Below, piece after piece: positions 1 to 64,000 of a stretch of DNA of 64,000 bases. A program made the translations under genes and the position numbers. This DNA comes from Dyadobacter luteus (lineage in GTDB: Bacteria; Bacteroidota; Bacteroidia; Cytophagales; Spirosomataceae), in assembly GCF_003383615.1 (NCBI RefSeq), contig NZ_QNUL01000002.1, positions 186,001 through 250,000 on the forward strand. The letters run 5' to 3'. How positions within the stretch are numbered: position 1 is the stretch's first letter; each line of letters begins with the position of its first letter. The notes under the pieces are model-generated. The model did not search any database. It saw only the letters and a list, made by a program, of their open reading frames with translations, and was not told the DNA's origin.

Positions 1-603
1 TTCAACCATCGAATAGATGTTATTCAAACTGTTGAACAAAAAATGCGGATTGAGTTGAGCGCGTAGAAAATCTAGTTCTAAGCTCAGGTTGTTTCTTTGA
101 AGTTGTAAAATCCGATTGAAATAAGAAAAAGTGTTGCTTATACCAATAATGGCGATCGGGATGACAATGTAGTTTCCCGTCAGGGCCCAGATATAAAGGT
201 CCAGATAGCGATTAAAGGGGATGCTCCAAAAAGATTCAGCTTGCATTCTGTGCCAGCCCAACAGGACAAATCGGGATGGATTTGGCGTAGAAGATATAAA
301 TTTGAATGCGAAATAAATGATGTAGGAGTTGAAAAGATATACAGAGATTGCCACGATGGCAAATATGTAAAACTTGTCAGGCAAGCTACGTTTCAGAGCA
401 AATCTGAGCGAGTAGATTGATAGTATGATGACTGAAAAAATGCTGATAAACAGAATATTGTTCCATTTGTCATTGCCAGATGTTCCCGCAGTTACCGAGA
501 AATCAGAAATAATATACACGCCATATAACCAGCAGAGGAATAGGTGTTTTCCTATATTCAAATACCTGTTCTTCCGCCAAAAGCTCACCAGATCAAAGGA
601 CAT
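1..603 (-). CDS. LytS/YehU-type sensor histidine kinase, N-terminal part (runs off window)
   Basis: Reading leftward from an ATG at 603, the frame is open to the window edge (201 codons). Four or so hydrophobic segments lie in the first 150 residues, followed by a short helical linker and then AQLNPHFLFNSLNNIYSMVE. That stretch is the phosphoacceptor-box signature of the His_kinase family that partners LytTR response regulators. The ATP-binding domain lies outside the window. The protein would sit in the inner membrane and phosphorylate a LytTR regulator, which in Bacteroidota is usually encoded immediately downstream, here also outside. The ligand is unknown. The family call is firm; only the 3' end is missing because of the window cut. 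Confidence 0.85.
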   Translation of the reverse strand, partial: MSFDLVSFWRKNRYLNIGKHLFLCWLYGVYIISDFSVTAGTSGNDKWNNILFISIFSVIILSIYSLRFALKRSLPDKFYIFAIVAISVYLFNSYIIYFAFKFISSTPNPSRFVLLGWHRMQAESFWSIPFNRYLDLYIWALTGNYIVIPIAIIGISNTFSYFNRILQLQRNNLSLELDFLRAQLNPHFLFNSLNNIYSMVE

Positions 604-881
604 AACGCAGGCTTAGTGATCGAATTTTCAGCACTCTTCATCAAGATTTCAATGAATACAGGAGGTATGTGCTCACAAATAAGCAAACATCGCTTTTATA
701 TCCAATAATCCTAAGGGAAAATGTGATAATAAACCATATGTACTTCACGTCAGCGTGCCGGTTCAAGAATAAAAGACATGACCCGCATGCCGCTTATTGA
801 TTTGGGCTGTGACAAAGCGGCTGTGGCGAGTGGGTATGTTGCAGCTCACAGCGTTGTTTGGTAATAGAAAGCGGTTAGAAT

Positions 882-1840
882 TTACAATTCAGCTAAGTAT
901 GCCCTTGGATCTTTGTAGCCTTCAGCGTGTCGGTTGGCCACGTAAATATCACGTGGGCATTTTCTTTTGATTGTATGGAGTCCTGGTCTGTGATCCATTT
1001 AGAAATATAAGCAGCTCGCCGGGACGTCTCTCGGTTACATTTACCTGAAGCTGGGTTTTACAACCAATGTACCCGAAAGATTTTGTGCTTGCGCTGGTAT
1101 CAACAACTATTTTAACAGATTCGGAACCCTTGACACCTACAAAGTTTTTCTAGCGAATATTAGTGGTCTGCTCTTTGGGGAAATGAGTTTGTGCGGTAAG
1201 GTTGACCGTATGGAGCTGATTGGCTGATGCGTTCACAAAAGTATATTCGACTGGAAATAGCTCTTCAGCCGCAGGGATTATCTCATCACTGTTGCACCTC
1301 CACAGAAAAGCAGAAGCTACGCCAATTAGGCTTGGTCTATGTATATTCATGTCTATGTATCCGTTAGTGTACTTGCGAATGCGCCTGTCTATGTCATTCC
1401 TCGGTTTACCTGCAAACCGGATCACCAATCTATCCGCAACTGCAATACCAGGATGCCGCCTGCACTGTATGGCTTTCCGGTTATTGTAGCGAATCCTGAA
1501 TTGGTTCAGCATATATAGCAAGATTTTTCTTCCCTACAATACGAATACTATCCAGAGTATAACTGCCATTTAAATTGTCATGTTCGAAAACTCGTTTCGT
1601 TCTCTCTAAATCAGCAAATCTTCTCAACTCTTTATATTCGTCTATTGAAATACTATTTCGTGTGGAAAAACTTTTGATGTGAGATTTACCAACTTTTGTT
1701 TTCTTTTTTTGAAAAGTGAATCCGTAAGTGAGGCAAAACAACAAGGATAAAAGTGTTACAGCAACCGACAGTTTTGAGAACCGCCGTCTGCCACCGGTTT
1801 CGCTCATGTACGCAATCCAAAAACATAGCTTTGTCATCAT
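882..1840 (-). pseudogene. Decayed gene for a membrane-anchored protein of unknown function
   Basis: Coding-like sequence on the minus strand is spread over three frames. The first part (1840 to about 1510) has one hydrophobic segment near residues 25-43, then a charged region. A second frame carries on from about 1520 through a stop at 1150 into a protein-like stretch (NFVGVKGSESVKIVVDTS, then GELLIFLNGSQ) that stops near 970. A third frame gives a last short stretch ending at 882 (YKDPRAYLAEL). The simplest reading is one gene of roughly 300 codons broken by frameshifts and a stop. I do not recognise the family. Alternatively the hydrophobic first part alone could be a small real gene. Confidence 0.35.
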
Positions 1841-2124
1841 TGTCAGGGTAATTGTTTTACGGATCGCGTTTGTACTTTTAATTAGCCGAATGCGGCTACC
1901 ACTTTTTCGATGGTATCCGGGACGGGTTAAAATTCGTTATCTATTGGTTTCTAGTTGTTAGACACAATTTTCATTTTAACCCGTTGCATTGCGCTTAAAG
2001 AAATTTCTCTTCAATACGCCAGAGCCCCTAATAGCTATTTACCTCTGAGTTATCGGTACTTTTTCTTTCTAGCATATCTCAAATCAGGTAATAAACTGAA
2101 TTGTCAGAGACGGGACAGACATAA
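1841..2124. other. Gap without a recognisable gene
   Basis: No frame on either strand shows protein-like composition. The stretch separates the decayed gene on the left from the terminator of ardA on the right. Confidence 0.4.
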
Positions 2125-2144
2125 AAAAGGGCCGTAGCCCTTTT
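2125..2144 (-). terminator. Rho-independent terminator of ardA
   Basis: The arms aaaagggc and gccctttt surround the loop cgta. On the minus strand the hairpin is followed by a run of T. It lies 3 bases past the ardA stop codon. Confidence 0.75.
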
Positions 2145-2146
2145 GG

Positions 2147-2698
2147 TCAGTAATCGAAGAACACATGACCGTTAATCTGAGTGTAAGTGTCCATAAAAAG
2201 GTCTCTGGCAAATGCTTCGTAGTCGAAGTACCTCTGAACGGTCGGGGACACATCTGAAAGCATTCCCGTCTGATCTACATACTCATATGCATATTCCAGC
2301 TGGGGATCTGTTGCGGACTCTGCATAATACCCCTGATAGCATTCATCAAAATTCTGAAGCTGCTCATCCAGGTCGCCATCTGCAGACCACCTGGCGATCT
2401 GACTGCAATAAATCTCAAACGCTTCAGCGCGGTGCTGCTCCATATCCGATACTATATCCAGATACTGAAAGCACAAAGGGCTCAGATAACTTTCACTGAT
2501 CAGAAAATCAGGCATTCCTTCCCAATCCTGAAACATGAACTCTGGGTCTGATTCGTCCTTGTGCAGTTTGCTGCAGGCCTGATAAAATGCTTCGGATCCG
2601 GGATACTGGGATAAATCCAACCATGATCCAAAGATTGAACCATTGTTGTACTTGGCGTAAGTACCAACGTAAATGCGAAATTCAACTGTAGCTTTCAT
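2147..2698 (-). CDS. ardA: ArdA-family antirestriction protein
   Basis: This 183-residue acidic protein opens with RIYVGTYAKYNNGSIFGSWLDL and continues with a 'DPEFMFQDWEGMP' block, both hallmarks of ArdA. Proteins of this family mimic the bent DNA bound by type I restriction-modification enzymes and so protect incoming plasmids or conjugative elements. The frame stays open 38 codons upstream, but the ATG at 2698 starts directly at the conserved part, gives the normal family length and is the start chosen here. Acidic residues are frequent throughout, as expected for a DNA mimic. It stands alone rather than in a transfer operon, with its own terminator. It may be a leftover of a mobile element, perhaps linked to the mobilisation genes at 18-22 kb. 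Confidence 0.85.
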   Translation of the reverse strand: MKATVEFRIYVGTYAKYNNGSIFGSWLDLSQYPGSEAFYQACSKLHKDESDPEFMFQDWEGMPDFLISESYLSPLCFQYLDIVSDMEQHRAEAFEIYCSQIARWSADGDLDEQLQNFDECYQGYYAESATDPQLEYAYEYVDQTGMLSDVSPTVQRYFDYEAFARDLFMDTYTQINGHVFFDY

Positions 2699-3387
2699 GC
2701 GCTTAAATATTAAAAAGATCAATTGCGCCCGGCACCTGCCCTGGGCATTCGCTGGCCCTGCACAGAAGAAATCTGACGGGGCAAAGCCCCCTGGTTGCAA
2801 GTCCGGCGGCACCTTTACGGCGGGTGGGGTAAGAGCAGATGGCTAAATGAGCTGCCGGCAAGGCGAAGACTTGCTGCCGTCAGTATGAATTCTGTAACTT
2901 TCGATATGACCTGTGGCTGTGTGGGTCTTAAGACATTAGGGAAGTCTTTTAAAGTGAGTTGGTTTCAAATAGGAATGCTGATGTTTGCGGGGTAGGGGCA
3001 GAATAAAGAAGATGTATTTTTCTACTTGTAATTTGAAAGTAATGTCATTCTTTGTATGACTTAGGATATTTCAGTGATCCGTTCTGAGAGAATTTGTGTT
3101 TTGAAGAGGCAGAGTATATATAAAGTACACGCTTAAAAGATCAACAAGGGAAGCTGATTGAAGGCGTAGCTTCAGTGCTTTGGAGCAGTCGGGGCGGCAA
3201 TTCACGAATGAAAGCGTTGCAGCAAAAATGGCAAGTTAAGGTTATTCGAAGTAAGATGTCTGGCAGAGATAAAACGGCTGGCTTCCTGCAAAAAACTGGT
3301 GAAATTTTAGTAGATCAACTCTGCGTTTGAAGATTAACTTTATCTTACTGGAAACGGATTGTTCGTACTTCTTATTTATACGGGCAA
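2699..3387. other. Long gap upstream of ardA, no gene recognised
   Basis: About 690 bases with no convincing coding frame. It must contain the ardA promoter at its left end. No repeat or RNA gene was recognised. Confidence 0.4.
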
Positions 3388-3429
3388 TAAAAAGCCGGAC
3401 AAGTGCAATCAGATAGATGCCTTGTCCGG
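3388..3429 (-). terminator. Rho-independent terminator of the DUF3072 gene
   Basis: Arms ccggacaag (3395-3403) and cttgtccgg (3421-3429) form a perfect 9-base stem with a 17-base loop. On the minus strand the stem is followed by CTTTTTATT. It lies 16 bases past the stop codon of the small gene at 3446. Confidence 0.7.
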
Positions 3430-3445
3430 ATTATCGGTTGATGCG

Positions 3446-3706
3446 TTAGTTGGCAAGGCCTCTGCCTGTTTTATGCTGCAGTTCGTCAATACGTTTTGAA
3501 GCTTCAGCTTTTGTAAGGTTAGTGTCGAGCTCTTCACCCGCTTCTTCTGATAACGTTTTCAGATAGGATTGCTGAGCGCCCGTCATCGGTTCCTGACCCG
3601 TTGTCCATTCATCAGGATCCTTCACCGTATTAGATCCTTTCAATGTCTGGGCGTCTTCAGCGTCCTGCTGAATCTCGTCCCCTGATTTTTTCTCTGTGTT
3701 TGCCAT
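3446..3706 (-). CDS. DUF3072 family protein
   Basis: An 86-residue, very hydrophilic protein. Its centre has the DUF3072 signature: 'DEWTTGQEPMTGAQQSYL', then 'LSEEAGEELDTNLTKAEASKRIDEL' split over two helices and ending in a KTGRG-type tail. The function of the family is unknown; it is common as a stand-alone small gene in soil bacteria. The start at 3706 (MANTEKKSGDE) is preferred over one 21 codons upstream, because the extension is cysteine-rich and unlike the family. A hairpin terminator follows. No operon partner. Confidence 0.8.
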   Translation of the reverse strand: MANTEKKSGDEIQQDAEDAQTLKGSNTVKDPDEWTTGQEPMTGAQQSYLKTLSEEAGEELDTNLTKAEASKRIDELQHKTGRGLAN

Positions 3707-3959
3707 GATTCTTTCTTGTTTATACAGGCAGATACAAAAACTACGCCAGGCAGAGCAGCATTTTTCCATATCTTGCAGACCTGTACCAGGCCATGGTTAT
3801 TCAGGCATTTTACCTTTTTTTGTCATTGTGATTGAAAGAATATCAACAAGACAAACAAGGATTGAATAAATTGCGACGCGACAGAATCATTACTGGTGTA
3901 GCTATTGTCTGGGCTTTACGTAGCCGGGCACATACATAACCCTTAAATCCTTCCAGAGA

Positions 3960-4391
3960 ATGAAAAAAATAATATTCCTGATCCCGGCGTTGTTTTCGGT
4001 ATCAACATTATTTGCACAACAGATATCACTATTTAATAGTGGGGGAGATCCGCTGGCCTACATTGATTATGACCAGCAAGCGACCATTTATATGTGGGAC
4101 GGCAAACCTGTAGCTTTCATAGAACAGGAAGGAAATGATGCGTGTGTAATCGGCTTCAACGGAAATTTTCTGGGCTGGTATGAAAACGGAGTCATTTACG
4201 ATAAGAAAGGATGCGCGGTGGGTGCCAGGGATGGCGCAGCTAATATGATCACCAAAATTGAACCAATGAAGGGCATGCAGAAGATCACACCTATCCGGCC
4301 TGTCACACCGATATCGCCTTTACAGCCTATATGGAAGATCGGTTGGGGCAAAACCTCTTTAACTGCATTCTTGTCTGGTGGAATCAAGTAA
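3960..4391 (+). CDS. Secreted 4-fold beta-flower-like protein
   Basis: A 143-residue protein with a clear signal peptide (residues 1-19, cleaved after LFAQ). The mature part consists of short repeated beta units of the type 'xxIYxWdGkPVAfIe' and 'viGFNGNFLGWYENGVIYDkkG', each ending in a glycine turn. This matches small Bacteroidota proteins annotated as 4-fold beta-flower. The tail is proline/isoleucine-rich (KITPIRPVTPISPLQP), then a short hydrophobic end. The protein is probably periplasmic or surface-exposed; its role is unknown. It is a single gene with about 250 bases of leader. The signal peptide is certain, the family name is from memory. Confidence 0.7.
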   Translation: MKKIIFLIPALFSVSTLFAQQISLFNSGGDPLAYIDYDQQATIYMWDGKPVAFIEQEGNDACVIGFNGNFLGWYENGVIYDKKGCAVGARDGAANMITKIEPMKGMQKITPIRPVTPISPLQPIWKIGWGKTSLTAFLSGGIK

Positions 4392-4764
4392 ACTGATCTG
4401 AAAAGGCAGTATAGAATGGCGCCTTGTTTAAAGCTAATTGGAGGCTATTGGGTCAGATGCATGTCTTTTACCAGGATTTTCCGGAATAGGGATTCTGCCG
4501 GCTCTCATAACAAGCGGGTATCTGACTCAGTACAAGGGTTTCGGGTTCGCAGAGACAGAATCAGCGAAAAACTGTGAAGCAGGAAGAAATACTTTTGGAG
4601 ATTGGAAGCAGGCGCACGCTCAGCGCTTGGCCTTGAGACGTGCGGAAGTTATCTGCAATAGCGGTAACAGCTCCGAAGATATACCGCAATCCCCGAAGCT
4701 GGAGTGATTCGCAGACTTTTGAACAGGAAAGTATCCAACGTCTGCGAATGGTTTAAATCAATAA
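4392..4764. other. Convergent gap, no gene recognised
   Basis: Lies between the secreted beta-flower gene and the stop of the esterase gene on the other strand. The one long open frame here has no protein-like features. Confidence 0.35.
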
Positions 4765-5868
<1,104 letters not shown>

Positions 5869-5911
5869 CTAATTTTAAGATGCTGGTTATAGGTGAGTAT
5901 TAAAAAAACTG

Positions 5912-7024
5912 TTATTCGGAGTCTATAACTTTATAAAAAGCAGGTTTTGGCCTATACTGACGATCAAATAGCAGCGGATAATTAGTTCTTCCTGCCACAG
6001 GCCAGCCGTTAAGCCAGCTTTGCCCGTCGTGGACTCCCCAGAACGTTACACGGGCGATTTTGTCTTTATGTTTTACGAATAATTTAAATAGTGCATCGTA
6101 ATCTTCGGCCAGGCGCTGCTGTATACTATCCGGAAGACTTTCTTTGTAGGGATCAAGCGAGGGATCGCTGTTCATTCGCTGACTGATTTCTGCACCCTGA
6201 AAATTGCGTTTAAGTACTTCAATATCAAGTTCTGTGATCGCAACTTTGAGGCCCAAGGCAGCATATTGAAGGATACTTTCTTCGATATCTTTGATCGGTA
6301 GCTGTCCCAGATGCCAGTGTCCTTGTATACCCACGCCATCAATTTTTACTCCCGCCGCCTGAATTTTTTTTATAATTTCTATACAGCCTGCTCTTTTGGC
6401 GGGCTTTTCATTATTGTAATCATTGTAGTACAGGTCTGTGCCGGGTGTGGCAGCCTGAGCAAGGCGGAATGCCTCTATGATATAGTTTTCTCCTAACTTG
6501 TCATAAAACACGGATTTGCGCAGTGTGCCGTCTTCATTTAATGCCTCGTTGACAACATCCCAGGACTGAACCTTTCCGTAGTATCTGCCAGCCACAGTAT
6601 TTATGTGATTGGACATAAAGAGTTTCAACGAGTCTGCAGTCTGCAAAGAGCGCACAAAGCGAGGCAGTTGGCTATGCCATATCAGCGTATGTGCATTTAC
6701 GTTCATGTGATACTTCTTGCTGAATTCGATGAGCTGGTCGGCCTGCTCAAAGTTAAAACTGTTCCAGCGGGGCTGAAGGCTCTGCGCCTTCATTACGTTC
6801 TCAGGCGTTATTGCATTAAACTGAGTAGCCAGCAGCTGTGTTTCCATCGGAATACGTTCCTGAACTTGCCTGGCATTTACAGCCGTTCCGATCATAAAAT
6901 CATCCCGGAAACGGTCTCTAAGTGTGTGGGCGCTGGGAGCTCGCTGCTGCTGGCCATGGACGGCACTCACAAGCAGATAGCTAAATATGTAAACTGCGAA
7001 CGATCTATTTAAATGATTCAGCAT
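5912..7024 (-). CDS. GH10 endo-1,4-beta-xylanase
   Basis: A 370-residue exported GH10 protein. After a signal peptide (about 1-24), the TIM-barrel landmarks appear in order: NAITPENVMK, the HTLIWHSQLP strand, SWDVVNEAL with the acid/base Glu160, GIQGHWHL, and AITELDI with the nucleophile Glu265. It hydrolyses internal beta-1,4 bonds of xylan in the periplasm or at the surface. The frame opens 28 codons earlier, but the ATG at 7024 places the signal peptide at the N terminus and is preferred. It is the first gene of a pair with the esterase; both point away from a SusC stub at 7967, suggesting a shrunken polysaccharide-utilisation locus. Confidence 0.93.
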   Translation of the reverse strand: MLNHLNRSFAVYIFSYLLVSAVHGQQQRAPSAHTLRDRFRDDFMIGTAVNARQVQERIPMETQLLATQFNAITPENVMKAQSLQPRWNSFNFEQADQLIEFSKKYHMNVNAHTLIWHSQLPRFVRSLQTADSLKLFMSNHINTVAGRYYGKVQSWDVVNEALNEDGTLRKSVFYDKLGENYIIEAFRLAQAATPGTDLYYNDYNNEKPAKRAGCIEIIKKIQAAGVKIDGVGIQGHWHLGQLPIKDIEESILQYAALGLKVAITELDIEVLKRNFQGAEISQRMNSDPSLDPYKESLPDSIQQRLAEDYDALFKLFVKHKDKIARVTFWGVHDGQSWLNGWPVAGRTNYPLLFDRQYRPKPAFYKVIDSE

Positions 7025-7966
7025 AGGCGTTGTGGGATTACCGGGTTTGTTATTGGAACAATTGATGAAAAGCAGATACAATGGCCGCTCTGCTTGCCAG
7101 ATAACCATGACTGCGATGCGTATGTATTGATTACGATCGTCAATGCCGGACCGACAGTAACTTCTAACGTGCTTATGTTTGATTGCAATTGCTAACGCGT
7201 GTCAAAAAAAGTGCCAGTAAGATTAAACTGACCAATAATGAATGGCACCGTAAAGCAAAGATCGTATTTTTTTTAAAATTCCAAGAAAAACTTTTAAAAA
7301 TATTATTTTTAAGGGCTGTCCATGCGGAATACTTTGTTTATCATCGGACAGGTTCACTGACTCAGGGAATGTTAATAACTGATATGGATATACGTCTGTC
7401 TCGTCAGATTGGAACACCTGCCATGGGGTACAAGATAGTCAGCCTGAATGTAGCCGAATACGTATGGAATGAACATTTGTTCCATTGTTTTGAACATTTG
7501 AGCTAGTGCAGTTACGATTGACCAGATAAAAAGTGCGCGGAAGTATTTTTGCGTATACTGCAAATCGTCTGTCCGTGAGTTGGAGATGGTCCAGTCGAAT
7601 TCCCTTAACCACACAAGATTGATTCGCTTGAAGAAGTGAGCCAGAATACATGAGTGTTGTTGCTCAGGTAGGTTTCTGTTAAAATGTCGCTCCTGTCTCT
7701 GATCACTGGAACTGCGTGGCTTCGAGGATATAGTTTGAAAATGTTATTGCAGGTAAACAGACATGTGGGTTGATCCATTTTAATAGATGACAGGCCGCTT
7801 AGTTACTAATTTTACATGGTATAATCACATCATTATAAAATCCTGTTTGACTGTGCAATTTGTTTGGATATTTGATCAGCAGTGCTAAATAATTATCCAA
7901 GTAACCCTTTTACTTTGCGTACATGATATTATGGTATATGTTATTCAGTGATTCATATTTATATCT
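7025..7966. other. Long divergent gap with no supported gene
   Basis: About 940 bases between the xylanase start and the SusC stub. Several open frames of 60-107 codons overlap one another on both strands, none with a recognisable domain. The left end must hold the xylanase promoter. The sequence is AT-rich with long A/T runs near 7260-7310. Confidence 0.35.
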
Positions 7967-8155
7967 ATGGAAAAATTTTGCTATTCCGTTCGCTGGATTA
8001 GAAATCAGCTGCGTCTGACCGCATGCATGATTTGTTTTTTATGTATCTGCCCTCTGCCGAAACTAAGTGCCCAAAGTGTTATAGTGAATGGAATTATTAA
8101 AGAAATGACTGGCGAGTTACAGCGAGTGTCCGTTACGGATCAAAAAACTCAGTAA
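7967..8155 (+). pseudogene. 5' stub of a SusC-like TonB-dependent receptor gene
   Basis: The 62-codon frame encodes a long signal peptide (hydrophobic about 18-36, ending KLSAQS), followed by 'VIVNGIIKEMTGELQRVSV'. That is the first strand and turn of the carboxypeptidase-regulatory-like domain found at the N terminus of SusC/RagA receptors. The reading frame then stops and no plug or barrel sequence follows. It therefore looks like the surviving 5' end of a deleted receptor gene, possibly once paired with the xylan genes. A small secreted protein is the alternative. Confidence 0.5.
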
Positions 8156-8764
8156 GGGGAAACACCATCTTGTGCGCACCTGAACGAACAATTGTATTTT
8201 TTATCATTACTTCTCAATTACCCGTAAGTAAATGGCATGAAGTGACAGGAGAAAAAACAATTGCGGATTATCATCACTTTTTTATAATGAGATGTAATCT
8301 TATACTATGCCTTGTAAGACAAGCCATTAAAGCATTTTTAGTGATGATTACTTCGCATAATTTCACTCCTTTAGTAAGTTCTCTTAATATTTCCATTAGT
8401 TACTCATTGCCTTTCAAAATAGCCATATCATATGCTATAATATTCTTATAAGCTTTCTCCATCTTCATAAAACACCTATGGAAGAAATAAAAGTACCCAC
8501 GTTCAATAAAGCCAATGGGTTCGCCACAACAGGGCCCAGGTGAAAAAATGGCGAAAATCCGGGGTGTGAATACAAAATCTGAAATACTTTTAAGGAAAGC
8601 AGTCTGGGGCTTGGGTATCCGTTCCCGAAAAAATGATCCACGGCTACCTGGCTAGCGCCGTGCGTTATCATTGAACAGTCTCTGTTCTGGAGAGTATTTT
8701 TATCAGCCTTTGAATGCACGTCCAGCTTGGCACTATTGGGAGATGATTTTAGCAGTTTATTAGC
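8156..8764. other. Gap without recognisable gene
   Basis: Follows the receptor stub. Short frames on both strands lack domain features. The right part (8465-8720) has a moderately open frame on the minus strand, but its composition does not look like a protein. Confidence 0.3.
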
Positions 8765-8792
8765 TTCATAGACCGAAATTTCGGTCTATGAA
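8765..8792. repeat. 28-bp perfect palindrome
   Basis: The left arm ttcatagaccgaaa is followed directly by its exact reverse complement. With no loop bases it is better suited to a dimeric DNA-binding protein or a cruciform than to a terminator, and it has no T-run on either side. It lies about 80 bases beyond the 3' end of the acyltransferase gene. Confidence 0.6.
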
Positions 8793-8870
8793 CGCCACGG
8801 TCCTGATCTGTTCATCAGAATTGCATCAGTTTTTCTGAAAAATTGAAATTGCTCTTTATGCCACACATTC

Positions 8871-10031
8871 CTAGACGACTTGATTAACACGCGGGATTTT
8901 TACAACAAGATAACCTAACAGGAAACTTGTTATAATACCTAGCGGTGCCACGATCAGGAATTTAACAGCGGGGTCTATTGCCCAGTCTTTGAGTAAAAGC
9001 GATAGTACCACCAGCACAAATGGATGTATAATGTAAACGGCGAAGGCGCAGCGCGACATTTTATCCATGAAGCGGGAGTGCACATTCAACTTATTTTTTC
9101 CAATTGCCAGCAAGGCTGCCATTATGGAAATACCTATGATCTGTTCCCAGAATGCATAAAGTAGTGCGGCCATATGCCACCCGCCCACAAACCATTCAAG
9201 TGGTTGTCCAAAGACAATTTTAAGAGAAAAAATAAGCGGAAAGCCGATGAAAACCATACAAAAAATAAAGATGGTCAGCTTTCGGTAATGCTGCCGGTCA
9301 ATTTGCCGGATCCATTGGTTTTCTGCTGCAATCAATCCAAAAACAAACATCGCTATGTACTGCGGGAAATGTCCTGGCTGAAACCCCAGCGGTTGTAAAA
9401 CCCAGCCCACCGCAAAAACAGTCCTGGTCAGAAAAGTGATGAGCCCAAGCACTGCAGCGAAAACCAGAATTTGTTGAAGCGATGGTAGTGGCAGGTCTTT
9501 AAAATCAGGTTTAGCGATTCTGGTCCAAACCAGGTAAAATAGAGTGAAAAGCAGCAGGGCGAGCACAAACCAGAGCACGCCAACATCGATCCACCCGTCA
9601 TAACCTGAAAGAAACTGTGTAAATGAAATATCATGGTTTTGTCCATAGCGGTAAACCAGAAAATTCATAATTGTGGCCTGTATCAAAGAATAGTAAATCA
9701 CTGGAATTCCTAATCTGAAAAATCGATCTTTGATGAAAACTGCGCTCCCTTTACGTTTTAGGGAACCGGGAATAAAGAGTGCGGAGAGAAAAAAGAAAAA
9801 GCCCATAAAAAAGGACTGATTAACGCTTACGGCCATTGTCATAGGAATGGTTGCGCCGGCCGACTGGGTTTTCTCAAAATAGTACCAGCCGCCGGGAGCG
9901 CCATAAGTTACAAGGGCATGGTGTACTATGACCAGTGCGGTGAGCAGCACTTTGAGATGATCGATGTAAAGGACTTTGCTGTTGGGATACTGGCCAGCGG
10001 AAGCTGACTGTGAAAAGGAAGGATGCATCAA
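8871..10031 (-). CDS. Membrane acyltransferase, acyltransferase_3 family
   Basis: A 386-residue integral membrane protein with about ten hydrophobic segments. The N-terminal 'LYIDHLKVLLTALVIVHHALVTYG' contains the conserved arrangement of the Acyltransferase_3 (OafA/YrhL-like) family, with the histidine pair in the first membrane helix. Further family-like features are the 'FFMGFFFFLSALFIPGSL' segment and the arginine-containing 'DRFFRLGIPV' loop. Such proteins transfer acetyl or other acyl groups onto surface glycans or small molecules. The substrate cannot be told. Single gene, no operon partner. The start is MMHPSF; the second Met is equally possible. Confidence 0.88.
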   Translation of the reverse strand: MMHPSFSQSASAGQYPNSKVLYIDHLKVLLTALVIVHHALVTYGAPGGWYYFEKTQSAGATIPMTMAVSVNQSFFMGFFFFLSALFIPGSLKRKGSAVFIKDRFFRLGIPVIYYSLIQATIMNFLVYRYGQNHDISFTQFLSGYDGWIDVGVLWFVLALLLFTLFYLVWTRIAKPDFKDLPLPSLQQILVFAAVLGLITFLTRTVFAVGWVLQPLGFQPGHFPQYIAMFVFGLIAAENQWIRQIDRQHYRKLTIFIFCMVFIGFPLIFSLKIVFGQPLEWFVGGWHMAALLYAFWEQIIGISIMAALLAIGKNKLNVHSRFMDKMSRCAFAVYIIHPFVLVVLSLLLKDWAIDPAVKFLIVAPLGIITSFLLGYLVVKIPRVNQVV

Positions 10032-10512
10032 TTACGGGTTATGGCTAAATGTGCAAATTACAAAATGCCGGGCAAAGTCAAATATGATCAATTACAGATA
10101 GGGTGCAAAATAACGACAACGAAGAAAATGCCATTGCATTCTAACGATTAATTAGCATGTGTATTCAAGGTTTTTTATTACTTATCAGAAGGTAATTAGC
10201 TGCTGAAGCGCCGGTCAGTTTTGTGAACACATACCCCGGCGCTTACAGGATGATGGTTTTGCAGACGAGAAAAAGTAGATTTTAGTTTGGTTGCTGTCTT
10301 GTTTCGTTAAAGATATTGCGCAGGCCAGTTAAAGGATAGGTAAAAGGATTTGCCCTGGTTGGCGCACGGATACTCTGAGACCAGATCAGGTTTCGGTAAA
10401 CGTAGTGATTACAATTGACGCGATGCTGTTATGGAATGAATTAAGGATGGGTCAGTCCTTATAGAGACGCGTAGAAAAACAGGGGTAGCATTACTCGTAC
10501 CCCTGACAAAAA
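10032..10512. other. Gap without recognisable gene
   Basis: About 480 bases between two minus-strand genes. No coding frame or clear terminator was recognised. It holds the promoter of the acyltransferase gene at its left end. Confidence 0.35.
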
Positions 10513-11067
10513 CTACACTCCTCTGATCAGGTAAATAAAATCGTCTGTCTGATTGTTGGCAATGTGAGTGGGAGCAATGTGCTCAATCCATAGCCAACCT
10601 TCAACACTTGACGTGCTTCTCATTTCAGCTGTAAAATTCAAAGTAGCCGAAACGCCGGGACCTAGAATAACTCTGCCACCCCCATATCCGAATGGATTTG
10701 TGTAACTCGGTGAATCATCCCACATACAAGTCCCGCCGCCTGAACAACTCAAACTAGGTGAGTTGATCCGAAGCTGCCCGGTAACGGCGACGATAATCGG
10801 AAAGCTATTGGTATTACTGATATAAGCAGAAACTGCTTTAGAATAGCTTGTCAAAGAGCCGGTCATTTGATAGCCATACGGTGTGAAGTACCAAGTTGCC
10901 CCGCCAGAGCTGCGGGCTGATGATACAAGGTTTTGTTTCGCGTTGTTGGAGTCAATTGCCTGCCTTACAAACGCATTACCGGCATTATCGGCCTCGGATT
11001 TACTGATTTCCTGTTGTGACTGGCTTTCGATTCGATTGTCAGTACATGAGGTTACCATTGTCGCCAA
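10513..11067 (-). CDS. Putative lipoprotein of unknown function, start out of frame by one base
   Basis: The longest ATG-initiated frame starts at 11067 (MATMVTSCTDN) and gives 184 residues. In the same frame the codons just upstream read ...KLIFSAAILLATMVTSC, a textbook lipoprotein signal with Cys at the lipobox. The natural ATG is at 11099, but it is followed by only five A's, so it reads M K N stop. One more A would give MKKLIFSAAILLATMVTSC. The gene is thus either switched off by a one-base slip or uses another start. The mature part is serine/glycine-rich with a CSGGGTCMWDD segment and predicted beta structure. No family recognised. Confidence 0.6.
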   Translation of the reverse strand: MATMVTSCTDNRIESQSQQEISKSEADNAGNAFVRQAIDSNNAKQNLVSSARSSGGATWYFTPYGYQMTGSLTSYSKAVSAYISNTNSFPIIVAVTGQLRINSPSLSCSGGGTCMWDDSPSYTNPFGYGGGRVILGPGVSATLNFTAEMRSTSSVEGWLWIEHIAPTHIANNQTDDFIYLIRGV

Positions 11068-11275
11068 TAGTATCGCAGCTGAGAAAATTAGTTTTTCATA
11101 AAATAGTTTGATGAGTTTGTAGTTTATTTACTACATCAATATTATAAATAAATAATGGTATAATTACAAATAATGAAATGTTTTAAAACTTTCTGGAATA
11201 TCTGGAATCATGTTTCAGGTTGTCGTTTCTCACTCTCGCCGGAATGTTACTACTTCCCACCCAGGCCCGGCACAT

Positions 11276-11541
11276 TTAAAAAGTGACTGCGCGGGCAGCC
11301 TCGTTTTGCGCTATAGTATCTTCTACTTTTTGTACAAACCATTCGAAAGATGCACTGTCGAGTTTGGGTAGAAATGCCGCAAAACCTTGATTATTGAACG
11401 GACAAATTGTTAGATACAGGTGTGTATTTTCATAGCGGTATGCCGCTGCGGCCTGTTTTTCCGGTGCTACTGGCCAATGTCCTGCAGGAGCACATTTTCT
11501 GCTTAATTCTGTGCGCGTGCCTGCCCTGAGTTCGTCGTGAA
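11276..11541 (-). pseudogene. Protein-like fragment immediately after nhaA, no start codon
   Basis: Directly downstream of the nhaA stop, another minus-strand frame stays open to 11276 and reads like a globular protein: 'APEKQAAAAYRYENTHLYLT', 'PKLDSASFEWFVQKVEDTIA', ending EAARAVTF. No ATG precedes it in frame; the frame runs into nhaA with a stop there. It may be the 3' remnant of a gene fused by deletion to the end of nhaA. I do not recognise the family. Confidence 0.35.
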
Positions 11542-11547
11542 AAAATA

Positions 11548-12756
11548 TTATATACCTTCTGTCAGGTCTGTATCTGGCAATCTTTTGCTTCTTTTATCAA
11601 CTTTACCCAGCCATAAATAGCCTAAAATTCCGGATACAATAGAAGCGATTAATATAGAAAATTTGGCTTCTGCCAATACCAATTCCATTCCTGAAAATGA
11701 AAGCAGAGCTATAAATATAGACATGGTAAAGCCTATCCCTCCAAGCATTCCTACACCAATGATGTGTAGCCATGATGCATGCTTGGGCATTTTGGCAATT
11801 CCTAACTTTACGGCAATCCAGGAAAAAATGGTAATTCCAAGAGGCTTTCCAATGACAAGGCCGGCGATAATTCCCATACCCAACACGGTAGTCAACCCCA
11901 GCAGCATGATCGGTTCAAAATGAATATTGGTATTTGCAAGTGCAAATATGGGCATAATCAGAAAATTGACCGGGTTGACCAGGATATGCTCAAGTTTTTC
12001 CAGCGGGGATTCGGTCGCGTCCGGAGTAGTCGGTATAGCAAACGCAGTTAACACCCCCGCAATGGTTGCATGCACCCCCGAATGATGCACAAAATACCAT
12101 ATAAAAAGGCCGGGAATCAGGTATGCAGCCAGATTTTTTACTTTCAATTTATTAAGCAGAAGCAAAAAGCCAAAAATGCCGGACGCATAAAATAAATATG
12201 TAAAATGAATGTCAGTGGAGTAAAATAAGGCAATCACTAAAATCGCCATCAGATCGTCAACGATGGCCAGTGCAGAAAGAAATATTTTCAGCGACGACGG
12301 TACGCGTTTTCCCAGCATCGAAATCACGGCAATCGCAAAAGCGATATCCGTTGCCATAGGTATACCCCAGCCGCCGGCTGTCTGAGAGCCGTAATTAAAT
12401 GAGAAGTATATCAGTGCGGGAGCCATCACACCTCCAATCGCTGCCAGTATGGGCAATGACGCTTTTTTGAAAGATGAGAGTTCTCCCTCTACCATTTCCC
12501 GCTTGATTTCCAGTCCCACTAAAAGGAAGAAAATGGCCATCAACCCATCATTAATCCAAAGTATGATAGGGTAACGCAGGTGAATGCCCGCAAAGTTTGC
12601 ACCGAGCTCAGTTGCGAGAATTGCTTCTAAGCCGGGCCCTAAGCCTGTGTTTGCAATGATTAAGGATGTGATCACACAAAAAATGAGAATAATACCACCA
12701 ATAGATGTGGATCTGAAGAATTGCTTGAAAGACCGGAGGTTGATTAGTTGTGCCAT
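11548..12756 (-). CDS. nhaA: Na+/H+ antiporter NhaA
   Basis: A 402-residue membrane protein with about 11-12 helices. It carries the NhaA signatures: 'GLMAIFFLLVGLEIKREMVEGEL' (about 71-93), 'GGWGIPMATDIAFAIAVISMLG' with Asp137, and 'SALAIVDDLMAI' with the ion-binding pair Asp167/Asp168 (E. coli Asp163/164). It exchanges extruded Na+ for incoming H+ across the inner membrane and supports pH and salt homeostasis. The ATG at 12756 (MAQLINLRSFKQFFRS) is preferred: the 39-codon upstream extension is cysteine/tyrosine-rich and unlike NhaA N termini. Single gene; a gene relic follows its stop. Confidence 0.95.
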   Translation of the reverse strand: MAQLINLRSFKQFFRSTSIGGIILIFCVITSLIIANTGLGPGLEAILATELGANFAGIHLRYPIILWINDGLMAIFFLLVGLEIKREMVEGELSSFKKASLPILAAIGGVMAPALIYFSFNYGSQTAGGWGIPMATDIAFAIAVISMLGKRVPSSLKIFLSALAIVDDLMAILVIALFYSTDIHFTYLFYASGIFGFLLLLNKLKVKNLAAYLIPGLFIWYFVHHSGVHATIAGVLTAFAIPTTPDATESPLEKLEHILVNPVNFLIMPIFALANTNIHFEPIMLLGLTTVLGMGIIAGLVIGKPLGITIFSWIAVKLGIAKMPKHASWLHIIGVGMLGGIGFTMSIFIALLSFSGMELVLAEAKFSILIASIVSGILGYLWLGKVDKRSKRLPDTDLTEGI

Positions 12757-13461
12757 AGCCGTAAAACTAGTCACTAATGCCGGAATTAGCATCCCAAAGT
12801 GATAAGTAAACCGTGTCCGGATACAGAGCCTCTTGCTGTAGTAACATTTGCAGGGCAAATACTTGTCGTGCATAATGGGATTGGTGCTGGTTGTATGCGG
12901 CTGTCTGGTGCCGCTGCGCAGGGCATATAAGCTGATTGGAAATCAACAAAAGGTGCTTTGGCCTGTATCGTTTCTAATTTTGCCTGTACTGATAGACATA
13001 CTGATTGTATAGGGAGTAATGAACACGGTGATGAAACTAGGAATAATGAGCAACTACTGGATTTTGGGCTCTCCTAAAATAGTCAGCATCTGGACCGCCT
13101 GCGTGAGGATACTGTTTCTTCTTGACATAAAACAACTGTATGCATTAAATGCCCCTGCCAGCTAAATAAACAGACTCGAATTGATTGGCAGTTGGCAGGA
13201 AACGTTTTGCTAGGCGTAGGCAATTTCAGAATTGTTTTGTGCGTACAAGTGAAGACTGGTAGTGCCTGGAAAGATAGTAATAAATCACGAGTTCTTGCAG
13301 GTGGGGTTCGGCTTCAAAAAAGCCACATGCAGGTCATATGGATATAGCTTAAATGCAGATCTTTTACAGTGTCCGGATCCGGTATTTGTTGTTTTAAAGC
13401 AAGCTTATTCACCTCTGAGCGCCAATCATAACAGTCTACAGCCTTTTTTATATATTGACTG
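12757..13461. other. Gap with scattered relics
   Basis: Between the nhaA start and the permease fragment. An 18-base string at 13222-13239 (aatttcagaattgttttg) recurs with one change at 13771-13788, upstream of the intact ABC permease. No gene is recognised. Confidence 0.35.
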
Positions 13462-13788
13462 TGTCCTGGCCTGCTCGGATTGGCTACATACATGGCAGAA
13501 CAGCGCACAAAAGAAATCGGTATACGAAAAGTTCTTGGAGCGATACGTTAATTGCAACGTGCTGACCAGATAATTATGTGAGTGCTGTTCTTAGTATTTG
13601 AGCATCTTCGAATCGGTTAGGCGTGGTCATAATTGTGACAGGCTAATTTTTTTTTCTTTGAACTGACACTTTCATCACAAACGCATGTTGGGAAAGCACT
13701 GTTTACACGTAACATAACCTCATCTGATTAGTAACCATAACAAAATTAGCCCGGCACGCTGTCGTGGGTGAATTTCAGAATTGCTTTG
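13222..13788. repeat. 18-bp direct repeat (13222-13239 and 13771-13788)
   Basis: The strings aatttcagaattgttttg and aatttcagaattgctttg differ at one base. One copy lies before the permease relic and one before the intact permease, consistent with a duplicated leader region. Confidence 0.4.
13462..13551 (+). pseudogene. Fragment of an FtsX-type ABC permease
   Basis: One frame reads CPGLLGLATYMAEQ, then RTKEIGIRKVLGAIR and a stop. The second part is the motif found at the start of the C-terminal module of large Bacteroidota ABC permeases; the intact gene at 13990 has RTKEIGIRKVVGA. Sequence before it is out of frame, so this is a short relic of a second permease gene. Confidence 0.65.
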
Positions 13789-13989
13789 CAATATTTTAAC
13801 AGAGATATTTTGCCAGTCTGATTCATCCAAACATAGGTTTTGAGAGAATGTAAAGGCTCTATAGCAACAGATTGATTTCACCGATCAACTAATAGTGTAG
13901 TTTGTGAACCAGTAAATAAGTTATATATTTAACTTGTAATCATTAAGACACGACATAAACTCATTGTCCGATTTAAACTCACGTTGGCT

Positions 13990-16413
13990 ATGATACAAAA
14001 TTACATCACAGTTGCCTGGCGTAATCTGTTGAAGAATAAGGCAATTTCATTCATTATGATATTTGGGTTAGCTGCTAGTATAACTACCTTTCTCCTGATC
14101 ACGCAATATGTATTCTCTGAGTTTAGCTATGATGAATTCCATACCGGCGCAGATAACATCTATCGTATCCGACTCGATGATTATAAGCAGGGCATTCTTA
14201 CCAGCAGCAGCACGGTCAGCTATCACGCGGAAGCTCCGGCCATAAAAGAGACCTTTCCTGAGGTTGAGAATTTTGTTCGGCTGCACCGGGCAGATGGTAT
14301 GATCAGTTACCGGAAACCATCGGGAGAATTGGTCAGCCATCATGAGAAAAAGGCATTTTATGCGGACTCTTCTTTATTTGATGTATTTTCATTCCCGTTG
14401 CTAAAAGGTGCTGCCAATCAGGTGCTGCGTCGGCCTGAGTCCGTTGTGATTTCAGAAACGATGGCCCGTAAGTATTTTGGTCGGCATAATCCGATTGGCA
14501 AAACGCTTTCTTTAAGTTCAGACTGGCAGGGAGGTGACTACATCGTGGAGGGGGTGTTTGCTGATATTCCAGTGAATAGTCATATCCATTTCGATTTTGT
14601 TTTTGCCATCCAGAATCTGCTTAAAAATCAGCAGTTTGCCACCGGAGGCTGGTACTGGGCTAATTTCTATACGTATCTGCTACTTAAACCAGGTACCTTG
14701 CCAAAAGCATTGGAGAGTCGGCTGTCTGGGGTAATAGAAAAGCATATTGGTAAACAACTGAGAAAATATAATGTCAGGCAAACTTTCGCTTTACAACCCC
14801 TGCGTTCCATTCACCTTTACTCTCAAACGGCATCAGAAATCGAACCAAACGGCAAAATTGGAATCGTTTATGTGCTTATTCTGGTTGCTTTTCTGATTTT
14901 AGCCATAGGCTGGCTTAATTTTATAAACCTATCCACGGCCAGAGGTATTGAACGAGCTAAGGAAGTAGGTCTCCGCAAGGCACTGGGCTGTGAAAAAAGA
15001 CAACTGATGCAGCAATTCTTTCTTGAGTCTCTCGGTTTTAACTTGTTATCTGTGTGCATCGGAATTGGTCTGTTTTCACTCGTGCTGGTAATCTTTTCTG
15101 ACTGGATTCAGACTACCGGTAGCTTTTCGATGCTTGTGAATCCCTTATTTTGGATCGTATCCTTAACTGTAATTTTTTCCGGTTTTTTGCTTTCTGCACT
15201 TTACCCTGCTTTTGTCCTTTCCTCGTTTAAACCGATTGCAATTTTAAAAGGGTATTTACCTAAGCAAACTGGAGGTGAATCTTTCCGTAAATCCTTAGTA
15301 GTATTTCAATTTACAGCTTCGATTTTCCTGATTATTGCTACACTGGTCATTAATCAACAGCTTACTTTTATGCAGCAGCAAGATCTGGGAATGAATATCA
15401 ACCAGCAGCTTATAGTTAAAGCTCCCAAAATATTACGAACAGACAGCTTTACCAATGACATTCGCTCTTTTAAAGACCGGATGTTATCGCATACCGATAT
15501 CCGCCACGTAACTGCTTCCTCCGAAGTTCCGGGGCAGGAAATTTTCTGGACAGCAGAATGGCAACGATTCCATCAGGCTACCACCGATTTTAAACTGTGC
15601 AATATGTTAGCTGTTGATGAAGATTTTATACCGACATATAACATAAAGCTGCTGGCGGGACGAAATTTTAGCAAGGATTTATCACTTGATAACGAATCTG
15701 TTATTATTAACACAAGTGCCTTGAAGGCTTTTGGCTTTGCATCCGCTGAACAGGCAATCAATCAGGAAATTGGCGACGTGATACCTAAGAAGATTGTCGG
15801 CGTCGTCAATGACTTCCATCAGCAATCCCTAAAAACAGCAAATCGTCCAATTATTTTTCAGCATATCCCCTGGAATGGTAGCTTTTTGACGATTGGATTA
15901 CGGAGCAATCATCCGGGGCAATCAATCGCAATGCTTCAAAAAGACTATCAGGAAGCATTTCCCGGTAATGCATTTGAATTTTTTTTCCTGGATGATCATT
16001 TTCAAAGGCAGTACGAATCGGATGAACGGGTAGCCGATCTGTTTAGTTGGTTTGCGGTAGTAGCAATTAGTATTGCCTGCTCAGGTCTATTGGGTTTGGC
16101 GATGTTCACGGCAAAAAATCGTACAAAGGAAATTGGTATCCGAAAAGTGGTGGGAGCCAGCATTGGCAGCGTCGTCATGCTCTTGTCAAGGGATTTTCTC
16201 AGGCCGGTAGGTCTGGCTATTCTGTTAGCTTCGCCTCTTGCCTGGTACGCTATGACCTGGTGGCTACAGGACTTCGCGTATAAAACTGACATCAAGTTAT
16301 GGATATTTTTGGTAGCAGGTGTGCTGGCAGCAGGAATTGCGCTGGTAACTGTAAGTTTTCACAGTGTCAAAGCAGCTTTGACGAACCCCGTGAAGAGCCT
16401 ACGAGGGGAATAA
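13990..16413 (+). CDS. Two-module ABC transporter permease (MacB/FtsX type)
   Basis: An 807-residue inner-membrane permease with the duplicated layout of Bacteroidota 'antimicrobial peptide' ABC permeases. It has an N-terminal helix (about 20-40), a large periplasmic MacB_PCD domain, three helices around 285-420, a second periplasmic domain, and three C-terminal helices. Each module begins with its coupling motif: 'RGIERAKEVGLRKALG' and 'RTKEIGIRKVVGA'. The start 'MIQNYITVAWRNLLKNKA' is typical; a TTG two codons earlier is an alternative. The ATPase subunit is not adjacent. Such permeases export peptides or transmit force for lipoprotein or toxin extrusion; substrate unknown. Its upstream leader is partly duplicated near 13.2 kb. 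Confidence 0.9.
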   Translation: MIQNYITVAWRNLLKNKAISFIMIFGLAASITTFLLITQYVFSEFSYDEFHTGADNIYRIRLDDYKQGILTSSSTVSYHAEAPAIKETFPEVENFVRLHRADGMISYRKPSGELVSHHEKKAFYADSSLFDVFSFPLLKGAANQVLRRPESVVISETMARKYFGRHNPIGKTLSLSSDWQGGDYIVEGVFADIPVNSHIHFDFVFAIQNLLKNQQFATGGWYWANFYTYLLLKPGTLPKALESRLSGVIEKHIGKQLRKYNVRQTFALQPLRSIHLYSQTASEIEPNGKIGIVYVLILVAFLILAIGWLNFINLSTARGIERAKEVGLRKALGCEKRQLMQQFFLESLGFNLLSVCIGIGLFSLVLVIFSDWIQTTGSFSMLVNPLFWIVSLTVIFSGFLLSALYPAFVLSSFKPIAILKGYLPKQTGGESFRKSLVVFQFTASIFLIIATLVINQQLTFMQQQDLGMNINQQLIVKAPKILRTDSFTNDIRSFKDRMLSHTDIRHVTASSEVPGQEIFWTAEWQRFHQATTDFKLCNMLAVDEDFIPTYNIKLLAGRNFSKDLSLDNESVIINTSALKAFGFASAEQAINQEIGDVIPKKIVGVVNDFHQQSLKTANRPIIFQHIPWNGSFLTIGLRSNHPGQSIAMLQKDYQEAFPGNAFEFFFLDDHFQRQYESDERVADLFSWFAVVAISIACSGLLGLAMFTAKNRTKEIGIRKVVGASIGSVVMLLSRDFLRPVGLAILLASPLAWYAMTWWLQDFAYKTDIKLWIFLVAGVLAAGIALVTVSFHSVKAALTNPVKSLRGE

Positions 16414-16554
16414 GTTCAGAGTTTTACTTACGTTTCCTGCTTTAAATGGCTAGGTCCGTTTAAAAAAGGCAGGATTTCGGATTGGCACATCATCTCAGTA
16501 ATCCTTAATTAATGAGCAAAAACATCTAAACTTCGAATTGATAAATATGAATGA

Positions 16555-16680
16555 TTTGCGGCCTGTTACGGAGAGCCCTGGGTTGGTAAATCCCTGGCTG
16601 CAGCTCATACCAAATGGCTGATGGAATTAATCTCTGAGGATCCTGTCAGTGGTAAATCGTTTGAGAAATCAGCAACGTAA
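16555..16680 (+). pseudogene. Possible remnant of a DinB-like protein gene
   Basis: A frame lacking a start codon reads 'ACYGEPWVGKSLAAAHTKW' and ends after about 41 codons. The 'YxGEPW' string resembles the start of DinB/YfiT-superfamily proteins of Bacteroidota, but the rest does not follow the family well. Weak; it may be chance. Confidence 0.2.
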
Positions 16681-16740
16681 CAGCGTAGGTCTGCGTACCT
16701 GATTAACGGGAATCCCTGGTTACAATAGATTTAAACGCTC

Positions 16741-17844
16741 ATGGTGAAAATTGATTACCTTCCTTCATGCCTGATTTTGTTAATAATGGCGGCATGTAAT
16801 TCTGACAAAGATACCAGTCAAAGATCCGTGGACAGTACAATGGTTTACCAGGTAGGATACCGAGCTATGTCATTTATTGACAGTTCGAGAACTTACAGAC
16901 CAGGTGTAGAGCAAAGCGACCCATTGTACTTTCGACCGATCGATATTGATCTCTGGTACCCGGCGCAACCGGGTGAATCGGATTCAACGCTGAAATTCAG
17001 GTATTTTCTACAATTGTTGCAAGACAGGGCTAATTTTTACGCTGCTCCTCAGAAGTTTGATAGCTTACCCATAACTTTTGCTAAGTCATTTTGCGATGGC
17101 TTTGGCTGTTCTCAACCGGCTCTTCTTTTGAAAAGCCCTACCCATACATACAATCAGGCTAAGCCAGTATCCCGTCAATTCCCTCTCCTCTTATACTTCG
17201 CAAGTTTCGGTTCGATGGGTTACGAGAACTACCTGCTTTTTGAATCTCTCGTTAGCCAGGGCTATATCATTGCCTGCGTTAACTCAATTGGACGTTATCC
17301 TGGTGATATGACGATGAAAAATGCAGACCTGATGGAGCAGGTCAGGGATGCTGATCAAATTGTAAACCGCTTGAAACTCATGGCTGGGATAGATACAACA
17401 AAAATTGGTGTATTAGGTTACAGTTGGGGGGGATTTGCCGGCGTCATCTGGGCCATGCAATCGCAAGGCGTTGATGCTATCGTATCATTAGATGGTTCTG
17501 AGGTCCACCATTATGGTTATTCAATATCAGAGGATCAGGATTTTGAATATACTGTCAATACCCCATTCTTCAAAAAGACCGGTTTGTCTGTGCCTTACCT
17601 GCGATTAGAGAGTAACCCTGAAGCCAAGATATCTAAGAAAGATTCTACGTATAACTTTTTAAGGAAAGTCAAAACAACAAAGCAGGTCGTAAAAATTGAT
17701 TCTGCAGGGCATCAGGATTTTTCTTCATTTCCAACTATTGTCAGATTATCGGGAAAATGCCCCGCTCCGAAAGTGTACCACACCATTACTGCCCATACCA
17801 TATCACACTTTAACAGATATCTTAAAACCGATGCTATGAAATAG
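16741..17844 (+). CDS. Lipoprotein alpha/beta hydrolase (PAF-acetylhydrolase-like)
   Basis: A 367-residue protein with a lipobox (LLIMAAC, Cys19) that would anchor it to the membrane, followed by an alpha/beta hydrolase fold. 'DIDLWYPA' (about 69-75) and 'PLLLYFASFGSMGYEN' precede the nucleophile elbow GYSWGG with Ser228. 'SLDGSE' and 'SAGHQDFSS' supply the probable acid and His. The layout resembles platelet-activating-factor acetylhydrolase/dienelactone-hydrolase relatives found as exported hydrolases. Substrate unknown. It stands alone between the ABC permease and the mobilisation genes. Confidence 0.8.
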   Translation: MVKIDYLPSCLILLIMAACNSDKDTSQRSVDSTMVYQVGYRAMSFIDSSRTYRPGVEQSDPLYFRPIDIDLWYPAQPGESDSTLKFRYFLQLLQDRANFYAAPQKFDSLPITFAKSFCDGFGCSQPALLLKSPTHTYNQAKPVSRQFPLLLYFASFGSMGYENYLLFESLVSQGYIIACVNSIGRYPGDMTMKNADLMEQVRDADQIVNRLKLMAGIDTTKIGVLGYSWGGFAGVIWAMQSQGVDAIVSLDGSEVHHYGYSISEDQDFEYTVNTPFFKKTGLSVPYLRLESNPEAKISKKDSTYNFLRKVKTTKQVVKIDSAGHQDFSSFPTIVRLSGKCPAPKVYHTITAHTISHFNRYLKTDAMK

Positions 17845-18015
17845 ACAGTAGCTTTTAGCCATTGGGGATTGCAGGGCGGCCCATGCCGTCAGTCTGTTAA
17901 ATTTTTTAGTTAATACTTTAATCCGTCTTGCTGTTTGGTCATTGCAAAGATGGAACGATCTCCATTCTTGTCAATTAGCTCCTGATGTAAATGGCTTTTG
18001 CCGGCAAAACGGCAC

Positions 18016-20004
18016 CTATTTTACCAGAACCAGATATTCCAGCTCAGGGTTATTGAGCATGTCTGCAATCTCTGAATCGATAATGTCCTGCACATCCTGA
18101 CGGATCTGATCGAAGTTTCGCTGTACGATTGCGTTGTCAAGGTTTCTGATCAAAGGTATTTCCTGGTATGAGGCCTCCTGCTTTTTGATCTGGTTGTGTT
18201 CATTGAGGATTTCACAGTGGAAAGCCTTCAGATCAACCTTCTTATCCGGATTATCAGATACAAGCCCGATAAATTCCCCCGAGCTGAGTGTATTTATTTT
18301 TGAAGCCGGCAAGGCAGCATCCAGTTGTTTGGAGCGGCTTACAGAGGTGTCTGTCCTGTTAATCGAAAAGCTTGTCCGGTCCTGCATGATCCTGCCTACA
18401 CGCTCAGAGAGCTGTTTGGCCGTATCGCCGGATACCTGACCGCTGATGATGTTTCCGGTAATGTTCATAATCACATCAGCCTGCTCACGGCCATATTCCT
18501 TTCGGAGCTGGCTCAGGTCCTGAAGGCCCAGTGTTGTCGCTACCTTATTGCTGCGGGCGGTTGCCATCAGACTATCTACATGATTGAGATAGATGGTCGG
18601 GAATTCATCAAAAACCAGGCTGCTTTTCAGTCTGCCTTTTTTGTTTACAAGTTTGATCAGCCTTGTGACATAGAGCGAAAGCACCGCTCCGTAGGTCAGT
18701 AATTTCTGAGGATTGTTGCCCATACATACAATCTTGGGCTCATCAGGGTCATTGATTTCAAGGCTGAAGTCATTTCCGGACAATACATAATACAAAGATG
18801 GGGAGGAGAGCCTCGCCATTGATATCTGAGCAGTAGCAATCTGGCCCTCAAGCTGCTGCGTGGCATCGTTTATAAATGCAGAAACAAACGGGCTGATCAG
18901 CGTCTGAATCTCAGGCTCAGCACGAAGGACAGTAAATAATTTATCCTGTTGTACCTGCATCAGCTCAATGACATGCGGCAGTGTACAGAACTCGCCATTC
19001 TGATATTTTCGCAGATACCAGATGATAGCAGTCAGAAAATTAATAGGTGATTCAACAAAAAAATCGCCCTGCCGCCTGATCCATTCCTTATTCAGGCCCA
19101 TCAGGATCGTTCTTGCGGACTCGGCAGCATCTGTGATGTCGGAAAGACCGGAAGGTTCTATTGGATTGCATCTGTGAGAGCGGGCAAGGTCGTCGAAGTT
19201 GATCACATAGAACTTTGGTGCAACTTTGTATTGATGCTTGTTTTTAAGAAAGTTGTTATAAGTTATTTTAGTCAGATCGTCGAATTTAAAGTCATAGACA
19301 AACATACTGAATCCTTTCTGCAGGTGCTGGGCGATAATGTGCCGGATCACAAAGTAGGTTTTTCCCGAGCCGGGAGATCCCAATACCAAAATACCACGGA
19401 AAGGGTTGATGAAATTAATCCAGCTAAAGCGCAGTTTGCCTTTCAGGCGGTAACGTGCCGGAAGGTTAACGGAATATTCGTTTTCGATCAGCTCTTCATT
19501 CTGAGGGAAGCTTTCATTGTCACGGTTAAAAATATCATGGCCAGTGATTTTCAGCCGGATGACCCGTGAAAGCATTGTGCCTCCTGTCAGCACCAGCATA
19601 TAGCCTATACTGCATAAGGCAAAATACACGCAGCTTATGGTCTGGTTATTGGCGTTTACAGTCAGGATCCACTGAGAAGGAAAGTAAAAAAGTAGTCCAA
19701 TAGCGGCATATTTGAGGGCTGTTGCTGTGCTGAGTTTTTCTTCTTTTTTGCCTTTTGCACCAAGCAGAGATATGCCAAGAAAACCAAGTGCAAGGACTTT
19801 GGTTTTAAAAAATGAGCTGAACAGGCCTGTCTTTATTACATTTTCAATGATCCGGTCACTGAACCGTGAGACAAGGCCCCAGCCTGCAAACACTGTATAG
19901 CAGTAATAATAAAAGTGCAAGCCTAAAAGCACCAGACTGATCATTCGAGTCATGTCCAGGATCCGCCTTAGTGCCTGATCATTTTCTCCGGTATTTGATG
20001 CCAT
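18016..20004 (-). CDS. TraG/TraD-like type IV coupling protein (YWFCY-type N terminus)
   Basis: A 662-residue protein with four N-terminal membrane helices (about 17-147), containing 'LHFYYYCYTVFAGW', which resembles the YWFCY domain of Bacteroidota coupling proteins. An ATPase domain follows: Walker A GSPGSGKTYF (209-218), a Walker-B-like 'SSLVFDEFPTIY', and the TraG-type 'QDLSQLRKEYG' segment. The hexameric pump would bring the relaxase-DNA complex to a conjugation channel. It is the last gene of a three-gene mobilisation operon, 12 bases after the relaxase. No mating-pair-formation genes are seen, so the element is probably mobilisable rather than self-transmissible. Confidence 0.9.
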   Translation of the reverse strand: MASNTGENDQALRRILDMTRMISLVLLGLHFYYYCYTVFAGWGLVSRFSDRIIENVIKTGLFSSFFKTKVLALGFLGISLLGAKGKKEEKLSTATALKYAAIGLLFYFPSQWILTVNANNQTISCVYFALCSIGYMLVLTGGTMLSRVIRLKITGHDIFNRDNESFPQNEELIENEYSVNLPARYRLKGKLRFSWINFINPFRGILVLGSPGSGKTYFVIRHIIAQHLQKGFSMFVYDFKFDDLTKITYNNFLKNKHQYKVAPKFYVINFDDLARSHRCNPIEPSGLSDITDAAESARTILMGLNKEWIRRQGDFFVESPINFLTAIIWYLRKYQNGEFCTLPHVIELMQVQQDKLFTVLRAEPEIQTLISPFVSAFINDATQQLEGQIATAQISMARLSSPSLYYVLSGNDFSLEINDPDEPKIVCMGNNPQKLLTYGAVLSLYVTRLIKLVNKKGRLKSSLVFDEFPTIYLNHVDSLMATARSNKVATTLGLQDLSQLRKEYGREQADVIMNITGNIISGQVSGDTAKQLSERVGRIMQDRTSFSINRTDTSVSRSKQLDAALPASKINTLSSGEFIGLVSDNPDKKVDLKAFHCEILNEHNQIKKQEASYQEIPLIRNLDNAIVQRNFDQIRQDVQDIIDSEIADMLNNPELEYLVLVK

Positions 20005-20016
20005 GATGTTACAGGT

Positions 20017-21309
20017 TCAGAGTTGCTGGGAAAGTTTTTTCTGTTTTCTTTTTCTGGTCTTTCTGAGCTGCCAGGGCAGATAGCCGTTTTCACGCACCGG
20101 TGCAAAGAGAAGATCAAGATTTTCATCAGCGTTGACCGCTTCTGCCGGGTTGTTCAGACTGACGGGGTCCGGCGGTCCGGCGGAGGCATTTCTGGTCCGG
20201 TTGTAATGGTGACCATAGCCTTTGTGATGCGATGGTATGTGCTGTCTGGAGTGGTCCTGAACTGTGTTTCCTGTGCACCGCTCCAGGATAGCACTGACCG
20301 TGTACTGATGTCCCAGGTCATTTGAGTCAAATACGGATTTTGTCTTGAAATCAACGAAGATGATCTCAGTGATCTGCGCCTGTTTATTCTGCCGGACGAC
20401 GGTTTTGATTGCTTCTTTTTCCAGTGAGGATGTAAAGCTGCGAAGTGATCCGTCACTGACTCTGAGAAGCCTGAGATCAACTAAGCTGCGGAGCCTTGGC
20501 ACGTGGGCCAGTCTTGCCTGACGGTTGATCTCAAAACGTTTTTCAAGATATTTCAGCGTGGGCTTGCCAGGCAGGATGCTGGCTTTTACAGGAGCGCCGG
20601 TCCTGTTTCCGTAAGTGTCCAGAATCCTGTAGACCAACCCCCTCCTTTTATAGGTCTGAGAGTTTTCAGTACCTTGGTCGGCGGTAATATTGTACTGCCT
20701 GAGCAAGGCATTCAGTTCAGAAAGAGATGTGTATCTGTACACCGGTAAGATCGCATTCAGAACGGTGGCAATGGCTGCGACAGTCTGGTCTTTTCCGTAT
20801 TCTACCCTTTGTGCATGCTGCTGATTTATCTTATGTGTGCTCCCCTGGGCAGTCAGAAGCCCGAAGGACTGTTCAATTTGTTTTCTTGCTTTTTCAGATT
20901 GGTTGCGGCCAATGTTGAGAATATCAATTCTTTCACCATTGTGTCTGACAATACTTGACACAATGTGCAGATGCGGATGGGCCGCATCATGGTGCTGATA
21001 TACCAGATAAGGCTGTTGATCAAAGCCGATCTGTCTCATATAGCTTTCGGCGATCGCAGTCAGTGAAGTTTTCGGCAGCTTCTCGGACGGGTGAAAATTC
21101 AGTGTGATATGAATGCTGTTTGTTTTCACATTCTGGTTCATTGCTGCTATTTTCAAAAGCATGTTCAGTCTGTGGCCCGCTGTCATCTGATGTGCATCGC
21201 AGGGGTAGTTGGCAGCCATCAGGCATTCAGCAGTTCCGAGTTCAATTTTCTTCTCGTTGTAATAAACAGCTGCCTTGATCGAGCGCGAGGTTTTGATTAC
21301 TGCAACCAT
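20017..21309 (-). CDS. Relaxase/mobilisation nuclease
   Basis: A 430-residue relaxase of the Bacteroidota mobilisation family. The N-terminal nuclease domain (1-150) has 'FHPSEKLPKTSLTAIAESYM' and the metal-binding HPHLH triad (His111, His113, His115) in 'YQHHDAAHPHLHIVSSI'. The probable nicking tyrosine lies near the N terminus (Tyr16/Tyr17 in 'AAVYYNEKK'). It would nick oriT and pilot the strand during transfer. The C-terminal third is basic (ending RKTRKRKQKK). Its start overlaps the small accessory gene by 13 bases, implying translational coupling. Confidence 0.9.
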   Translation of the reverse strand: MVAVIKTSRSIKAAVYYNEKKIELGTAECLMAANYPCDAHQMTAGHRLNMLLKIAAMNQNVKTNSIHITLNFHPSEKLPKTSLTAIAESYMRQIGFDQQPYLVYQHHDAAHPHLHIVSSIVRHNGERIDILNIGRNQSEKARKQIEQSFGLLTAQGSTHKINQQHAQRVEYGKDQTVAAIATVLNAILPVYRYTSLSELNALLRQYNITADQGTENSQTYKRRGLVYRILDTYGNRTGAPVKASILPGKPTLKYLEKRFEINRQARLAHVPRLRSLVDLRLLRVSDGSLRSFTSSLEKEAIKTVVRQNKQAQITEIIFVDFKTKSVFDSNDLGHQYTVSAILERCTGNTVQDHSRQHIPSHHKGYGHHYNRTRNASAGPPDPVSLNNPAEAVNADENLDLLFAPVRENGYLPWQLRKTRKRKQKKLSQQL

Positions 21310-21689
21310 TTTCTGCCGGTTTGTGAGATATACTCGTGGATGGTCCTGATCTGATCAAGCATGATTTTTCGGTCTGACTCATAGTCTGATATCCATGCCG
21401 GTAGCTGATCGGGCCCATTGATGTGGTGCAGCTTTTCAAAAGCCTTCTCAAAGCGGTCAGCTACCGTGTTCAGCCGGTTTCTGAGCTGTATCAGTTCGAC
21501 CATCATCTCGTCAAGGGATGCGTTTCTGTGGTTGAAAGTTACCGGCTGGTCAAGCAGGATTTTTCTGCCGTATTCACTGAATTTGCGGCAGGTCGAGTTT
21601 TTAAAACGTTTTTCAATAATTTCAAACTCATGTCTGGTGAAACGCATGAATACGGCCTTGTTTCGCGGATCTTTTTTCTCGTTCATCAC
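21297..21689 (-). CDS. Relaxosome accessory protein (MobC/MobA-like)
   Basis: A 130-residue, mostly helical protein. The N-terminal 'NKAVFMRFTRHEFEIIEKRFKNS' resembles the ribbon-helix-helix start of plasmid mobilisation relaxosome proteins, and the middle has a coiled-coil-like helix ('MMVELIQLRNRLNTVADRFEKAFE'). Such proteins bind oriT and help the relaxase melt the nick site. First gene of the mobilisation operon and overlapping the relaxase. The region to its left in transcription order (21700-22200) is where oriT should lie. Confidence 0.82.
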   Translation of the reverse strand: MMNEKKDPRNKAVFMRFTRHEFEIIEKRFKNSTCRKFSEYGRKILLDQPVTFNHRNASLDEMMVELIQLRNRLNTVADRFEKAFEKLHHINGPDQLPAWISDYESDRKIMLDQIRTIHEYISQTGRKWLQ

Positions 21690-22137
21690 AGTATCAGTTT
21701 ATAGCCAGATATGATTACCTTCCTTTGTTGCGCTTCGGCCTGCCCGCGGAGTCCGGTATGATCATATGCGGCTTAAGCCAGCAGGATGCGAAAGCCGCTG
21801 ACGCATTGTGAAAATACAGAACATGTACCGTTTTGACCCTTCCTAAGGTAATTTCGGGTAGGTTAACCGGGATGAATGCCTGCGCCTGATTTAGCTTCTA
21901 TTTCGACTTCACCAGCATACAGCACCGGATACGAAATACCGCTGTTCATGATGATGTGGGCATAAACACATTCTTACTGTCAGGGTGAGAGAATCAATAT
22001 CGGGCAGCCGAAGAAAGTAGTCTGATTGTGACAATCCTTGTATTAACCCGCCGTGTTACGAAGGTTAAATTATTGTCAGCCTCACGGGAAGACGGGCGGC
22101 TTGAAGGTTGTGTCTTAACATAGAACCGGCTAACAGG
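21690..22137. other. Probable oriT-containing intergenic region
   Basis: About 450 bases upstream of the mobilisation operon without a coding frame. In related Bacteroidota elements oriT sits next to the accessory and relaxase genes. The nick site itself cannot be named from sequence alone. Confidence 0.4.
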
Positions 22138-22154
22138 CTGTCCGGTCCGGACAG
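22138..22154. repeat. 17-bp GC-rich inverted repeat, candidate oriT arm or operator
   Basis: ctgtccgg, one central base, then ccggacag: a perfect palindrome in the gap upstream of the mobilisation operon and past the end of the TetR gene. Its place fits an oriT-proximal inverted repeat, but a regulator operator is equally possible. Confidence 0.4.
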
Positions 22155-22180
22155 CTATGATGGCGCTGTGCCTAAAAAAA

Positions 22181-22201
22181 GGAGCCCGTTTGGTGGGCTC
22201 C
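22181..22201 (-). terminator. Rho-independent terminator of the tetR-like gene
   Basis: A GGAGCCC/GGGCTCC 7-base stem with a 7-base loop, flanked by seven A's on the left and TTATTTTT on the right. It would work on both strands, and it lies downstream of the TetR gene on the minus strand. Confidence 0.8.
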
Positions 22202-22314
22202 GTTATTTTTCAAAGATAGGATACAGGTGAGCTGTTGCATAATGAAAGTAGGATTATGTCCTAAGTGTCCAGATTGCTTTTTAAATGCAAGTAGAATTGT
22301 TTGCTTCACGGTTA

Positions 22315-22944
22315 TTACGGTTTGCTGTCAACTGCACTTTGGTATGCCCAGTCTATGATCTGATCCATCGTTTTGTGCAACTGCCGCATATCATCCGGAT
22401 GGTTGATATCCAGGCCACAGAATTTACTGCCGTTGGTTTTGTCATGCAGTACACAATAATAGATTCCACCTATCAGCAGGGTCATGACTGCACGGAAACT
22501 TACCTGTGTGTTTCCAAAGTGGGCATCTGTCAGACCGAGCATCTGATCACCTGCATATTCCCGCATGTTTGATACGCCCCTGGAAATATCATTTTTCTCA
22601 GTTATTTCCCAGCGAATCAGCTCCTGCATCTGCTTGTTCTTATAGAAGTATTCGAGTTGTTCGTGCAGGATTTTTTTTGCCAGCGACTTTCCTGAATCGG
22701 CCTTGTTTTCTTCAAGTATCTGATCAATGTTTTCCTTGTAAGGGCTCCAGAAATCCTGCTGTTCAATGTATCTTTTAAACAGGATTTCCAGCGTGCCGAA
22801 GTAGCGGTAAATTAATCCTTTGTTTACATCCGCATGCCTTGCGATCTTGTTTACGCCGAGTTCTTGGTAGCCTTCTGCAAGGAAAATTTCTCCGGCAGCT
22901 TGCATAAGCCTCATTTCTGTCCTCTTTCTGTTTCTTTTTCTCAT
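22315..22944 (-). CDS. TetR-family transcriptional regulator
   Basis: A 209-residue protein. The N-terminal helix-turn-helix is clear: 'RLMQAAGEIFLAEGYQELGVNKIARHADVNKGLIYRYFGTLEILFKRYI' spans about 13-60. The ligand-binding half is variable and helical. It would repress itself or neighbours in response to an unknown ligand. It is divergent from the gene at 23194 across a 250-base AT-rich gap containing a 15-bp direct repeat, a plausible operator. TetR genes are common next to mobilisation modules of this type. Confidence 0.9.
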   Translation of the reverse strand: MRKRNRKRTEMRLMQAAGEIFLAEGYQELGVNKIARHADVNKGLIYRYFGTLEILFKRYIEQQDFWSPYKENIDQILEENKADSGKSLAKKILHEQLEYFYKNKQMQELIRWEITEKNDISRGVSNMREYAGDQMLGLTDAHFGNTQVSFRAVMTLLIGGIYYCVLHDKTNGSKFCGLDINHPDDMRQLHKTMDQIIDWAYQSAVDSKP

Positions 22945-22999
22945 AGTAGATAAAGTTTTTAAATGATATTAAATAAGTCCCTGACGATCAGTACGGTCG

Positions 23000-23045
23000 C
23001 CGAAATAAATTAAAAAAAATTAAGATGTAACCGAAATAAATTAAA
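23000..23045. repeat. 15-bp direct repeat upstream of the tetR-like gene
   Basis: ccgaaataaattaaa occurs at 23000-23014 and again at 23031-23045, a period of 31 bases (about three helical turns). It lies 55-100 bases before the TetR start and may be a regulator site or promoter element. Confidence 0.45.
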
Positions 23046-23193
23046 TGGAAAAATAAGTTTGGTGTTCAATTGACACATAATGTCATACGATTACTTTAAA
23101 TAATTAAAAAACGTATAGCCCTCATCGAAGCGATTTCTGAAAGACATGAGTAAAATTTAAGCAGTTGATATTCATCTATTAACAAGCGTTGTC

Positions 23194-24396
23194 ATGGAAT
23201 ATCGTTACACACTCGAGTGGTATGATTCGCTGATTTCGGTCACTTTGAACCCTGCAAGGACCGATTTACCGGAGATTACAAAGCAGCAAACGGATGCAAT
23301 TCTGATCACTGCATCCGGGCAGAAAGACAAGTGGCTCTGGGAGGTCAAAAGGGAGATTTATGGTCTGAACAACAAGGCTCAGATAGAATTTCTGGTACGG
23401 CGCTACCATTCAGATCTGATCCTGCTGGCCGATCAGGCCTACGACAACCATAACCGGATGCTGCAGGTGCCGGATCATCTCAGAAAGTTGTCCACAGCGA
23501 TCGTTAGTGATCTTCACGAACTGCTGTCCTTTCTGGAAGACCGGTATTTGAAATATTTGGGGATGGAGCAGCCGGTCCCGGCTGTCTGCATGCAAAAAAC
23601 CAGGGACGAGATGAAGGCAAGACTCGGCCGTCTGAAAGTCAGGTTAGCACGGCGGATCAGCGATAAGGCACTGATCGAAATTGTACTGGGGACATTGCAA
23701 CAGTTTTTCAGCAAACAGGATAACAGAAGGGTCAGTTTTGCGCAGGCCGGTTATATGAAAGAACTGATCCTGGGACTGGAGCAGGCAGCAGATCTGAGAA
23801 CTGAGGCAAAGGTTTATCAGGCAGTTAACGAGTTTCTGATCTACATGAATTTCAATAAAAGGGCTTACCTGAACTACTATACAGAAAGGGTTGCGGCCAG
23901 GATTAACTGTTTCGGATCCTTTTCAGATAAGATGGATCAGCTCTTTCTGGCGTACAAGGAATTTAACCAGATGCATATCAGGCCAGGTGTCAAACTGAAA
24001 CCGAAATACAAAGGGGTAAAACATGTAATCGGAAACTGGTTTGCACATGAGATCGCTTATCTGGAAAAGAAGTACCAGTGGGAGGTAAACCCGCTGGAAA
24101 TGCGATCAGAGCACGGTAACCCGTCAGGGCCACAGGCAAAAGTGAAACTCGCCCTGAATGCAGATCAGATCGCGATCCTTATACGGGCTTTCTCGAGCCA
24201 AGGTGTACTGGAAAGGGGTACTGTGCACGCCGTGTTCAGACATCTGGTCCCTTATCTGTCTTCAAAAGAACGGGTAAATCTCTCCTGGGACAGTATGCGC
24301 AAAAGATCGTATACACCCGAAGACAAGGATAAAAAAGCAGTACTCGCCATTCTGGAAAACGCAATGGCAGCTATCAGAAAATTTGACGGACTCTAA
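23194..24396 (+). CDS. Unclassified protein, RteC-like C terminus
   Basis: A 400-residue, strongly helical, soluble protein. The last 80 residues ('LNADQIAILIRAFSSQGVLE', then 'RHLVPYLSSKERVNLSWDSMRKRSYTPEDKDKKAVLAILENAM') recall the C-terminal half of RteC, the excision regulator of Bacteroides conjugative transposons: a helix-turn-helix-like part followed by a 'S..S.R...Y.PE' segment. The N-terminal half is not recognised. It sits beside the mobilisation and TetR genes and 12 bases before a Crp-type regulator, so a regulatory role in element transfer is plausible. This is by-eye similarity, not established. Confidence 0.5.
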   Translation: MEYRYTLEWYDSLISVTLNPARTDLPEITKQQTDAILITASGQKDKWLWEVKREIYGLNNKAQIEFLVRRYHSDLILLADQAYDNHNRMLQVPDHLRKLSTAIVSDLHELLSFLEDRYLKYLGMEQPVPAVCMQKTRDEMKARLGRLKVRLARRISDKALIEIVLGTLQQFFSKQDNRRVSFAQAGYMKELILGLEQAADLRTEAKVYQAVNEFLIYMNFNKRAYLNYYTERVAARINCFGSFSDKMDQLFLAYKEFNQMHIRPGVKLKPKYKGVKHVIGNWFAHEIAYLEKKYQWEVNPLEMRSEHGNPSGPQAKVKLALNADQIAILIRAFSSQGVLERGTVHAVFRHLVPYLSSKERVNLSWDSMRKRSYTPEDKDKKAVLAILENAMAAIRKFDGL

Positions 24397-24408
24397 CTAA
24401 ATCAGCTT

Positions 24409-24969
24409 ATGAACAAATCCCGGTTAATCACCTACCTTTCACACCTTCATCCCATCCGGCCTGAATTCGAGGAGCTTCTGTCTAAAAAACTTCAGCAGCA
24501 TATCTTTAAAAAGGGCAGGGCTCTGCGCGAACCTCTCAGAAGTTCATCAGTCTGGTTTGTGGCCCACGGTATATTGAAAGCTTCCTACTATGACCAGGTC
24601 GGTAACGAGCATGTCACCCGTTTCTGGCATGAGGATGAAATCCTGCTATTGGAAGTCAATGCATACAAGAGCATACCTTCTGCGGATTACCTTATTATGC
24701 TCGAAGATACCGTGCTGCTTTCGCTTCCTGATCATGTGATCGGATACTGTCTTAAAAATTTCCGGGAGGCCCATACGCTCCGCGCCATGCTTTTCCACAA
24801 GGACCGCGACAGGGCCGAAGTACTCGGACATTTGCTGAAGCTGCCGCTTGCTGACGGGTACGGTAAGTTTCGGGAAATCTATCCTGTACACCGTATCCCG
24901 GTCAAGGATGTGGCCTCTTATCTGGGCGTGCATCCGAAACGAATCAGTGAACTCAGAAGCAAAAGGTAG
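24409..24969 (+). CDS. Crp/Fnr-family regulator
   Basis: A 186-residue protein with the cyclic-nucleotide-binding jelly roll ('IFKKGRALREPLRSSSVWFVAHGILKASYYDQVGNEHVTRFWHEDEILL', about 32-85), a long dimer helix, and a short C-terminal DNA-binding end ('IPVKDVASYLGVHPKRISELR'). The effector-binding residues of true CRP are not conserved, as usual for Bacteroidota members. It follows the RteC-like gene by 12 bases and is probably co-transcribed with it. Confidence 0.85.
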   Translation: MNKSRLITYLSHLHPIRPEFEELLSKKLQQHIFKKGRALREPLRSSSVWFVAHGILKASYYDQVGNEHVTRFWHEDEILLLEVNAYKSIPSADYLIMLEDTVLLSLPDHVIGYCLKNFREAHTLRAMLFHKDRDRAEVLGHLLKLPLADGYGKFREIYPVHRIPVKDVASYLGVHPKRISELRSKR

Positions 24970-25132
24970 CCTCCCATGACTTTTTTTTCTTAATCAGAGC
25001 ATACCGGAACGGAAAAAATTTGCTCCGCTGCGTGCCATGCCGGCCACAAAGCGGCGGAATAGCTTTGTTGTGTAATGATCACACGGCGTGTGTACGTGTG
25101 TGATCAGTTGTTTGGAACACAATCTGAAAGCT

Positions 25133-25579
25133 ATGAAAAGATCTCACACCGTTTTGCAGCTGACCGTCTGTCTGCTTGTCATTCTGTTTTTTTACACAGC
25201 ACTAAGCAAGCTGATGGATATTGGCCAGTTTGAAAAACAGCTCAGAAACCAGGTCCTGCCTGGGTGGGCAGTTGTTCCGCTGCTCTGGCTGATCCCCATA
25301 TCAGAACTCATTGTCACAGAGCTTCTGATCTTTAAGAAAACCAGACTGGCAGGACTTTACGGGGCGTTGATCATGATGGTGGTTTTTACAGCATACATAG
25401 GGCTGGTTTATCTGAATGTTTTTAACAGGGTTCCCTGCGGCTGCGGGGGTGTAATTAAGAACATGGGGTTTGGTGCTCACCTGGTGTTTAATTTTTTCTT
25501 TCTGATCCTATCGGTGGTAGGTATATACATGTTTCACGCAGATAAGAAGGGAGGTGCGGTGACAGCAAGTGGCAGGTGA
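25133..25579 (+). CDS. MauE/DoxX-like redox membrane protein
   Basis: A 148-residue protein with four membrane helices and the DoxX/MauE layout: 'FFYTALSKLMDIGQFEKQL' after helix 1, 'IPISELIVTELL' in helix 2, and a periplasmic 'VPCGCGG' cysteine pair before helix 4. MauE-type proteins work with thioredoxin-like partners in periplasmic disulfide exchange. The ATG at 25133 gives the usual N terminus; a frame extension 15 codons upstream lacks family features. Gene order with DUF6520 and the opposing TlpA-SusC-SusD operon recurs in Bacteroidota, so a shared redox or uptake role is inferred. Confidence 0.75.
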   Translation: MKRSHTVLQLTVCLLVILFFYTALSKLMDIGQFEKQLRNQVLPGWAVVPLLWLIPISELIVTELLIFKKTRLAGLYGALIMMVVFTAYIGLVYLNVFNRVPCGCGGVIKNMGFGAHLVFNFFFLILSVVGIYMFHADKKGGAVTASGR

Positions 25580-25706
25580 GCGGAAGCCGGAAAGACATGG
25601 CCCAGGGCCGTTTCTTTCTGCCAGGGATTGCCTACTCTACTGAAAAAGCGTAGGTAACAATTAATCAATTTCATATTTAAACGCTTCCAAGAAGCACAAA
25701 TGCCTT

Positions 25707-25976
25707 ATGAAAAATGTGTTTAAATTTAAGTATTTACCCGCTTTTGCATTGGTATTAGCTGGCGGTATGGCTGTCGCTACTACAAGTCGCAGCATGGCTC
25801 CACAGTATTTCAAGGATTCAGCGGGCGAATGGCAGCCGCTGGGTAGCAGGCAGATCGGCACTCAACCCGGTCAATACAGCTGTAATCAAAGTGATAGTCA
25901 ATGTACAGCCGAAGGCTTGGATGCAAATGGTGAACCTACCGGCAATATTACCGAAGGGCAGCTGGTTCAAAACTAG
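25707..25976 (+). CDS. DUF6520-family small exported protein
   Basis: An 89-residue protein with a signal-like hydrophobic segment (about 9-26). It is followed by 'APQYFKDSAGEWQPLG' and two cysteines in 'YSCNQSDSQCTAEG', the pattern of Bacteroidota DUF6520 proteins encoded next to MauE and TlpA genes. Function unknown; the cysteine pair could be a target of the redox partners. A strong bidirectional terminator follows. Confidence 0.75.
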   Translation: MKNVFKFKYLPAFALVLAGGMAVATTSRSMAPQYFKDSAGEWQPLGSRQIGTQPGQYSCNQSDSQCTAEGLDANGEPTGNITEGQLVQN

Positions 25977-26004
25977 CTTCATATTGCTACCCGTATTTTA
26001 AAAC

Positions 26005-26032
26005 AAAAAGTCCCCGAATCCGGGGACTTTTT
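26005..26032. terminator. Bidirectional terminator between DUF6520 and susD-like genes
   Basis: aaaaagtccccg, loop aatc, cggggacttttt: a perfect 12-base stem with A/T ends, so it works for both converging genes. Confidence 0.9.
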
Positions 26033-26036
26033 GTTT

Positions 26037-27392
26037 CTATCTCACATTCTGTTCAATACCACCTCCCAGAATCTCATTCTCAGGGATACTCAAAACATAC
26101 CGGCTGTCATTGGCAGACAGCTCTAAAAGCTCGGCCGAAGGTTTTCGGTATAACGTTTTGGCAAACCTGGGATCCTTGTTGAGCCGTCTGAGATCCGTCC
26201 AGCGCACGCCCCTTGAAAAAAGCTGCTTCCTTCTTTCCAATAGGATCAGCTCCAAAAGCTGCAGCGGCCTGGTCTCCGTGACGGGCTTATACGTGCCTTT
26301 TTTGTAACGGGTGACCAGTAGTTTATTCAGATCACCCAAAGCTTTGCTTTCCTGCCCCAACCGGGCAGCACACTCACTTCGGATCAGAAGCATCTCATCG
26401 GTGGCAAGCCCTGCAAACAATGCTGCCGTCCCGGTGTAGGTGCCAATGAAGCGTCCGGTACCCTTCTGAAAAAACAGGGACCTTCTTAAATCGTTGGCCT
26501 CAAAGCTGCGGGCAAGAACCGTGTCCGGGTAAATTAAACTGGAACTAAAAAACCCGTATTTGACCAGCGTCGCCTGGAAGAGTACCTCTGGATTTGCGTT
26601 CAGAATCGATCTGGGCATCGGGCGCGCCAAAGTAGAATCGACCGTGCCGTAATCCAGCAGCTGATCTTTGAGCGCCAGAGCCGAATCTGCATACAACGCC
26701 GCTACCGGATACGCTTCCATCGAATGGTGCACCCGGGCCAGTAGCCCGTAAGCCGCCGGTTTAGCCGGCTGCGTGGGAACGGCCGTCTTGACAGGCAGCA
26801 GCCTTGTGGCCAGTGCCAGGTCCTGGTTTATCCGCTCATAGGTTTGTTGTAGCGTACCCCGGGGCGCTTTGGTGTTGATATCCGCCTGCAATTTCAAAGG
26901 AATGCCTAAAAGCTTTTCTGCCGTCGCTTGATCGTAAGCTGCTGCAAACCCCTGCGCCAGATGATAAAAAGCCCAGGCCCTAAAAAAAAGCGCGCTGCCT
27001 TTCAGCCGGTCCCATTCGGCCCGCTGCGTTTGCTGAGGCGTGATCTTTTCAAGACCTTCGAGCACCACATTCGCATAAAACACCTGGCGGTAAGGCGTGG
27101 TCCAGTCCGGGGCAAACGTGGTTCCCTCGTAAAGATCCTTTGCCCAGAAATATGTGTTTCTTTCGATCTGGTTGGTCAGCGCATCCAGGCCGCTTTGGGG
27201 CATGTAGTATTCATCTCCTCCTAGCACACCCAGTGCAGGCACATCGTTCATGTAGGCGCTGTTGTTTAAAAGATCATTCATATCAGCCAGTGAGGTGGGT
27301 ACCACCAGCGCCTTATCGGGCTTTTGCTGCAGATAATCCTGGCAGCCCAGATTTACCAAAGCCATCAGCATAGCTAAATATCGTTTTTTCAT
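26037..27392 (-). CDS. RagB/SusD-family nutrient-binding lipoprotein
   Basis: A 451-residue protein with a lipobox (LVNLGC, Cys17). The mature start 'QDYLQQKPDKALVVPTSLADMNDLL' is typical of SusD homologues, followed by TPR-like helical repeats ('GSALFFRAWAFYHLAQGFA') and the C-terminal 'LLERRKQLFSRGVRWTDLRRL' block. It would cap the SusC-like barrel on the outer face of the outer membrane and bind the substrate. It is the last gene of the TlpA-SusC-SusD operon, 18 bases after susC. The substrate may be a peptide or glycan; not deducible. Confidence 0.93.
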   Translation of the reverse strand: MKKRYLAMLMALVNLGCQDYLQQKPDKALVVPTSLADMNDLLNNSAYMNDVPALGVLGGDEYYMPQSGLDALTNQIERNTYFWAKDLYEGTTFAPDWTTPYRQVFYANVVLEGLEKITPQQTQRAEWDRLKGSALFFRAWAFYHLAQGFAAAYDQATAEKLLGIPLKLQADINTKAPRGTLQQTYERINQDLALATRLLPVKTAVPTQPAKPAAYGLLARVHHSMEAYPVAALYADSALALKDQLLDYGTVDSTLARPMPRSILNANPEVLFQATLVKYGFFSSSLIYPDTVLARSFEANDLRRSLFFQKGTGRFIGTYTGTAALFAGLATDEMLLIRSECAARLGQESKALGDLNKLLVTRYKKGTYKPVTETRPLQLLELILLERRKQLFSRGVRWTDLRRLNKDPRFAKTLYRKPSAELLELSANDSRYVLSIPENEILGGGIEQNVR

Positions 27393-27410
27393 TTTGATCC
27401 TGTCTTTTGA

Positions 27411-30400
27411 TTAAAAATCTGCTCTTAGTCCTATTGAAAGTGTTCTCGGCGGCACATAGACCGCATAGGCGTAGTCGGGATCAAGGCTGGTTTTTGCCGC
27501 CTTCCAGATAACTCCCAGATTATCCCCGTACGCATACAGTTGCAAGCTTCGAAGGGGCAGTTTGCCCAGCTGCCTCCTGGTGAAATCATAGGAGAGCTGA
27601 ACGTCTTTCAGCCGGATATGGTCCGCTTTCTGCACGAGCGCCTGAGAGAAAAGATAAAAATTATCCCGCGCTGTAAGGCCCGTTTGCGGTACTGAAGGGA
27701 CATTTGTCCTGGTTTCATCACCCGGCTTCTGCCAGCGCATGCCATAGTCCCCATGTTGGGAAGCTAGTCCGGAGTTCAGACCATATCGGATCGAATTTCT
27801 TCTGAAATAGTATCCTGCCCTAAAATTCAACATGGCTGAAAGCGAAAAGCCCCTGTAGCTGAACTGATTTCGGACCGAACCGAACAGTGTAGGCCGCGCC
27901 GGCCCGTAGTAGACCAGATCCTCTGGCTTTGTGGTGCTCAAAATGCTGCTGTATGCCTGACTCGGCGCTCCGTTTAGAAAACCGACCGGATTACCTTTCT
28001 CCGGGTCTAGTCCTTCAAAACGGTAGGCATAGACCGCCATAAGGGGCCGGCCTTCCATCGGAAGCGCCCCCGAGGACATGTTATCGCCACCCTGGGTATA
28101 CGCCAGCGAAGTGGCTTTGATGTCATAGTGGCTGACCTGGTCTTTGGCATGGCTTACCAGAAGGTGCGTATCCCACTGAAAGACGCCGGTAATATTCTGG
28201 CTGTTTAATACCAGGTCAAACCCGCTGCCTTTGGTTGCGGCATTGTTTCCCCTAAACGTGCTTACCCCGACCGAAGGCGGGACCTGCGCCGAACCGATCA
28301 GATCGATGCCTTTCTTGGAGAAGTATTCCACGCTGCCCGATAGTCTGCGGTTGATATTGGCAAAATCCACACCCACATTGATCATCCGGATCTTTTCCCA
28401 GCGAAGCTTCGGATTCGGCGGGTTTACGATCTGCGCATACGGAAGCCCGCTTTCAATATCAGTATACCCCGACCGGGCAGTCGTGTAAGCCGAGACGGTT
28501 TTATCGATGTTGCCATTATAGCCCGCGGTTGCCCGGACCCTCAGATACGGCATGGCTTTCCACTGGTAGAATTTCTCCTGGCTGATCTCCCAGCTACTCC
28601 CAACCGAGAAAAGTGGTACCCCTTTCTGGTTGGTGGCCACGCCAAACAGATTGCTTTTATCCAGCCTTCCGCTGGCAGAAAGTGTATAGCGGTTTTTAAA
28701 GCTGTATGCGGCATTGCCATAAAATGAGACAAACCGGTCAAAAGTCTCAGAGAAGCTGTCCATGTTTGGGATTACGCTGTTAAACCCGTTGATATAATTT
28801 GGAAACTGCCGCACGTAATCCACCGGAATGAATGAGGCATAATCATCATTGTAACCATAATGCCGGGTGCTGTTTGCTTTTCGGGCACGGCTCCGGATCT
28901 CTGAGCCCGCAATCGCATCAATACGGTGATGCTGTTTCCAGCTTTTGGCGTAGCTGCCCTGCAGACGGGCACTGTGGCTGAGCGCTGCGGATTCGCCCTG
29001 ATCCAGAATATCACCATAGGGAAGGTTCCGGGTCAGACTGCCATCGGCGTTAACCTGGGTGAACCGGTTGACAAAATCCCGGGCAAAATAGCTTTGCCGG
29101 CTTTGCATGTTGCGGCTCGAATTGTTTTCTACCCCATACTGGTAGAGCCCCTGAAACGTCAGCGCCTGTCCTACCCGGTAGCTCACATCGGCATTCAGCC
29201 GGTAATCGGTCAGTGTGCTTCTGTTATCTGCCAGCTCCAGCTCATCGAGGGGAACATATTCCCATGGAAGAAGCCCCTGCGCCGAAGCCTGCGAAATCAC
29301 CGAGCTTCTCACATCCCGGGGTAGAGCCAGTGGTTTTCCGGCTTCATCCGCCAGCCGGGCATACGGATAGATCAGATTATTGTTGAGCATGAAGCGGTCG
29401 GTGCCATTATTATCCTGGCTGCTGTTCGAGTAGTACAGCCCGGCAGTGATACGCAGTCTGTTTTCCAGAAGCTGAAGCGTGTTATTGACATGAAGAGACG
29501 TTCTCTGATAGGCGTTTCCGACCAGCGGGTTCAGGTTGCGGTCATGACCCAGCGATACCAGTAGCTTCTGGTGCTCGGTTCCTGAGCTCAGACTCAGCGC
29601 ATACTGCTGGTTCACACTTCTGCGGTAGACATACCGGCTAAGATCTCTTCTGAAATCATGCGCCGATAGCGCCGCGATCTGGCTTGTAAGCTCACTGTCT
29701 GAAAGCTGCCCGTCCCTGTTTTTGATCAGCAGTTCGACTACTGGCGAGAGCGCCACCTTGTTTACCGAGGTTTCATCGGCTTTAAAATACCCTGTTTTAA
29801 AAAGGCTAGTTTCAATACCTGCGTATTCCGCACCCGACATCAGCGGCTGGTAGTACAGATCGGGCGACGCCCCCAGTGTTACATTGCTATTAAAGGATAG
29901 CTGCACGGGCTTTTTAAAGGAGCCCTTTTTTGTGGTGATCACAATCACCCCGTTACCGGCCCTGGCTCCCCAGATCGAAGCGGCCGCGGCATCTTTTAAT
30001 ACGGTAATGCTTTCGATATCATTAGGGTTGATCGAATTGATATCGCCTTCGTAAGGAAAATTATCAATCACGATCAGTGGGTCCGCCTGAGCAAATATCG
30101 TGCTTTGCCCCCGTATGCGCAGCGCACTGCTTCTGCCCTTGTTGAAAATCACACCCGGCACGACATCGGAGATCCTCGTCAGCACATCCGGGCTGACCCT
30201 TCTGCTCAAAAGCTTATTGTCAGCAAAAGCAAACGAGCCTGTCGCCCTTTCTGCCGGGATTTGTTGGTAACCCGTTGAGACCACCACCTCGCTAAGCTCG
30301 GAGGGGTTGGGCTCCAAAGCGATCGTCAGCGGGCCACTACGTGAGGCTTTTACCTGCCGGGTCAGATAGCCGATATAGGAGATAACCAGGGTAGCAGCGG

Positions 30401-30599
30401 TATCGGGCACCGTCAGTGAAAATTTACCATTTTCATCACAGACCGTTCCAGACTGTTTATCTTTCACACTGACCACAGCGCCGGCAAGCGGCTGCTCATC
30501 GGATGCCGAAAGCACGGTGCCTTCCATCCTTTTTTGTGCGAAAACATAACCAGTCAGGACCGAAAGCAGTATAGAGAGTAGTATCGTTTTTTTCATCAC
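27411..30599 (-). CDS. SusC/RagA-type TonB-linked outer-membrane transporter
   Basis: A 1062-residue protein: signal peptide (1-22), a carboxypeptidase-regulatory-like domain ('MEGTVLSASDEQPLAGAVVSVKDK', about 25-110), a plug with the SusC hallmark 'IRGQSTIFAQADPLIVIDNFPYEGDINSINPNDIESITVLKDAAAASIWG', and a 22-strand-like barrel ending in 'LSIGLRADF'. It imports substrate with energy from TonB-ExbBD. Start is MMKKT or the next Met. It sits between a TlpA-like gene (8 bases upstream) and susD. No sugar-degrading enzyme is in the operon, so a non-glycan substrate is likely. Confidence 0.95.
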   Translation of the reverse strand: MMKKTILLSILLSVLTGYVFAQKRMEGTVLSASDEQPLAGAVVSVKDKQSGTVCDENGKFSLTVPDTAATLVISYIGYLTRQVKASRSGPLTIALEPNPSELSEVVVSTGYQQIPAERATGSFAFADNKLLSRRVSPDVLTRISDVVPGVIFNKGRSSALRIRGQSTIFAQADPLIVIDNFPYEGDINSINPNDIESITVLKDAAAASIWGARAGNGVIVITTKKGSFKKPVQLSFNSNVTLGASPDLYYQPLMSGAEYAGIETSLFKTGYFKADETSVNKVALSPVVELLIKNRDGQLSDSELTSQIAALSAHDFRRDLSRYVYRRSVNQQYALSLSSGTEHQKLLVSLGHDRNLNPLVGNAYQRTSLHVNNTLQLLENRLRITAGLYYSNSSQDNNGTDRFMLNNNLIYPYARLADEAGKPLALPRDVRSSVISQASAQGLLPWEYVPLDELELADNRSTLTDYRLNADVSYRVGQALTFQGLYQYGVENNSSRNMQSRQSYFARDFVNRFTQVNADGSLTRNLPYGDILDQGESAALSHSARLQGSYAKSWKQHHRIDAIAGSEIRSRARKANSTRHYGYNDDYASFIPVDYVRQFPNYINGFNSVIPNMDSFSETFDRFVSFYGNAAYSFKNRYTLSASGRLDKSNLFGVATNQKGVPLFSVGSSWEISQEKFYQWKAMPYLRVRATAGYNGNIDKTVSAYTTARSGYTDIESGLPYAQIVNPPNPKLRWEKIRMINVGVDFANINRRLSGSVEYFSKKGIDLIGSAQVPPSVGVSTFRGNNAATKGSGFDLVLNSQNITGVFQWDTHLLVSHAKDQVSHYDIKATSLAYTQGGDNMSSGALPMEGRPLMAVYAYRFEGLDPEKGNPVGFLNGAPSQAYSSILSTTKPEDLVYYGPARPTLFGSVRNQFSYRGFSLSAMLNFRAGYYFRRNSIRYGLNSGLASQHGDYGMRWQKPGDETRTNVPSVPQTGLTARDNFYLFSQALVQKADHIRLKDVQLSYDFTRRQLGKLPLRSLQLYAYGDNLGVIWKAAKTSLDPDYAYAVYVPPRTLSIGLRADF

Positions 30600-30607
30600 C
30601 GTCCAGG

Positions 30608-31948
30608 TTAAAGATTATCCGAAATCACCAGCATATCAATTTCACGTACCTTCTCATTCAGCGTCAGCCCGTAAGGTTTTAAGGCCCTGTTCAGATCTGC
30701 TATATCCGAAAGGTCTGCATCCAGTATCAGGTCCACAGGATCTGTATAGCCCGTTCCGTCCACGACCGGATAAGGAGAATCCTGCATTGAGATCACATTG
30801 AGCTGCGAGATCAGAAACAGCAATTTTTTATTTTGGAGTGTGAACTGACCGTACTCAGTGGCCATCAGCGGCCTGCCGCCTTTGGAGCGGATGTGGTCAA
30901 CCGAATCCGTTCTTGTCAGTACCAGACAAGTACGGCTCCGCCTTTGCATGCTGGCTTTGTATCGGCTAAAAAGCCGGGCAAAATCCTGCTGCATAATCGT
31001 GTAAGCCTCTTTACCAACTGCTGCCGGCACTTTTACCTCGTAACAAAAGGCGTTACCCTGTTTTTTCCAGTCGGTGTATTTTTGCCCGGTCAGATCCGAG
31101 CGTAGACGGCCCGGATCGTTTACTTCCAGAATCATCCGGTTTTTGCCCAGGTATCCATTGCCCCCATAGGCCACACGGAACATCGAGGAAAGCGGCGTGT
31201 TGCGTAGCACGATCCGAAGCTCGGTGCTGTCTTTTATAATAGAGTATCCAGCGCTCAGAAGACCTTCGGTGTAATTTGCCAGTACCGAGTGGTAAATTAA
31301 TTCTTTACCATCGCCACCATTGCCGCCCACCAGAAACGGCTTTTTTACATCGTAGGCAATGCCTTTTTCGTCTTTTTTCTGCCGGATATCACCCGCTTTC
31401 CCTTCCAGCACTTTCCTGATAGTAGAAGCATTCATTTCTTCCATGCCTGTGAAGGTCAGCACAACACCTTCACTGCTGATCCAGACATAATGCGGCACGT
31501 ACCTATGTGGAAACAGCTCGTGAAGCACGCTGTCTGCAATTACTTGCGGTAAGACTATACGTCTTGTGGTTTTCGCCTGGTATTTGCTGAGAAAAGTTTG
31601 GACAGCCTTTGCATCCTGATAGGCCACCGGAAGAATCTGTATTTTATCATCAAACTGCTTTTGAAGCGAATCCAGACGCGGAAGCATCGACACGCATGCA
31701 CCACACCAGGTAGCCCAGAAGTCGATAATCAGCAGCTTCCCCTTAAAATCAGAAAGTTTGACCGTCGGTGTTTTGTAGTTCAGAACGTTACTGACTGTTA
31801 TATCCGGCAGGGTATCACCGATAGCGAGCTGCCGGACAGCGCCTGTCTGCGCTTTCACGGGCCGCCAGCACAGCATCAGGATAAATGAGAGTAAAAGATA
31901 GAAAAGATAAGGCAATAGCTTACCTGGTGAGCAAAAACGTGAGTTCAT
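30608..31948 (-). CDS. TlpA-like thiol-disulfide reductase with extra C-terminal domain
   Basis: A 446-residue exported protein: membrane-spanning or signal segment (about 11-34), then a thioredoxin-fold AhpC/TlpA domain (about 40-180) with the active site 'FWATWCGACVSMLP' (Cys82, Cys85) and a conserved cis-proline region ('RYVPHYVWI'). The extra 240 residues contain 'GTGYTDPVDLILDADLSDIADLNRALKPYGLTL', which resembles the end of DUF3738-type proteins. It is the first gene of the SusC/SusD operon. Its partner may be the MauE-like protein encoded on the other strand. Role in redox handling of an imported compound is inference. Confidence 0.85.
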   Translation of the reverse strand: MNSRFCSPGKLLPYLFYLLLSFILMLCWRPVKAQTGAVRQLAIGDTLPDITVSNVLNYKTPTVKLSDFKGKLLIIDFWATWCGACVSMLPRLDSLQKQFDDKIQILPVAYQDAKAVQTFLSKYQAKTTRRIVLPQVIADSVLHELFPHRYVPHYVWISSEGVVLTFTGMEEMNASTIRKVLEGKAGDIRQKKDEKGIAYDVKKPFLVGGNGGDGKELIYHSVLANYTEGLLSAGYSIIKDSTELRIVLRNTPLSSMFRVAYGGNGYLGKNRMILEVNDPGRLRSDLTGQKYTDWKKQGNAFCYEVKVPAAVGKEAYTIMQQDFARLFSRYKASMQRRSRTCLVLTRTDSVDHIRSKGGRPLMATEYGQFTLQNKKLLFLISQLNVISMQDSPYPVVDGTGYTDPVDLILDADLSDIADLNRALKPYGLTLNEKVREIDMLVISDNL

Positions 31949-32239
31949 TGCAAAAAAGATTGGAGTGAAAATAATGTAATTACACCCTGCAAACCCATCA
32001 GGATTGCAGAGGAAATCGCATACGGATCCCGTGATCCAATATTCAGCTATTGGATCAATCAGATTCGAAAATGCAGGATGAGCCGAGCCTACTGAGGCTT
32101 ACGGATGATCAATTTAAAGACAAGACGATTACTCATACGCGTAACAATGGTTTGGCTCCGGAGGAGAGCATGAAACATTATGTAATTGTTACTGGAGTCT
32201 TTTGGTGGAGAACGCAATAAATGTGGGACTGCCAACCGT
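31949..32239. other. Upstream region of the TlpA-SusC-SusD operon
   Basis: No gene recognised. It contains the operon's promoter and the left flank of an inverted-repeat element. Confidence 0.35.
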
Positions 32240-32383
32240 GGTTACATTTGGTTTCTGACGCCTTAAGTTAGCACGGATTTACAGCAAGCCCCACATCTAC
32301 TCTAGCAGCAAATATAGCACACTAGCTTAGAAATTGTGGGTATTGGCTTGCTGCCTTGCGCTAACGGCGTCAGAAATGTAACC
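32240..32383. repeat. 144-bp element with long imperfect terminal inverted repeats (MITE-like)
   Basis: The left end begins ggttacat, followed by ttctgacgcc, then gttagc and cagcaagcc. The right end carries the reverse complement of the same blocks in mirrored order (ggcttgctg, gctaac, ggcgtcagaa, atgtaacc). The arms are about 50 bases with a few indels; the centre is AT-rich and non-coding. It stands at the left edge of the AT-rich island. It could be a miniature transposable element or a long intergenic hairpin. Confidence 0.6.
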
Positions 32384-32476
32384 GCAAGACCTCTCAATAC
32401 CTTATAGTATATTTAAGAATATCAGGTGGTAAAGATAGTAAGTTGTCCTTCAATATAAAAATATTGAATAAATTTT

Positions 32477-33085
32477 ATGACAACTTTTTGTGTGCATTTG
32501 TGCATGCAAAGAAGCGATAAACTGCTATACAGTGCTCAAATAGCAGACCGTATTAGGTTGATAATGGAAATTCTGGGATTAGAATTAAGCGGATTCTCCG
32601 AGTTTACTCAGATATCCGAAAGCCATTTGTACGCAATTTTAAATGGTAAGAGGAAATTAACAAGAAACATTGCGGAGAAAATTGGAGAGAAGTTGGATTT
32701 TGATGGATGGAAAATACAACAACTTGACCACAAGATACCTATGAGTATCCGAAGAGCAACAGAATTATCAAGGTTCTATATAGAGAATAAAGATGTACTG
32801 GAATTTTTTGTTAATACGAAAGATGAAAGGAAAGCTTCACATTTTATCGAATTCGGTTTGATAAAGGCCAAGGTGTTTGACGAACCTAAGTATATTTGGG
32901 AGATTCGTCAGATATGTAGTGAAGCTAAAAGGAACTATAAAAGTAAGGACTTAAGTCAGCTTTTGCTGTATCTGACCGAGAAGGGAAAGCTAAAAAAAGA
33001 AAAGAGGCCTTTAAAAAGAAGAGACGGAACCTTTACTGAGAATCGCTTGGTATACGTGTTTTTTAAACCTGATTTCAAAGCTTAA
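32477..33085 (+). CDS. XRE-type helix-turn-helix regulator
   Basis: A 202-residue protein. Residues about 19-70 form a Cro/CI-type HTH ('ADRIRLIMEILGLELSGFSEFTQISESHLYAILNGKRKLTRNIAEKIGEKL'). The remainder is helical and charged, without a recognised domain. It is the first gene of the AT-rich island, in the same direction as the ATPase-methyltransferase operon but separated from it by 560 bases. It is a plausible controller of that operon. The start at 32477 is kept; an internal Met ten codons in (MQRSDKLL) is possible. Confidence 0.8.
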   Translation: MTTFCVHLCMQRSDKLLYSAQIADRIRLIMEILGLELSGFSEFTQISESHLYAILNGKRKLTRNIAEKIGEKLDFDGWKIQQLDHKIPMSIRRATELSRFYIENKDVLEFFVNTKDERKASHFIEFGLIKAKVFDEPKYIWEIRQICSEAKRNYKSKDLSQLLLYLTEKGKLKKEKRPLKRRDGTFTENRLVYVFFKPDFKA

Positions 33086-33644
33086 ACTTGTTGTCGTACG
33101 TGGGAGTTTAACCCGGTGTTATATCTAACTAATCCTAGAAATATCTGATTTTATTGATACTTCTAGCCAAATATTTTAGTCTAAATTCGAAACGAGTTAA
33201 AACATGGAGCCTACACCCCTCCAAGATTTTGTAGTTCACACCTCAATAAAATATGGTTAGCGTTACTGAACGCACTCTGTATTGAAGTCAGTACTCATAT
33301 CAAGAAAATTCTCTGCCTTAAGGAAACCTAAGCGTTACCCAGGAATAAGAGACCAATGCACGGCTCATTCTCTTTTGGGAATCAAATGTCAAAACAGATA
33401 CTGCATATAGTGATACTGTTGTCATAATGAAGATTTTATCATTTGAATATGAATTGAAGTCCTGCGAATACTGTGGACAAATACCATTGTGCAATTTCTG
33501 AAATGTACAATAGCTCCTTTACTGCCGGAGTCGTATGTAGCTACGTACCATTAAATAAAAATATTTTGTTCATTTTATAAAATATTGTACAATTACATCT
33601 GTGCCTCACAGTGGGGTGTAAGTGAATATAGATACCGATAAAAT
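33086..33644. other. Gap upstream of the ATPase-methyltransferase operon
   Basis: About 560 AT-rich bases without a recognised gene. It presumably carries the operon promoter and control sites. Confidence 0.35.
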
Positions 33645-35003
33645 ATGAGTAACGGAAAGCAAGAGAATATCGACCCAGCAACGATTGAAGCCCACCCTAC
33701 CAAGGAGTTTTTCATAACGATGTTAACCAGAGACCTTTCATTAAAAGATGCCATTGGAGATTTGGTTGACAACTGTGTGGATGGAGCGAGAGCGCTCTCT
33801 CCGGATAACTATTCGGGGTTCGAAATTTTCATCGACTACGACGACACCAAATTTAAAATCAGAGACAACTGCGGAGGTATCGATATAAACACAGCTCGTA
33901 ATTATGCATTTAGATTTGGGAGACCAACAGGGTTTACAGGCGTAAAAGGATCGGTTGGACAATTTGGCATAGGCATGAAAAGATCTTTATTCAAAATAGG
34001 AAAGGAATTTTCTATAATATCTAATGCTGAAGAATCATCTTTCAAGTTGGATGTTGATGTGGAAGAATGGCAAAAAACTAGCGAGTGGGAGTTTAAGTTA
34101 AAGGATTATACCGAGAATAAAAAAAACCTTCAAGCACGAGGAACTGAGATAACAATCCAAAAGCTTAATAAAGATGTAAAGTCAGACTTCAACAATTCGC
34201 TTTTTCTTACAAGTTTAAAAGCAGATTTAGAATTGGAAAATACTTATCCGTTGAGCAAGGGATTGACTATTAAAATTAACAACATCCCTTTAAAAAAACG
34301 AACTCTTGAGTTTTCTTACTCTGAAGTCATCAAACCAGCCTTTGAGGAGTATAAGCATGGTTTGGTAAGTGTGAAAATTGTAGCCGGTGTTGGGGAAGAA
34401 TTACTGGAAGACGGTGGTTGGTATCTATTTTGCAATGGCAGGTTAGTCTTGGGGCCAGAACAAACCCATATAACTGGATGGACTGGAGGGCGAGGCACAT
34501 CGGATGGAGGGCCTAAATACCATGGGCAATATATGAGATTTAGAGGATACGTATTTTTTGAAGCTGATGACGCATCACTCCTGCCATGGAATACTACTAA
34601 AAATGGAGTCGACTATGACTCGGCTGTCTTCAAACAGGCGCGGCAAAAAATGATCAACATAATGAAGCCAGTTATTACCTTCTTGAATAAGATGAAAGAA
34701 GAGCGAGAGGGGGATACTTCCGAGAAAGATATGTTTTTGAAAAAGCAAATGGAAGGAACTCAGCGTGTCAATGTTGCAACCATATTAGATAGTCAGGCAA
34801 ACTTAGCAAAATATACCACAAAAATTTTCCAATCTCCATCCCCCCCTTTAAGGCCCGTACCGAAACCTACTGACGTAACGATCAGTTATAAAATCCCGAA
34901 AGTTGATGCTGATAGAGGCAAAAGACATTTGAACACAACAAGTAATAAAGCCCTTGGAGAGTTCTCGTTCAAATATTTCATGGAAATGGAGGTTGACAAT
35001 TAA
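33645..35003 (+). CDS. MORC/MutL-like GHKL ATPase
   Basis: A 452-residue soluble protein with a GHKL ATP-binding domain. The N box is 'DAIGDLVDNCVDGARAL' (Asn43), the G1 box 'IRDNCGGID' (74-80), and the G2 lid 'GQFGIGMKRSLFKIG' (105-119). A second alpha/beta domain follows, with 'GWYLFCNGRLVLG' and 'LPWNTTKNGVDYDS', typical of MORC-type HATPase_c_3 proteins rather than sensor kinases. Such ATPases clamp DNA and are known in comparative genomics as partners of restriction-modification genes. The next gene starts 1 base after its stop, so the pair is translationally coupled, with the cytosine methyltransferase third. A role in DNA surveillance is inferred. Confidence 0.85.
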   Translation: MSNGKQENIDPATIEAHPTKEFFITMLTRDLSLKDAIGDLVDNCVDGARALSPDNYSGFEIFIDYDDTKFKIRDNCGGIDINTARNYAFRFGRPTGFTGVKGSVGQFGIGMKRSLFKIGKEFSIISNAEESSFKLDVDVEEWQKTSEWEFKLKDYTENKKNLQARGTEITIQKLNKDVKSDFNNSLFLTSLKADLELENTYPLSKGLTIKINNIPLKKRTLEFSYSEVIKPAFEEYKHGLVSVKIVAGVGEELLEDGGWYLFCNGRLVLGPEQTHITGWTGGRGTSDGGPKYHGQYMRFRGYVFFEADDASLLPWNTTKNGVDYDSAVFKQARQKMINIMKPVITFLNKMKEEREGDTSEKDMFLKKQMEGTQRVNVATILDSQANLAKYTTKIFQSPSPPLRPVPKPTDVTISYKIPKVDADRGKRHLNTTSNKALGEFSFKYFMEMEVDN

Positions 35004-35004
35004 T

Positions 35005-36042
35005 ATGAGCTTCAGGAAAATAAACTATAAACTAAGGCCTGCCAAAACGGTGGAGAGAAAAATGATTACTGAATCATTTAGAAAATTAAGTGCGTTTAAT
35101 CACATCTCAGACTACCAATACATTGGATTTGGATCCATATACTTTGTTGATTTCGTTTTATTTCACAAGCATTTGGGAATAAAAAAAATGATTAGCATAG
35201 AAAAAGATGCCAACGCACAATCAAGGGTGGAGTTCAATAAGCCCTTTTCATGTATTGACATGCACTTCGACACATCAAGTAACGTATTACCAAAACTGGA
35301 GTTAGATAGACCGTCAATTATCTGGCTGGATTATGATGGCAAACTTTCCACAGATTGCTTGTCTGATCTTAGCACTACTTGTTCAAACCTGGCTCCTGGA
35401 AGTGTCCTAATGGCAACTCTGAATGTCCAAGCAGAAAGCATTATAAATATAGCCAAAGATGAGAAACAGGAAGAGGGTGATGATGACGAAATCTATGTGA
35501 GTGTTGGAAAGGAGGAGATATTCGAACATAGGCTAAAAATTTTAGAAGAACAAATAAGTAGGTATAAGATACCTGCGGATATTGAGGCTAAAGACTTGAC
35601 TCCCAATGGTCTTCCAAAGTTGATAGCTAGGATATTAGAGAACGAAATATCATCCGCGCTTGATACGAGAAATTTGGGATTAGACGATACTGAATATCTT
35701 TATTTTAAGCAGCTATACAACATCAAGTATGAAGATGGGGCGGCTATGCTGACATTTGGTGGAATAATAGTATCAGCGGATCAACTTGATACTTTTGATA
35801 GTGCCAACTTTTTCGAACTTCCGTATTGTACTCCTGAAAAAGACGCATTCCACATAAAAATACCGAATCTTACGACAAAGGAGGTTGTGCTACTTGACTC
35901 TCAAATTCATGAAGCGTATGACTTCAAAGATCTATCGTTGAAGGCAATACCAAAACCTTTAAAGTTCATTAATTCATCCGAAATTAAAAGCTATGCTGAG
36001 ATATATAGGTTTTACCCTACCTTTACTGAATCAATTTGGTAG
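35005..36042 (+). CDS. Unclassified methyltransferase-like protein
   Basis: A 345-residue protein. The region 'RPAKTVERKMITESFRKL...YQYIGFGSIYFVDFVLFHKHLGIKKMISIEKD' (11-68) has the look of a Rossmann-type SAM-binding start: a glycine-containing strand-loop, then an acidic 'SIEKD' strand end. 'IIWLDYDGKLS' (105-115) sits where a catalytic motif would be. I know this layout from proteins loosely labelled O-methyltransferase-like and found beside MORC ATPases and DNA methyltransferases; no activity is established to my knowledge. The ATG at 35005 follows the ATPase stop by one base; an earlier start would overlap it in a different frame. A nuclease role cannot be excluded. Confidence 0.6.
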   Translation: MSFRKINYKLRPAKTVERKMITESFRKLSAFNHISDYQYIGFGSIYFVDFVLFHKHLGIKKMISIEKDANAQSRVEFNKPFSCIDMHFDTSSNVLPKLELDRPSIIWLDYDGKLSTDCLSDLSTTCSNLAPGSVLMATLNVQAESIINIAKDEKQEEGDDDEIYVSVGKEEIFEHRLKILEEQISRYKIPADIEAKDLTPNGLPKLIARILENEISSALDTRNLGLDDTEYLYFKQLYNIKYEDGAAMLTFGGIIVSADQLDTFDSANFFELPYCTPEKDAFHIKIPNLTTKEVVLLDSQIHEAYDFKDLSLKAIPKPLKFINSSEIKSYAEIYRFYPTFTESIW

Positions 36043-36069
36043 AAGACACTAATACAGTATTTAGAAGTA

Positions 36070-37326
36070 ATGGCAAACCCGGAATGGACAGTCTTTGACT
36101 TATTCGCTGGAGCTGGCGGATTTGGATTGGGATTTGAGATGGCAGGTATAGAGCTTAGGTTATCTTTGGAGAAGGATGCATGGGCGGTTGAAACTCTGAA
36201 AGCTAACCAATTAAACGATCGTCACAAGATTATTCAAAAAGATATTAGGTTTTTAAACTGCACCGATAGTATTTTAGAAGCTGCAGACGGTATCAAACCC
36301 AATATTATTATCGGAGGGCCGCCTTGTCAGGGATTCAGTCAAGCTGGCCCCCCTAAAGATCCTGCAGATCCCAGAAATACATTATTTGTAAACTACGCGA
36401 GATGGGTTGAGGTTTTACGACCACAAGTTTTTGTAATGGAAAACGTATCGGGAATGCTAACGCGTAAGAATGAATCAGGTGTCCCAGTCATAGATATAAT
36501 AAGGGGGAAGTTTCAGGAACTTGGTTACTTAATTGAAATCTGGAAACTAAATGCATTAAACTATGGTGTACCACAATCAAGAGAGAGAGTATTTATAGTT
36601 GGAAATATTTACAACAAAGAAATTGGAAGTCCGCTTGCTACACATGGAACGCCTGCAATGCAAAAAAAACTACAAACAATTTTGTTAACACCTTTGACAG
36701 TTGGTGAAGCAATCAGCGATTTGCCAAGGATATTAGCGGGTGAAGGCAGTGAGCAGATGAATTATACTCAACCGCCCTTGTCAGACTTTCAAGCATGGGC
36801 AAGAGGCAATTCTCAGTTTGTAAATAATCACGTTTCAATGATTCACACAAAACGCATCGTCGAGCGTTATAAATATTTGCAATCGGGTGAAGTTTTCGAA
36901 GATCTGCCAGAAAACTTACAGGTAAGGAAACGGAGTGGAAATGGGGAGATATCCAGTTCAAAATATCATTCGAATTACCGTCATTTGAAGGCCGAGCAGA
37001 TATCCTTTACAATTCCAGCGTCATTTTATTCCACCTTCATTCATCCTACGATTCCAAGAAACATAACGTCAAGGGAGGCAGCGAGACTGCAATCCTTCCC
37101 TGATCATTACATATTTAAGGGGAAGCGAACACAAATATCCGCGAAGCTCCTAAAGCGACTTGGAAAAGAATCACAAAACAATTTATCCCAATACAATCAG
37201 ATAGGCAATGCCGTCCCCCCTCTGCTATCTTTTCACATTGCAAAAAGGATAGACGATTTTCTTAAATCAGAAAAGGCCGGTGATTTGAGTAAAGTTATTT
37301 ATGATATTGAATATGTAACTAACTGA
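36070..37326 (+). CDS. C5-cytosine DNA methyltransferase (Dcm type)
   Basis: A 418-residue enzyme with all main m5C motifs in order: I 'FDLFAGAGGFGLGF' (9-22), IV 'GGPPCQGFS' with catalytic Cys86, VI 'ENV' (124-126), VIII 'QSRERVFIVG' (169-178), a target-recognition region of about 150 residues, and X 'QIGNAVPPLL' (377-386). It transfers a methyl group from SAM to C5 of cytosine in a specific site. It follows the methyltransferase-like gene by 27 bases and completes a three-gene operon. No restriction endonuclease of a known fold is adjacent. Target site unknown. Confidence 0.95.
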   Translation: MANPEWTVFDLFAGAGGFGLGFEMAGIELRLSLEKDAWAVETLKANQLNDRHKIIQKDIRFLNCTDSILEAADGIKPNIIIGGPPCQGFSQAGPPKDPADPRNTLFVNYARWVEVLRPQVFVMENVSGMLTRKNESGVPVIDIIRGKFQELGYLIEIWKLNALNYGVPQSRERVFIVGNIYNKEIGSPLATHGTPAMQKKLQTILLTPLTVGEAISDLPRILAGEGSEQMNYTQPPLSDFQAWARGNSQFVNNHVSMIHTKRIVERYKYLQSGEVFEDLPENLQVRKRSGNGEISSSKYHSNYRHLKAEQISFTIPASFYSTFIHPTIPRNITSREAARLQSFPDHYIFKGKRTQISAKLLKRLGKESQNNLSQYNQIGNAVPPLLSFHIAKRIDDFLKSEKAGDLSKVIYDIEYVTN

Positions 37327-37696
37327 TATAGTGTTTGTTTAATTCAATGGCGCATGAAACGTTGAGGTGAATATCTGAAATAGAAGTTACTTTGTAGATT
37401 TCCCATTCCACATCTTCATTTCAAAAGCAAGTTCTTCATTCGATGCTATATAACGAAGAAGACTGGTTTACTTTCCAGGGTTCTCCAAAGTAGAGTGGTG
37501 GTGAATTACACAAATTTTAATCCGCGTCTTTTGAAAAAACAGTAAGAGAGGCCATAAAAAAGAAATACAACAACTAATGATTGTATGAGAAATGGGGTAG
37601 ATACAATGGTAACATTTTGAATAGTGTCGTGAATGTCTGAGAAAAGGTACTTACCAGAAGTGCTAAACACTAGATTCGCGGAAACCTATTTTAAGA
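37327..37696. other. Convergent gap between methyltransferase operon and HEPN gene
   Basis: About 370 AT-rich bases, no gene recognised. Short frames near 37440-37550 look like decayed sequence at best. Confidence 0.3.
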
Positions 37697-38770
37697 TTAC
37701 TGCTTCTTATAAATCTGAATTAAAACCTCATCTATTAAGGGTTCAGCAAAATTTAGGATAAAATCTTCTTCGTTTTCTGTAAGTATATACTCGCCTATCC
37801 GTTGATGGGCAATTGAGCTTCTGATACGATAAATCCAATATGAAATCAAGTCAATAATAAAATGTTCGTATGTCGTTGTTGTTATCTTTTTTCGAAGAGT
37901 TCTAATATCTGTCTCAGAAAACGAAGGTAGCTTCATAAAGCTTTCAAATTCCGCTTCATTACTCTTCATGGGGTCGCCAGTTTTGGAAAAGACATGAAAA
38001 AGAGTTTCTGAAATTGCATAATATTCCGTAGACTTGTAAGCAATGGTTGCTATTGCTGAATAATCAGTTATTCTACCTTTGAGAACCAATTTAAGTCTGT
38101 TCAATTCATTACTACCCAAGTCAGACATTATTCCTGCAATTCCGATCAAGTCATTCTTCAATGCTTTAATTCGATCAACTACTTCCAGGTCATAAAGTAA
38201 TTCGATCTGATGATATTTTTTTAAGAATCTCTCAAAACAATAAGGTTGTAACAAAGCTTTTAAAGAGTTACTCCTATGAAAATTAGAGGAATGCTTTAAA
38301 TCCGGAATTAAGGTGATAGAGGGAATATTCAATTGCTTACTTGATAGACTGTGTCTTGTATCGTGAGAATAGTTTCCCCAAATTGATGCAGTTTTAAAGT
38401 ACTTATTGTAATATAAATCTAGATAATCCTCATGAATAACTGCGTATGAGGATTTCATTACTAGTTCCTTAACTAGAAAGACATCGATATCGACGTCGCT
38501 CAAATATGCTATATATTTGTTTTCAGTAAGTTTGCTCCTATCCAACAGGTTGTTGCTAGGCTTAGTGCACAAAGAACCGATTTTAGTTCCGTCTTCTAGC
38601 AATAGGTCGATTTCATTATCGGCATGATAAATATTGCTTGCTACGGATACCTTTAGAGCCACATGATGATTCACTACGACTTTTTTTCTTATGAAACCGA
38701 TTGATGTTACTGTATACTCAAACTTATCAAAGGTTTGGAACGACGATGATTTGAAGTCTAATTCTTTCAT
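37697..38770 (-). CDS. Protein with C-terminal HEPN-like RNase motif
   Basis: A 357-residue protein of unknown family. The N-terminal 150 residues look beta-rich, with 'VALKVSVASNIYHADNEIDLLLEDGTKIG'. The C-terminal 150 are helical and contain 'YWIYRIRSSIAHQRIGEY', where Arg317-x4-His322 fits the Rx4-6H signature of HEPN ribonucleases. HEPN proteins act in abortive infection and toxin-antitoxin systems (ApeA-like proteins also pair a beta-rich N-terminal part with a HEPN end). It begins 3 bases after the DGQHR-like gene, so the two form an operon opposing the methyltransferase operon. Effector toxin is the inferred role. Confidence 0.6.
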   Translation of the reverse strand: MKELDFKSSSFQTFDKFEYTVTSIGFIRKKVVVNHHVALKVSVASNIYHADNEIDLLLEDGTKIGSLCTKPSNNLLDRSKLTENKYIAYLSDVDIDVFLVKELVMKSSYAVIHEDYLDLYYNKYFKTASIWGNYSHDTRHSLSSKQLNIPSITLIPDLKHSSNFHRSNSLKALLQPYCFERFLKKYHQIELLYDLEVVDRIKALKNDLIGIAGIMSDLGSNELNRLKLVLKGRITDYSAIATIAYKSTEYYAISETLFHVFSKTGDPMKSNEAEFESFMKLPSFSETDIRTLRKKITTTTYEHFIIDLISYWIYRIRSSIAHQRIGEYILTENEEDFILNFAEPLIDEVLIQIYKKQ

Positions 38771-38773
38771 ATA

Positions 38774-39895
38774 CTAAGCTTCTGCTGTCCAACAATCTGA
38801 TAGTTTTTTTTCACCTTCCTCGCGAAAAAATTCTTTAAATCCATTAAACAGTAATTTTCTTGTCGCGACTCCTACATTTATTTTTCTTATTTCAAAACCT
38901 TTTAATAGTTTGTAGTATATATCTAATCCCAACGGGTCTTCCTGTATTTTTGAAGCCAATTGGTCTAAAAGATTATTAAGTGCTTTACTTATTCTATTTT
39001 CTCTTTCTCTACTAACACCAAAGTCAGAGATGGCAGCAAAAAATGAAATCATAACATTTTCTAGGCTAAGCCAATTAATTTTAGAACCGTCCTCGCTTGC
39101 CAAATAATACTTGTATGCTAACGTATCTATTTGTGTATAGTATTCCAGAAAGAAAATGTACCTTTCGAAACTATCATTTAAATCGCTCTCACTTGAATCG
39201 GTTACTGAATCCTCCATTAGCTGTTGTGCTACAATGTTACTTTTATTGAGCTCCTGAGTTTTCCATAAAAAGCTTTGGTAGGAAGCAACCAACCGTTCAA
39301 AGACGAATTGTCCAGCTCTACTTTTTCTTCTCGACTCTGCTTCCCGAAAAATCTCCAGTCCCGGTATGCTCTCTTTAATTCGCTCCTCAAGTGTCATGAA
39401 GAGAAGCTCTATTTGATGGCGAAGCGACATTGGTTTTTGTCCTGCATTAAGAACAATAAGCCTGTAAATAATATGCTTTGGATTTTTCTCGACCCAAAAT
39501 TCCAGGAGTAATTTTTGATCCTTATTGAACTCGTGACCTTCTTCTCTAATGTCATGTAGAATATATGTTCTCTGCAAACCATCCAGAATACTGAAGATAC
39601 CAGGAGTCTCTAAAACTTTTTTCAATTCATCATCCCCTTGATTGTTAAGAATATCCAAGACACGATCAACCTCACCTTTGTTGACAGCAAGCGTAATAGT
39701 TGGCAGCAAAGCACCTGCTTTAATGTCATTTTTCATCCTGTTGTAAGCCTTGTGCTTTTCTCGTCGTCGTTGAATACCGTACTTATCATAATCCTCACCG
39801 ATTAAGTTAAGGTAGTCATCAATGTTAATTTGCCCATAAATTATATCTGTACTCGTTCGTAGATCTCTAGTTTTTCCAACTACTTGTAAATCCAT
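38774..39895 (-). CDS. DGQHR/DndB-like protein
   Basis: A 373-residue protein. The region 'IQRRREKHKAYNRMKNDIKAGALLPTITLAVN' (41-72) is followed by 'GIFSILDGLQRTYIL' with the Asp-Gly-x-Gln-Arg motif at 105-109. That motif marks the ParB-nuclease-like DGQHR, DndB and DUF262 families. The rest is helical. DndB regulates DNA phosphorothioation and DUF262 proteins restrict modified DNA; which role applies here is not clear. First gene of a two-gene operon with the HEPN-motif protein. It may sense DNA modification or control the partner. By-eye assignment of a degenerate motif. Confidence 0.6.
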   Translation of the reverse strand: MDLQVVGKTRDLRTSTDIIYGQINIDDYLNLIGEDYDKYGIQRRREKHKAYNRMKNDIKAGALLPTITLAVNKGEVDRVLDILNNQGDDELKKVLETPGIFSILDGLQRTYILHDIREEGHEFNKDQKLLLEFWVEKNPKHIIYRLIVLNAGQKPMSLRHQIELLFMTLEERIKESIPGLEIFREAESRRKSRAGQFVFERLVASYQSFLWKTQELNKSNIVAQQLMEDSVTDSSESDLNDSFERYIFFLEYYTQIDTLAYKYYLASEDGSKINWLSLENVMISFFAAISDFGVSRERENRISKALNNLLDQLASKIQEDPLGLDIYYKLLKGFEIRKINVGVATRKLLFNGFKEFFREEGEKKLSDCWTAEA

Positions 39896-40333
39896 AATTA
39901 TCTATTTTTACTCTTTTAATTTTATATTTTTTTTACTTCGTAAGTTTCAAATCGTTCAATAATATTTGTCAACATCGCATCATTAACTTTACTTAACTGA
40001 TAGATCTTAGTACACCAACGGACGAGAAGCTTAACATTTCAAATGTCATTCATTGGAGTTTCAACTACAATAGTCTATCTGCACTTCGGAGGCCACCATT
40101 TTAAAAGTATAAGCCTGTCTGACGTTGAAGTCAAATACATTCGAAAAATATGTCGATGAGAGTATCTGGAGATTCGTGCTCAACAATGTATTAGTTTCGA
40201 AAAATAATTATAGTGGTTTTTGAACTCCATTTGCTGCGCCCCTTTTGTAAATATCATTTATTAATTGCCGACCTTTAAAAATACTTATTTTTACGAAATA
40301 CATTAGGTAAACTTCCGAGATTTTATCAGACTC
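39896..40333. other. Gap upstream of the DGQHR-like gene
   Basis: About 440 AT-rich bases with no gene recognised; it holds the promoter of the two-gene operon. Confidence 0.3.
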
Positions 40334-40507
40334 ATGAAGCATACAGTACACGATATGCTTGTTTCGTTTATCTGGTCCATTGCAGAGGACTGTCTCCGTG
40401 ATGTTCGTAAGCGCGGAGAATACAGGGATGTAATTCTCCCAATGGTGATATTCAGCAGGTTGGATGCATTGCTTGAGCCGACCAAGGGGATAGTATGGAA
40501 GAATTAA
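40334..40507 (+). pseudogene. N-terminal stub of type I methyltransferase gene hsdM
   Basis: A 57-codon frame from ATG to TAA reads 'HDMLVSFIWSIAEDCLRDV', then 'GEYRDVILPMVIFSRLDALLEPTKGIV'. This is the conserved start of HsdM ('SFIWSIADD.LRD.....YRDVILP....RRLD..LEPTK'). Full HsdM proteins are about 500 residues; the SAM-binding part is absent, and no HsdS or HsdR follows. It is the scar of a lost type I restriction system next to the present island. Confidence 0.8.
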
Positions 40508-40838
40508 CTTTCCCAAAAAAAGCGGGTCTTATTGAATGTGGCCAGAATTATTCAAGTATAGGGATATGTGTATTATTACATCAGTCAATGGACTTTGTAA
40601 CTAGTTTACGATACTGCTCTAAAATTCTTCGCCAGAAGCCAAACCAGACAGAATATGTTGAAGATGCGGTGAGAGCAAAATTTAGTTCTGGTCAGGAAGG
40701 CCGGTCGGAAAGGAATTGATAATAGTTTCCGGAACTTACGAATTTGCCTGTGGACTGCATTTCCAATTACCGACCTGCAAGCTTTTGAACAGAGCGAGGC
40801 TTCTGTATCTTAACACCTCCACTTGTCCTGATATTAGA
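40508..40838. other. Gap after the hsdM stub
   Basis: An open frame of about 70 codons overlaps the end of the stub but shows no HsdM-like sequence. No gene supported. Confidence 0.3.
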
Positions 40839-41075
40839 TCATACGTTAACTATCTGTCGCTTTACGATTTCCATCGCTTCTTCTGATGAAAGTATATCTC
40901 CAAATTCATTAATGGAATCTCTGTCATTGTAGATGCCACCTGCATCATTCCATTGCAGCCAGTCAATAATTTCTTCTCTGGGTGTCAGCGCCAAAAACCT
41001 GTGGAGGTCTTCTGGCGAAAGCTCCATAATGTCAAAGTAGCTCAGGCCTAAAGAGAATTGTCTATCTGTTGCCAT
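40839..41075 (-). CDS. Small acidic protein of unknown function
   Basis: A 78-residue acidic, helical protein ('LSYFDIMELSPEDLHRFLALTPREEIIDWLQWNDAGGIYNDRD') with no signal peptide or membrane segment. Its even composition and clear ATG suggest a real gene. It resembles small conserved Bacteroidota proteins near mobile regions, but I cannot name a family. It marks the right edge of the AT-rich island. Confidence 0.6.
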   Translation of the reverse strand: MATDRQFSLGLSYFDIMELSPEDLHRFLALTPREEIIDWLQWNDAGGIYNDRDSINEFGDILSSEEAMEIVKRQIVNV

Positions 41076-41828
41076 AACGATTGATAATTTTTGGTTAACT
41101 AAAGATAAGGGTTGCCGGACAGAATCCCAAGTCCTTAGAGGAATAAATAATATCAGGAAATGGATCGTATGCGGATTTACAATGTGGTTTTGTCTTGTAA
41201 ATCATTAGACTGCCGGCTTAACGGGATAGTGGAAACGTGCCTGCGAGACAAGAAAGAGTGTATCTTATGTGCAGAAAGAAAAAAACTCACCTTCCTGAAG
41301 CTCACGGTGCCAAAAGCACCTTGGGATTCAGGAAGGGTTCCAAGGGGTCCGGGGATGGAATAGTCCCCGGAAACGAATGCTGACTGGGGCTGTGCCGTTA
41401 CGTACACCAGGATGTTTAGGTTATAATGTCTGGCTAAGGTCCACAAAATGCAGTTCACTGACAAATAGCCGCCTTAAGATAAAATACGTTGTCACTTCGT
41501 AGGCCGCGGCAGGTGGCTTGTAGGCGGAACACCCTGTGGCAGAACTTGCAAGTTATTCAGATAACCGATGTGTGTCGCAATTATTCATCGGCTATCCGTA
41601 GAAAGTATTTTCGATATTTTAGCCACACAAAGGTGTGACCTGCATATGGCTGACCTTAGATGATGTCCAGATCCATTATACGGATTTTTTTAGAGGTTAT
41701 CCTGAAGCATCCGGAGTCGGGCCCGTTAGCTTACTCGGACGGGCTTGATGCTGACGCTGCTATCTGTATCATTAAGGAGGGCGCAAAATGTGAATTGGGA
41801 AATAGTTTGTTTTTTATAAGTTTGGGTT
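41076..41828. other. Gap between the defence-like island and the AraC cluster
   Basis: About 750 bases with no supported gene; frames on both strands are short and without features. It probably includes the island's right boundary. Confidence 0.35.
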
Positions 41829-42713
41829 ATGCAGACTATCAGTATCAATGACTTTTTAGAAAAATCAAATGTGAGTCACATGTCCGGTCCAGGCAACTTT
41901 AATATGCTGCGGATCAACGAAAAAGACCCATGTGCATTACAGCCTATACCTTATCATCGAAGATCGTTTTATAAGATCAACCTGCTCAGGGGCTCCTATG
42001 ACATTCACTTTGCGGAAGAAACCTATAAAGTCAGTAAATATGCTATTTTTTTCGCCAATCCTTTGAGCCCTTATAACTGGATACCCGGTGATGGGGCACA
42101 CAGTGGCGTGTACTGTATTTTCAACACGGACTTCTTTCACCACTTTGGTTCTCTGCAAGCCTACTCTGTTTTCCAGCAGGACGGAGTAAAGGTGTTCGAA
42201 TTACAAGAAGAGCAGTTTTTTCGGTTAGATGGTATTTTTAGTGAGATGCAAGCTGCTTACCAGAGCGATGATAAGCATAAGTATGATTTAATCAGGAGTA
42301 AAATATACGAGCTTCTTCATTTTGCTTCAAAGCTGGATACTCAAAAAGGCAATGTGTTTCAGCATGGTAGAGCTTCTGCGCGTCTTGTTAAAGCATTCCT
42401 TGATTTGCTTGAAGAGCAGTTTGATGTGGCAATAAATCCCAATGGAATCATTTTGAAGACCACTTTTGACTTTGCCGCGGCATTGTCTGTTCATCCCAAC
42501 TATCTCAACCGCGTACTGAAAGAAAATATGGGCAGCTCAACAAAGCAGCTTATCCAGGAACGTTTTCTGCAACAAGCCAGGATATTGCTGAGGTACAGTG
42601 ATCTGGATATATCCCAGATTGCCCACATGCTGGGCTTTCGGGAACTGACGCACTTTTCTGCCTTTTTCCGAAAGCATGAGAGGATATCCCCTTCCATGTG
42701 CAGAAAGGTTTGA
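41829..42713 (+). CDS. AraC-family regulator
   Basis: A 294-residue protein. The N-terminal cupin-like sensor region includes 'YHRRSFYKINLLRGSYDIHFAEETYKV' and 'FFANPLSPYNWIP'. The C-terminal double HTH ends in 'LDISQIAHMLGFRELTHFSAFFRKHERISPSMCR', the usual AraC signature. It is 83 bases upstream of a short-chain dehydrogenase in the same direction and probably controls it. Ligand unknown. Confidence 0.92.
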   Translation: MQTISINDFLEKSNVSHMSGPGNFNMLRINEKDPCALQPIPYHRRSFYKINLLRGSYDIHFAEETYKVSKYAIFFANPLSPYNWIPGDGAHSGVYCIFNTDFFHHFGSLQAYSVFQQDGVKVFELQEEQFFRLDGIFSEMQAAYQSDDKHKYDLIRSKIYELLHFASKLDTQKGNVFQHGRASARLVKAFLDLLEEQFDVAINPNGIILKTTFDFAAALSVHPNYLNRVLKENMGSSTKQLIQERFLQQARILLRYSDLDISQIAHMLGFRELTHFSAFFRKHERISPSMCRKV

Positions 42714-42796
42714 TTTTTGTCACTATTGGTTTATATCTCGTTACCTGCGGAGACCTCATAGTCCGAAATTTGCAGTCTAAGCAAACAAGTACCAGC

Positions 42797-43594
42797 ATGA
42801 ACAAAAAATGGTTTATTACCGGCGCATCAAGTGGTATCGGACGGAGTTTAACAGAGCAGCTTTTGAAGGCAGGACATACTGTCTTTGCCACACTGAGACG
42901 GCCTGAGCAATTAAAGGAATTATCAGAACAGTATCCTGAAAGATGCTATGCCGATTATTTAGAGCTGACTGATCCTGAAAGTATCCAAAGAGCTGTCGCC
43001 AATGCCTGTGACAAATTCGGGCAGATTGATGTCGCAGTCAGCAATGCGGGAATAGGTGTCTTTGGAGCAGCAGAAGAATTAGATATTCCGGTGATCAGAA
43101 AGCAACTGGAAGTAAATTTACTAGGATCGATCATCCTGATAAAAACCTTAATCCCTTTTTTAAGGAAACAACCCCATGGAGGGCATATCATTCAGGTATC
43201 TTCGGAGGGCGGACAGATCACTTATCCCGGGTTCAGCCTTTACCATGCCTCCAAGTGGGGGATAGAAGGTTTCGTAGAAGCTACCGCGCAAGACGTTGCA
43301 TCATTCAACATCAGGTTTACCATTGCTGAGCCAGGCCCTACCGGGACGAATTTTGGAAAAAGCCTGACCATCGCAGAGCCCATGGAGGCCTATGAAAAAA
43401 CACCGGTCAACGGCATTCGGAAATTTATTGAATCCGGGTTTGGGGAACTGGAAGATGTGGATCAGGTTGCCATGCAGATCATTCAGTGTACCGAATCCGT
43501 TAATCCGCCTTTACGTTTACCCATTGGATCAGTAGCTAAGAAAAATTTGACTTCCGGCTTGCAGAAAAGACTAAGGGATATTGAGATGATATAA
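42797..43594 (+). CDS. Short-chain dehydrogenase/reductase
   Basis: A 265-residue classical SDR: NAD(P)-binding 'WFITGASSGIGRSL' (4-17), 'SNAGIG' and the catalytic Tyr-x-x-x-Lys in 'YHASKWGIEGF', preceded by 'IIQVSSEGG' supplying Ser. The ATG at 42797 puts the Rossmann motif at the start; a longer frame overlaps the araC-type gene. The reaction is oxidation or reduction of a small carbonyl or alcohol; substrate unknown. The neighbouring AraC gene suggests induction by a toxic or signalling compound. Confidence 0.92.
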   Translation: MNKKWFITGASSGIGRSLTEQLLKAGHTVFATLRRPEQLKELSEQYPERCYADYLELTDPESIQRAVANACDKFGQIDVAVSNAGIGVFGAAEELDIPVIRKQLEVNLLGSIILIKTLIPFLRKQPHGGHIIQVSSEGGQITYPGFSLYHASKWGIEGFVEATAQDVASFNIRFTIAEPGPTGTNFGKSLTIAEPMEAYEKTPVNGIRKFIESGFGELEDVDQVAMQIIQCTESVNPPLRLPIGSVAKKNLTSGLQKRLRDIEMI

Positions 43595-43847
43595 TGCAGC
43601 AAAAACAGGGCAGCGCACCATAGAGCAGTACGTAAGCCGGGCCCGTAGGTCCGAAGCTGGTGCCCGGGAATGCTGCCTGGGTCCCGGCATCGTTCAAACG
43701 AAGCTATTGAGATAATATAAAACCCGTCTTTCCCATAGGGTGTATACCCGGCTGTTTGGACTGCTCAATAAAGCAAATTGGACTTTTCAGAAAACCAGCC
43801 CTTCTTTTTTCCCCACGACCTTTGTATCCTATTTTAATCGTAAAAAA

Positions 43848-44891
43848 ATGGAAGACAAAACAACCGTTTTGGTAACGGGCGGAACGGGTTTTGTAGCCCG
43901 GCAGATCATTCTGCAATTATTACAAAAGGGCTACCGGGTCAGGGCCACTGTCCGTAAACTGGAAAGTAAAACAGGATTGACAAGCATGCTGGTATCTCAG
44001 GGTGTGACGGCCATTGACCAGCTCTCGTTTGTAGAAGCAGAACTCACCAAAGACGATAACTGGCAACAGGCGATGAAAGGTTGCAGGTATGTACTGAGCG
44101 TAGCCTCTCCGGTATTTTTTGAGAAACCAAAAGATGAGCAGCAGGCCATCCGGCCTGCCGTGGAAGGTATTTTGCGTATCCTGAGGTTTGCCCGGAGCGA
44201 GGGTGTCCGGCGGGTAGTAATGACCTCCAACTTCGGTGCGGTCGGCTTTACACAAACCGATAAGAGCAGGGAAACTACGGAAGCGGACTGGACGGATACA
44301 GCAGCAAAGGGGCTATCAGTTTACGAAAAGTCAAAAACACTGGCCGAAAAAGCAGCCTGGGATTTTATACGAACGGAAGGGGGTAAGCTGGAATTAGTAA
44401 CCATCAACGCCGTTGCGATTTTGGGCCCGGCGCTGGATGCGCACGTTTCCGGCAGCTTTCATCTGCTTCAGAACCTGCTGAACGGATCTATGAAAGCGGT
44501 GCCCAATATCCCATTGAACGTTGTGGACGTCAGAGACGTAGCTGACCTGCATATCCGGGCGATGCTCGTTGCTGAAGCCGCAGGTGAGCGCTTCATTGCC
44601 AGTGCAGACCGGCAAATTTCATTGCCTGAAATTGCCACATTATTAAGGGCCGAACGGCCAGGTGCATCCCAGCTGGTTGTTACAAGGAAGCTACCGGCCT
44701 GGATACTGAGGGTAGGGGCATTATTCAGCACGCAGGCCAGGGAAGCAATGCTGCTGCTCAAAATCAGCCGGAATGTAAGCAATCAAAAAGCCAGGACCGT
44801 GCTAGGCTGGAGTCCTGTTGCTCCGCAGGAAGAAACGGTGCTGGCTTCTGTCGACGCTATAATAAAATATAACCTTCTTAAAACTGAGTAA
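43848..44891 (+). CDS. NAD-dependent epimerase / dihydroflavonol-reductase-like oxidoreductase
   Basis: A 347-residue extended SDR. 'VLVTGGTGFVARQIILQLLQKGYRVRATVR' is the nucleotide-binding start, and 'YEKSKTLAEKAAW' contains the catalytic Tyr-x-x-x-Lys. It lacks a sugar-epimerase signature and looks closest to the dihydroflavonol-4-reductase-like group that reduces aldehydes or ketones. Start is the ATG at 43848; a longer frame uses GTG and has no family features. The next gene begins 1 base after its stop, so the pair is co-translated. Confidence 0.88.
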   Translation: MEDKTTVLVTGGTGFVARQIILQLLQKGYRVRATVRKLESKTGLTSMLVSQGVTAIDQLSFVEAELTKDDNWQQAMKGCRYVLSVASPVFFEKPKDEQQAIRPAVEGILRILRFARSEGVRRVVMTSNFGAVGFTQTDKSRETTEADWTDTAAKGLSVYEKSKTLAEKAAWDFIRTEGGKLELVTINAVAILGPALDAHVSGSFHLLQNLLNGSMKAVPNIPLNVVDVRDVADLHIRAMLVAEAAGERFIASADRQISLPEIATLLRAERPGASQLVVTRKLPAWILRVGALFSTQAREAMLLLKISRNVSNQKARTVLGWSPVAPQEETVLASVDAIIKYNLLKTE

Positions 44892-44892
44892 T

Positions 44893-45246
44893 ATGAAGGT
44901 CATAAGCGGGCTGTTGATTCTGATTTCCTTATATTTGGGTGTCAGCCACGGAAGCCGTGCATTCAGAAAACCATCTGAGGAATATATCCATATGATGTCA
45001 GCCCTGGGCATAACGGACGCGGCGCGGACGGTATTTGGCCTTTGGGCGATAACTTCTGCCCTACTGATACTGCTGCCCAGAACGTTCTTTTTTGGAAATG
45101 CGCTGCGGGCCGTTCAATTGGTAGTTATGATGGCATTCGCACTGAAGGCAGGGAACTACAGGTTTGCTCTGATAGAAGTGCCGTTTTTGATTATGCCATT
45201 GCTGCTGATCTATCTGGGACATCCCTTCGAAGAGCAACGGGTCTGA
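44893..45246 (+). CDS. Small four-helix membrane protein (DoxX-like)
   Basis: A 117-residue protein with four hydrophobic segments (about 3-18, 43-62, 66-84, 92-108). The pattern recalls the DoxX/DUF4267 group of small inner-membrane proteins often encoded beside reductases and AraC regulators. It follows the reductase by 1 base. Function unknown. Confidence 0.65.
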   Translation: MKVISGLLILISLYLGVSHGSRAFRKPSEEYIHMMSALGITDAARTVFGLWAITSALLILLPRTFFFGNALRAVQLVVMMAFALKAGNYRFALIEVPFLIMPLLLIYLGHPFEEQRV

Positions 45247-45266
45247 CATCACAAAATACGCTATCG

Positions 45267-46055
45267 ATGAGAACGCTGACAAGCCAGGTAAAGCCTGATG
45301 TACTGAAAGAACAGTTCATACCCGATCACCTTTTCATATATATTGCAAAAGGTAATGTCAGTTTCTTTGACGGAAACGAGATTTACACCTACAGCTCAGG
45401 GGACTGTTGTATTGCCCGCAGGAACCATCTGGTTAAATTTATGCTCAGCGGTACGACGGAGGATTTTGAACCGATACTGTTTTGTTTTGATGAAGCGTTT
45501 CTCAATCAGTTCCGGCAAAAGTACCAAAGCAGCGCAGTCAAGTTTGCATCCGAACATGCTATTGTCAAGGTCTGTGAGAGTGAATTGATCCACAGCTTTG
45601 TCAGGTCGGTAAAACCTTATTCCATAGGTGTGATGGAACTGGACACAGCCTTTGAAGATATCAAGTACGAGGAGCTTGTGATCATCCTTCTCAGGTTGCA
45701 ACCCGAGCTTGCCGGAATATTATTCAATTTTGACACGCCTGAAAAAATTAATCTGGAAGCTTATGTGAACCGGAATTTTCGGTTCAATGTCAGCCTGGAG
45801 CGGTTAGCTTTGCTGACCGGGCGCAGCCTTTCTGCATTTAAGCGGGATTTTAACGCGGTGTTCAGCGAGCCGCCGGGCCGCTGGTTGGTGCGGAAGCGTC
45901 TGCAGGAAGCTTACTTCCTGGTGCAGCATCAGGGCAGGAAGCCTTCGGATATTTATCTCGAGCTCGGTTTTGAATCCCTGTCCCATTTTTCTGTTGCCTT
46001 TAAGAAGGAGTTTGGAATGGTTCCAACCTCACTGAAGATAAGTAACGGGGACTAA
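45267..46055 (+). CDS. AraC-family regulator
   Basis: A 262-residue regulator. The N-terminal sensor resembles the ExsA/AraC_N type ('DHLFIYIAKGNVSFFDGNEIYTYSSGDCCIARRNHLVKF'), and the C-terminal HTH pair has 'LERLALLTGRSLSAFKRDFNAVF' and 'SDIYLELGFESLSHFSVAFKKEFG'. The ATG at 45267 lies just past the membrane-protein stop; a longer frame runs inside that gene and is not used. It probably controls the reductase-membrane protein pair. Confidence 0.88.
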   Translation: MRTLTSQVKPDVLKEQFIPDHLFIYIAKGNVSFFDGNEIYTYSSGDCCIARRNHLVKFMLSGTTEDFEPILFCFDEAFLNQFRQKYQSSAVKFASEHAIVKVCESELIHSFVRSVKPYSIGVMELDTAFEDIKYEELVIILLRLQPELAGILFNFDTPEKINLEAYVNRNFRFNVSLERLALLTGRSLSAFKRDFNAVFSEPPGRWLVRKRLQEAYFLVQHQGRKPSDIYLELGFESLSHFSVAFKKEFGMVPTSLKISNGD

Positions 46056-46090
46056 TTGTTATTTTCATTCAATGATGATTGTAAGAAACC

Positions 46091-46945
46091 ATGCCCATTA
46101 GCACTTTCCCTGCAGATCTGAGCCAGAATACCGAGCTCTCCATACGTATCGTTTCTCCGGAGTTCGGACATGTATCCCCGGATTCGGCCGCTCAGCACGG
46201 TGTTGCCGGGCGGCTGCCTTATTATTTCTTTCTTTTCGTAATGAAAGGCAGCAGTAAGGAGGTGATTGACGGAGATACGATCGAAGTGGGCGAACGTGAG
46301 CTTTTTTTTGCTTTGCCTCATCAGCTCAGACAATTAAGTATGGGTTTCCATACCGCAGACTATTATAAACTGGGATTTGACGATGAGTGCCTTTCGCGAT
46401 TGCCGAGAAAGTTCCCTTTTTTGCTCAACCCTTTGAGCCAGCAAAAAATCAGTTTTCCTTCCGACGCTGCGCTTAGGCTATCGAACACGTTCAGGATTTT
46501 AAGTGACCTGCTGCGCACTGCAGACAATGATCCGGAACTGATCCTGGCTTATCTAAACAGCCTGCTTACAGAAATCAACGCCGCTTATTTTGTATTAGAT
46601 AAGAAACCTGCGCCACAGGGGCTTGATCAGTTTGTGGGGTTCAAGCTGTTTGTGGAAGATCATCTTACTGATCAGCCCAGTATAACCGAGATTGCGGAGA
46701 AACTGGCCCTGAGCACAGATAGTCTGTACAGGGTCGTAAAAGAACATTCCGGGGTTTCACCCAAGGAATTTATTACCGACCGTCTGATCGTAGAGGCAAG
46801 ACGCAGAATGTATAATAACCGCAAGACCTCTGTAAAGGAACTGGCTTATGAGCTGGGCTTTAATGACCCGGGCTATTTTTCTCGTCTGTTTAAAAAAGTA
46901 ACCGGTAAAACGGTAGCCGGATTCTATCAGGATTTGTCCTTGTAA
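46091..46945 (+). CDS. AraC-family regulator
   Basis: A 284-residue AraC regulator with the sensor part 'LPYYFFLFVMKGSSKEVIDGDTIEVGERELFFALPHQ' and a C-terminal HTH ('ITEIAEKLALSTDSLYRVVKEHSG' and 'VKELAYELGFNDPGYFSRLFKKVTG'). It is 35 bases after another AraC gene and 64 bases before an epimerase-like reductase it likely controls. Confidence 0.92.
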   Translation: MPISTFPADLSQNTELSIRIVSPEFGHVSPDSAAQHGVAGRLPYYFFLFVMKGSSKEVIDGDTIEVGERELFFALPHQLRQLSMGFHTADYYKLGFDDECLSRLPRKFPFLLNPLSQQKISFPSDAALRLSNTFRILSDLLRTADNDPELILAYLNSLLTEINAAYFVLDKKPAPQGLDQFVGFKLFVEDHLTDQPSITEIAEKLALSTDSLYRVVKEHSGVSPKEFITDRLIVEARRRMYNNRKTSVKELAYELGFNDPGYFSRLFKKVTGKTVAGFYQDLSL

Positions 46946-47009
46946 CTGCGGTATTTGTCCGGGCCTTACTGATAGATTAGCCACACCTTTGTCCAAAACA
47001 AATTTAATT

Positions 47010-47837
47010 ATGGACAAACAATTTAGTAAGATATTGGTCACCGGTGCAACCGGTCTGGTAGGTTCAAGGCTTTTGCCACGCCTTCTTGAAGCAGGGTACG
47101 ATTGTTTCGCATTGGTGCGGGGCAAAGAGGTCGCTGCCGGAGTAACGGCTGTAGAGGGAGACTTATTTGAACCTGCAACGCTGCAAGAAGCTGTCAGGGA
47201 TGCAGTTGCCGTCGTTCACCTGGCCGCTGTGTTTCGTTCACCTGACACGGACCTGATCTGGAAAAGCAACCTGGAAGGCACGCGCAATCTCATTGATGCG
47301 GTAAAGCGCCATGCGCCGCATGCCCGCTTTATACTGGCAAGTACCAGCCATGTATACAACATATCCAATCCTCACCCTGGTAGGGAAGACGACGTGCTTA
47401 ATCCTGAACATGCCTATCCGGCCAGCAAAGTTGCTGCTGAAAAGGAGTTGGGGGAAAGCGGTTTAAATTGGTCAGTTCTTCGTTTCCCTTTTGTTTACGG
47501 AGATGGTGACGGCCACCTGGAAGAGCTGCCCAGACACGTAGTGGCCGCCAGGTTTCATCCGGCCATGCGCATGAGCACAATCCACCACCGCGATATATAC
47601 ACGGCTGTCATGATGGCTTTGCAGGGGACTATGGATGGCAGAGTGGTAAACATAGCGGATGAGGCCCCGACTACATTATATGAACTATTACAGCTGGTGG
47701 GTCAGCCGATGACTTCATCCGCAGAGCCATTGACAAACCCTTGGTACCTTCATTCCGATACTTCGCTGGCCCGTAGTTTAGGCTTTCAGCCGTCGGTGAG
47801 AACCGTTTATCAGGCGGCACAGGAAAACCTGCTCTGA
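47010..47837 (+). CDS. NAD-dependent epimerase-like oxidoreductase
   Basis: A 275-residue extended SDR with 'ILVTGATGLVGSRLLPRLLEAGYDCFALVRG' and the catalytic 'YPASKVAAEKEL' (Tyr-x-x-x-Lys). Shorter than sugar epimerases; the substrate is unknown. The ATG at 47010 is preferred to a TTG seven codons upstream. Paired with the preceding AraC gene. Confidence 0.88.
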   Translation: MDKQFSKILVTGATGLVGSRLLPRLLEAGYDCFALVRGKEVAAGVTAVEGDLFEPATLQEAVRDAVAVVHLAAVFRSPDTDLIWKSNLEGTRNLIDAVKRHAPHARFILASTSHVYNISNPHPGREDDVLNPEHAYPASKVAAEKELGESGLNWSVLRFPFVYGDGDGHLEELPRHVVAARFHPAMRMSTIHHRDIYTAVMMALQGTMDGRVVNIADEAPTTLYELLQLVGQPMTSSAEPLTNPWYLHSDTSLARSLGFQPSVRTVYQAAQENLL

Positions 47838-47853
47838 CAACCTTGATCATTTT

Positions 47854-48276
47854 TTAACTGTCCGCGCCGGAATTACGTTTACGTAGTACCGGCGCCCGGG
47901 TTTGAATTGTATACATAACCTTCCGCCCTAAAAGCACAGCGGGCAAGACCCCTGAAACCAGTGACAGCCAAAAGATAAAGGGGTGTATTGTCGACATCCA
48001 AAGCCAGGCTGTTACCAATATGATCAGCCCACCAACGATCAGGTTTTCCCTTATGCTGCCACCAATGCCTGTGGTGAGCATCCCTCCTAAAACGCAACTG
48101 ACCAATACGCACAATAGTTTGATCGTAAACTGAAGGCCTGTTGAAGCCAGATTTGGATCAGTAAATATTTGCAGAGATGAAGGGAAAAACATCCCCTGCA
48201 ACCTGGCCAGGACAGAACTTAACAATCCAATTGTTCCAAATCCGATCAGTATGGAAATAACTTTTCTAAGATTCAT
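47854..48276 (-). CDS. Small membrane protein of unknown function
   Basis: A 140-residue protein with four hydrophobic segments (about 5-22, 48-72, 78-95, 98-116). No family recognised. Its start lies 2 bases past the stop of the flavin monooxygenase gene, so the two are one transcript. Confidence 0.7.
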   Translation of the reverse strand: MNLRKVISILIGFGTIGLLSSVLARLQGMFFPSSLQIFTDPNLASTGLQFTIKLLCVLVSCVLGGMLTTGIGGSIRENLIVGGLIILVTAWLWMSTIHPFIFWLSLVSGVLPAVLLGRKVMYTIQTRAPVLRKRNSGADS

Positions 48277-48278
48277 CG

Positions 48279-49451
48279 TTAGCTTATTCTAAATTTTAAC
48301 TGATCTTCTGTCAATACAATGGGATCTGTCATTATTTTTTGCACATCGAGATCCGATGCAGTCCGGAAGGAATTCACAAACCGTTTTAATTTTTCTTCGC
48401 TGTCGGGAATAAAAGATGCTGCATTATTTTTGGCGTTTGCCTGGAATTTGCGGACCACAGGTTGCATTACTGTGTTGTAATTTCTGCAAGCTGTTTTCAA
48501 ATCATTGCTGTTCTCCCTGATAAAATGAGCCAATGCCTTTGCCCCGTAAATAGATAAAGAAGCACCCATACCTGATAATGCCGTAGGGCAATATCCTGCA
48601 TCTCCCAACAAAACAACATTTCCCTTTACCAGATCCGGGGAATTTATCATACCCATTTTATCTGCGAACATGATTCCTTCTTCTGCAAAACGGTTCAACA
48701 GGTGCTGAATTTCCTTGTTGTAATCCTGAAATGAGGATATCAACAGCTCATTGGCTCTGCTGTGGATAGAGGCCGCATCTCCCTGACTGTGGATATAGCA
48801 CTGAATAGCTATTTCATCCTGAGCAATGGGATAAATGGACAACATCTTGTCCACATCCACATAGATATCGAATTTACCGACAGTGTAAGCATGAGGTCCT
48901 TTCAGACGTCCTCCCATGTAGAGCACATTAAAATCCTCCAATACACTTGCAGGGAAATAACGTTGTCTGGTTGTAGATCGCAACCCTTCCGAAACGACCA
49001 ACAGGTCTGCTTCCAGTTGCCCGCCATCCTGGAGGGTTATGCTGACCCCTTTGTCGCTTTGGGTTAGTTTATCGATGCTGGCAGAGAAGCGGAAATCAAC
49101 ATCTTCTTTCAGACCGTTATATAAAACGTGATGCAGACCGCCCCTGGTGATCAATACAGAACGTTCGATATGCTGGTTCATTTTTTCGTAACTGATACCT
49201 TGTATGATTTGGTCATTCGATTCCCTGAAATTCACAAACTCGGATGGTGATGATTCTTCGGCAAGTTTGTCTGTCAGTCCCAATTCGTCCATAATGGAAA
49301 TACCAAAACTTTTAAGGGAGATCAGAAATCCTGATTTACTGAATGATGACGCCCTTTCCAGAACAGTCACGCAATGTCCTTGCCGGGTCAGAAATTTTGC
49401 GGCAGTTAACCCTGCTATCCCGCCGCCTGAGATTATAATTCTGTGTTTCAT
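48279..49451 (-). CDS. FAD-dependent monooxygenase (UbiH/PHBH-like)
   Basis: A 390-residue flavoprotein. The N-terminal dinucleotide fold 'IIISGGGIAGLTAAKFLTRQGHCVTVLERA' and the second FAD motif 'GNVVLLGDAGYCPTALSGMGASLS' are both present. This group (TetX/UbiH-like) hydroxylates aromatic or polyketide-type compounds using NAD(P)H and oxygen; some inactivate antibiotics. The substrate here is unknown. It is divergent from an AraC gene at 49539 across 87 bases, suggesting control by that regulator. Confidence 0.9.
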   Translation of the reverse strand: MKHRIIISGGGIAGLTAAKFLTRQGHCVTVLERASSFSKSGFLISLKSFGISIMDELGLTDKLAEESSPSEFVNFRESNDQIIQGISYEKMNQHIERSVLITRGGLHHVLYNGLKEDVDFRFSASIDKLTQSDKGVSITLQDGGQLEADLLVVSEGLRSTTRQRYFPASVLEDFNVLYMGGRLKGPHAYTVGKFDIYVDVDKMLSIYPIAQDEIAIQCYIHSQGDAASIHSRANELLISSFQDYNKEIQHLLNRFAEEGIMFADKMGMINSPDLVKGNVVLLGDAGYCPTALSGMGASLSIYGAKALAHFIRENSNDLKTACRNYNTVMQPVVRKFQANAKNNAASFIPDSEEKLKRFVNSFRTASDLDVQKIMTDPIVLTEDQLKFRIS

Positions 49452-49538
49452 TGTTTACACCTTTTTGTTACTGACACAAAATTATTCCTACTTTTATGGA
49501 CAAAATAGCTCCATTTAAATTAAAAATAGTCCAGAAAA

Positions 49539-50504
49539 ATGGATCATGAAAAGCGGGAGATGCTCCGGATCGCAGAAAAACTCGGCGTGTCTGTAGCTGC
49601 TGTCGAAGAAGAAATTAAAAATCTGCGGCTAAACGACTTAAAGATTGTGGACCTGTTGCCGGAGATGCTGATTATGGTCCGCTCTTTAATTTCCAGCGAG
49701 ACATTTTTGTATAAAAGGAATCAGATTGAGGCGGTAGATAAAGGATTGCTTATCTCATTTCAGAATATTTTAGATAAGCCGGGAGATGGGGCGGGTATCA
49801 CAGCAGGAAATCCGGACAGCCGTCCACATGTACGCATTACGTCATCACATCTGGAAAGTGAGATATTGTTTCCGAAAGACATCCATGTCCAGCAGATTAC
49901 TATCCTTGTGGAACTACAATACTTGAAACGCTTCGTGGGGTCCGACCGGAATAAATTGTATTATCTTTTCGATACCGATAAGATTTTTTGGATAGAAGAA
50001 TTCATGTCGCCTGAGATGGGGATTTTAGTCGGTCAGCTTGCCAACCTTTCATTGGAGAATGTCTTATCACAAGCCTTTTATCGGTTAAAAGCGCTTGAAC
50101 TGATCTATATGCTTTTCAGTAATTTACTGGGCCGGGAGAAAACAGAATACCATGACCTGAGCAAAGATGAAATTAATGCGGTTTATCTGGTTCGAAATGC
50201 CATAGCATCTTCACTGGATAAACCACCCGTAAAAGATGGGCTGGTAAAGCTCAGCGGCTTGAACGAACTAAAGCTCCGGAAAATTTTCACGCAGGTTTTT
50301 GGTAAAGGGATTTATGAATATTACAATCATTTGAGAATGCAGCAAGCGGCTGAACTTTTGAGGCAGGATAACCTTTCTGTTTCCGAAGTCGGTTATCAGT
50401 TAGGATTTAGTAACCTGAGCTATTTCGGAAGATTGTTTGAAAAAAGCTATGGCTTAAAACCGAAAAAATGGCAGCATCAAAATGCAAAGTTATTTGTGAA
50501 ATGA
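49539..50504 (+). CDS. AraC-family regulator
   Basis: A 321-residue protein. It starts with a helical 'REMLRIAEKLGVSVAAVEEEIKNL' segment, has a sensor middle, and ends in an AraC HTH ('LNELKLRKIFTQVFGKGIYEYYNHLRMQQAAELL', 'VSEVGYQLGFSNLSYFGRLFEKSYG'). The layout matches Bacteroidota AraC proteins divergent from flavin monooxygenases. Fourth AraC gene within 9 kb. Confidence 0.9.
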   Translation: MDHEKREMLRIAEKLGVSVAAVEEEIKNLRLNDLKIVDLLPEMLIMVRSLISSETFLYKRNQIEAVDKGLLISFQNILDKPGDGAGITAGNPDSRPHVRITSSHLESEILFPKDIHVQQITILVELQYLKRFVGSDRNKLYYLFDTDKIFWIEEFMSPEMGILVGQLANLSLENVLSQAFYRLKALELIYMLFSNLLGREKTEYHDLSKDEINAVYLVRNAIASSLDKPPVKDGLVKLSGLNELKLRKIFTQVFGKGIYEYYNHLRMQQAAELLRQDNLSVSEVGYQLGFSNLSYFGRLFEKSYGLKPKKWQHQNAKLFVK

Positions 50505-50706
50505 ACCTAACATATAGTTGTGTTTATCTAAATTTATTTAACGCACTTCTATTGGCTTTTACGACGTTTTCCGGACAAATCACTGATATACACATCTAAG
50601 CTCTTTACTGAGGTGTATGCTGCCCTAAAATTCCACAATACAAAGAGACTATAATACTCGCAAATAATGGGGACAGCAACTAAAATTTCTAAGTTAGTAG
50701 TTGATT

Positions 50707-50866
50707 ATGAAAAAAGTACGTGGAAAATTCAGCTCGAGCTTCAAGGCCAAGGCTACCATAGAAGACATCAAAGAAATGAGTATCCTCCAAGACTTAGTTT
50801 CTGAGTGACCAAATCCATCCAACCCAGATTTCGGCCTTCTGCGAGTTGGCTGAAATTACTCAATAA
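50707..50866 (+). pseudogene. IS3-family transposase OrfA fragment
   Basis: The frame starts MKKVRGKFSSSFKAKATIEDI and stops after 33 codons. The next frame reads 'HPTQISAFCELAE', which is the following part of OrfA (normally 'HPTQISAWK'). It is a frameshifted, truncated OrfA with no OrfB. Marks the left edge of the AT-rich bacteriocin island. Confidence 0.75.
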
Positions 50867-52211
50867 TCTGTCCTGCAAATGTCTCTTCAAATTTTTGAAG
50901 GATTGAATCTTCTGTATAGTTCTTAGCTAAATTGACACTGAACCTATGAAGTCTGTCGTAAAATGATTTGTCATAAATCAAGAGGTTGATTTTTTCTGTG
51001 ATCTGATCGGCATTGTCCGTCCCAAGTGTGCCTACCAATCCTAATCCGTAGTATGCAATTCGTGCGGCAAATCCAGGCTGGTCCCACCAAATAGGATAAG
51101 CAAGCATAGGTACGCGATTGTAAATACTTTCCTTCACAGACTGGGATCCACCATGAGTAATAAATACAGATGTCTTGGATAAAATCATTAGCTGCGGGAC
51201 ATTTTCAAAAAAGTGAATATTTGGAGGTGTCCGCCCTAACTTAGCTGAGTATTCCTTACTCAAACTAACCACAAAAATGTAATCTTTAAGTTTTTTCGCC
51301 ACATCAATTAGTGAGGTGAAAAATTGATTTATTTGTGATGACTTGTTCGATACGGTATAAACCGTTCCTAGCGAGCAGAAAATAATTTTTGATGTCTGGT
51401 CAATCTGATCAAAGAAAGATATGAATGAAGGTTCATAAGTTTCTTTCCTTTCGTGATCTATCACTGATCCAAGGTATTGTTGATAGTGTTGCTTGTGATT
51501 GGTAAATTCCAGCTCAAAGGGTGTTGTTATGAGCTCGGGGATGTTGTTGAACCCTACTCTGAAAACTTGTTTGGTACTGATGGAATACTTTAAGGGTATT
51601 CCGTTTTTTTTAAATTTATCTTTAATCATAGACAAATTAGACTTTCCCATGAAGATTATTCTGTCTGAGACGTCTTTAAAGAATCTGCGGGCATAGTATC
51701 TCTTCCAATGTTTATCGTAATCCGTTGTCTCATCGGGGATAACACAACAATCCAAGGGTAGGGACTTGGGTTGTTGTATGAATGATAGCATTATTTGTAT
51801 AAATCCAAATTTAATATTATACTTCTTCAGTAACTTATATAGAATAAGAAAGTCGCTCGACTGAAAAGAGTCTAACAATATAATGTCGGGTCTGTGTTCC
51901 TCGACTAACTGAAGCATTCTATTCTCTCTGGCGTTGTATAACTTGTCGTATAGCCGATCAATTAAGTTATCCAAATACCCAATCCTGAATTCCTTATTTG
52001 TCATATCCATGAAGTTCTCTCCATTCGTAGCAAATGGTAGCCCATCCAAAGATATACATCTGAATCCATTCTTAACTACATATTGATGGATCGGATGTGG
52101 TACTGCAAATAAAATACTATACCCCTTTTTGGCCAGAATTCTTGCTAGTCCAAAAGCAGGGTGTATGTGACCCATTGCATTTGGTACAATGAACATTATC
52201 TTTTCAGACAT
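50856..52211 (-). CDS. GT1-family glycosyltransferase (MGT/UGT-like)
   Basis: A 451-residue glycosyltransferase with the GT-B fold: N-terminal 'MFIVPNAMGHIHPAFGLARILAKKGYSI' and the C-terminal nucleotide-sugar site 'VFITHGGSQSVKESIYNRVPMLAYPIWWDQPGFAARI', as in macrolide and plant-type UGTs. The ATG at 52211 gives the standard start; the frame extends 18 codons further into the ABC gene. It is the last gene of the bacteriocin operon, 4 bases past the exporter stop. It may glycosylate the peptides or another acceptor; the UGT group normally acts on small hydrophobic acceptors, so the peptide idea is speculative. Confidence 0.88.
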   Translation of the reverse strand: MSEKIMFIVPNAMGHIHPAFGLARILAKKGYSILFAVPHPIHQYVVKNGFRCISLDGLPFATNGENFMDMTNKEFRIGYLDNLIDRLYDKLYNARENRMLQLVEEHRPDIILLDSFQSSDFLILYKLLKKYNIKFGFIQIMLSFIQQPKSLPLDCCVIPDETTDYDKHWKRYYARRFFKDVSDRIIFMGKSNLSMIKDKFKKNGIPLKYSISTKQVFRVGFNNIPELITTPFELEFTNHKQHYQQYLGSVIDHERKETYEPSFISFFDQIDQTSKIIFCSLGTVYTVSNKSSQINQFFTSLIDVAKKLKDYIFVVSLSKEYSAKLGRTPPNIHFFENVPQLMILSKTSVFITHGGSQSVKESIYNRVPMLAYPIWWDQPGFAARIAYYGLGLVGTLGTDNADQITEKINLLIYDKSFYDRLHRFSVNLAKNYTEDSILQKFEETFAGQIIE

Positions 52212-52215
52212 AGGA

Positions 52216-54417
52216 CTAACTTGCAGATAGTTGAGATACTTCTGCCCATGAATACCAATATTCACTATACAGATTTGAGGAAATCATTAGCTCCTGGTGA
52301 GAACCACTGTAAATCATTCTTCCATTTTCCAAAACATATATCCTTTCACATATATTTTTCAGGGTGTGCAGTCTATGAGTAATAAAGATGACGCCCATAT
52401 CCCTTTTCAAGAGAGCTAGTAAATCCAAAACGAAACGTTCAGTGTAGCGGTCCATCGAGGATGTAATTTCATCTAGTATCAGTAGTTTCGGTTTACATGC
52501 CAAGGCACGGGCAAGGCCGATGATCTGTTTCTGACCTCCCGATAACTTGATTCCATCTTCCCCCAACTCTGTCATTAACCCCTGTGGAAGGCTTTCGAAA
52601 AAAGGAAGGAAACCATACTCTTGTAGCATTGTGAAAACCTCCTGTATATCTTGGTTTGAACTACTCAGGCATACATTGAATAACACGTTTCCATTGAAAA
52701 CATGCACGTTTTGCGGCACCATACATACTGTGTTTCGCCATACATAATCGTCAACTGATGACAGAGGTATCTCATTGTTTATAAAAACGCTCTCAGATTC
52801 CGGGATGTAGAACTTATTGATAATTTGACATATCAGACTTTTACCACCTCCATTCTCTCCTACAATAGAAATAATTTCTCCTTTTGATACGCTCAGGCAT
52901 ATATTGTCTAATATTTTTGGCTTTCCAGGAAATCTATACGATAGACTATCTATTTTCAACGATTCAAAATTAAGGTTGGTATTATTCACAACGGCTGGAT
53001 TTTCGTGAGAGAAAGCAAATTCGTACATACGGTCATACGCAACCTTAGCTTCATTGATAGGTATGCTGATGAGTGCAAGATTGCTTACCACCGGTATCAA
53101 AGTTGATGCTGTGGCCAGAATAGCCGTCAGTTCGCCGACTTTAATCATTCCCGATTGCACTTCGTAGATTGAAATTGACAAAACCGTCGCTATAAAAAAA
53201 ACTGCTATCAATCCTGCAATATTGGATATACTGATTTTTATAATACCGGACCGATACAACATATCCTGGTAGGTGGTATACAGGTTATCATTTAAATTAT
53301 AAAAAAGCTGTTTTCTCTTTGCTGTCTGAATATCAGCAATTCCTAGAAGGGTATTGATATAGCTGCTTTCACTGGTAGACTTGGTTGTCATAACATTCGA
53401 CTGTGCCTGAACAACCTTGTCGTTTCTGGAGCTGATTAGGTAATAGTAAAGTGGTAGCACAATCACACAGACAATACCTATTACCCATTGATAATAGAAC
53501 AACAGACCGATAGATGAAATAAGTAGAAAAACGTCAATGAGTATATTGCCAGCAATGTACGTTGTTGTATTGGAGATTCGTGCTGTATCATTTAGCCTGG
53601 TGATAAAGTCACCTATTTTTCGACTATCGAAAAATGACTTCGGAAGATTAAGTAGTTTGTTATAAAATGAAATATTTAATTTGGTTGCGAGCTCTTTGTG
53701 CTGCCTTAACAGTAAATACTGTCTTAATGCTGATATGCCTACTCTAGTGAAAAGAATGAGAATCAGCAAGGTTGTGGATATAATTATTTTATTTAAATCT
53801 TTAGAAGGGAGTATTTTATCTATCAGTTGCTGAGAGTATATGGCCATGGAAAGGCTCAATATCGCTCCGACCAGTCCAATTAAGGCACTGACAAATAGGA
53901 TTGTGTAGTCATCTTTGAGTAGTTCTAGAAACCACTGTCTCTTTTGTTTATTGATATTGTCAGTTTTTGTGAAATCAGTTGTTAATTCCAAAGTCAGGCA
54001 TATTCGTGATTTCCAAACACGAAGCAAATCCTGTTCTGAGTATTGTTTCAAACCAGATTCAGGATCACCGATCATATAAAGATTGACATTATCAACATTA
54101 CTGGACGACTTTCCGTAAAACACTATGTAATGCTGCTGACCGCTTTCCAAAGCTACATGTAGAATCACTGGCTTTCCATGTTCGAGCAGACTATTAAAGT
54201 CTGCTTGACAGCCTTCCGCTTCGAAACCTGACTTTATCGCCGCCTCTTTTAGACCAAGCATCGATGTACCGTAAATATCTGTACCGGATAATCTGCGGAT
54301 CTGCTCAAATGTGCTATCACCCCCATAGAAGCGAATTAAAGAGATCAAGCATGCAACTCCGCAATCTTTTTGATCATGCTGGCGTGTAAATGTTTTATTT
54401 AAAATTGATTCATTCAC
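52216..54417 (-). CDS. Peptidase-containing ABC exporter (C39 peptidase, bacteriocin type)
   Basis: A 733-residue PCAT. The C39 peptidase domain (1-140) has 'RQHDQKDCGVACL' with Cys19, 'QQHYIVFYG' with His96 and 'GDPESG' with Asp118: an intact catalytic triad. Six membrane helices follow (about 170-440), then the ATPase: Walker A 'GENGGGKS', signature 'LSGGQKQ', Walker B 'LLILDEITSSMD' and switch His in 'FITHRL'. Such exporters cut the leader after a double-glycine motif and export the peptide; here the two peptides at 55.9-56.35 kb carry matching leaders. No HlyD-type accessory protein is seen next to it. Confidence 0.95.
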   Translation of the reverse strand: MNESILNKTFTRQHDQKDCGVACLISLIRFYGGDSTFEQIRRLSGTDIYGTSMLGLKEAAIKSGFEAEGCQADFNSLLEHGKPVILHVALESGQQHYIVFYGKSSSNVDNVNLYMIGDPESGLKQYSEQDLLRVWKSRICLTLELTTDFTKTDNINKQKRQWFLELLKDDYTILFVSALIGLVGAILSLSMAIYSQQLIDKILPSKDLNKIIISTTLLILILFTRVGISALRQYLLLRQHKELATKLNISFYNKLLNLPKSFFDSRKIGDFITRLNDTARISNTTTYIAGNILIDVFLLISSIGLLFYYQWVIGIVCVIVLPLYYYLISSRNDKVVQAQSNVMTTKSTSESSYINTLLGIADIQTAKRKQLFYNLNDNLYTTYQDMLYRSGIIKISISNIAGLIAVFFIATVLSISIYEVQSGMIKVGELTAILATASTLIPVVSNLALISIPINEAKVAYDRMYEFAFSHENPAVVNNTNLNFESLKIDSLSYRFPGKPKILDNICLSVSKGEIISIVGENGGGKSLICQIINKFYIPESESVFINNEIPLSSVDDYVWRNTVCMVPQNVHVFNGNVLFNVCLSSSNQDIQEVFTMLQEYGFLPFFESLPQGLMTELGEDGIKLSGGQKQIIGLARALACKPKLLILDEITSSMDRYTERFVLDLLALLKRDMGVIFITHRLHTLKNICERIYVLENGRMIYSGSHQELMISSNLYSEYWYSWAEVSQLSAS

Positions 54418-54480
54418 TGTAGGGCAGATTAATCTATGATAGTTTATATTTACATATTTAGCCTCAAATAAGCTACGTCT

Positions 54481-55002
54481 TTATTGGGTTATAGAAGCAG
54501 CAACTATTCTTATGTCCGTTTGACCGATGAATTTTTTAACTAGCACACCTTTATGGTTGTATACATATATGGTAGGGGTGACATTCAACCCCATGATATC
54601 TCTGGCGTTTTTAGGTGATATTGTTGCAAACATTAGATTCGGAATCATGTCGGTGAGGTTTGATTCACTATTGAAATGATTAACTACATCGGCATCTTCG
54701 CTGGAAAGCATCAATATTTTCGTTCCATTTAACTTGGGAAAGTTTGCTTTTAGATCATTAATTTCTTTATTGCAATGTTCGCATGTTGAGTCAAAATAAA
54801 ATATTAATAAACCTTTGCCTTTGGACCATAATTGAAGGTTTATCTTTGCACCATTTGTATCTTTTATATTCAAGTTTGGAATGGTTTCCAACATCTCATT
54901 GGAAAGTTGTCTCTGGTTTACTTTTATGATAGTCTGCCATAGCATAACAACGGTTGCTGCGCAAACTATCATAAATATGCAGATGATTACTTTCTTAGTC
55001 AT
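54481..55002 (-). CDS. Membrane-anchored thioredoxin-like protein
   Basis: A 173-residue protein: one N-terminal membrane helix (about 5-23), then a TlpA/AhpC-like thioredoxin fold with 'LLIFYFDSTCEHCNKEINDL' (Cys74-x-x-Cys77) and a cis-Pro region ('NVTPTIYVY'). It would act in the periplasm on disulfides. Its start overlaps the upstream membrane-protein gene by 4 bases. Because both precursor peptides carry two cysteines, disulfide formation or isomerisation in the peptides is its likely role (inference). Confidence 0.85.
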   Translation of the reverse strand: MTKKVIICIFMIVCAATVVMLWQTIIKVNQRQLSNEMLETIPNLNIKDTNGAKINLQLWSKGKGLLIFYFDSTCEHCNKEINDLKANFPKLNGTKILMLSSEDADVVNHFNSESNLTDMIPNLMFATISPKNARDIMGLNVTPTIYVYNHKGVLVKKFIGQTDIRIVAASITQ

Positions 55003-55643
55003 TTATGTCCGTAGGTAATTGATAAAAACATTACCGATACTATCCATAATACTAGTCCTGATCCATAGCTAGTTAGGACGATTTCAAGGGATTTGGATAA
55101 GTTCATATTTACTATTTTCCTAATTCCGTAAGCGAGAATAATCCAATATAGAATTTCAAAAATGTTTAATACCTGTAATGGGTATATAAGCCAATTCTCC
55201 AGAAGAACAGGGTCGAAAATATGGATTGCAGATAATGGGTAAAAAAAATGAATATCTTTTATACTGTAATCTATATTAACGAAATGAAACCATAATATTT
55301 TAATTACAGAAGGAATAAAGAAAATGAACTCAGCTTTCATTACGAGTGAAAACACTCGCTCGAAATCAAATCTGTCGCAATAGAAATATACTCCCAGACT
55401 TAAGCATACACTAACAAATAATAACTTGACTAATAGTATTAAAGGCATTATCAGGTATGGCACCCAAATCCACTTTCTCTCGGATTCAATAATAGATGCT
55501 ATCTGATTGTAAGAGAACTGGTCTGAGAGGGACTTGAAGTATAAATTTTCAGATATGAGGAAATATTTCGTTAAGAATATAGTCGTTACCACTGACACGA
55601 TCAGCATAAGAAATAGCGTTTTCTTATCTAGATGTATATCCAT
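54999..55643 (-). CDS. Multispanning membrane protein of the bacteriocin operon
   Basis: A 214-residue protein with five hydrophobic segments (about 9-28, 58-84, 95-113, 155-172, 190-209). No family recognised with confidence; similar proteins recur in Bacteroidota peptide-export operons. Candidate immunity protein or exporter helper. It overlaps the thioredoxin-like gene by 4 bases, showing tight coupling. Confidence 0.7.
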   Translation of the reverse strand: MDIHLDKKTLFLMLIVSVVTTIFLTKYFLISENLYFKSLSDQFSYNQIASIIESERKWIWVPYLIMPLILLVKLLFVSVCLSLGVYFYCDRFDFERVFSLVMKAEFIFFIPSVIKILWFHFVNIDYSIKDIHFFYPLSAIHIFDPVLLENWLIYPLQVLNIFEILYWIILAYGIRKIVNMNLSKSLEIVLTSYGSGLVLWIVSVMFLSITYGHK

Positions 55644-55653
55644 TCTAATTTCC

Positions 55654-55842
55654 CTATTCTGTTTTTCGATAATGTTTGAAATAAATCGAAACCAGGAGTA
55701 TTAAAATAATAAAGAAGAGTCCGATATATAAAGGTGTTACATTCCCCCTTTCTGAAACCGGCTTTTGATAGTCTCTAATTATAAATACGGCCATCAGCAA
55801 CAGACCCGATATTGCTGTTAGATTGTTTTTTAGGTATCTCAT
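55654..55842 (-). CDS. Small two-helix membrane protein (candidate immunity protein)
   Basis: A 62-residue protein with two membrane helices (about 8-22 and 38-54) and basic ends (MRYLKNN, YFKHYRKTE). The size and layout are typical of bacteriocin immunity proteins. It lies between the precursor peptides and the 214-residue membrane protein. Function inferred from context only. Confidence 0.6.
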   Translation of the reverse strand: MRYLKNNLTAISGLLLMAVFIIRDYQKPVSERGNVTPLYIGLFFIILILLVSIYFKHYRKTE

Positions 55843-55858
55843 CTGATTATTCGTTTAA

Positions 55859-55893
55859 TTAACTCGCTTGAAGTACTACTTCAAACGAGTTAA
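55859..55893 (-). promoter_or_regulatory. Intercistronic hairpin after the precursor peptide gene
   Basis: Arms of 17 bases pair with a single mismatch (ttaactcgcttgaagta and its complement), around a tight loop, starting 5 bases past the precursor stop. There is no strong T-run, so it is more likely an RNA stabiliser or a leaky terminator that raises peptide output over the export genes. Confidence 0.6.
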
Positions 55894-55897
55894 AATG

Positions 55898-56095
55898 TTA
55901 TGCACAATAAATCGCTAACCCAGCTCCGGCGACCGCCGCTATCAGTCCGACAGTTCCTCCGGTTGCTACCGTTACAATTCCAAAATATGTTAAGCCAGCT
56001 GTTCCGACGCCCACACCGCCAAGAAAAGCCCCTGCGTTTGTGCAGAATCCACCTCCTTGTACAATTTCTAACTCACTGATTGGTAGTGTTTTCAT
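55898..56095 (-). CDS. Double-glycine bacteriocin precursor, peptide A
   Basis: A 65-residue precursor. The leader MKTLPISELEIVQGG fits the double-glycine consensus exactly: Leu at -12, Glu-Leu at -8/-7, Val at -4, Gly-Gly at -2/-1. The 50-residue core is hydrophobic and glycine-rich with GxxxG-type spacing ('FLGGVGVGTAGL', 'AAVAGAGLAIY'). It has one Cys at core position 3 and one at 49. The exporter at 52216 has the matching C39 peptidase. Looks like one half of a two-peptide (class IIb-like) bacteriocin. Confidence 0.85.
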   Translation of the reverse strand: MKTLPISELEIVQGGGFCTNAGAFLGGVGVGTAGLTYFGIVTVATGGTVGLIAAVAGAGLAIYCA

Positions 56096-56103
56096 GATTT
56101 TTT

Positions 56104-56141
56104 AAGTTATAGTTTACTTTATAAGTTATAGTTTACTTTAT
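56104..56141 (-). repeat. Tandem 19-bp repeat upstream of the peptide A gene
   Basis: aagttatagtttactttat occurs twice back to back, 8 to 46 bases before the peptide A start. Read on the minus strand each unit contains AAGT...ACTT arms. It is a plausible binding site for the divergent XRE regulator, or a promoter duplication. Confidence 0.6.
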
Positions 56142-56171
56142 ATAGGTATTCTAGCTTATTGATAACATATT

Positions 56172-56354
56172 TTATCCACACCCACCGCCGAAATACAATG
56201 CTGCCCCAAATCCACCGATCACAATCCCTAGTGGTGCAGCAATGATTGAAGTAGAAAGTGCGGTTCCCATGCCAATCATCGTCCATGTAACGGTATCACA
56301 TCGTGCATCTCCCGCACGCGTTTGCTCTAATTCCTGTAGTCGTAGTTTTCTCAT
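56172..56354 (-). CDS. Double-glycine-type bacteriocin precursor, peptide B
   Basis: A 60-residue precursor. Leader MRKLRLQELEQTRAG is the same length as that of peptide A and shares Leu at -12, Glu-Leu at -8/-7 and Gly at -1, with Ala instead of Gly at -2. The 45-residue core has Cys at position 4 and position 44, and a hydrophobic, glycine-rich middle ('IGMGTALS', 'IGGFGAALYFGGG'). It precedes peptide A by 76 bases. Probably the second half of a two-peptide bacteriocin. Confidence 0.78.
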   Translation of the reverse strand: MRKLRLQELEQTRAGDARCDTVTWTMIGMGTALSTSIIAAPLGIVIGGFGAALYFGGGCG

Positions 56355-56564
56355 GTTTTTTGTGTTGAGGTTTACAAATTAATATTTTATAAGTGCAAAT
56401 TAAACATCATATTATTTAAAAACATCTGTTTTTCGCTGGTAAATAACTAGTATAGTGATATAATTAACTTGAAAAATTATTTAATTGATTTTTTTATTGT
56501 TTACATGACAATTATTATTAACCTTCGTATCTGTGATTGGCAAACTATTACTATACACAGCAGG

Positions 56565-56897
56565 ATGAAGAAATTACCTATTGGAGACAATATAAGGCTT
56601 GTTAGAAATCGCCTCGGTTATTCGCAAGAATATGTTGCAGAACGGTTAGGAATCTCTAAGCAGCGCTACAGACAATTGGAAAACGAGGATCAGAAGTCAC
56701 TTACAATAGGGAGGATTCTCGAGATTGCAATAATCTTGCAGACAGATATAGAAACCCTGTTTAGTATCCATAGAATTAAATTCAAAAATGAAGATGTAGA
56801 TATGCAACCTACTGAAAGTCAGTTGGATGAGTTGCTGTATCTGATTAAAGACCAAAAAGTTCTTATAGATGACATTCACAAGAATATGAAAAGTTAA
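56565..56897 (+). CDS. XRE-type regulator of the bacteriocin island
   Basis: A 110-residue Cro/CI-type regulator: HTH 'IGDNIRLVRNRLGYSQEYVAERLGISKQRYRQLENEDQ' (about 6-43) followed by a short helical tail. Start at 56565 (MKKLPIGDN); the longer frame adds an unlikely hydrophobic stretch. It is divergent from the peptide genes across about 210 bases and is their likely controller. Confidence 0.85.
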   Translation: MKKLPIGDNIRLVRNRLGYSQEYVAERLGISKQRYRQLENEDQKSLTIGRILEIAIILQTDIETLFSIHRIKFKNEDVDMQPTESQLDELLYLIKDQKVLIDDIHKNMKS

Positions 56898-57074
56898 CTC
56901 TTGTGCGGATTTATTTCGTCCGTGCATTCAGATGACTAGTTACACCAGCTTTTTGTTTTGATAGGTTGTATCACGGGCCCAGGTGTTCTACTGGGTGTTG
57001 GGAATTCTAAAAAAACACAACCGAAGGATCGACCATCTGACTAATTCATACATTCATTATTATACTTTTCACAA

Positions 57075-57851
57075 ATGATTAAAGTAGTTTGCTGTATTTC
57101 TGATTTCGGTGTGGCTGGTTACAGAAATGGTTTAAGCTATTCATGCAGGCGTTTTAAAATTAATCTTACAACTTTATTCCACAGTGATTTATGGCATAGT
57201 CATCGTTTGAAGGACAGTAGTCTGAAGTTATTCTTGCAGTCACAGCCCGCGGAGCAGATTGTTTTATTCACTGATGGTTACGACACCCTGTTTCTAGCTA
57301 GGGAAATGGATATCTATATCAAGTATTTACAGTTGTCTCCGAATAGGGATATTGTAGTGTCTGCAGAAACAAACTGCTATCCCGATGAAAATCTTGCAAG
57401 CGTATATCCGAATACTGTGGGTAGTTATCGGTTTTTAAATTCAGGAGGTATCATCGGGCCCGCTGCGAAATTGCTTTCTGCTCTTAATGAAATTGATTCC
57501 ATTAAACATCTGGAGGATGATAAATACGCATGGAGCAACCAGTACCTATGGTCGAAATTGTATCTTAATAGGTCGGTCCCAATGATTGTAGATCATCAGT
57601 GCGAGATATTCCAGACATTCTCAAACGACTTAAAAAGCGCACATGCCTTCGCATTAGCATCAAAGGAAGGTAAAACGGAGCTGGTTAGTCGGTTAATAGA
57701 AGATGAACGTGTCAGAATTGATGCTAACTTTGAAATTAAAGACAGTGCGATTAGTAACTTGGAGACAAACACTAGACCTTTACATTTGCATTTTAACGGG
57801 CCAATCATGAAGTTCATGATGTTTCTTGATCCATTTAGAGCCTTGATATAG
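57075..57851 (+). CDS. PLOD/GT25-like glycosyltransferase
   Basis: A 258-residue protein. 'IVLFTDGYDTLFLA' (DGYD at the place of the DxD metal motif), 'VSAETNCYPDENLASVYP' and 'SYRFLNSGGIIG' match the glycosyltransferase domain of procollagen lysyl-hydroxylase/collagen glycosyltransferases. Bacterial members glycosylate proteins or glycans. It follows the XRE regulator in the same direction and belongs to the AT-rich island. A role in peptide modification is possible but unproven. Confidence 0.8.
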   Translation: MIKVVCCISDFGVAGYRNGLSYSCRRFKINLTTLFHSDLWHSHRLKDSSLKLFLQSQPAEQIVLFTDGYDTLFLAREMDIYIKYLQLSPNRDIVVSAETNCYPDENLASVYPNTVGSYRFLNSGGIIGPAAKLLSALNEIDSIKHLEDDKYAWSNQYLWSKLYLNRSVPMIVDHQCEIFQTFSNDLKSAHAFALASKEGKTELVSRLIEDERVRIDANFEIKDSAISNLETNTRPLHLHFNGPIMKFMMFLDPFRALI

Positions 57852-58057
57852 CTTACATAACTAGCAGTGTTTACATGTAAGAGAGTTAGTAAAGAAAGTA
57901 TGAGTAGAGGTGCTTACTATTACAGAGTTTCAACAAGTAATCATCAATGCGGTAAATATTTTACGATAGGCGCTTCCCGGTAGTACATGATAAAATAATA
58001 GCTTCCTGGGGTGGCCCAAAAAGCGGCACACATTTTTGCACATCGTGATGCAAGTTG

Positions 58058-58390
58058 ACATACAAAAAAACCGGTTAAAATTCTAAGGAGTTCTAATGCT
58101 GATTTTAAGCAGGAAGTGATAAGGATGCTGGCATCAGGTAGAATTACAAAGGAAATCTCCGAAGCGTTTGGAACTGCCGACAATCTTCTCCAACGTTGGA
58201 AGAGAATGGCAACAAAAATATAAAATCGACTCTTGGAGAAAATGGCAAGGAGAAGTCGGCGAAGATGGACACAGAAGTTGCTAAATTACGTGCTGAAAAT
58301 GCGTGCTTAAAAGCCGAGCGCGAAATTTTAAAAAAGGCCTTAGGTCTACCATACAACTTCTCAAGCCGCAACGTCTTTCTGGCGTTTTAA
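58058..58390 (+). pseudogene. IS3-family transposase OrfA, frameshifted
   Basis: One frame reads 'ADFKQEVIRMLASGRITKEISEAFGTADNLLQRWKRM' and stops near 58220. A second frame continues with 'GENGKEKSAKMDTEVAKLRA' and 'EREILKKALGL', the leucine-zipper end of OrfA. OrfB is missing. A possible left inverted repeat begins near 58007 (tggggtggcccaaa). Confidence 0.75.
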
Positions 58391-58465
58391 AACCCTTTCC
58401 AGATTCGCTATTTTTGTTTGTCTATATTTTTCTTTGTATTCTTCGTAATCGAATGGAGTAAAAGG

Positions 58466-58996
58466 TTACTTATATCTAACCATACGGTAGTAGATAATTG
58501 CAATTTTTCTTGCCGTAGCGACAATTGCATATTTATGACCACCTTTTGATCTCATTCTTCTAAAATAGTCACCTAGCCAATTGCTACTGGATAACAAGCT
58601 GTTGGCCGCCATGCGAAAAGCTTGTGAGGCTAAGTTAGCTTTTTTGGATAACAATTTGCTACTGATTAGTTTACCGCCAGAGACTTTTCGGTTTGGACAC
58701 AGATTTAACCAACTCACAAATTTTTCTTCCGTTGCCCACTTACTCAAATCTGTTCCTGTTTCACCTAACACCTCCAATGCAACCGTAGAACTTATACCGT
58801 ATACATCGGTCCCAAGAATACCTTTTAAATATTTCCTGGTATTAAACGCGAAAAATGCATCTGATCCGGTCGTTGTCGCCAGATTGATAAAAAAAGGAAT
58901 TGAGGCTAAATTTCCAAAAACGAGGTACACAGGAGCTTCTGGTGCTAAATTGATGTTATTTTTGAAAACAATGCTCTCGGACAGAATGTTTGACAA
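58466..58996 (-). pseudogene. IS110-family transposase, C-terminal part
   Basis: The 176-codon frame ends with the Transposase_20 domain of IS110: 'LGETGTDLSKWATEEKFVSWLNLCP', 'KLISSKLLSKKANLASQAFRMAA' and 'KYAIVATARKIAIIYYRMVRY'. The N-terminal DEDD catalytic part is absent, so the gene is 5'-truncated. It abuts the IS3 relic and marks the right edge of the bacteriocin island. Confidence 0.8.
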
Positions 58997-59022
58997 ACTG
59001 GTGATGAGCCAGATGAAATAAG

Positions 59023-59592
59023 ATGGAAACAGTAATCAACTATCTGCTGCAGTTCGGAAACCTCAACCAGCAGCAGATCAACTTTATGACGAAAAAGGGT
59101 AAGGCTTTAGAACTTACCAAAGAGGATTACTTTTCTGAAGCGGGAAAGATTGCAAAACAAGTCGGGGTTATCCTGGAAGGTATCCTGAGGGTCTGTTACT
59201 ACAATAACAAAGGCGAAGATGTTACCAAATATTTCATAGACGAAAATAATTTTGTTGTGGATCTGGACAGTTTTGATAACCAGATCCTCTCATCCGAGTA
59301 TGTGCAGGCCGTTACGAACTGCAAACTCATCGTTTTTTCCAAGCATGATTGGGAAGACATTTCTGCTACCATCATAGGCTGGGAAAGTATCATAACCAAA
59401 ATCGTCAAAAAATCCCTGTTTCAAAAGATTGAAAGGCGCAGTCCCCTGGTTTCTGAAGATGCTACTACGCGTTATCTTGCCTTCATGGAAAAATTTCCGG
59501 AAATGGCAAACCGCATCCCGCTTTCCTACCTGGCATCTTATCTGGGTGTTACGCAATCGTCGCTGAGCCGGATAAGAAAAAGCATTCGCTGA
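59023..59592 (+). CDS. Crp/Fnr-family regulator
   Basis: A 189-residue protein with a cyclic-nucleotide-binding-like N-terminal domain ('ILEGILRVCYYNNKGEDVTKYFIDENNFVVDL') and a C-terminal HTH ('IPLSYLASYLGVTQSSLSRIRKSIR'). Typical of Bacteroidota Crp/Fnr homologues. Single gene just right of the IS remnants. Its target is unknown. Confidence 0.88.
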   Translation: METVINYLLQFGNLNQQQINFMTKKGKALELTKEDYFSEAGKIAKQVGVILEGILRVCYYNNKGEDVTKYFIDENNFVVDLDSFDNQILSSEYVQAVTNCKLIVFSKHDWEDISATIIGWESIITKIVKKSLFQKIERRSPLVSEDATTRYLAFMEKFPEMANRIPLSYLASYLGVTQSSLSRIRKSIR

Positions 59593-60449
59593 GAACGCGT
59601 GGTAAAGTGCTTAACATTGCTGTATTGTACTGATATGATTTTTGATACGAGACTTTTTGATCAATAAAACAAGAAGCATAAACAAATCGTCAGTTGCATT
59701 CGTTAACATCGGGGTGTAGAAAAAGAGTCCTGGATGCAAGGCCGGGTCATTACTGTTAAGGTGATGTAACAATCTTACTGATAATTAGACAAGGTTACCT
59801 GTAGCAAAAGGTATTCTATGGCATAGATGCGGCAGCAGGTTGTACTGTCCGCTTTGTCTGCCCCTTGCTTTTACAAACGCATTGTTTCTGATTCTATAGC
59901 TCACTGACACAAGTCGGTAAGCAGACCTGAAGCACATCGGCATTTTTCAAACCTGATGATAGAAGGTAACGGTACAATTGAACTACTGATAGGGTATATA
60001 ATCAGCTGGCTTCTTTTATGACTTAGCAGGTTAGAAGCCCGCAATTGCTCCTGGTGGTCTCCATTTGTAAATCTGTACTATCTTGCCCATTCGCCCAATA
60101 CGGCAGCTTTTCGAATTAGCCCGACTTGCACACGGTTGGTTCATGTTAAACGTTAGGTTGATTCCACAGCATTTTTAGCTCTCCAGGGTGGTCTGTTTCG
60201 CCCGGAACATGTCGTCAGCTTAAATCTTACTTATCTGGTCAGTTAAACAGGTCATCGTCATTCTACTTTATTCTAAACGATCAATGACTTCATCATTACA
60301 TCAGCCGATTGTTGATATCAGATCAGTTCAGAATAATTTTTTTTTCAGCCGTGCATCGTATCAGTATTTCACCTGTGTCTTAGGAGTAGATAATGGCAAT
60401 ACTATCTGTTATAATCTGTGTATAAGCCAACTTTCGCACGAGAATCCTG
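59593..60449. other. Long gap, no gene recognised
   Basis: About 860 bases without a convincing coding frame, RNA gene or repeat. The right end should contain the promoter of the lipoprotein gene at 60450. Confidence 0.35.
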
Positions 60450-61379
60450 ATGAAAACAGTACTTTTTTATTTAATGACCATATTGTCCGTCGGGCTTCTG
60501 TCCTGCGATAGAGTGGAGGGCCTGCAGCCGGAAGAGGGAGAGATTTCGAAAGCAACTGCTGCGCTTATTGCTGACCGCTTCCCGGATGCGGCGAACGTGA
60601 CATTCAGGACCATCGATAAAGACCGGTTATGGGAAGCACGTTTCGAACAGGGTGCTGTTTCTTATTATGCAGGGCTGCAAACTGATAAAATCCTGGCGGT
60701 GCACCGGCTTCTGGGTAGCAGTGTCCCGGATTCGGTAGACCGGATTATACGCAGTAACATTCCTGTGGCCAGGACGGGCCAGTTGTCAGATTACCGCCAG
60801 GAACTGTTCATTGAGGGTGATACCGAAACCTCCCGCTACAGGGCTATGCTGTCTGTTGACGGAAATGAATACCTGGTCAAATGGAATTTTAACAGTAGTG
60901 CTTCCAATGGAAAAACCAGGGTTCAGATCGCCATGCATGAATACTCTATTTTCGAATTTGATACAGATGTTCGTACTGAGCCGTTACCGCCGGCATTGAA
61001 GGCTTTTCAGGACCGGACACAATACGTCGTGGTAAAATTAAAAACGAAGGTACTGGATGTAAATAAAATGCACTTCCATTTCGTGCCGGAAAACCGCGAT
61101 GCAGCCATGATTCTGGACAGTGAAGGCGTTCTGATTGGTTCATATAACTTTATAGAAGGGTATAATTCATTTGATGAACTTCCGCTTTTGTTACAGGTCA
61201 GATTAAAATATTTCGGCACACAGAATTACCAGACATCGGTATTCAGCGGCAAATTCCAGGAAGACAATAACACAGGTTACCGTATACTGACCTGGTCAGA
61301 TACGGTAACCGCTGATTTTTTCTTCGACCAGAACGGTGGGTGGCCGTCATTTAGCTACGCACTTGCTGTTAATTTATGA
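60450..61379 (+). CDS. Lipoprotein of unknown function (PepSY-like N-terminal half)
   Basis: A 309-residue protein with a lipobox (GLLSC, Cys19). The first mature segment 'ISKATAALIADRFPDAANVTFRTIDKDRLWEARFEQG' resembles the PepSY-like pattern of small Bacteroidota lipoproteins, and a second unit is suggested around 185-240. The rest is beta-rich. It precedes the ECF sigma gene by 63 bases and may belong to the same regulon. Confidence 0.65.
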   Translation: MKTVLFYLMTILSVGLLSCDRVEGLQPEEGEISKATAALIADRFPDAANVTFRTIDKDRLWEARFEQGAVSYYAGLQTDKILAVHRLLGSSVPDSVDRIIRSNIPVARTGQLSDYRQELFIEGDTETSRYRAMLSVDGNEYLVKWNFNSSASNGKTRVQIAMHEYSIFEFDTDVRTEPLPPALKAFQDRTQYVVVKLKTKVLDVNKMHFHFVPENRDAAMILDSEGVLIGSYNFIEGYNSFDELPLLLQVRLKYFGTQNYQTSVFSGKFQEDNNTGYRILTWSDTVTADFFFDQNGGWPSFSYALAVNL

Positions 61380-61442
61380 AAGGAGGAATTGTAGGATGAC
61401 TCTCCTGATTTGTGATCACCAGAATGGGGCTGCCTTTAGCTG

Positions 61443-62027
61443 ATGAAGTTTTTTTTGAACAGAAAATATAACGATGTAACTGAATTGGTAAGAGCCTGCC
61501 AGAGGCTGGACCCAAAGGCGCAGACAATATTCTATGACCGTTACAAGTCGGAGCTGACCGCTATCTGCAGCCGTTATGCAAAAACAAAGGCAGAAGCGGA
61601 GGATATCTATCAGGAATCGTTTATTAAAGTTTTCAATAACCTCTCAGAAGTAGCAGATCCCAACGCTATTGATGCATGGATCAAGTCAATCGTTGTCCGC
61701 ACGGCAATTAATTACTACCATCGGACAACTAAAAACGAACTGCGTTCTACAGGTCCTGAAGACCATGTAGCATCTATCGAATCTGACGACTACGAGCGGA
61801 TCATTGAAACAATGCGGCTGAATGATCTCAGAGATATTATCGGCAAACTGCCTGATGGTTACAGGATCATCATTAACCTGCACTTGATAGACGGATACTC
61901 GCATGTTGAAATTGCAGAAATGTTAAACATCTCTGACAGTACGTCCCGGTCACAATTTTATCGCGGACGCAACCTGTTGATCAGAAAGTTACAGCAATAC
62001 GGCATTAATAGTTATGAAATACCCTGA
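61443..62027 (+). CDS. ECF-type RNA polymerase sigma factor
   Basis: A 194-residue sigma70-family protein. Region 2 includes 'LDPKAQTIFYDRYKSELTAICSRYAKTKAEAEDIYQESFIKVF', and region 4 'LPDGYRIIINLHLIDGYSHVEIAEMLNISDSTSRSQFYRGRNLL'. It directs transcription of a small regulon. Its last 14 bases overlap the next gene, which has the position of an anti-sigma factor. Confidence 0.93.
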   Translation: MKFFLNRKYNDVTELVRACQRLDPKAQTIFYDRYKSELTAICSRYAKTKAEAEDIYQESFIKVFNNLSEVADPNAIDAWIKSIVVRTAINYYHRTTKNELRSTGPEDHVASIESDDYERIIETMRLNDLRDIIGKLPDGYRIIINLHLIDGYSHVEIAEMLNISDSTSRSQFYRGRNLLIRKLQQYGINSYEIP

Positions 62028-63147
62028 TGACCAGATAAATGAGCGGTTGCGCAAAGCGCTGCTTGCCAGATTAAGCCAGATTGAAGACCAGCCGGATCCG
62101 GCCCTGGCAAGGATCGTATTGGCTTCGGTCGCACCTGGAAACCGGATGGCCCAACAGGCCCGATGGATTCTTACGGCGCTGTTTGTTCTGCTTTTTTCCA
62201 TATCACTTTATGATCCGAAATTGCCAGCCAGAGTGCTCAGCAGAGATGCATCATATGTCCCGGTAAATCCTGAAAGTATCTATGCCAAAGGAGAAAATCA
62301 GCCAAGGGGAGGCATTATCCCATCAGCACAGAAAGAGACACTGTCTCACAGGCCGCCTGCAAACAGTGTTGTCACAGCCACGGCAGATCTGGAAAAATCC
62401 GTCACGGGGACTTTTTCTTCTTCGCCCTATAATCCGGGCGCCGGACTTGCGGCAATGGATGATTTGAAGCTTCTGGAAAGCCGCCCGGCTGTGCCTTTTG
62501 AAGGGATTCCTCTTCCGGAGATTGAATCAGTTCATCAGAGCCGGCGTACTCCTGCCTTAAAACAAAGGTGGGGTCTGGTATTGGGTTTTACCCCGATGAA
62601 CACCTCCCATCTGGTCAGAATTAACTCTGCCAATCATCCGGGATATCAGAATTTTAATTTCCCGGAGAATTTTTCGTCGCGGAAAATTGCATGGAAAGTC
62701 CAGGCTGGTGCAGAGTATAAAGGCTTTCAGCTATTGCTTCATTATGCCCGTGTAAAGCAGATCTTTGAATACGAACTTGCTACTGACGAGTTCGTTCTGG
62801 ATGCACAGAAAAACCCGCTTCGTAAAGGGATAGAAAAACAACTTGATCAAACTCTTGAATTTGCAGGCCTGGGGATCAAAAAGAACATTGACCTGACAGC
62901 CGCCGGACTTAAAAATTATTTTGTTAATGCGGGCCTTGATTATTCAAGGGAACTGACCTCTAAACAAAATGCTTTCTGGGTAACAGTAAGTGCGGGCCGC
63001 CAGGTCAGGCTTCACCAGAACACTTATCTGATGATAGGGCCATATGCTGAGTATTCGCTCAACAGGTTAAATACCAGCGAAAGAGGTTTTCAGCTTCAGC
63101 CGTATCAGGTAGGTTTTTCGTTTAATCTCAAACATAAAATCAATTAG
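62014..63147 (+). CDS. Membrane-anchored protein with C-terminal beta-barrel-like region
   Basis: A 377-residue protein. The N-terminal 48 residues are a short cytosolic part followed by one membrane helix (about 50-66), as in anti-sigma factors. Then comes a proline/serine-rich linker (about 70-175), and the last 190 residues are beta-rich, like an outer-membrane-type barrel ('RWGLVLGFTPMNTSHL', ending 'VGFSFNLKHKIN'). Co-translated with the ECF sigma factor, so a regulatory link is likely. How one protein could carry both parts is unclear. Confidence 0.7.
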   Translation: MKYPDDQINERLRKALLARLSQIEDQPDPALARIVLASVAPGNRMAQQARWILTALFVLLFSISLYDPKLPARVLSRDASYVPVNPESIYAKGENQPRGGIIPSAQKETLSHRPPANSVVTATADLEKSVTGTFSSSPYNPGAGLAAMDDLKLLESRPAVPFEGIPLPEIESVHQSRRTPALKQRWGLVLGFTPMNTSHLVRINSANHPGYQNFNFPENFSSRKIAWKVQAGAEYKGFQLLLHYARVKQIFEYELATDEFVLDAQKNPLRKGIEKQLDQTLEFAGLGIKKNIDLTAAGLKNYFVNAGLDYSRELTSKQNAFWVTVSAGRQVRLHQNTYLMIGPYAEYSLNRLNTSERGFQLQPYQVGFSFNLKHKIN

Positions 63148-63151
63148 CCAT

Positions 63152-64000
63152 ATGTTTTCCACTCTGTTCAATCCGGTCCGCGTACTCATTTTTCCATTGT
63201 TTGCTGCCTGCGTTTTTTCCTGTAGCCGCAGCAAGGATATCCCACCCTCTGAAATCACAGAAATTAACCCGACGACAGCTTTTGAAATTTATGATTCTCT
63301 GACCTCTGCAGAGGGAACAGTGATTAAAAATATGCAAATCGACCGCACGGTTTATACCTATAACGGGGATTATCCGCCCGTTTCCTATAAGATCAAATCG
63401 GTTTACAGCTACGAATATGACCAGAAAAGCCGGCTGGTCAAATGTGTCTATAACGCTGACGATTACCGAAGAACCAGGACCACACAACTGGAGTACGGCC
63501 TGGACGGCTTGATCAGCAAGGTGACAATGAATTGGTATACCCCTCAGGGCACACCGGGCAAAGATATGGTATGGATTTTCAGAAAGGAAAACGGGGTCTC
63601 TAAAATTACGCCTGCCGGAACCTCCGTACCGTTTTTCCCACCTGTGAACCCGGCCAATGATGACTATAAAAATCTTGTGATGATCGGCGCTGACAATAAG
63701 ATCATCCAGATGGGAGGTACAGAGAATGGATTTATGAGTAACTATTCTTCATTCAGCTACGACAATGAGAACAATATCAAGCAAATCATCTTCAGTTCGG
63801 TAACCACAGAGGGACAGCAACTGCATATCCCTTCCCTGGCAGGATTGGAATATACCAAATACGTCCGCTCACCATTTACTTCTTCCAGCTTTGCACTGGT
63901 GCATCATTTTACACAATATTCCGGCTTTAGTCCGTCAAGCGATATGCTGGACTTTGGTGTGAATATGCCTGTCAAAACATATACACACGAAATTATCAGA
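63152..64000 (+). CDS. Lipoprotein of unknown function (runs off window)
   Basis: Open from ATG at 63152 to the window end (283 codons). Signal peptide with a lipobox (VFSC, Cys24, or Cys20), then a beta-rich, tyrosine-rich mature part with repeated 'YSYEYDQKSRLVKCVY' and 'FSYDNENNIKQIIFSS' units, of the kind seen in Bacteroidota DUF4595/RHS-like lipoproteins. Begins 5 bases after the barrel-like gene, so the operon continues rightwards. Confidence 0.75.
   Translation, partial: MFSTLFNPVRVLIFPLFAACVFSCSRSKDIPPSEITEINPTTAFEIYDSLTSAEGTVIKNMQIDRTVYTYNGDYPPVSYKIKSVYSYEYDQKSRLVKCVYNADDYRRTRTTQLEYGLDGLISKVTMNWYTPQGTPGKDMVWIFRKENGVSKITPAGTSVPFFPPVNPANDDYKNLVMIGADNKIIQMGGTENGFMSNYSSFSYDNENNIKQIIFSSVTTEGQQLHIPSLAGLEYTKYVRSPFTSSSFALVHHFTQYSGFSPSSDMLDFGVNMPVKTYTHEIIR

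Follow-up and report, generated by a model that had tools for sequence, protein, structure and literature searches.

What do two short, cysteine-bearing genes at the head of a gene cluster in Dyadobacter luteus encode, and do their products act together? The window, that is, the whole stretch of 64,000 nucleotides that we analysed, comes from a genome of 6.95 Mb. A preliminary description of its sequence had proposed two adjacent precursors of the double-glycine type, here called P2 (first gene, partner a) and P1 (second gene, partner b). Recomputation agreed: both ORFs lie on the minus strand and begin with 15-residue leaders, and the core lengths (50 and 45 residues) and cysteine positions (3/49 and 4/44) came out as described. 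The P1 leader, MKTLPISELEIVQGG, ends in GG and the P2 leader, MRKLRLQELEQTRAG, ends in AG, not GG. Leader positions L-12, E-8, L-7 and G-1 are shared as had been stated, and so are M-15 and E-6. An intergenic gap of 76 bases separates P2 from P1, and the net charges of the two cores are -1 and 0. Neither precursor matched a Pfam model at E ≤ 0.1 or a class IIb NCBIfam model at E ≤ 1. The features of the locus are:

56172..56354, minus strand: P2 (partner a, first gene), 60-aa precursor with a 45-aa core, Cys4 and Cys44
55898..56095, minus strand: P1 (partner b, second gene), 65-aa precursor with a 50-aa core, Cys3 and Cys49
55654..55842, minus strand: protein of 62 aa, two hydrophobic segments; a candidate for immunity or a helper role
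54999..55643, minus strand: TM5, 214-aa membrane protein with five hydrophobic regions, resembling the bacteroidetocin TM protein as described
54481..55002, minus strand: membrane-anchored thioredoxin-like protein with a CEHC motif (AhpC-TSA 2.7e-09)
52216..54417, minus strand: C39 peptidase-ABC exporter (Peptidase_C39 2.8e-24; ABC_membrane 4.5e-30; ABC_tran 2.4e-24)
50856..52211, minus strand: GT1/UGT-type glycosyltransferase (UDPGT 1.4e-11), its ATG 4 bases past the exporter stop

Organization of the operon

These genes form a seven-gene operon on the minus strand in the order P2, P1, 62-aa protein, TM5, thioredoxin-like protein, C39 exporter and glycosyltransferase, with gaps after P1 of 55, 10, -4, 63 and 4 bases, gene by gene. 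An alternative GTG start of the glycosyltransferase lies at 52265. The thioredoxin-like gene of the preliminary description is indeed present and encodes a CxxC protein (CEHC, AhpC-TSA 2.7e-09) with a single N-terminal membrane segment, and both cysteines of the motif are invariant across 12 aligned members. Its best model is ResA-like, below the cut-off, and the protein could instead be a reductase.

A small transmembrane ORF between the peptides and TM5, like the 62-aa protein, occurs in 22 of 44 loci, versus 2 loci in the opposite-strand control. For bacteroidetocins, Coyne et al. (PMC6671954) describe no obvious immunity gene and report that producers inhibit themselves. Among the operon genes we identified none for an outer-membrane or adaptor protein, nor any histidine kinase. 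A sigma-70 promoter scan returned fewer sites than shuffled sequences (18 vs 24), a terminator scan gave 5 vs 3.5 in shuffles (sd 2.2), which is within the shuffle range, and a Bacteroidota-type promoter pattern did not match anywhere in the window. Window positions 57075-57851, close to the operon and on the other strand, encode a protein whose glycosyltransferase domain is of the PLOD type (8.5e-31).

Relatives of the two precursors

A search with P1 returned P0001 (97%), P0002 (68%) and P0003 (63%), while P2 as a single query matched only itself. A profile of P2 and five relatives, whose rows include proteins of Runella slithyformis, D. jejuensis and Larkinella punicea, recovered nine other proteins at E ≤ 1: five were already rows of the profile (one of them truncated), and the four additional ones are P0007, P0008, P0010 and, at E 0.36, P0013. 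Both cysteines are kept in eight of the nine proteins, and the exception, P0011, has a late start and misses the N-terminal part. The homologue search suggested in the preliminary description has been run for both peptides: apart from the late-start P0011, every listed relative keeps both cysteines, and cysteine-free homologues, named there as contrary evidence, were not seen among the listed P1 and P2 relatives.

The operon of D. koreensis (L044) has a P2 relative directly before a P1 relative (59% identical to P1), the same order as in the window. The D. koreensis precursors (L044:5951-6196 and L044:6207-6461) have similar tails past the second cysteine, TLVQPGITPGG and ILVQPTVRPGG; such a tail is missing from the window P1 and P2 and present in the P2 relative P0008. 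The P2 relative of Larkinella punicea is annotated as a bacteriocin in one source.

Distribution of TM5 loci

Using the single window sequence as query, we found TM5 in 7 of 48 genomes of the genus; a 13-row profile found it in 30 of 222 family genomes and in 20 of 395 genomes sampled from the class, the genome sets overlapping. The comparison covered 63 TM5 loci, after leaving out L039 (apparently the same sequence as L040, judged by ORFs), L027-L029 (the same places as L034-L036) and L032 (the same place as L044). An exporter match, based on a model of the whole window protein, lies in the same stretch in 50 of them, and 46 have a thioredoxin-like gene as well; L030 has only an exporter fragment beside TM5. 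Four of the 50 TM5+C39 loci gave no thioredoxin-like match, and at least two of these (L142 and L143) still have two-cysteine peptides.

One locus links the window to a known group. L089 has the gene order TM5, peptide, CxxC protein and C39, and its four-cysteine peptide has a core that begins with Lys. The TM5 model recognized it at 9.4e-14 although it lies outside the model, and we take it to encode a bacteroidetocin because the order and the peptide features match the published description (PMC6671954). L088 was also considered as a bacteroidetocin locus and dropped, no thioredoxin-like gene being found there. In the stretches fetched for L076-L087, twelve TM5-like loci from other parts of the class, neither exporter nor thioredoxin-like gene was matched, and therefore these distant TM5 relatives may have another role.

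The exporter or TM5 is split into at least two frames in L044, L034, L045, L071, L120 and L129, so that some relatives' operons look decayed or carry sequencing errors. At one TM5-C39 locus (L075:4403-5806) there are six peptides with leaders; their cores are 29-43 residues long, and five of the six have four cysteines.

Leaders and cysteines of the peptide family

Our leader profile was built from 21 seeds, most of them typed from the surveyed loci, and the test is therefore partly circular: at a score of at least 6 it found 82 precursor-like ORFs on the operon strand of the 63 TM5 loci, with none on the other strand, and at a score of at least 4, 85 versus 2. At a score of at least 7 we mined 79 ORFs, of which four were dropped as too short or too distant. 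The remaining 75 cores comprise 61 with two cysteines, 11 with four, 2 with three and 1 with one. Twelve precursors added by hand brought the set to 87 cores from 50 loci (71 with two cysteines, 12 with four, 2 with three and 2 with one); one of the two single-cysteine cores, the hand-added L073, is doubtful, and for L072 the leader was cut too early, which leaves its cysteine count as it is. Thinning at 60% identity left 80 cores, 65 of them with two cysteines. Background cysteine frequency predicts 0.36 cysteines per core and exactly two in about 4.5% of cores, whereas 71 of 87 were observed.

Among the 61 two-cysteine mined cores, the cysteines span 69% of the core, versus 34% under random placement, with the first at median position 6 and a median loop of 31 residues. 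Gly and Ala make up 39% of the loop versus 22% outside it, and D, E, K, R and H make up 3.5% of the residues between the cysteines versus 19.4% outside. Placement near each end of the core, as the preliminary description put it, is not strict, because up to 23 residues follow the last cysteine in relatives.

Pairing of first and second genes

Among the 50 TM5+C39 loci, two or more recognized peptides occur in 27, one in 22 and none in 1 (21, 23 and 6 before the additions by hand), with four and six peptides in single loci. A pair is thus not essential to this operon type, since 22 of the 50 loci have one recognized peptide.

For a comparison of positions we picked 24 pairs by hand, from 23 of the 27 multi-peptide TM5+C39 loci and from G016 (L033, with no TM5 nearby); where a locus has more than two peptides, the adjacent pair nearest TM5 was taken. 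Four loci were omitted (L035, L075, L118 and L136), and L035, the only one of them with two adjacent precursors and no other ground for omission, was later restored. Peptides at the same position are more alike across loci than those at different positions, to a degree that random flips reached 2 times in 1500. Same-position peptides account for each of the 22 strongest similarities and for 47 of the 60 strongest. When three near relatives were left out, the count was 0 of 1500 flips, and with L035 added it was 1 of 1500. The signal was weaker, at 19 of 1500, when ten loci with near relatives (L036, L044, L130, L133, L124, L129, L121, L037, L072 and L031) were removed and 15 were left. First-gene and second-gene types thus tend to be co-inherited. 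A two-peptide reading draws mainly on the conserved pair types and their order, which do not show cooperation as such.

Predicted disulfide and fold

The preliminary description had offered two readings of the cysteines, terminal closure of each peptide or a bond between the two. The number of cysteines is even in 83 of the 87 cores and odd in 4 (one of these doubtful), and there are exactly two in 17 of the 22 single-peptide loci. P2 is modelled as a hairpin of two helices (residues 2-19 and 25-40; mean pLDDT 82, pTM 0.49), while the model of P1 is weak, with three helices (pLDDT 60, pTM 0.34). Because of the even counts, the two-cysteine single-peptide loci and the predicted P2 hairpin, a bond within each peptide is favoured, and terminal closure is the best, predicted, reading. 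Calculated monoisotopic core masses are 4549.339 Da (reduced) and 4547.323 Da (closed) for P1, and 4391.146 Da and 4389.131 Da for P2. The same three observations disfavour the alternative bond between P1 and P2, which we had set aside on the cysteine counts.

Searched as a profile against PDB sequences, the P1 family had no match at E ≤ 1. Foldseek with the P2 model gave six matches, none significant (best E 5.2), to chains of complex I and transhydrogenase; membrane helices of this sort fit a hairpin and are no evidence for it. Small-xxx-small motifs are in excess in P2 (10 vs 6.4 in shuffles, p 0.027) and at shuffle level in P1 (p 0.50). GxxxG, as a possible signature of pairing, is not significant in the window cores, where it stands at shuffle level (p about 0.6), and its excess over the 24 loci is modest (p 0.031 and 0.012).

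The glycosyltransferase

The glycosyltransferase of the window is the sole match in its own genome at E ≤ 1e-5, and its best Pfam matches are UDPGT and EryCIII-like. Its model matches 9 of the 50 TM5+C39 loci, one of them with a 233-aa piece. Besides its own, there are 12 family matches at E ≤ 1e-50: seven are in TM5 operons, two immediately follow a C39 exporter, one is next to a peptide pair, one is near an ABC exporter fragment, and one has neither. By its position and the company of its closest relatives, the enzyme is part of the operon; it may modify either the peptides or the producer's own surface.

Three weaker matches (L151-L153) have no TM5, thioredoxin-like match or recognized peptide pair, although L151 is only 3.9 kb long and L152 has an ABC-exporter match some kilobases off. 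In the remaining 41 TM5+C39 loci, L131 included, the stretches compared showed no such enzyme. The first peptide of L131 closely resembles that of the glycosyltransferase locus L124, and action from a distance is possible for L131 because its genome has two weaker glycosyltransferase homologues elsewhere.

Comparison with known bacteriocins

The preliminary description knew of no Bacteroidota bacteriocin with this pattern. That claim did not survive comparison with the bacteroidetocins, which as described share the leaders, at least two cysteines and the gene set (PMC6671954). These class IIf peptides have leaders of 15-16 aa, mature sizes of 35-50 aa and at least two cysteines, and their loci encode a five-TM protein, a C39 ABC exporter and, in most regions, a thiol oxidoreductase (PMC6671954). 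Deleting the TM or the oxidoreductase gene attenuates activity, and synthetic bacteroidetocins A, C and D are active alone (PMC6671954); the target is BamA (PMC8546649). In the window, the leaders are likewise of 15 aa (GG in P1, AG in P2), the mature sizes of 45 and 50 aa with two cysteines each are inside the range of the class, and the operon has the five-TM protein, thiol oxidoreductase and C39 ABC exporter, with the TM5 model finding L089.

Bacteroidetocins A and B are basic (+6 and +2) and have four cysteines, whereas the window cores have charges of -1 and 0 and two cysteines. Bd-A and Bd-B are each a lone peptide whose gene lies between those for the TM protein and the oxidoreductase, whereas in the window two neutral, Gly/Ala-rich peptides come first, and the operon adds a small membrane protein and the glycosyltransferase. 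Compared with the published description of the bacteroidetocins, what looks new here is the typed, conserved pairs, the neutral Gly/Ala-rich cores with one predicted disulfide each and, in some of the operons, a glycosyltransferase.

The window operon type also resembles class IIb systems and the Bacteriocin_IIc family (PF10439) in having two adjacent, co-inherited double-glycine precursors with Gly-rich hydrophobic cores. Seven of 54 relatives scanned at E ≤ 0.1 match PF10439 and four match the cerein IIb model, but P1 and P2 themselves match no such family model, the host is Gram-negative, and the terminal cysteines are conserved. Most class IIb peptides are positively charged, which also sets them apart from the window cores. 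Four of the 54 relatives match MccV (PF17508) at E ≤ 0.1, and Microcin V shares a double-glycine leader and a Gly-rich hydrophobic core; it is a single peptide with an adaptor gene and a C-terminal cysteine pair, unlike the window pair. Glycocins likewise combine a C39 exporter, a thioredoxin-type gene, a glycosyltransferase and cysteine-bearing peptides. The glycocin glycosyltransferase is of the SunS type and the window enzyme is not; it is a GT1/UGT enzyme found in a minority of loci, and one disulfide is predicted per peptide.

In the literature on bacteroidetocins, two-peptide bacteriocins, class II bacteriocins and Dyadobacter bacteriocins, no title among the matches listed describes a two-peptide bacteriocin of Bacteroidota. 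Twenty-one two-component bacteriocin clusters have been predicted in rumen prokaryotes, in a passage that does not give the phyla (PMC13289728). Class II precursors of Bacteroidota have been mined at large scale (PMC12648078), and therefore peptides of the window type may already sit in such lists.

Proposed function and alternatives

The sequence shows the precursors with their cysteines and the operon, and it shows that pairs, order and cysteines are conserved. We think it reasonably probable that this is a bacteroidetocin-type operon whose co-inherited precursors form a two-peptide bacteriocin, each partner being a membrane-active helical hairpin closed by one terminal disulfide. The C39 domain would cut after GG in P1 and AG in P2, and the ABC part of the exporter would carry the cores out. 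In the periplasm, the membrane-anchored CxxC protein and TM5 would make or correct the disulfide. Both neutral hairpins would then jointly hit the envelope of related Bacteroidota, and the 62-aa protein may serve in self-protection. Several observations weigh against this reading: the weak P1 model; GxxxG and, in P1, small-xxx-small motifs at shuffle level; core charges unlike those of bacteroidetocins A and B and of most class IIb peptides; the 22 loci with one recognized peptide; the four cores with odd cysteine numbers; the four loci that gave no thioredoxin-like match; a thioredoxin-like protein that could be a reductase; the lack of an identified outer-membrane or adaptor gene; and the weaker pair-order signal after thinning of near relatives.

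The most serious alternative, to which we give a distinctly smaller chance, is that P1 and P2 are two independent bacteroidetocin-like toxins that share an export operon, each killing alone without cooperation. The solo activity of the synthetic bacteroidetocins A, C and D (PMC6671954) and the 22 of 50 loci with one recognized peptide, together with the single loci with four and six, fit such stacking of toxins, but the partner types and their order are kept to a degree that exceeds what stacking would need. The glycosyltransferase raises a further reading, rather improbable in our view, in which the GT1-type enzyme would glycosylate one core or both ahead of export, as happens in glycocins. 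Its start 4 bases past the exporter, its presence in 9 of the 50 TM5+C39 loci, and the placement of 10 of its 12 family matches at E ≤ 1e-50 in TM5 operons, after an exporter or beside a peptide pair agree with this, as do glycocin clusters that likewise join a glycosyltransferase, a C39 exporter and disulfides. Against it, 41 of the 50 loci showed no such enzyme in their stretches, L131 among them, and the enzyme could modify a surface lipid or act in immunity instead. Its UGT type is also not the SunS-like type of glycocins.

We regard as quite improbable that the peptides are secreted signals and not toxins. Pheromones also carry ComC-type double-glycine leaders, and regulators with leader-like tails occur at some loci; hydrophobic cores of 45-50 aa with two cysteines, the bacteroidetocin gene set and the lack of a histidine kinase among the operon genes speak against signalling. 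A heterodimer in which one or more disulfides join P1 to P2 is very improbable: two peptides with two cysteines each could pair in this way, but the same two cysteines occur in 17 of 22 single-peptide loci, and the predicted P2 hairpin would bring that peptide's own two ends together.

With such a two-peptide system, bacteroidetocin machinery would serve not only single basic toxins of the gut but also, in other Bacteroidota, paired peptides that are uncharged and have a single disulfide. Two-peptide action, and the part played by a dedicated oxidoreductase, could be tested here in a phylum whose Bacteroides are reported to lack general disulfide machinery (PMC6671954). At somewhat less than even odds, Bacteroidota have their own class of two-peptide bacteriocins, represented here in Spirosomataceae and Flavobacteriaceae, in which both partners are neutral helical hairpins with one terminal disulfide, made by bacteroidetocin machinery and, in one clade, decorated by a dedicated GT1 enzyme. 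The some 87 candidate peptides from 50 loci are a set for synthesis and screening.

Regulators with leader-like tails

At several loci, small regulator-like proteins end in a double-glycine leader-like motif followed by a short tail. There are nine of these, all on the operon strand: L036:5418-5819, L034:5418-5861, L030:4012-4374, L126:8367-8696, L129:8775-9104, L132:8229-8588, L135:4097-4453, L137:4506-4862 and L141:78-374. The same scan gave five opposite-strand matches, which are apparently unrelated. The exporter's peptidase might read or cut the regulator tail and so couple export to transcription. Five of the tailed regulators were compared with Pfam: two match LuxR GerE, two match HTH_17 weakly, and one has no match.
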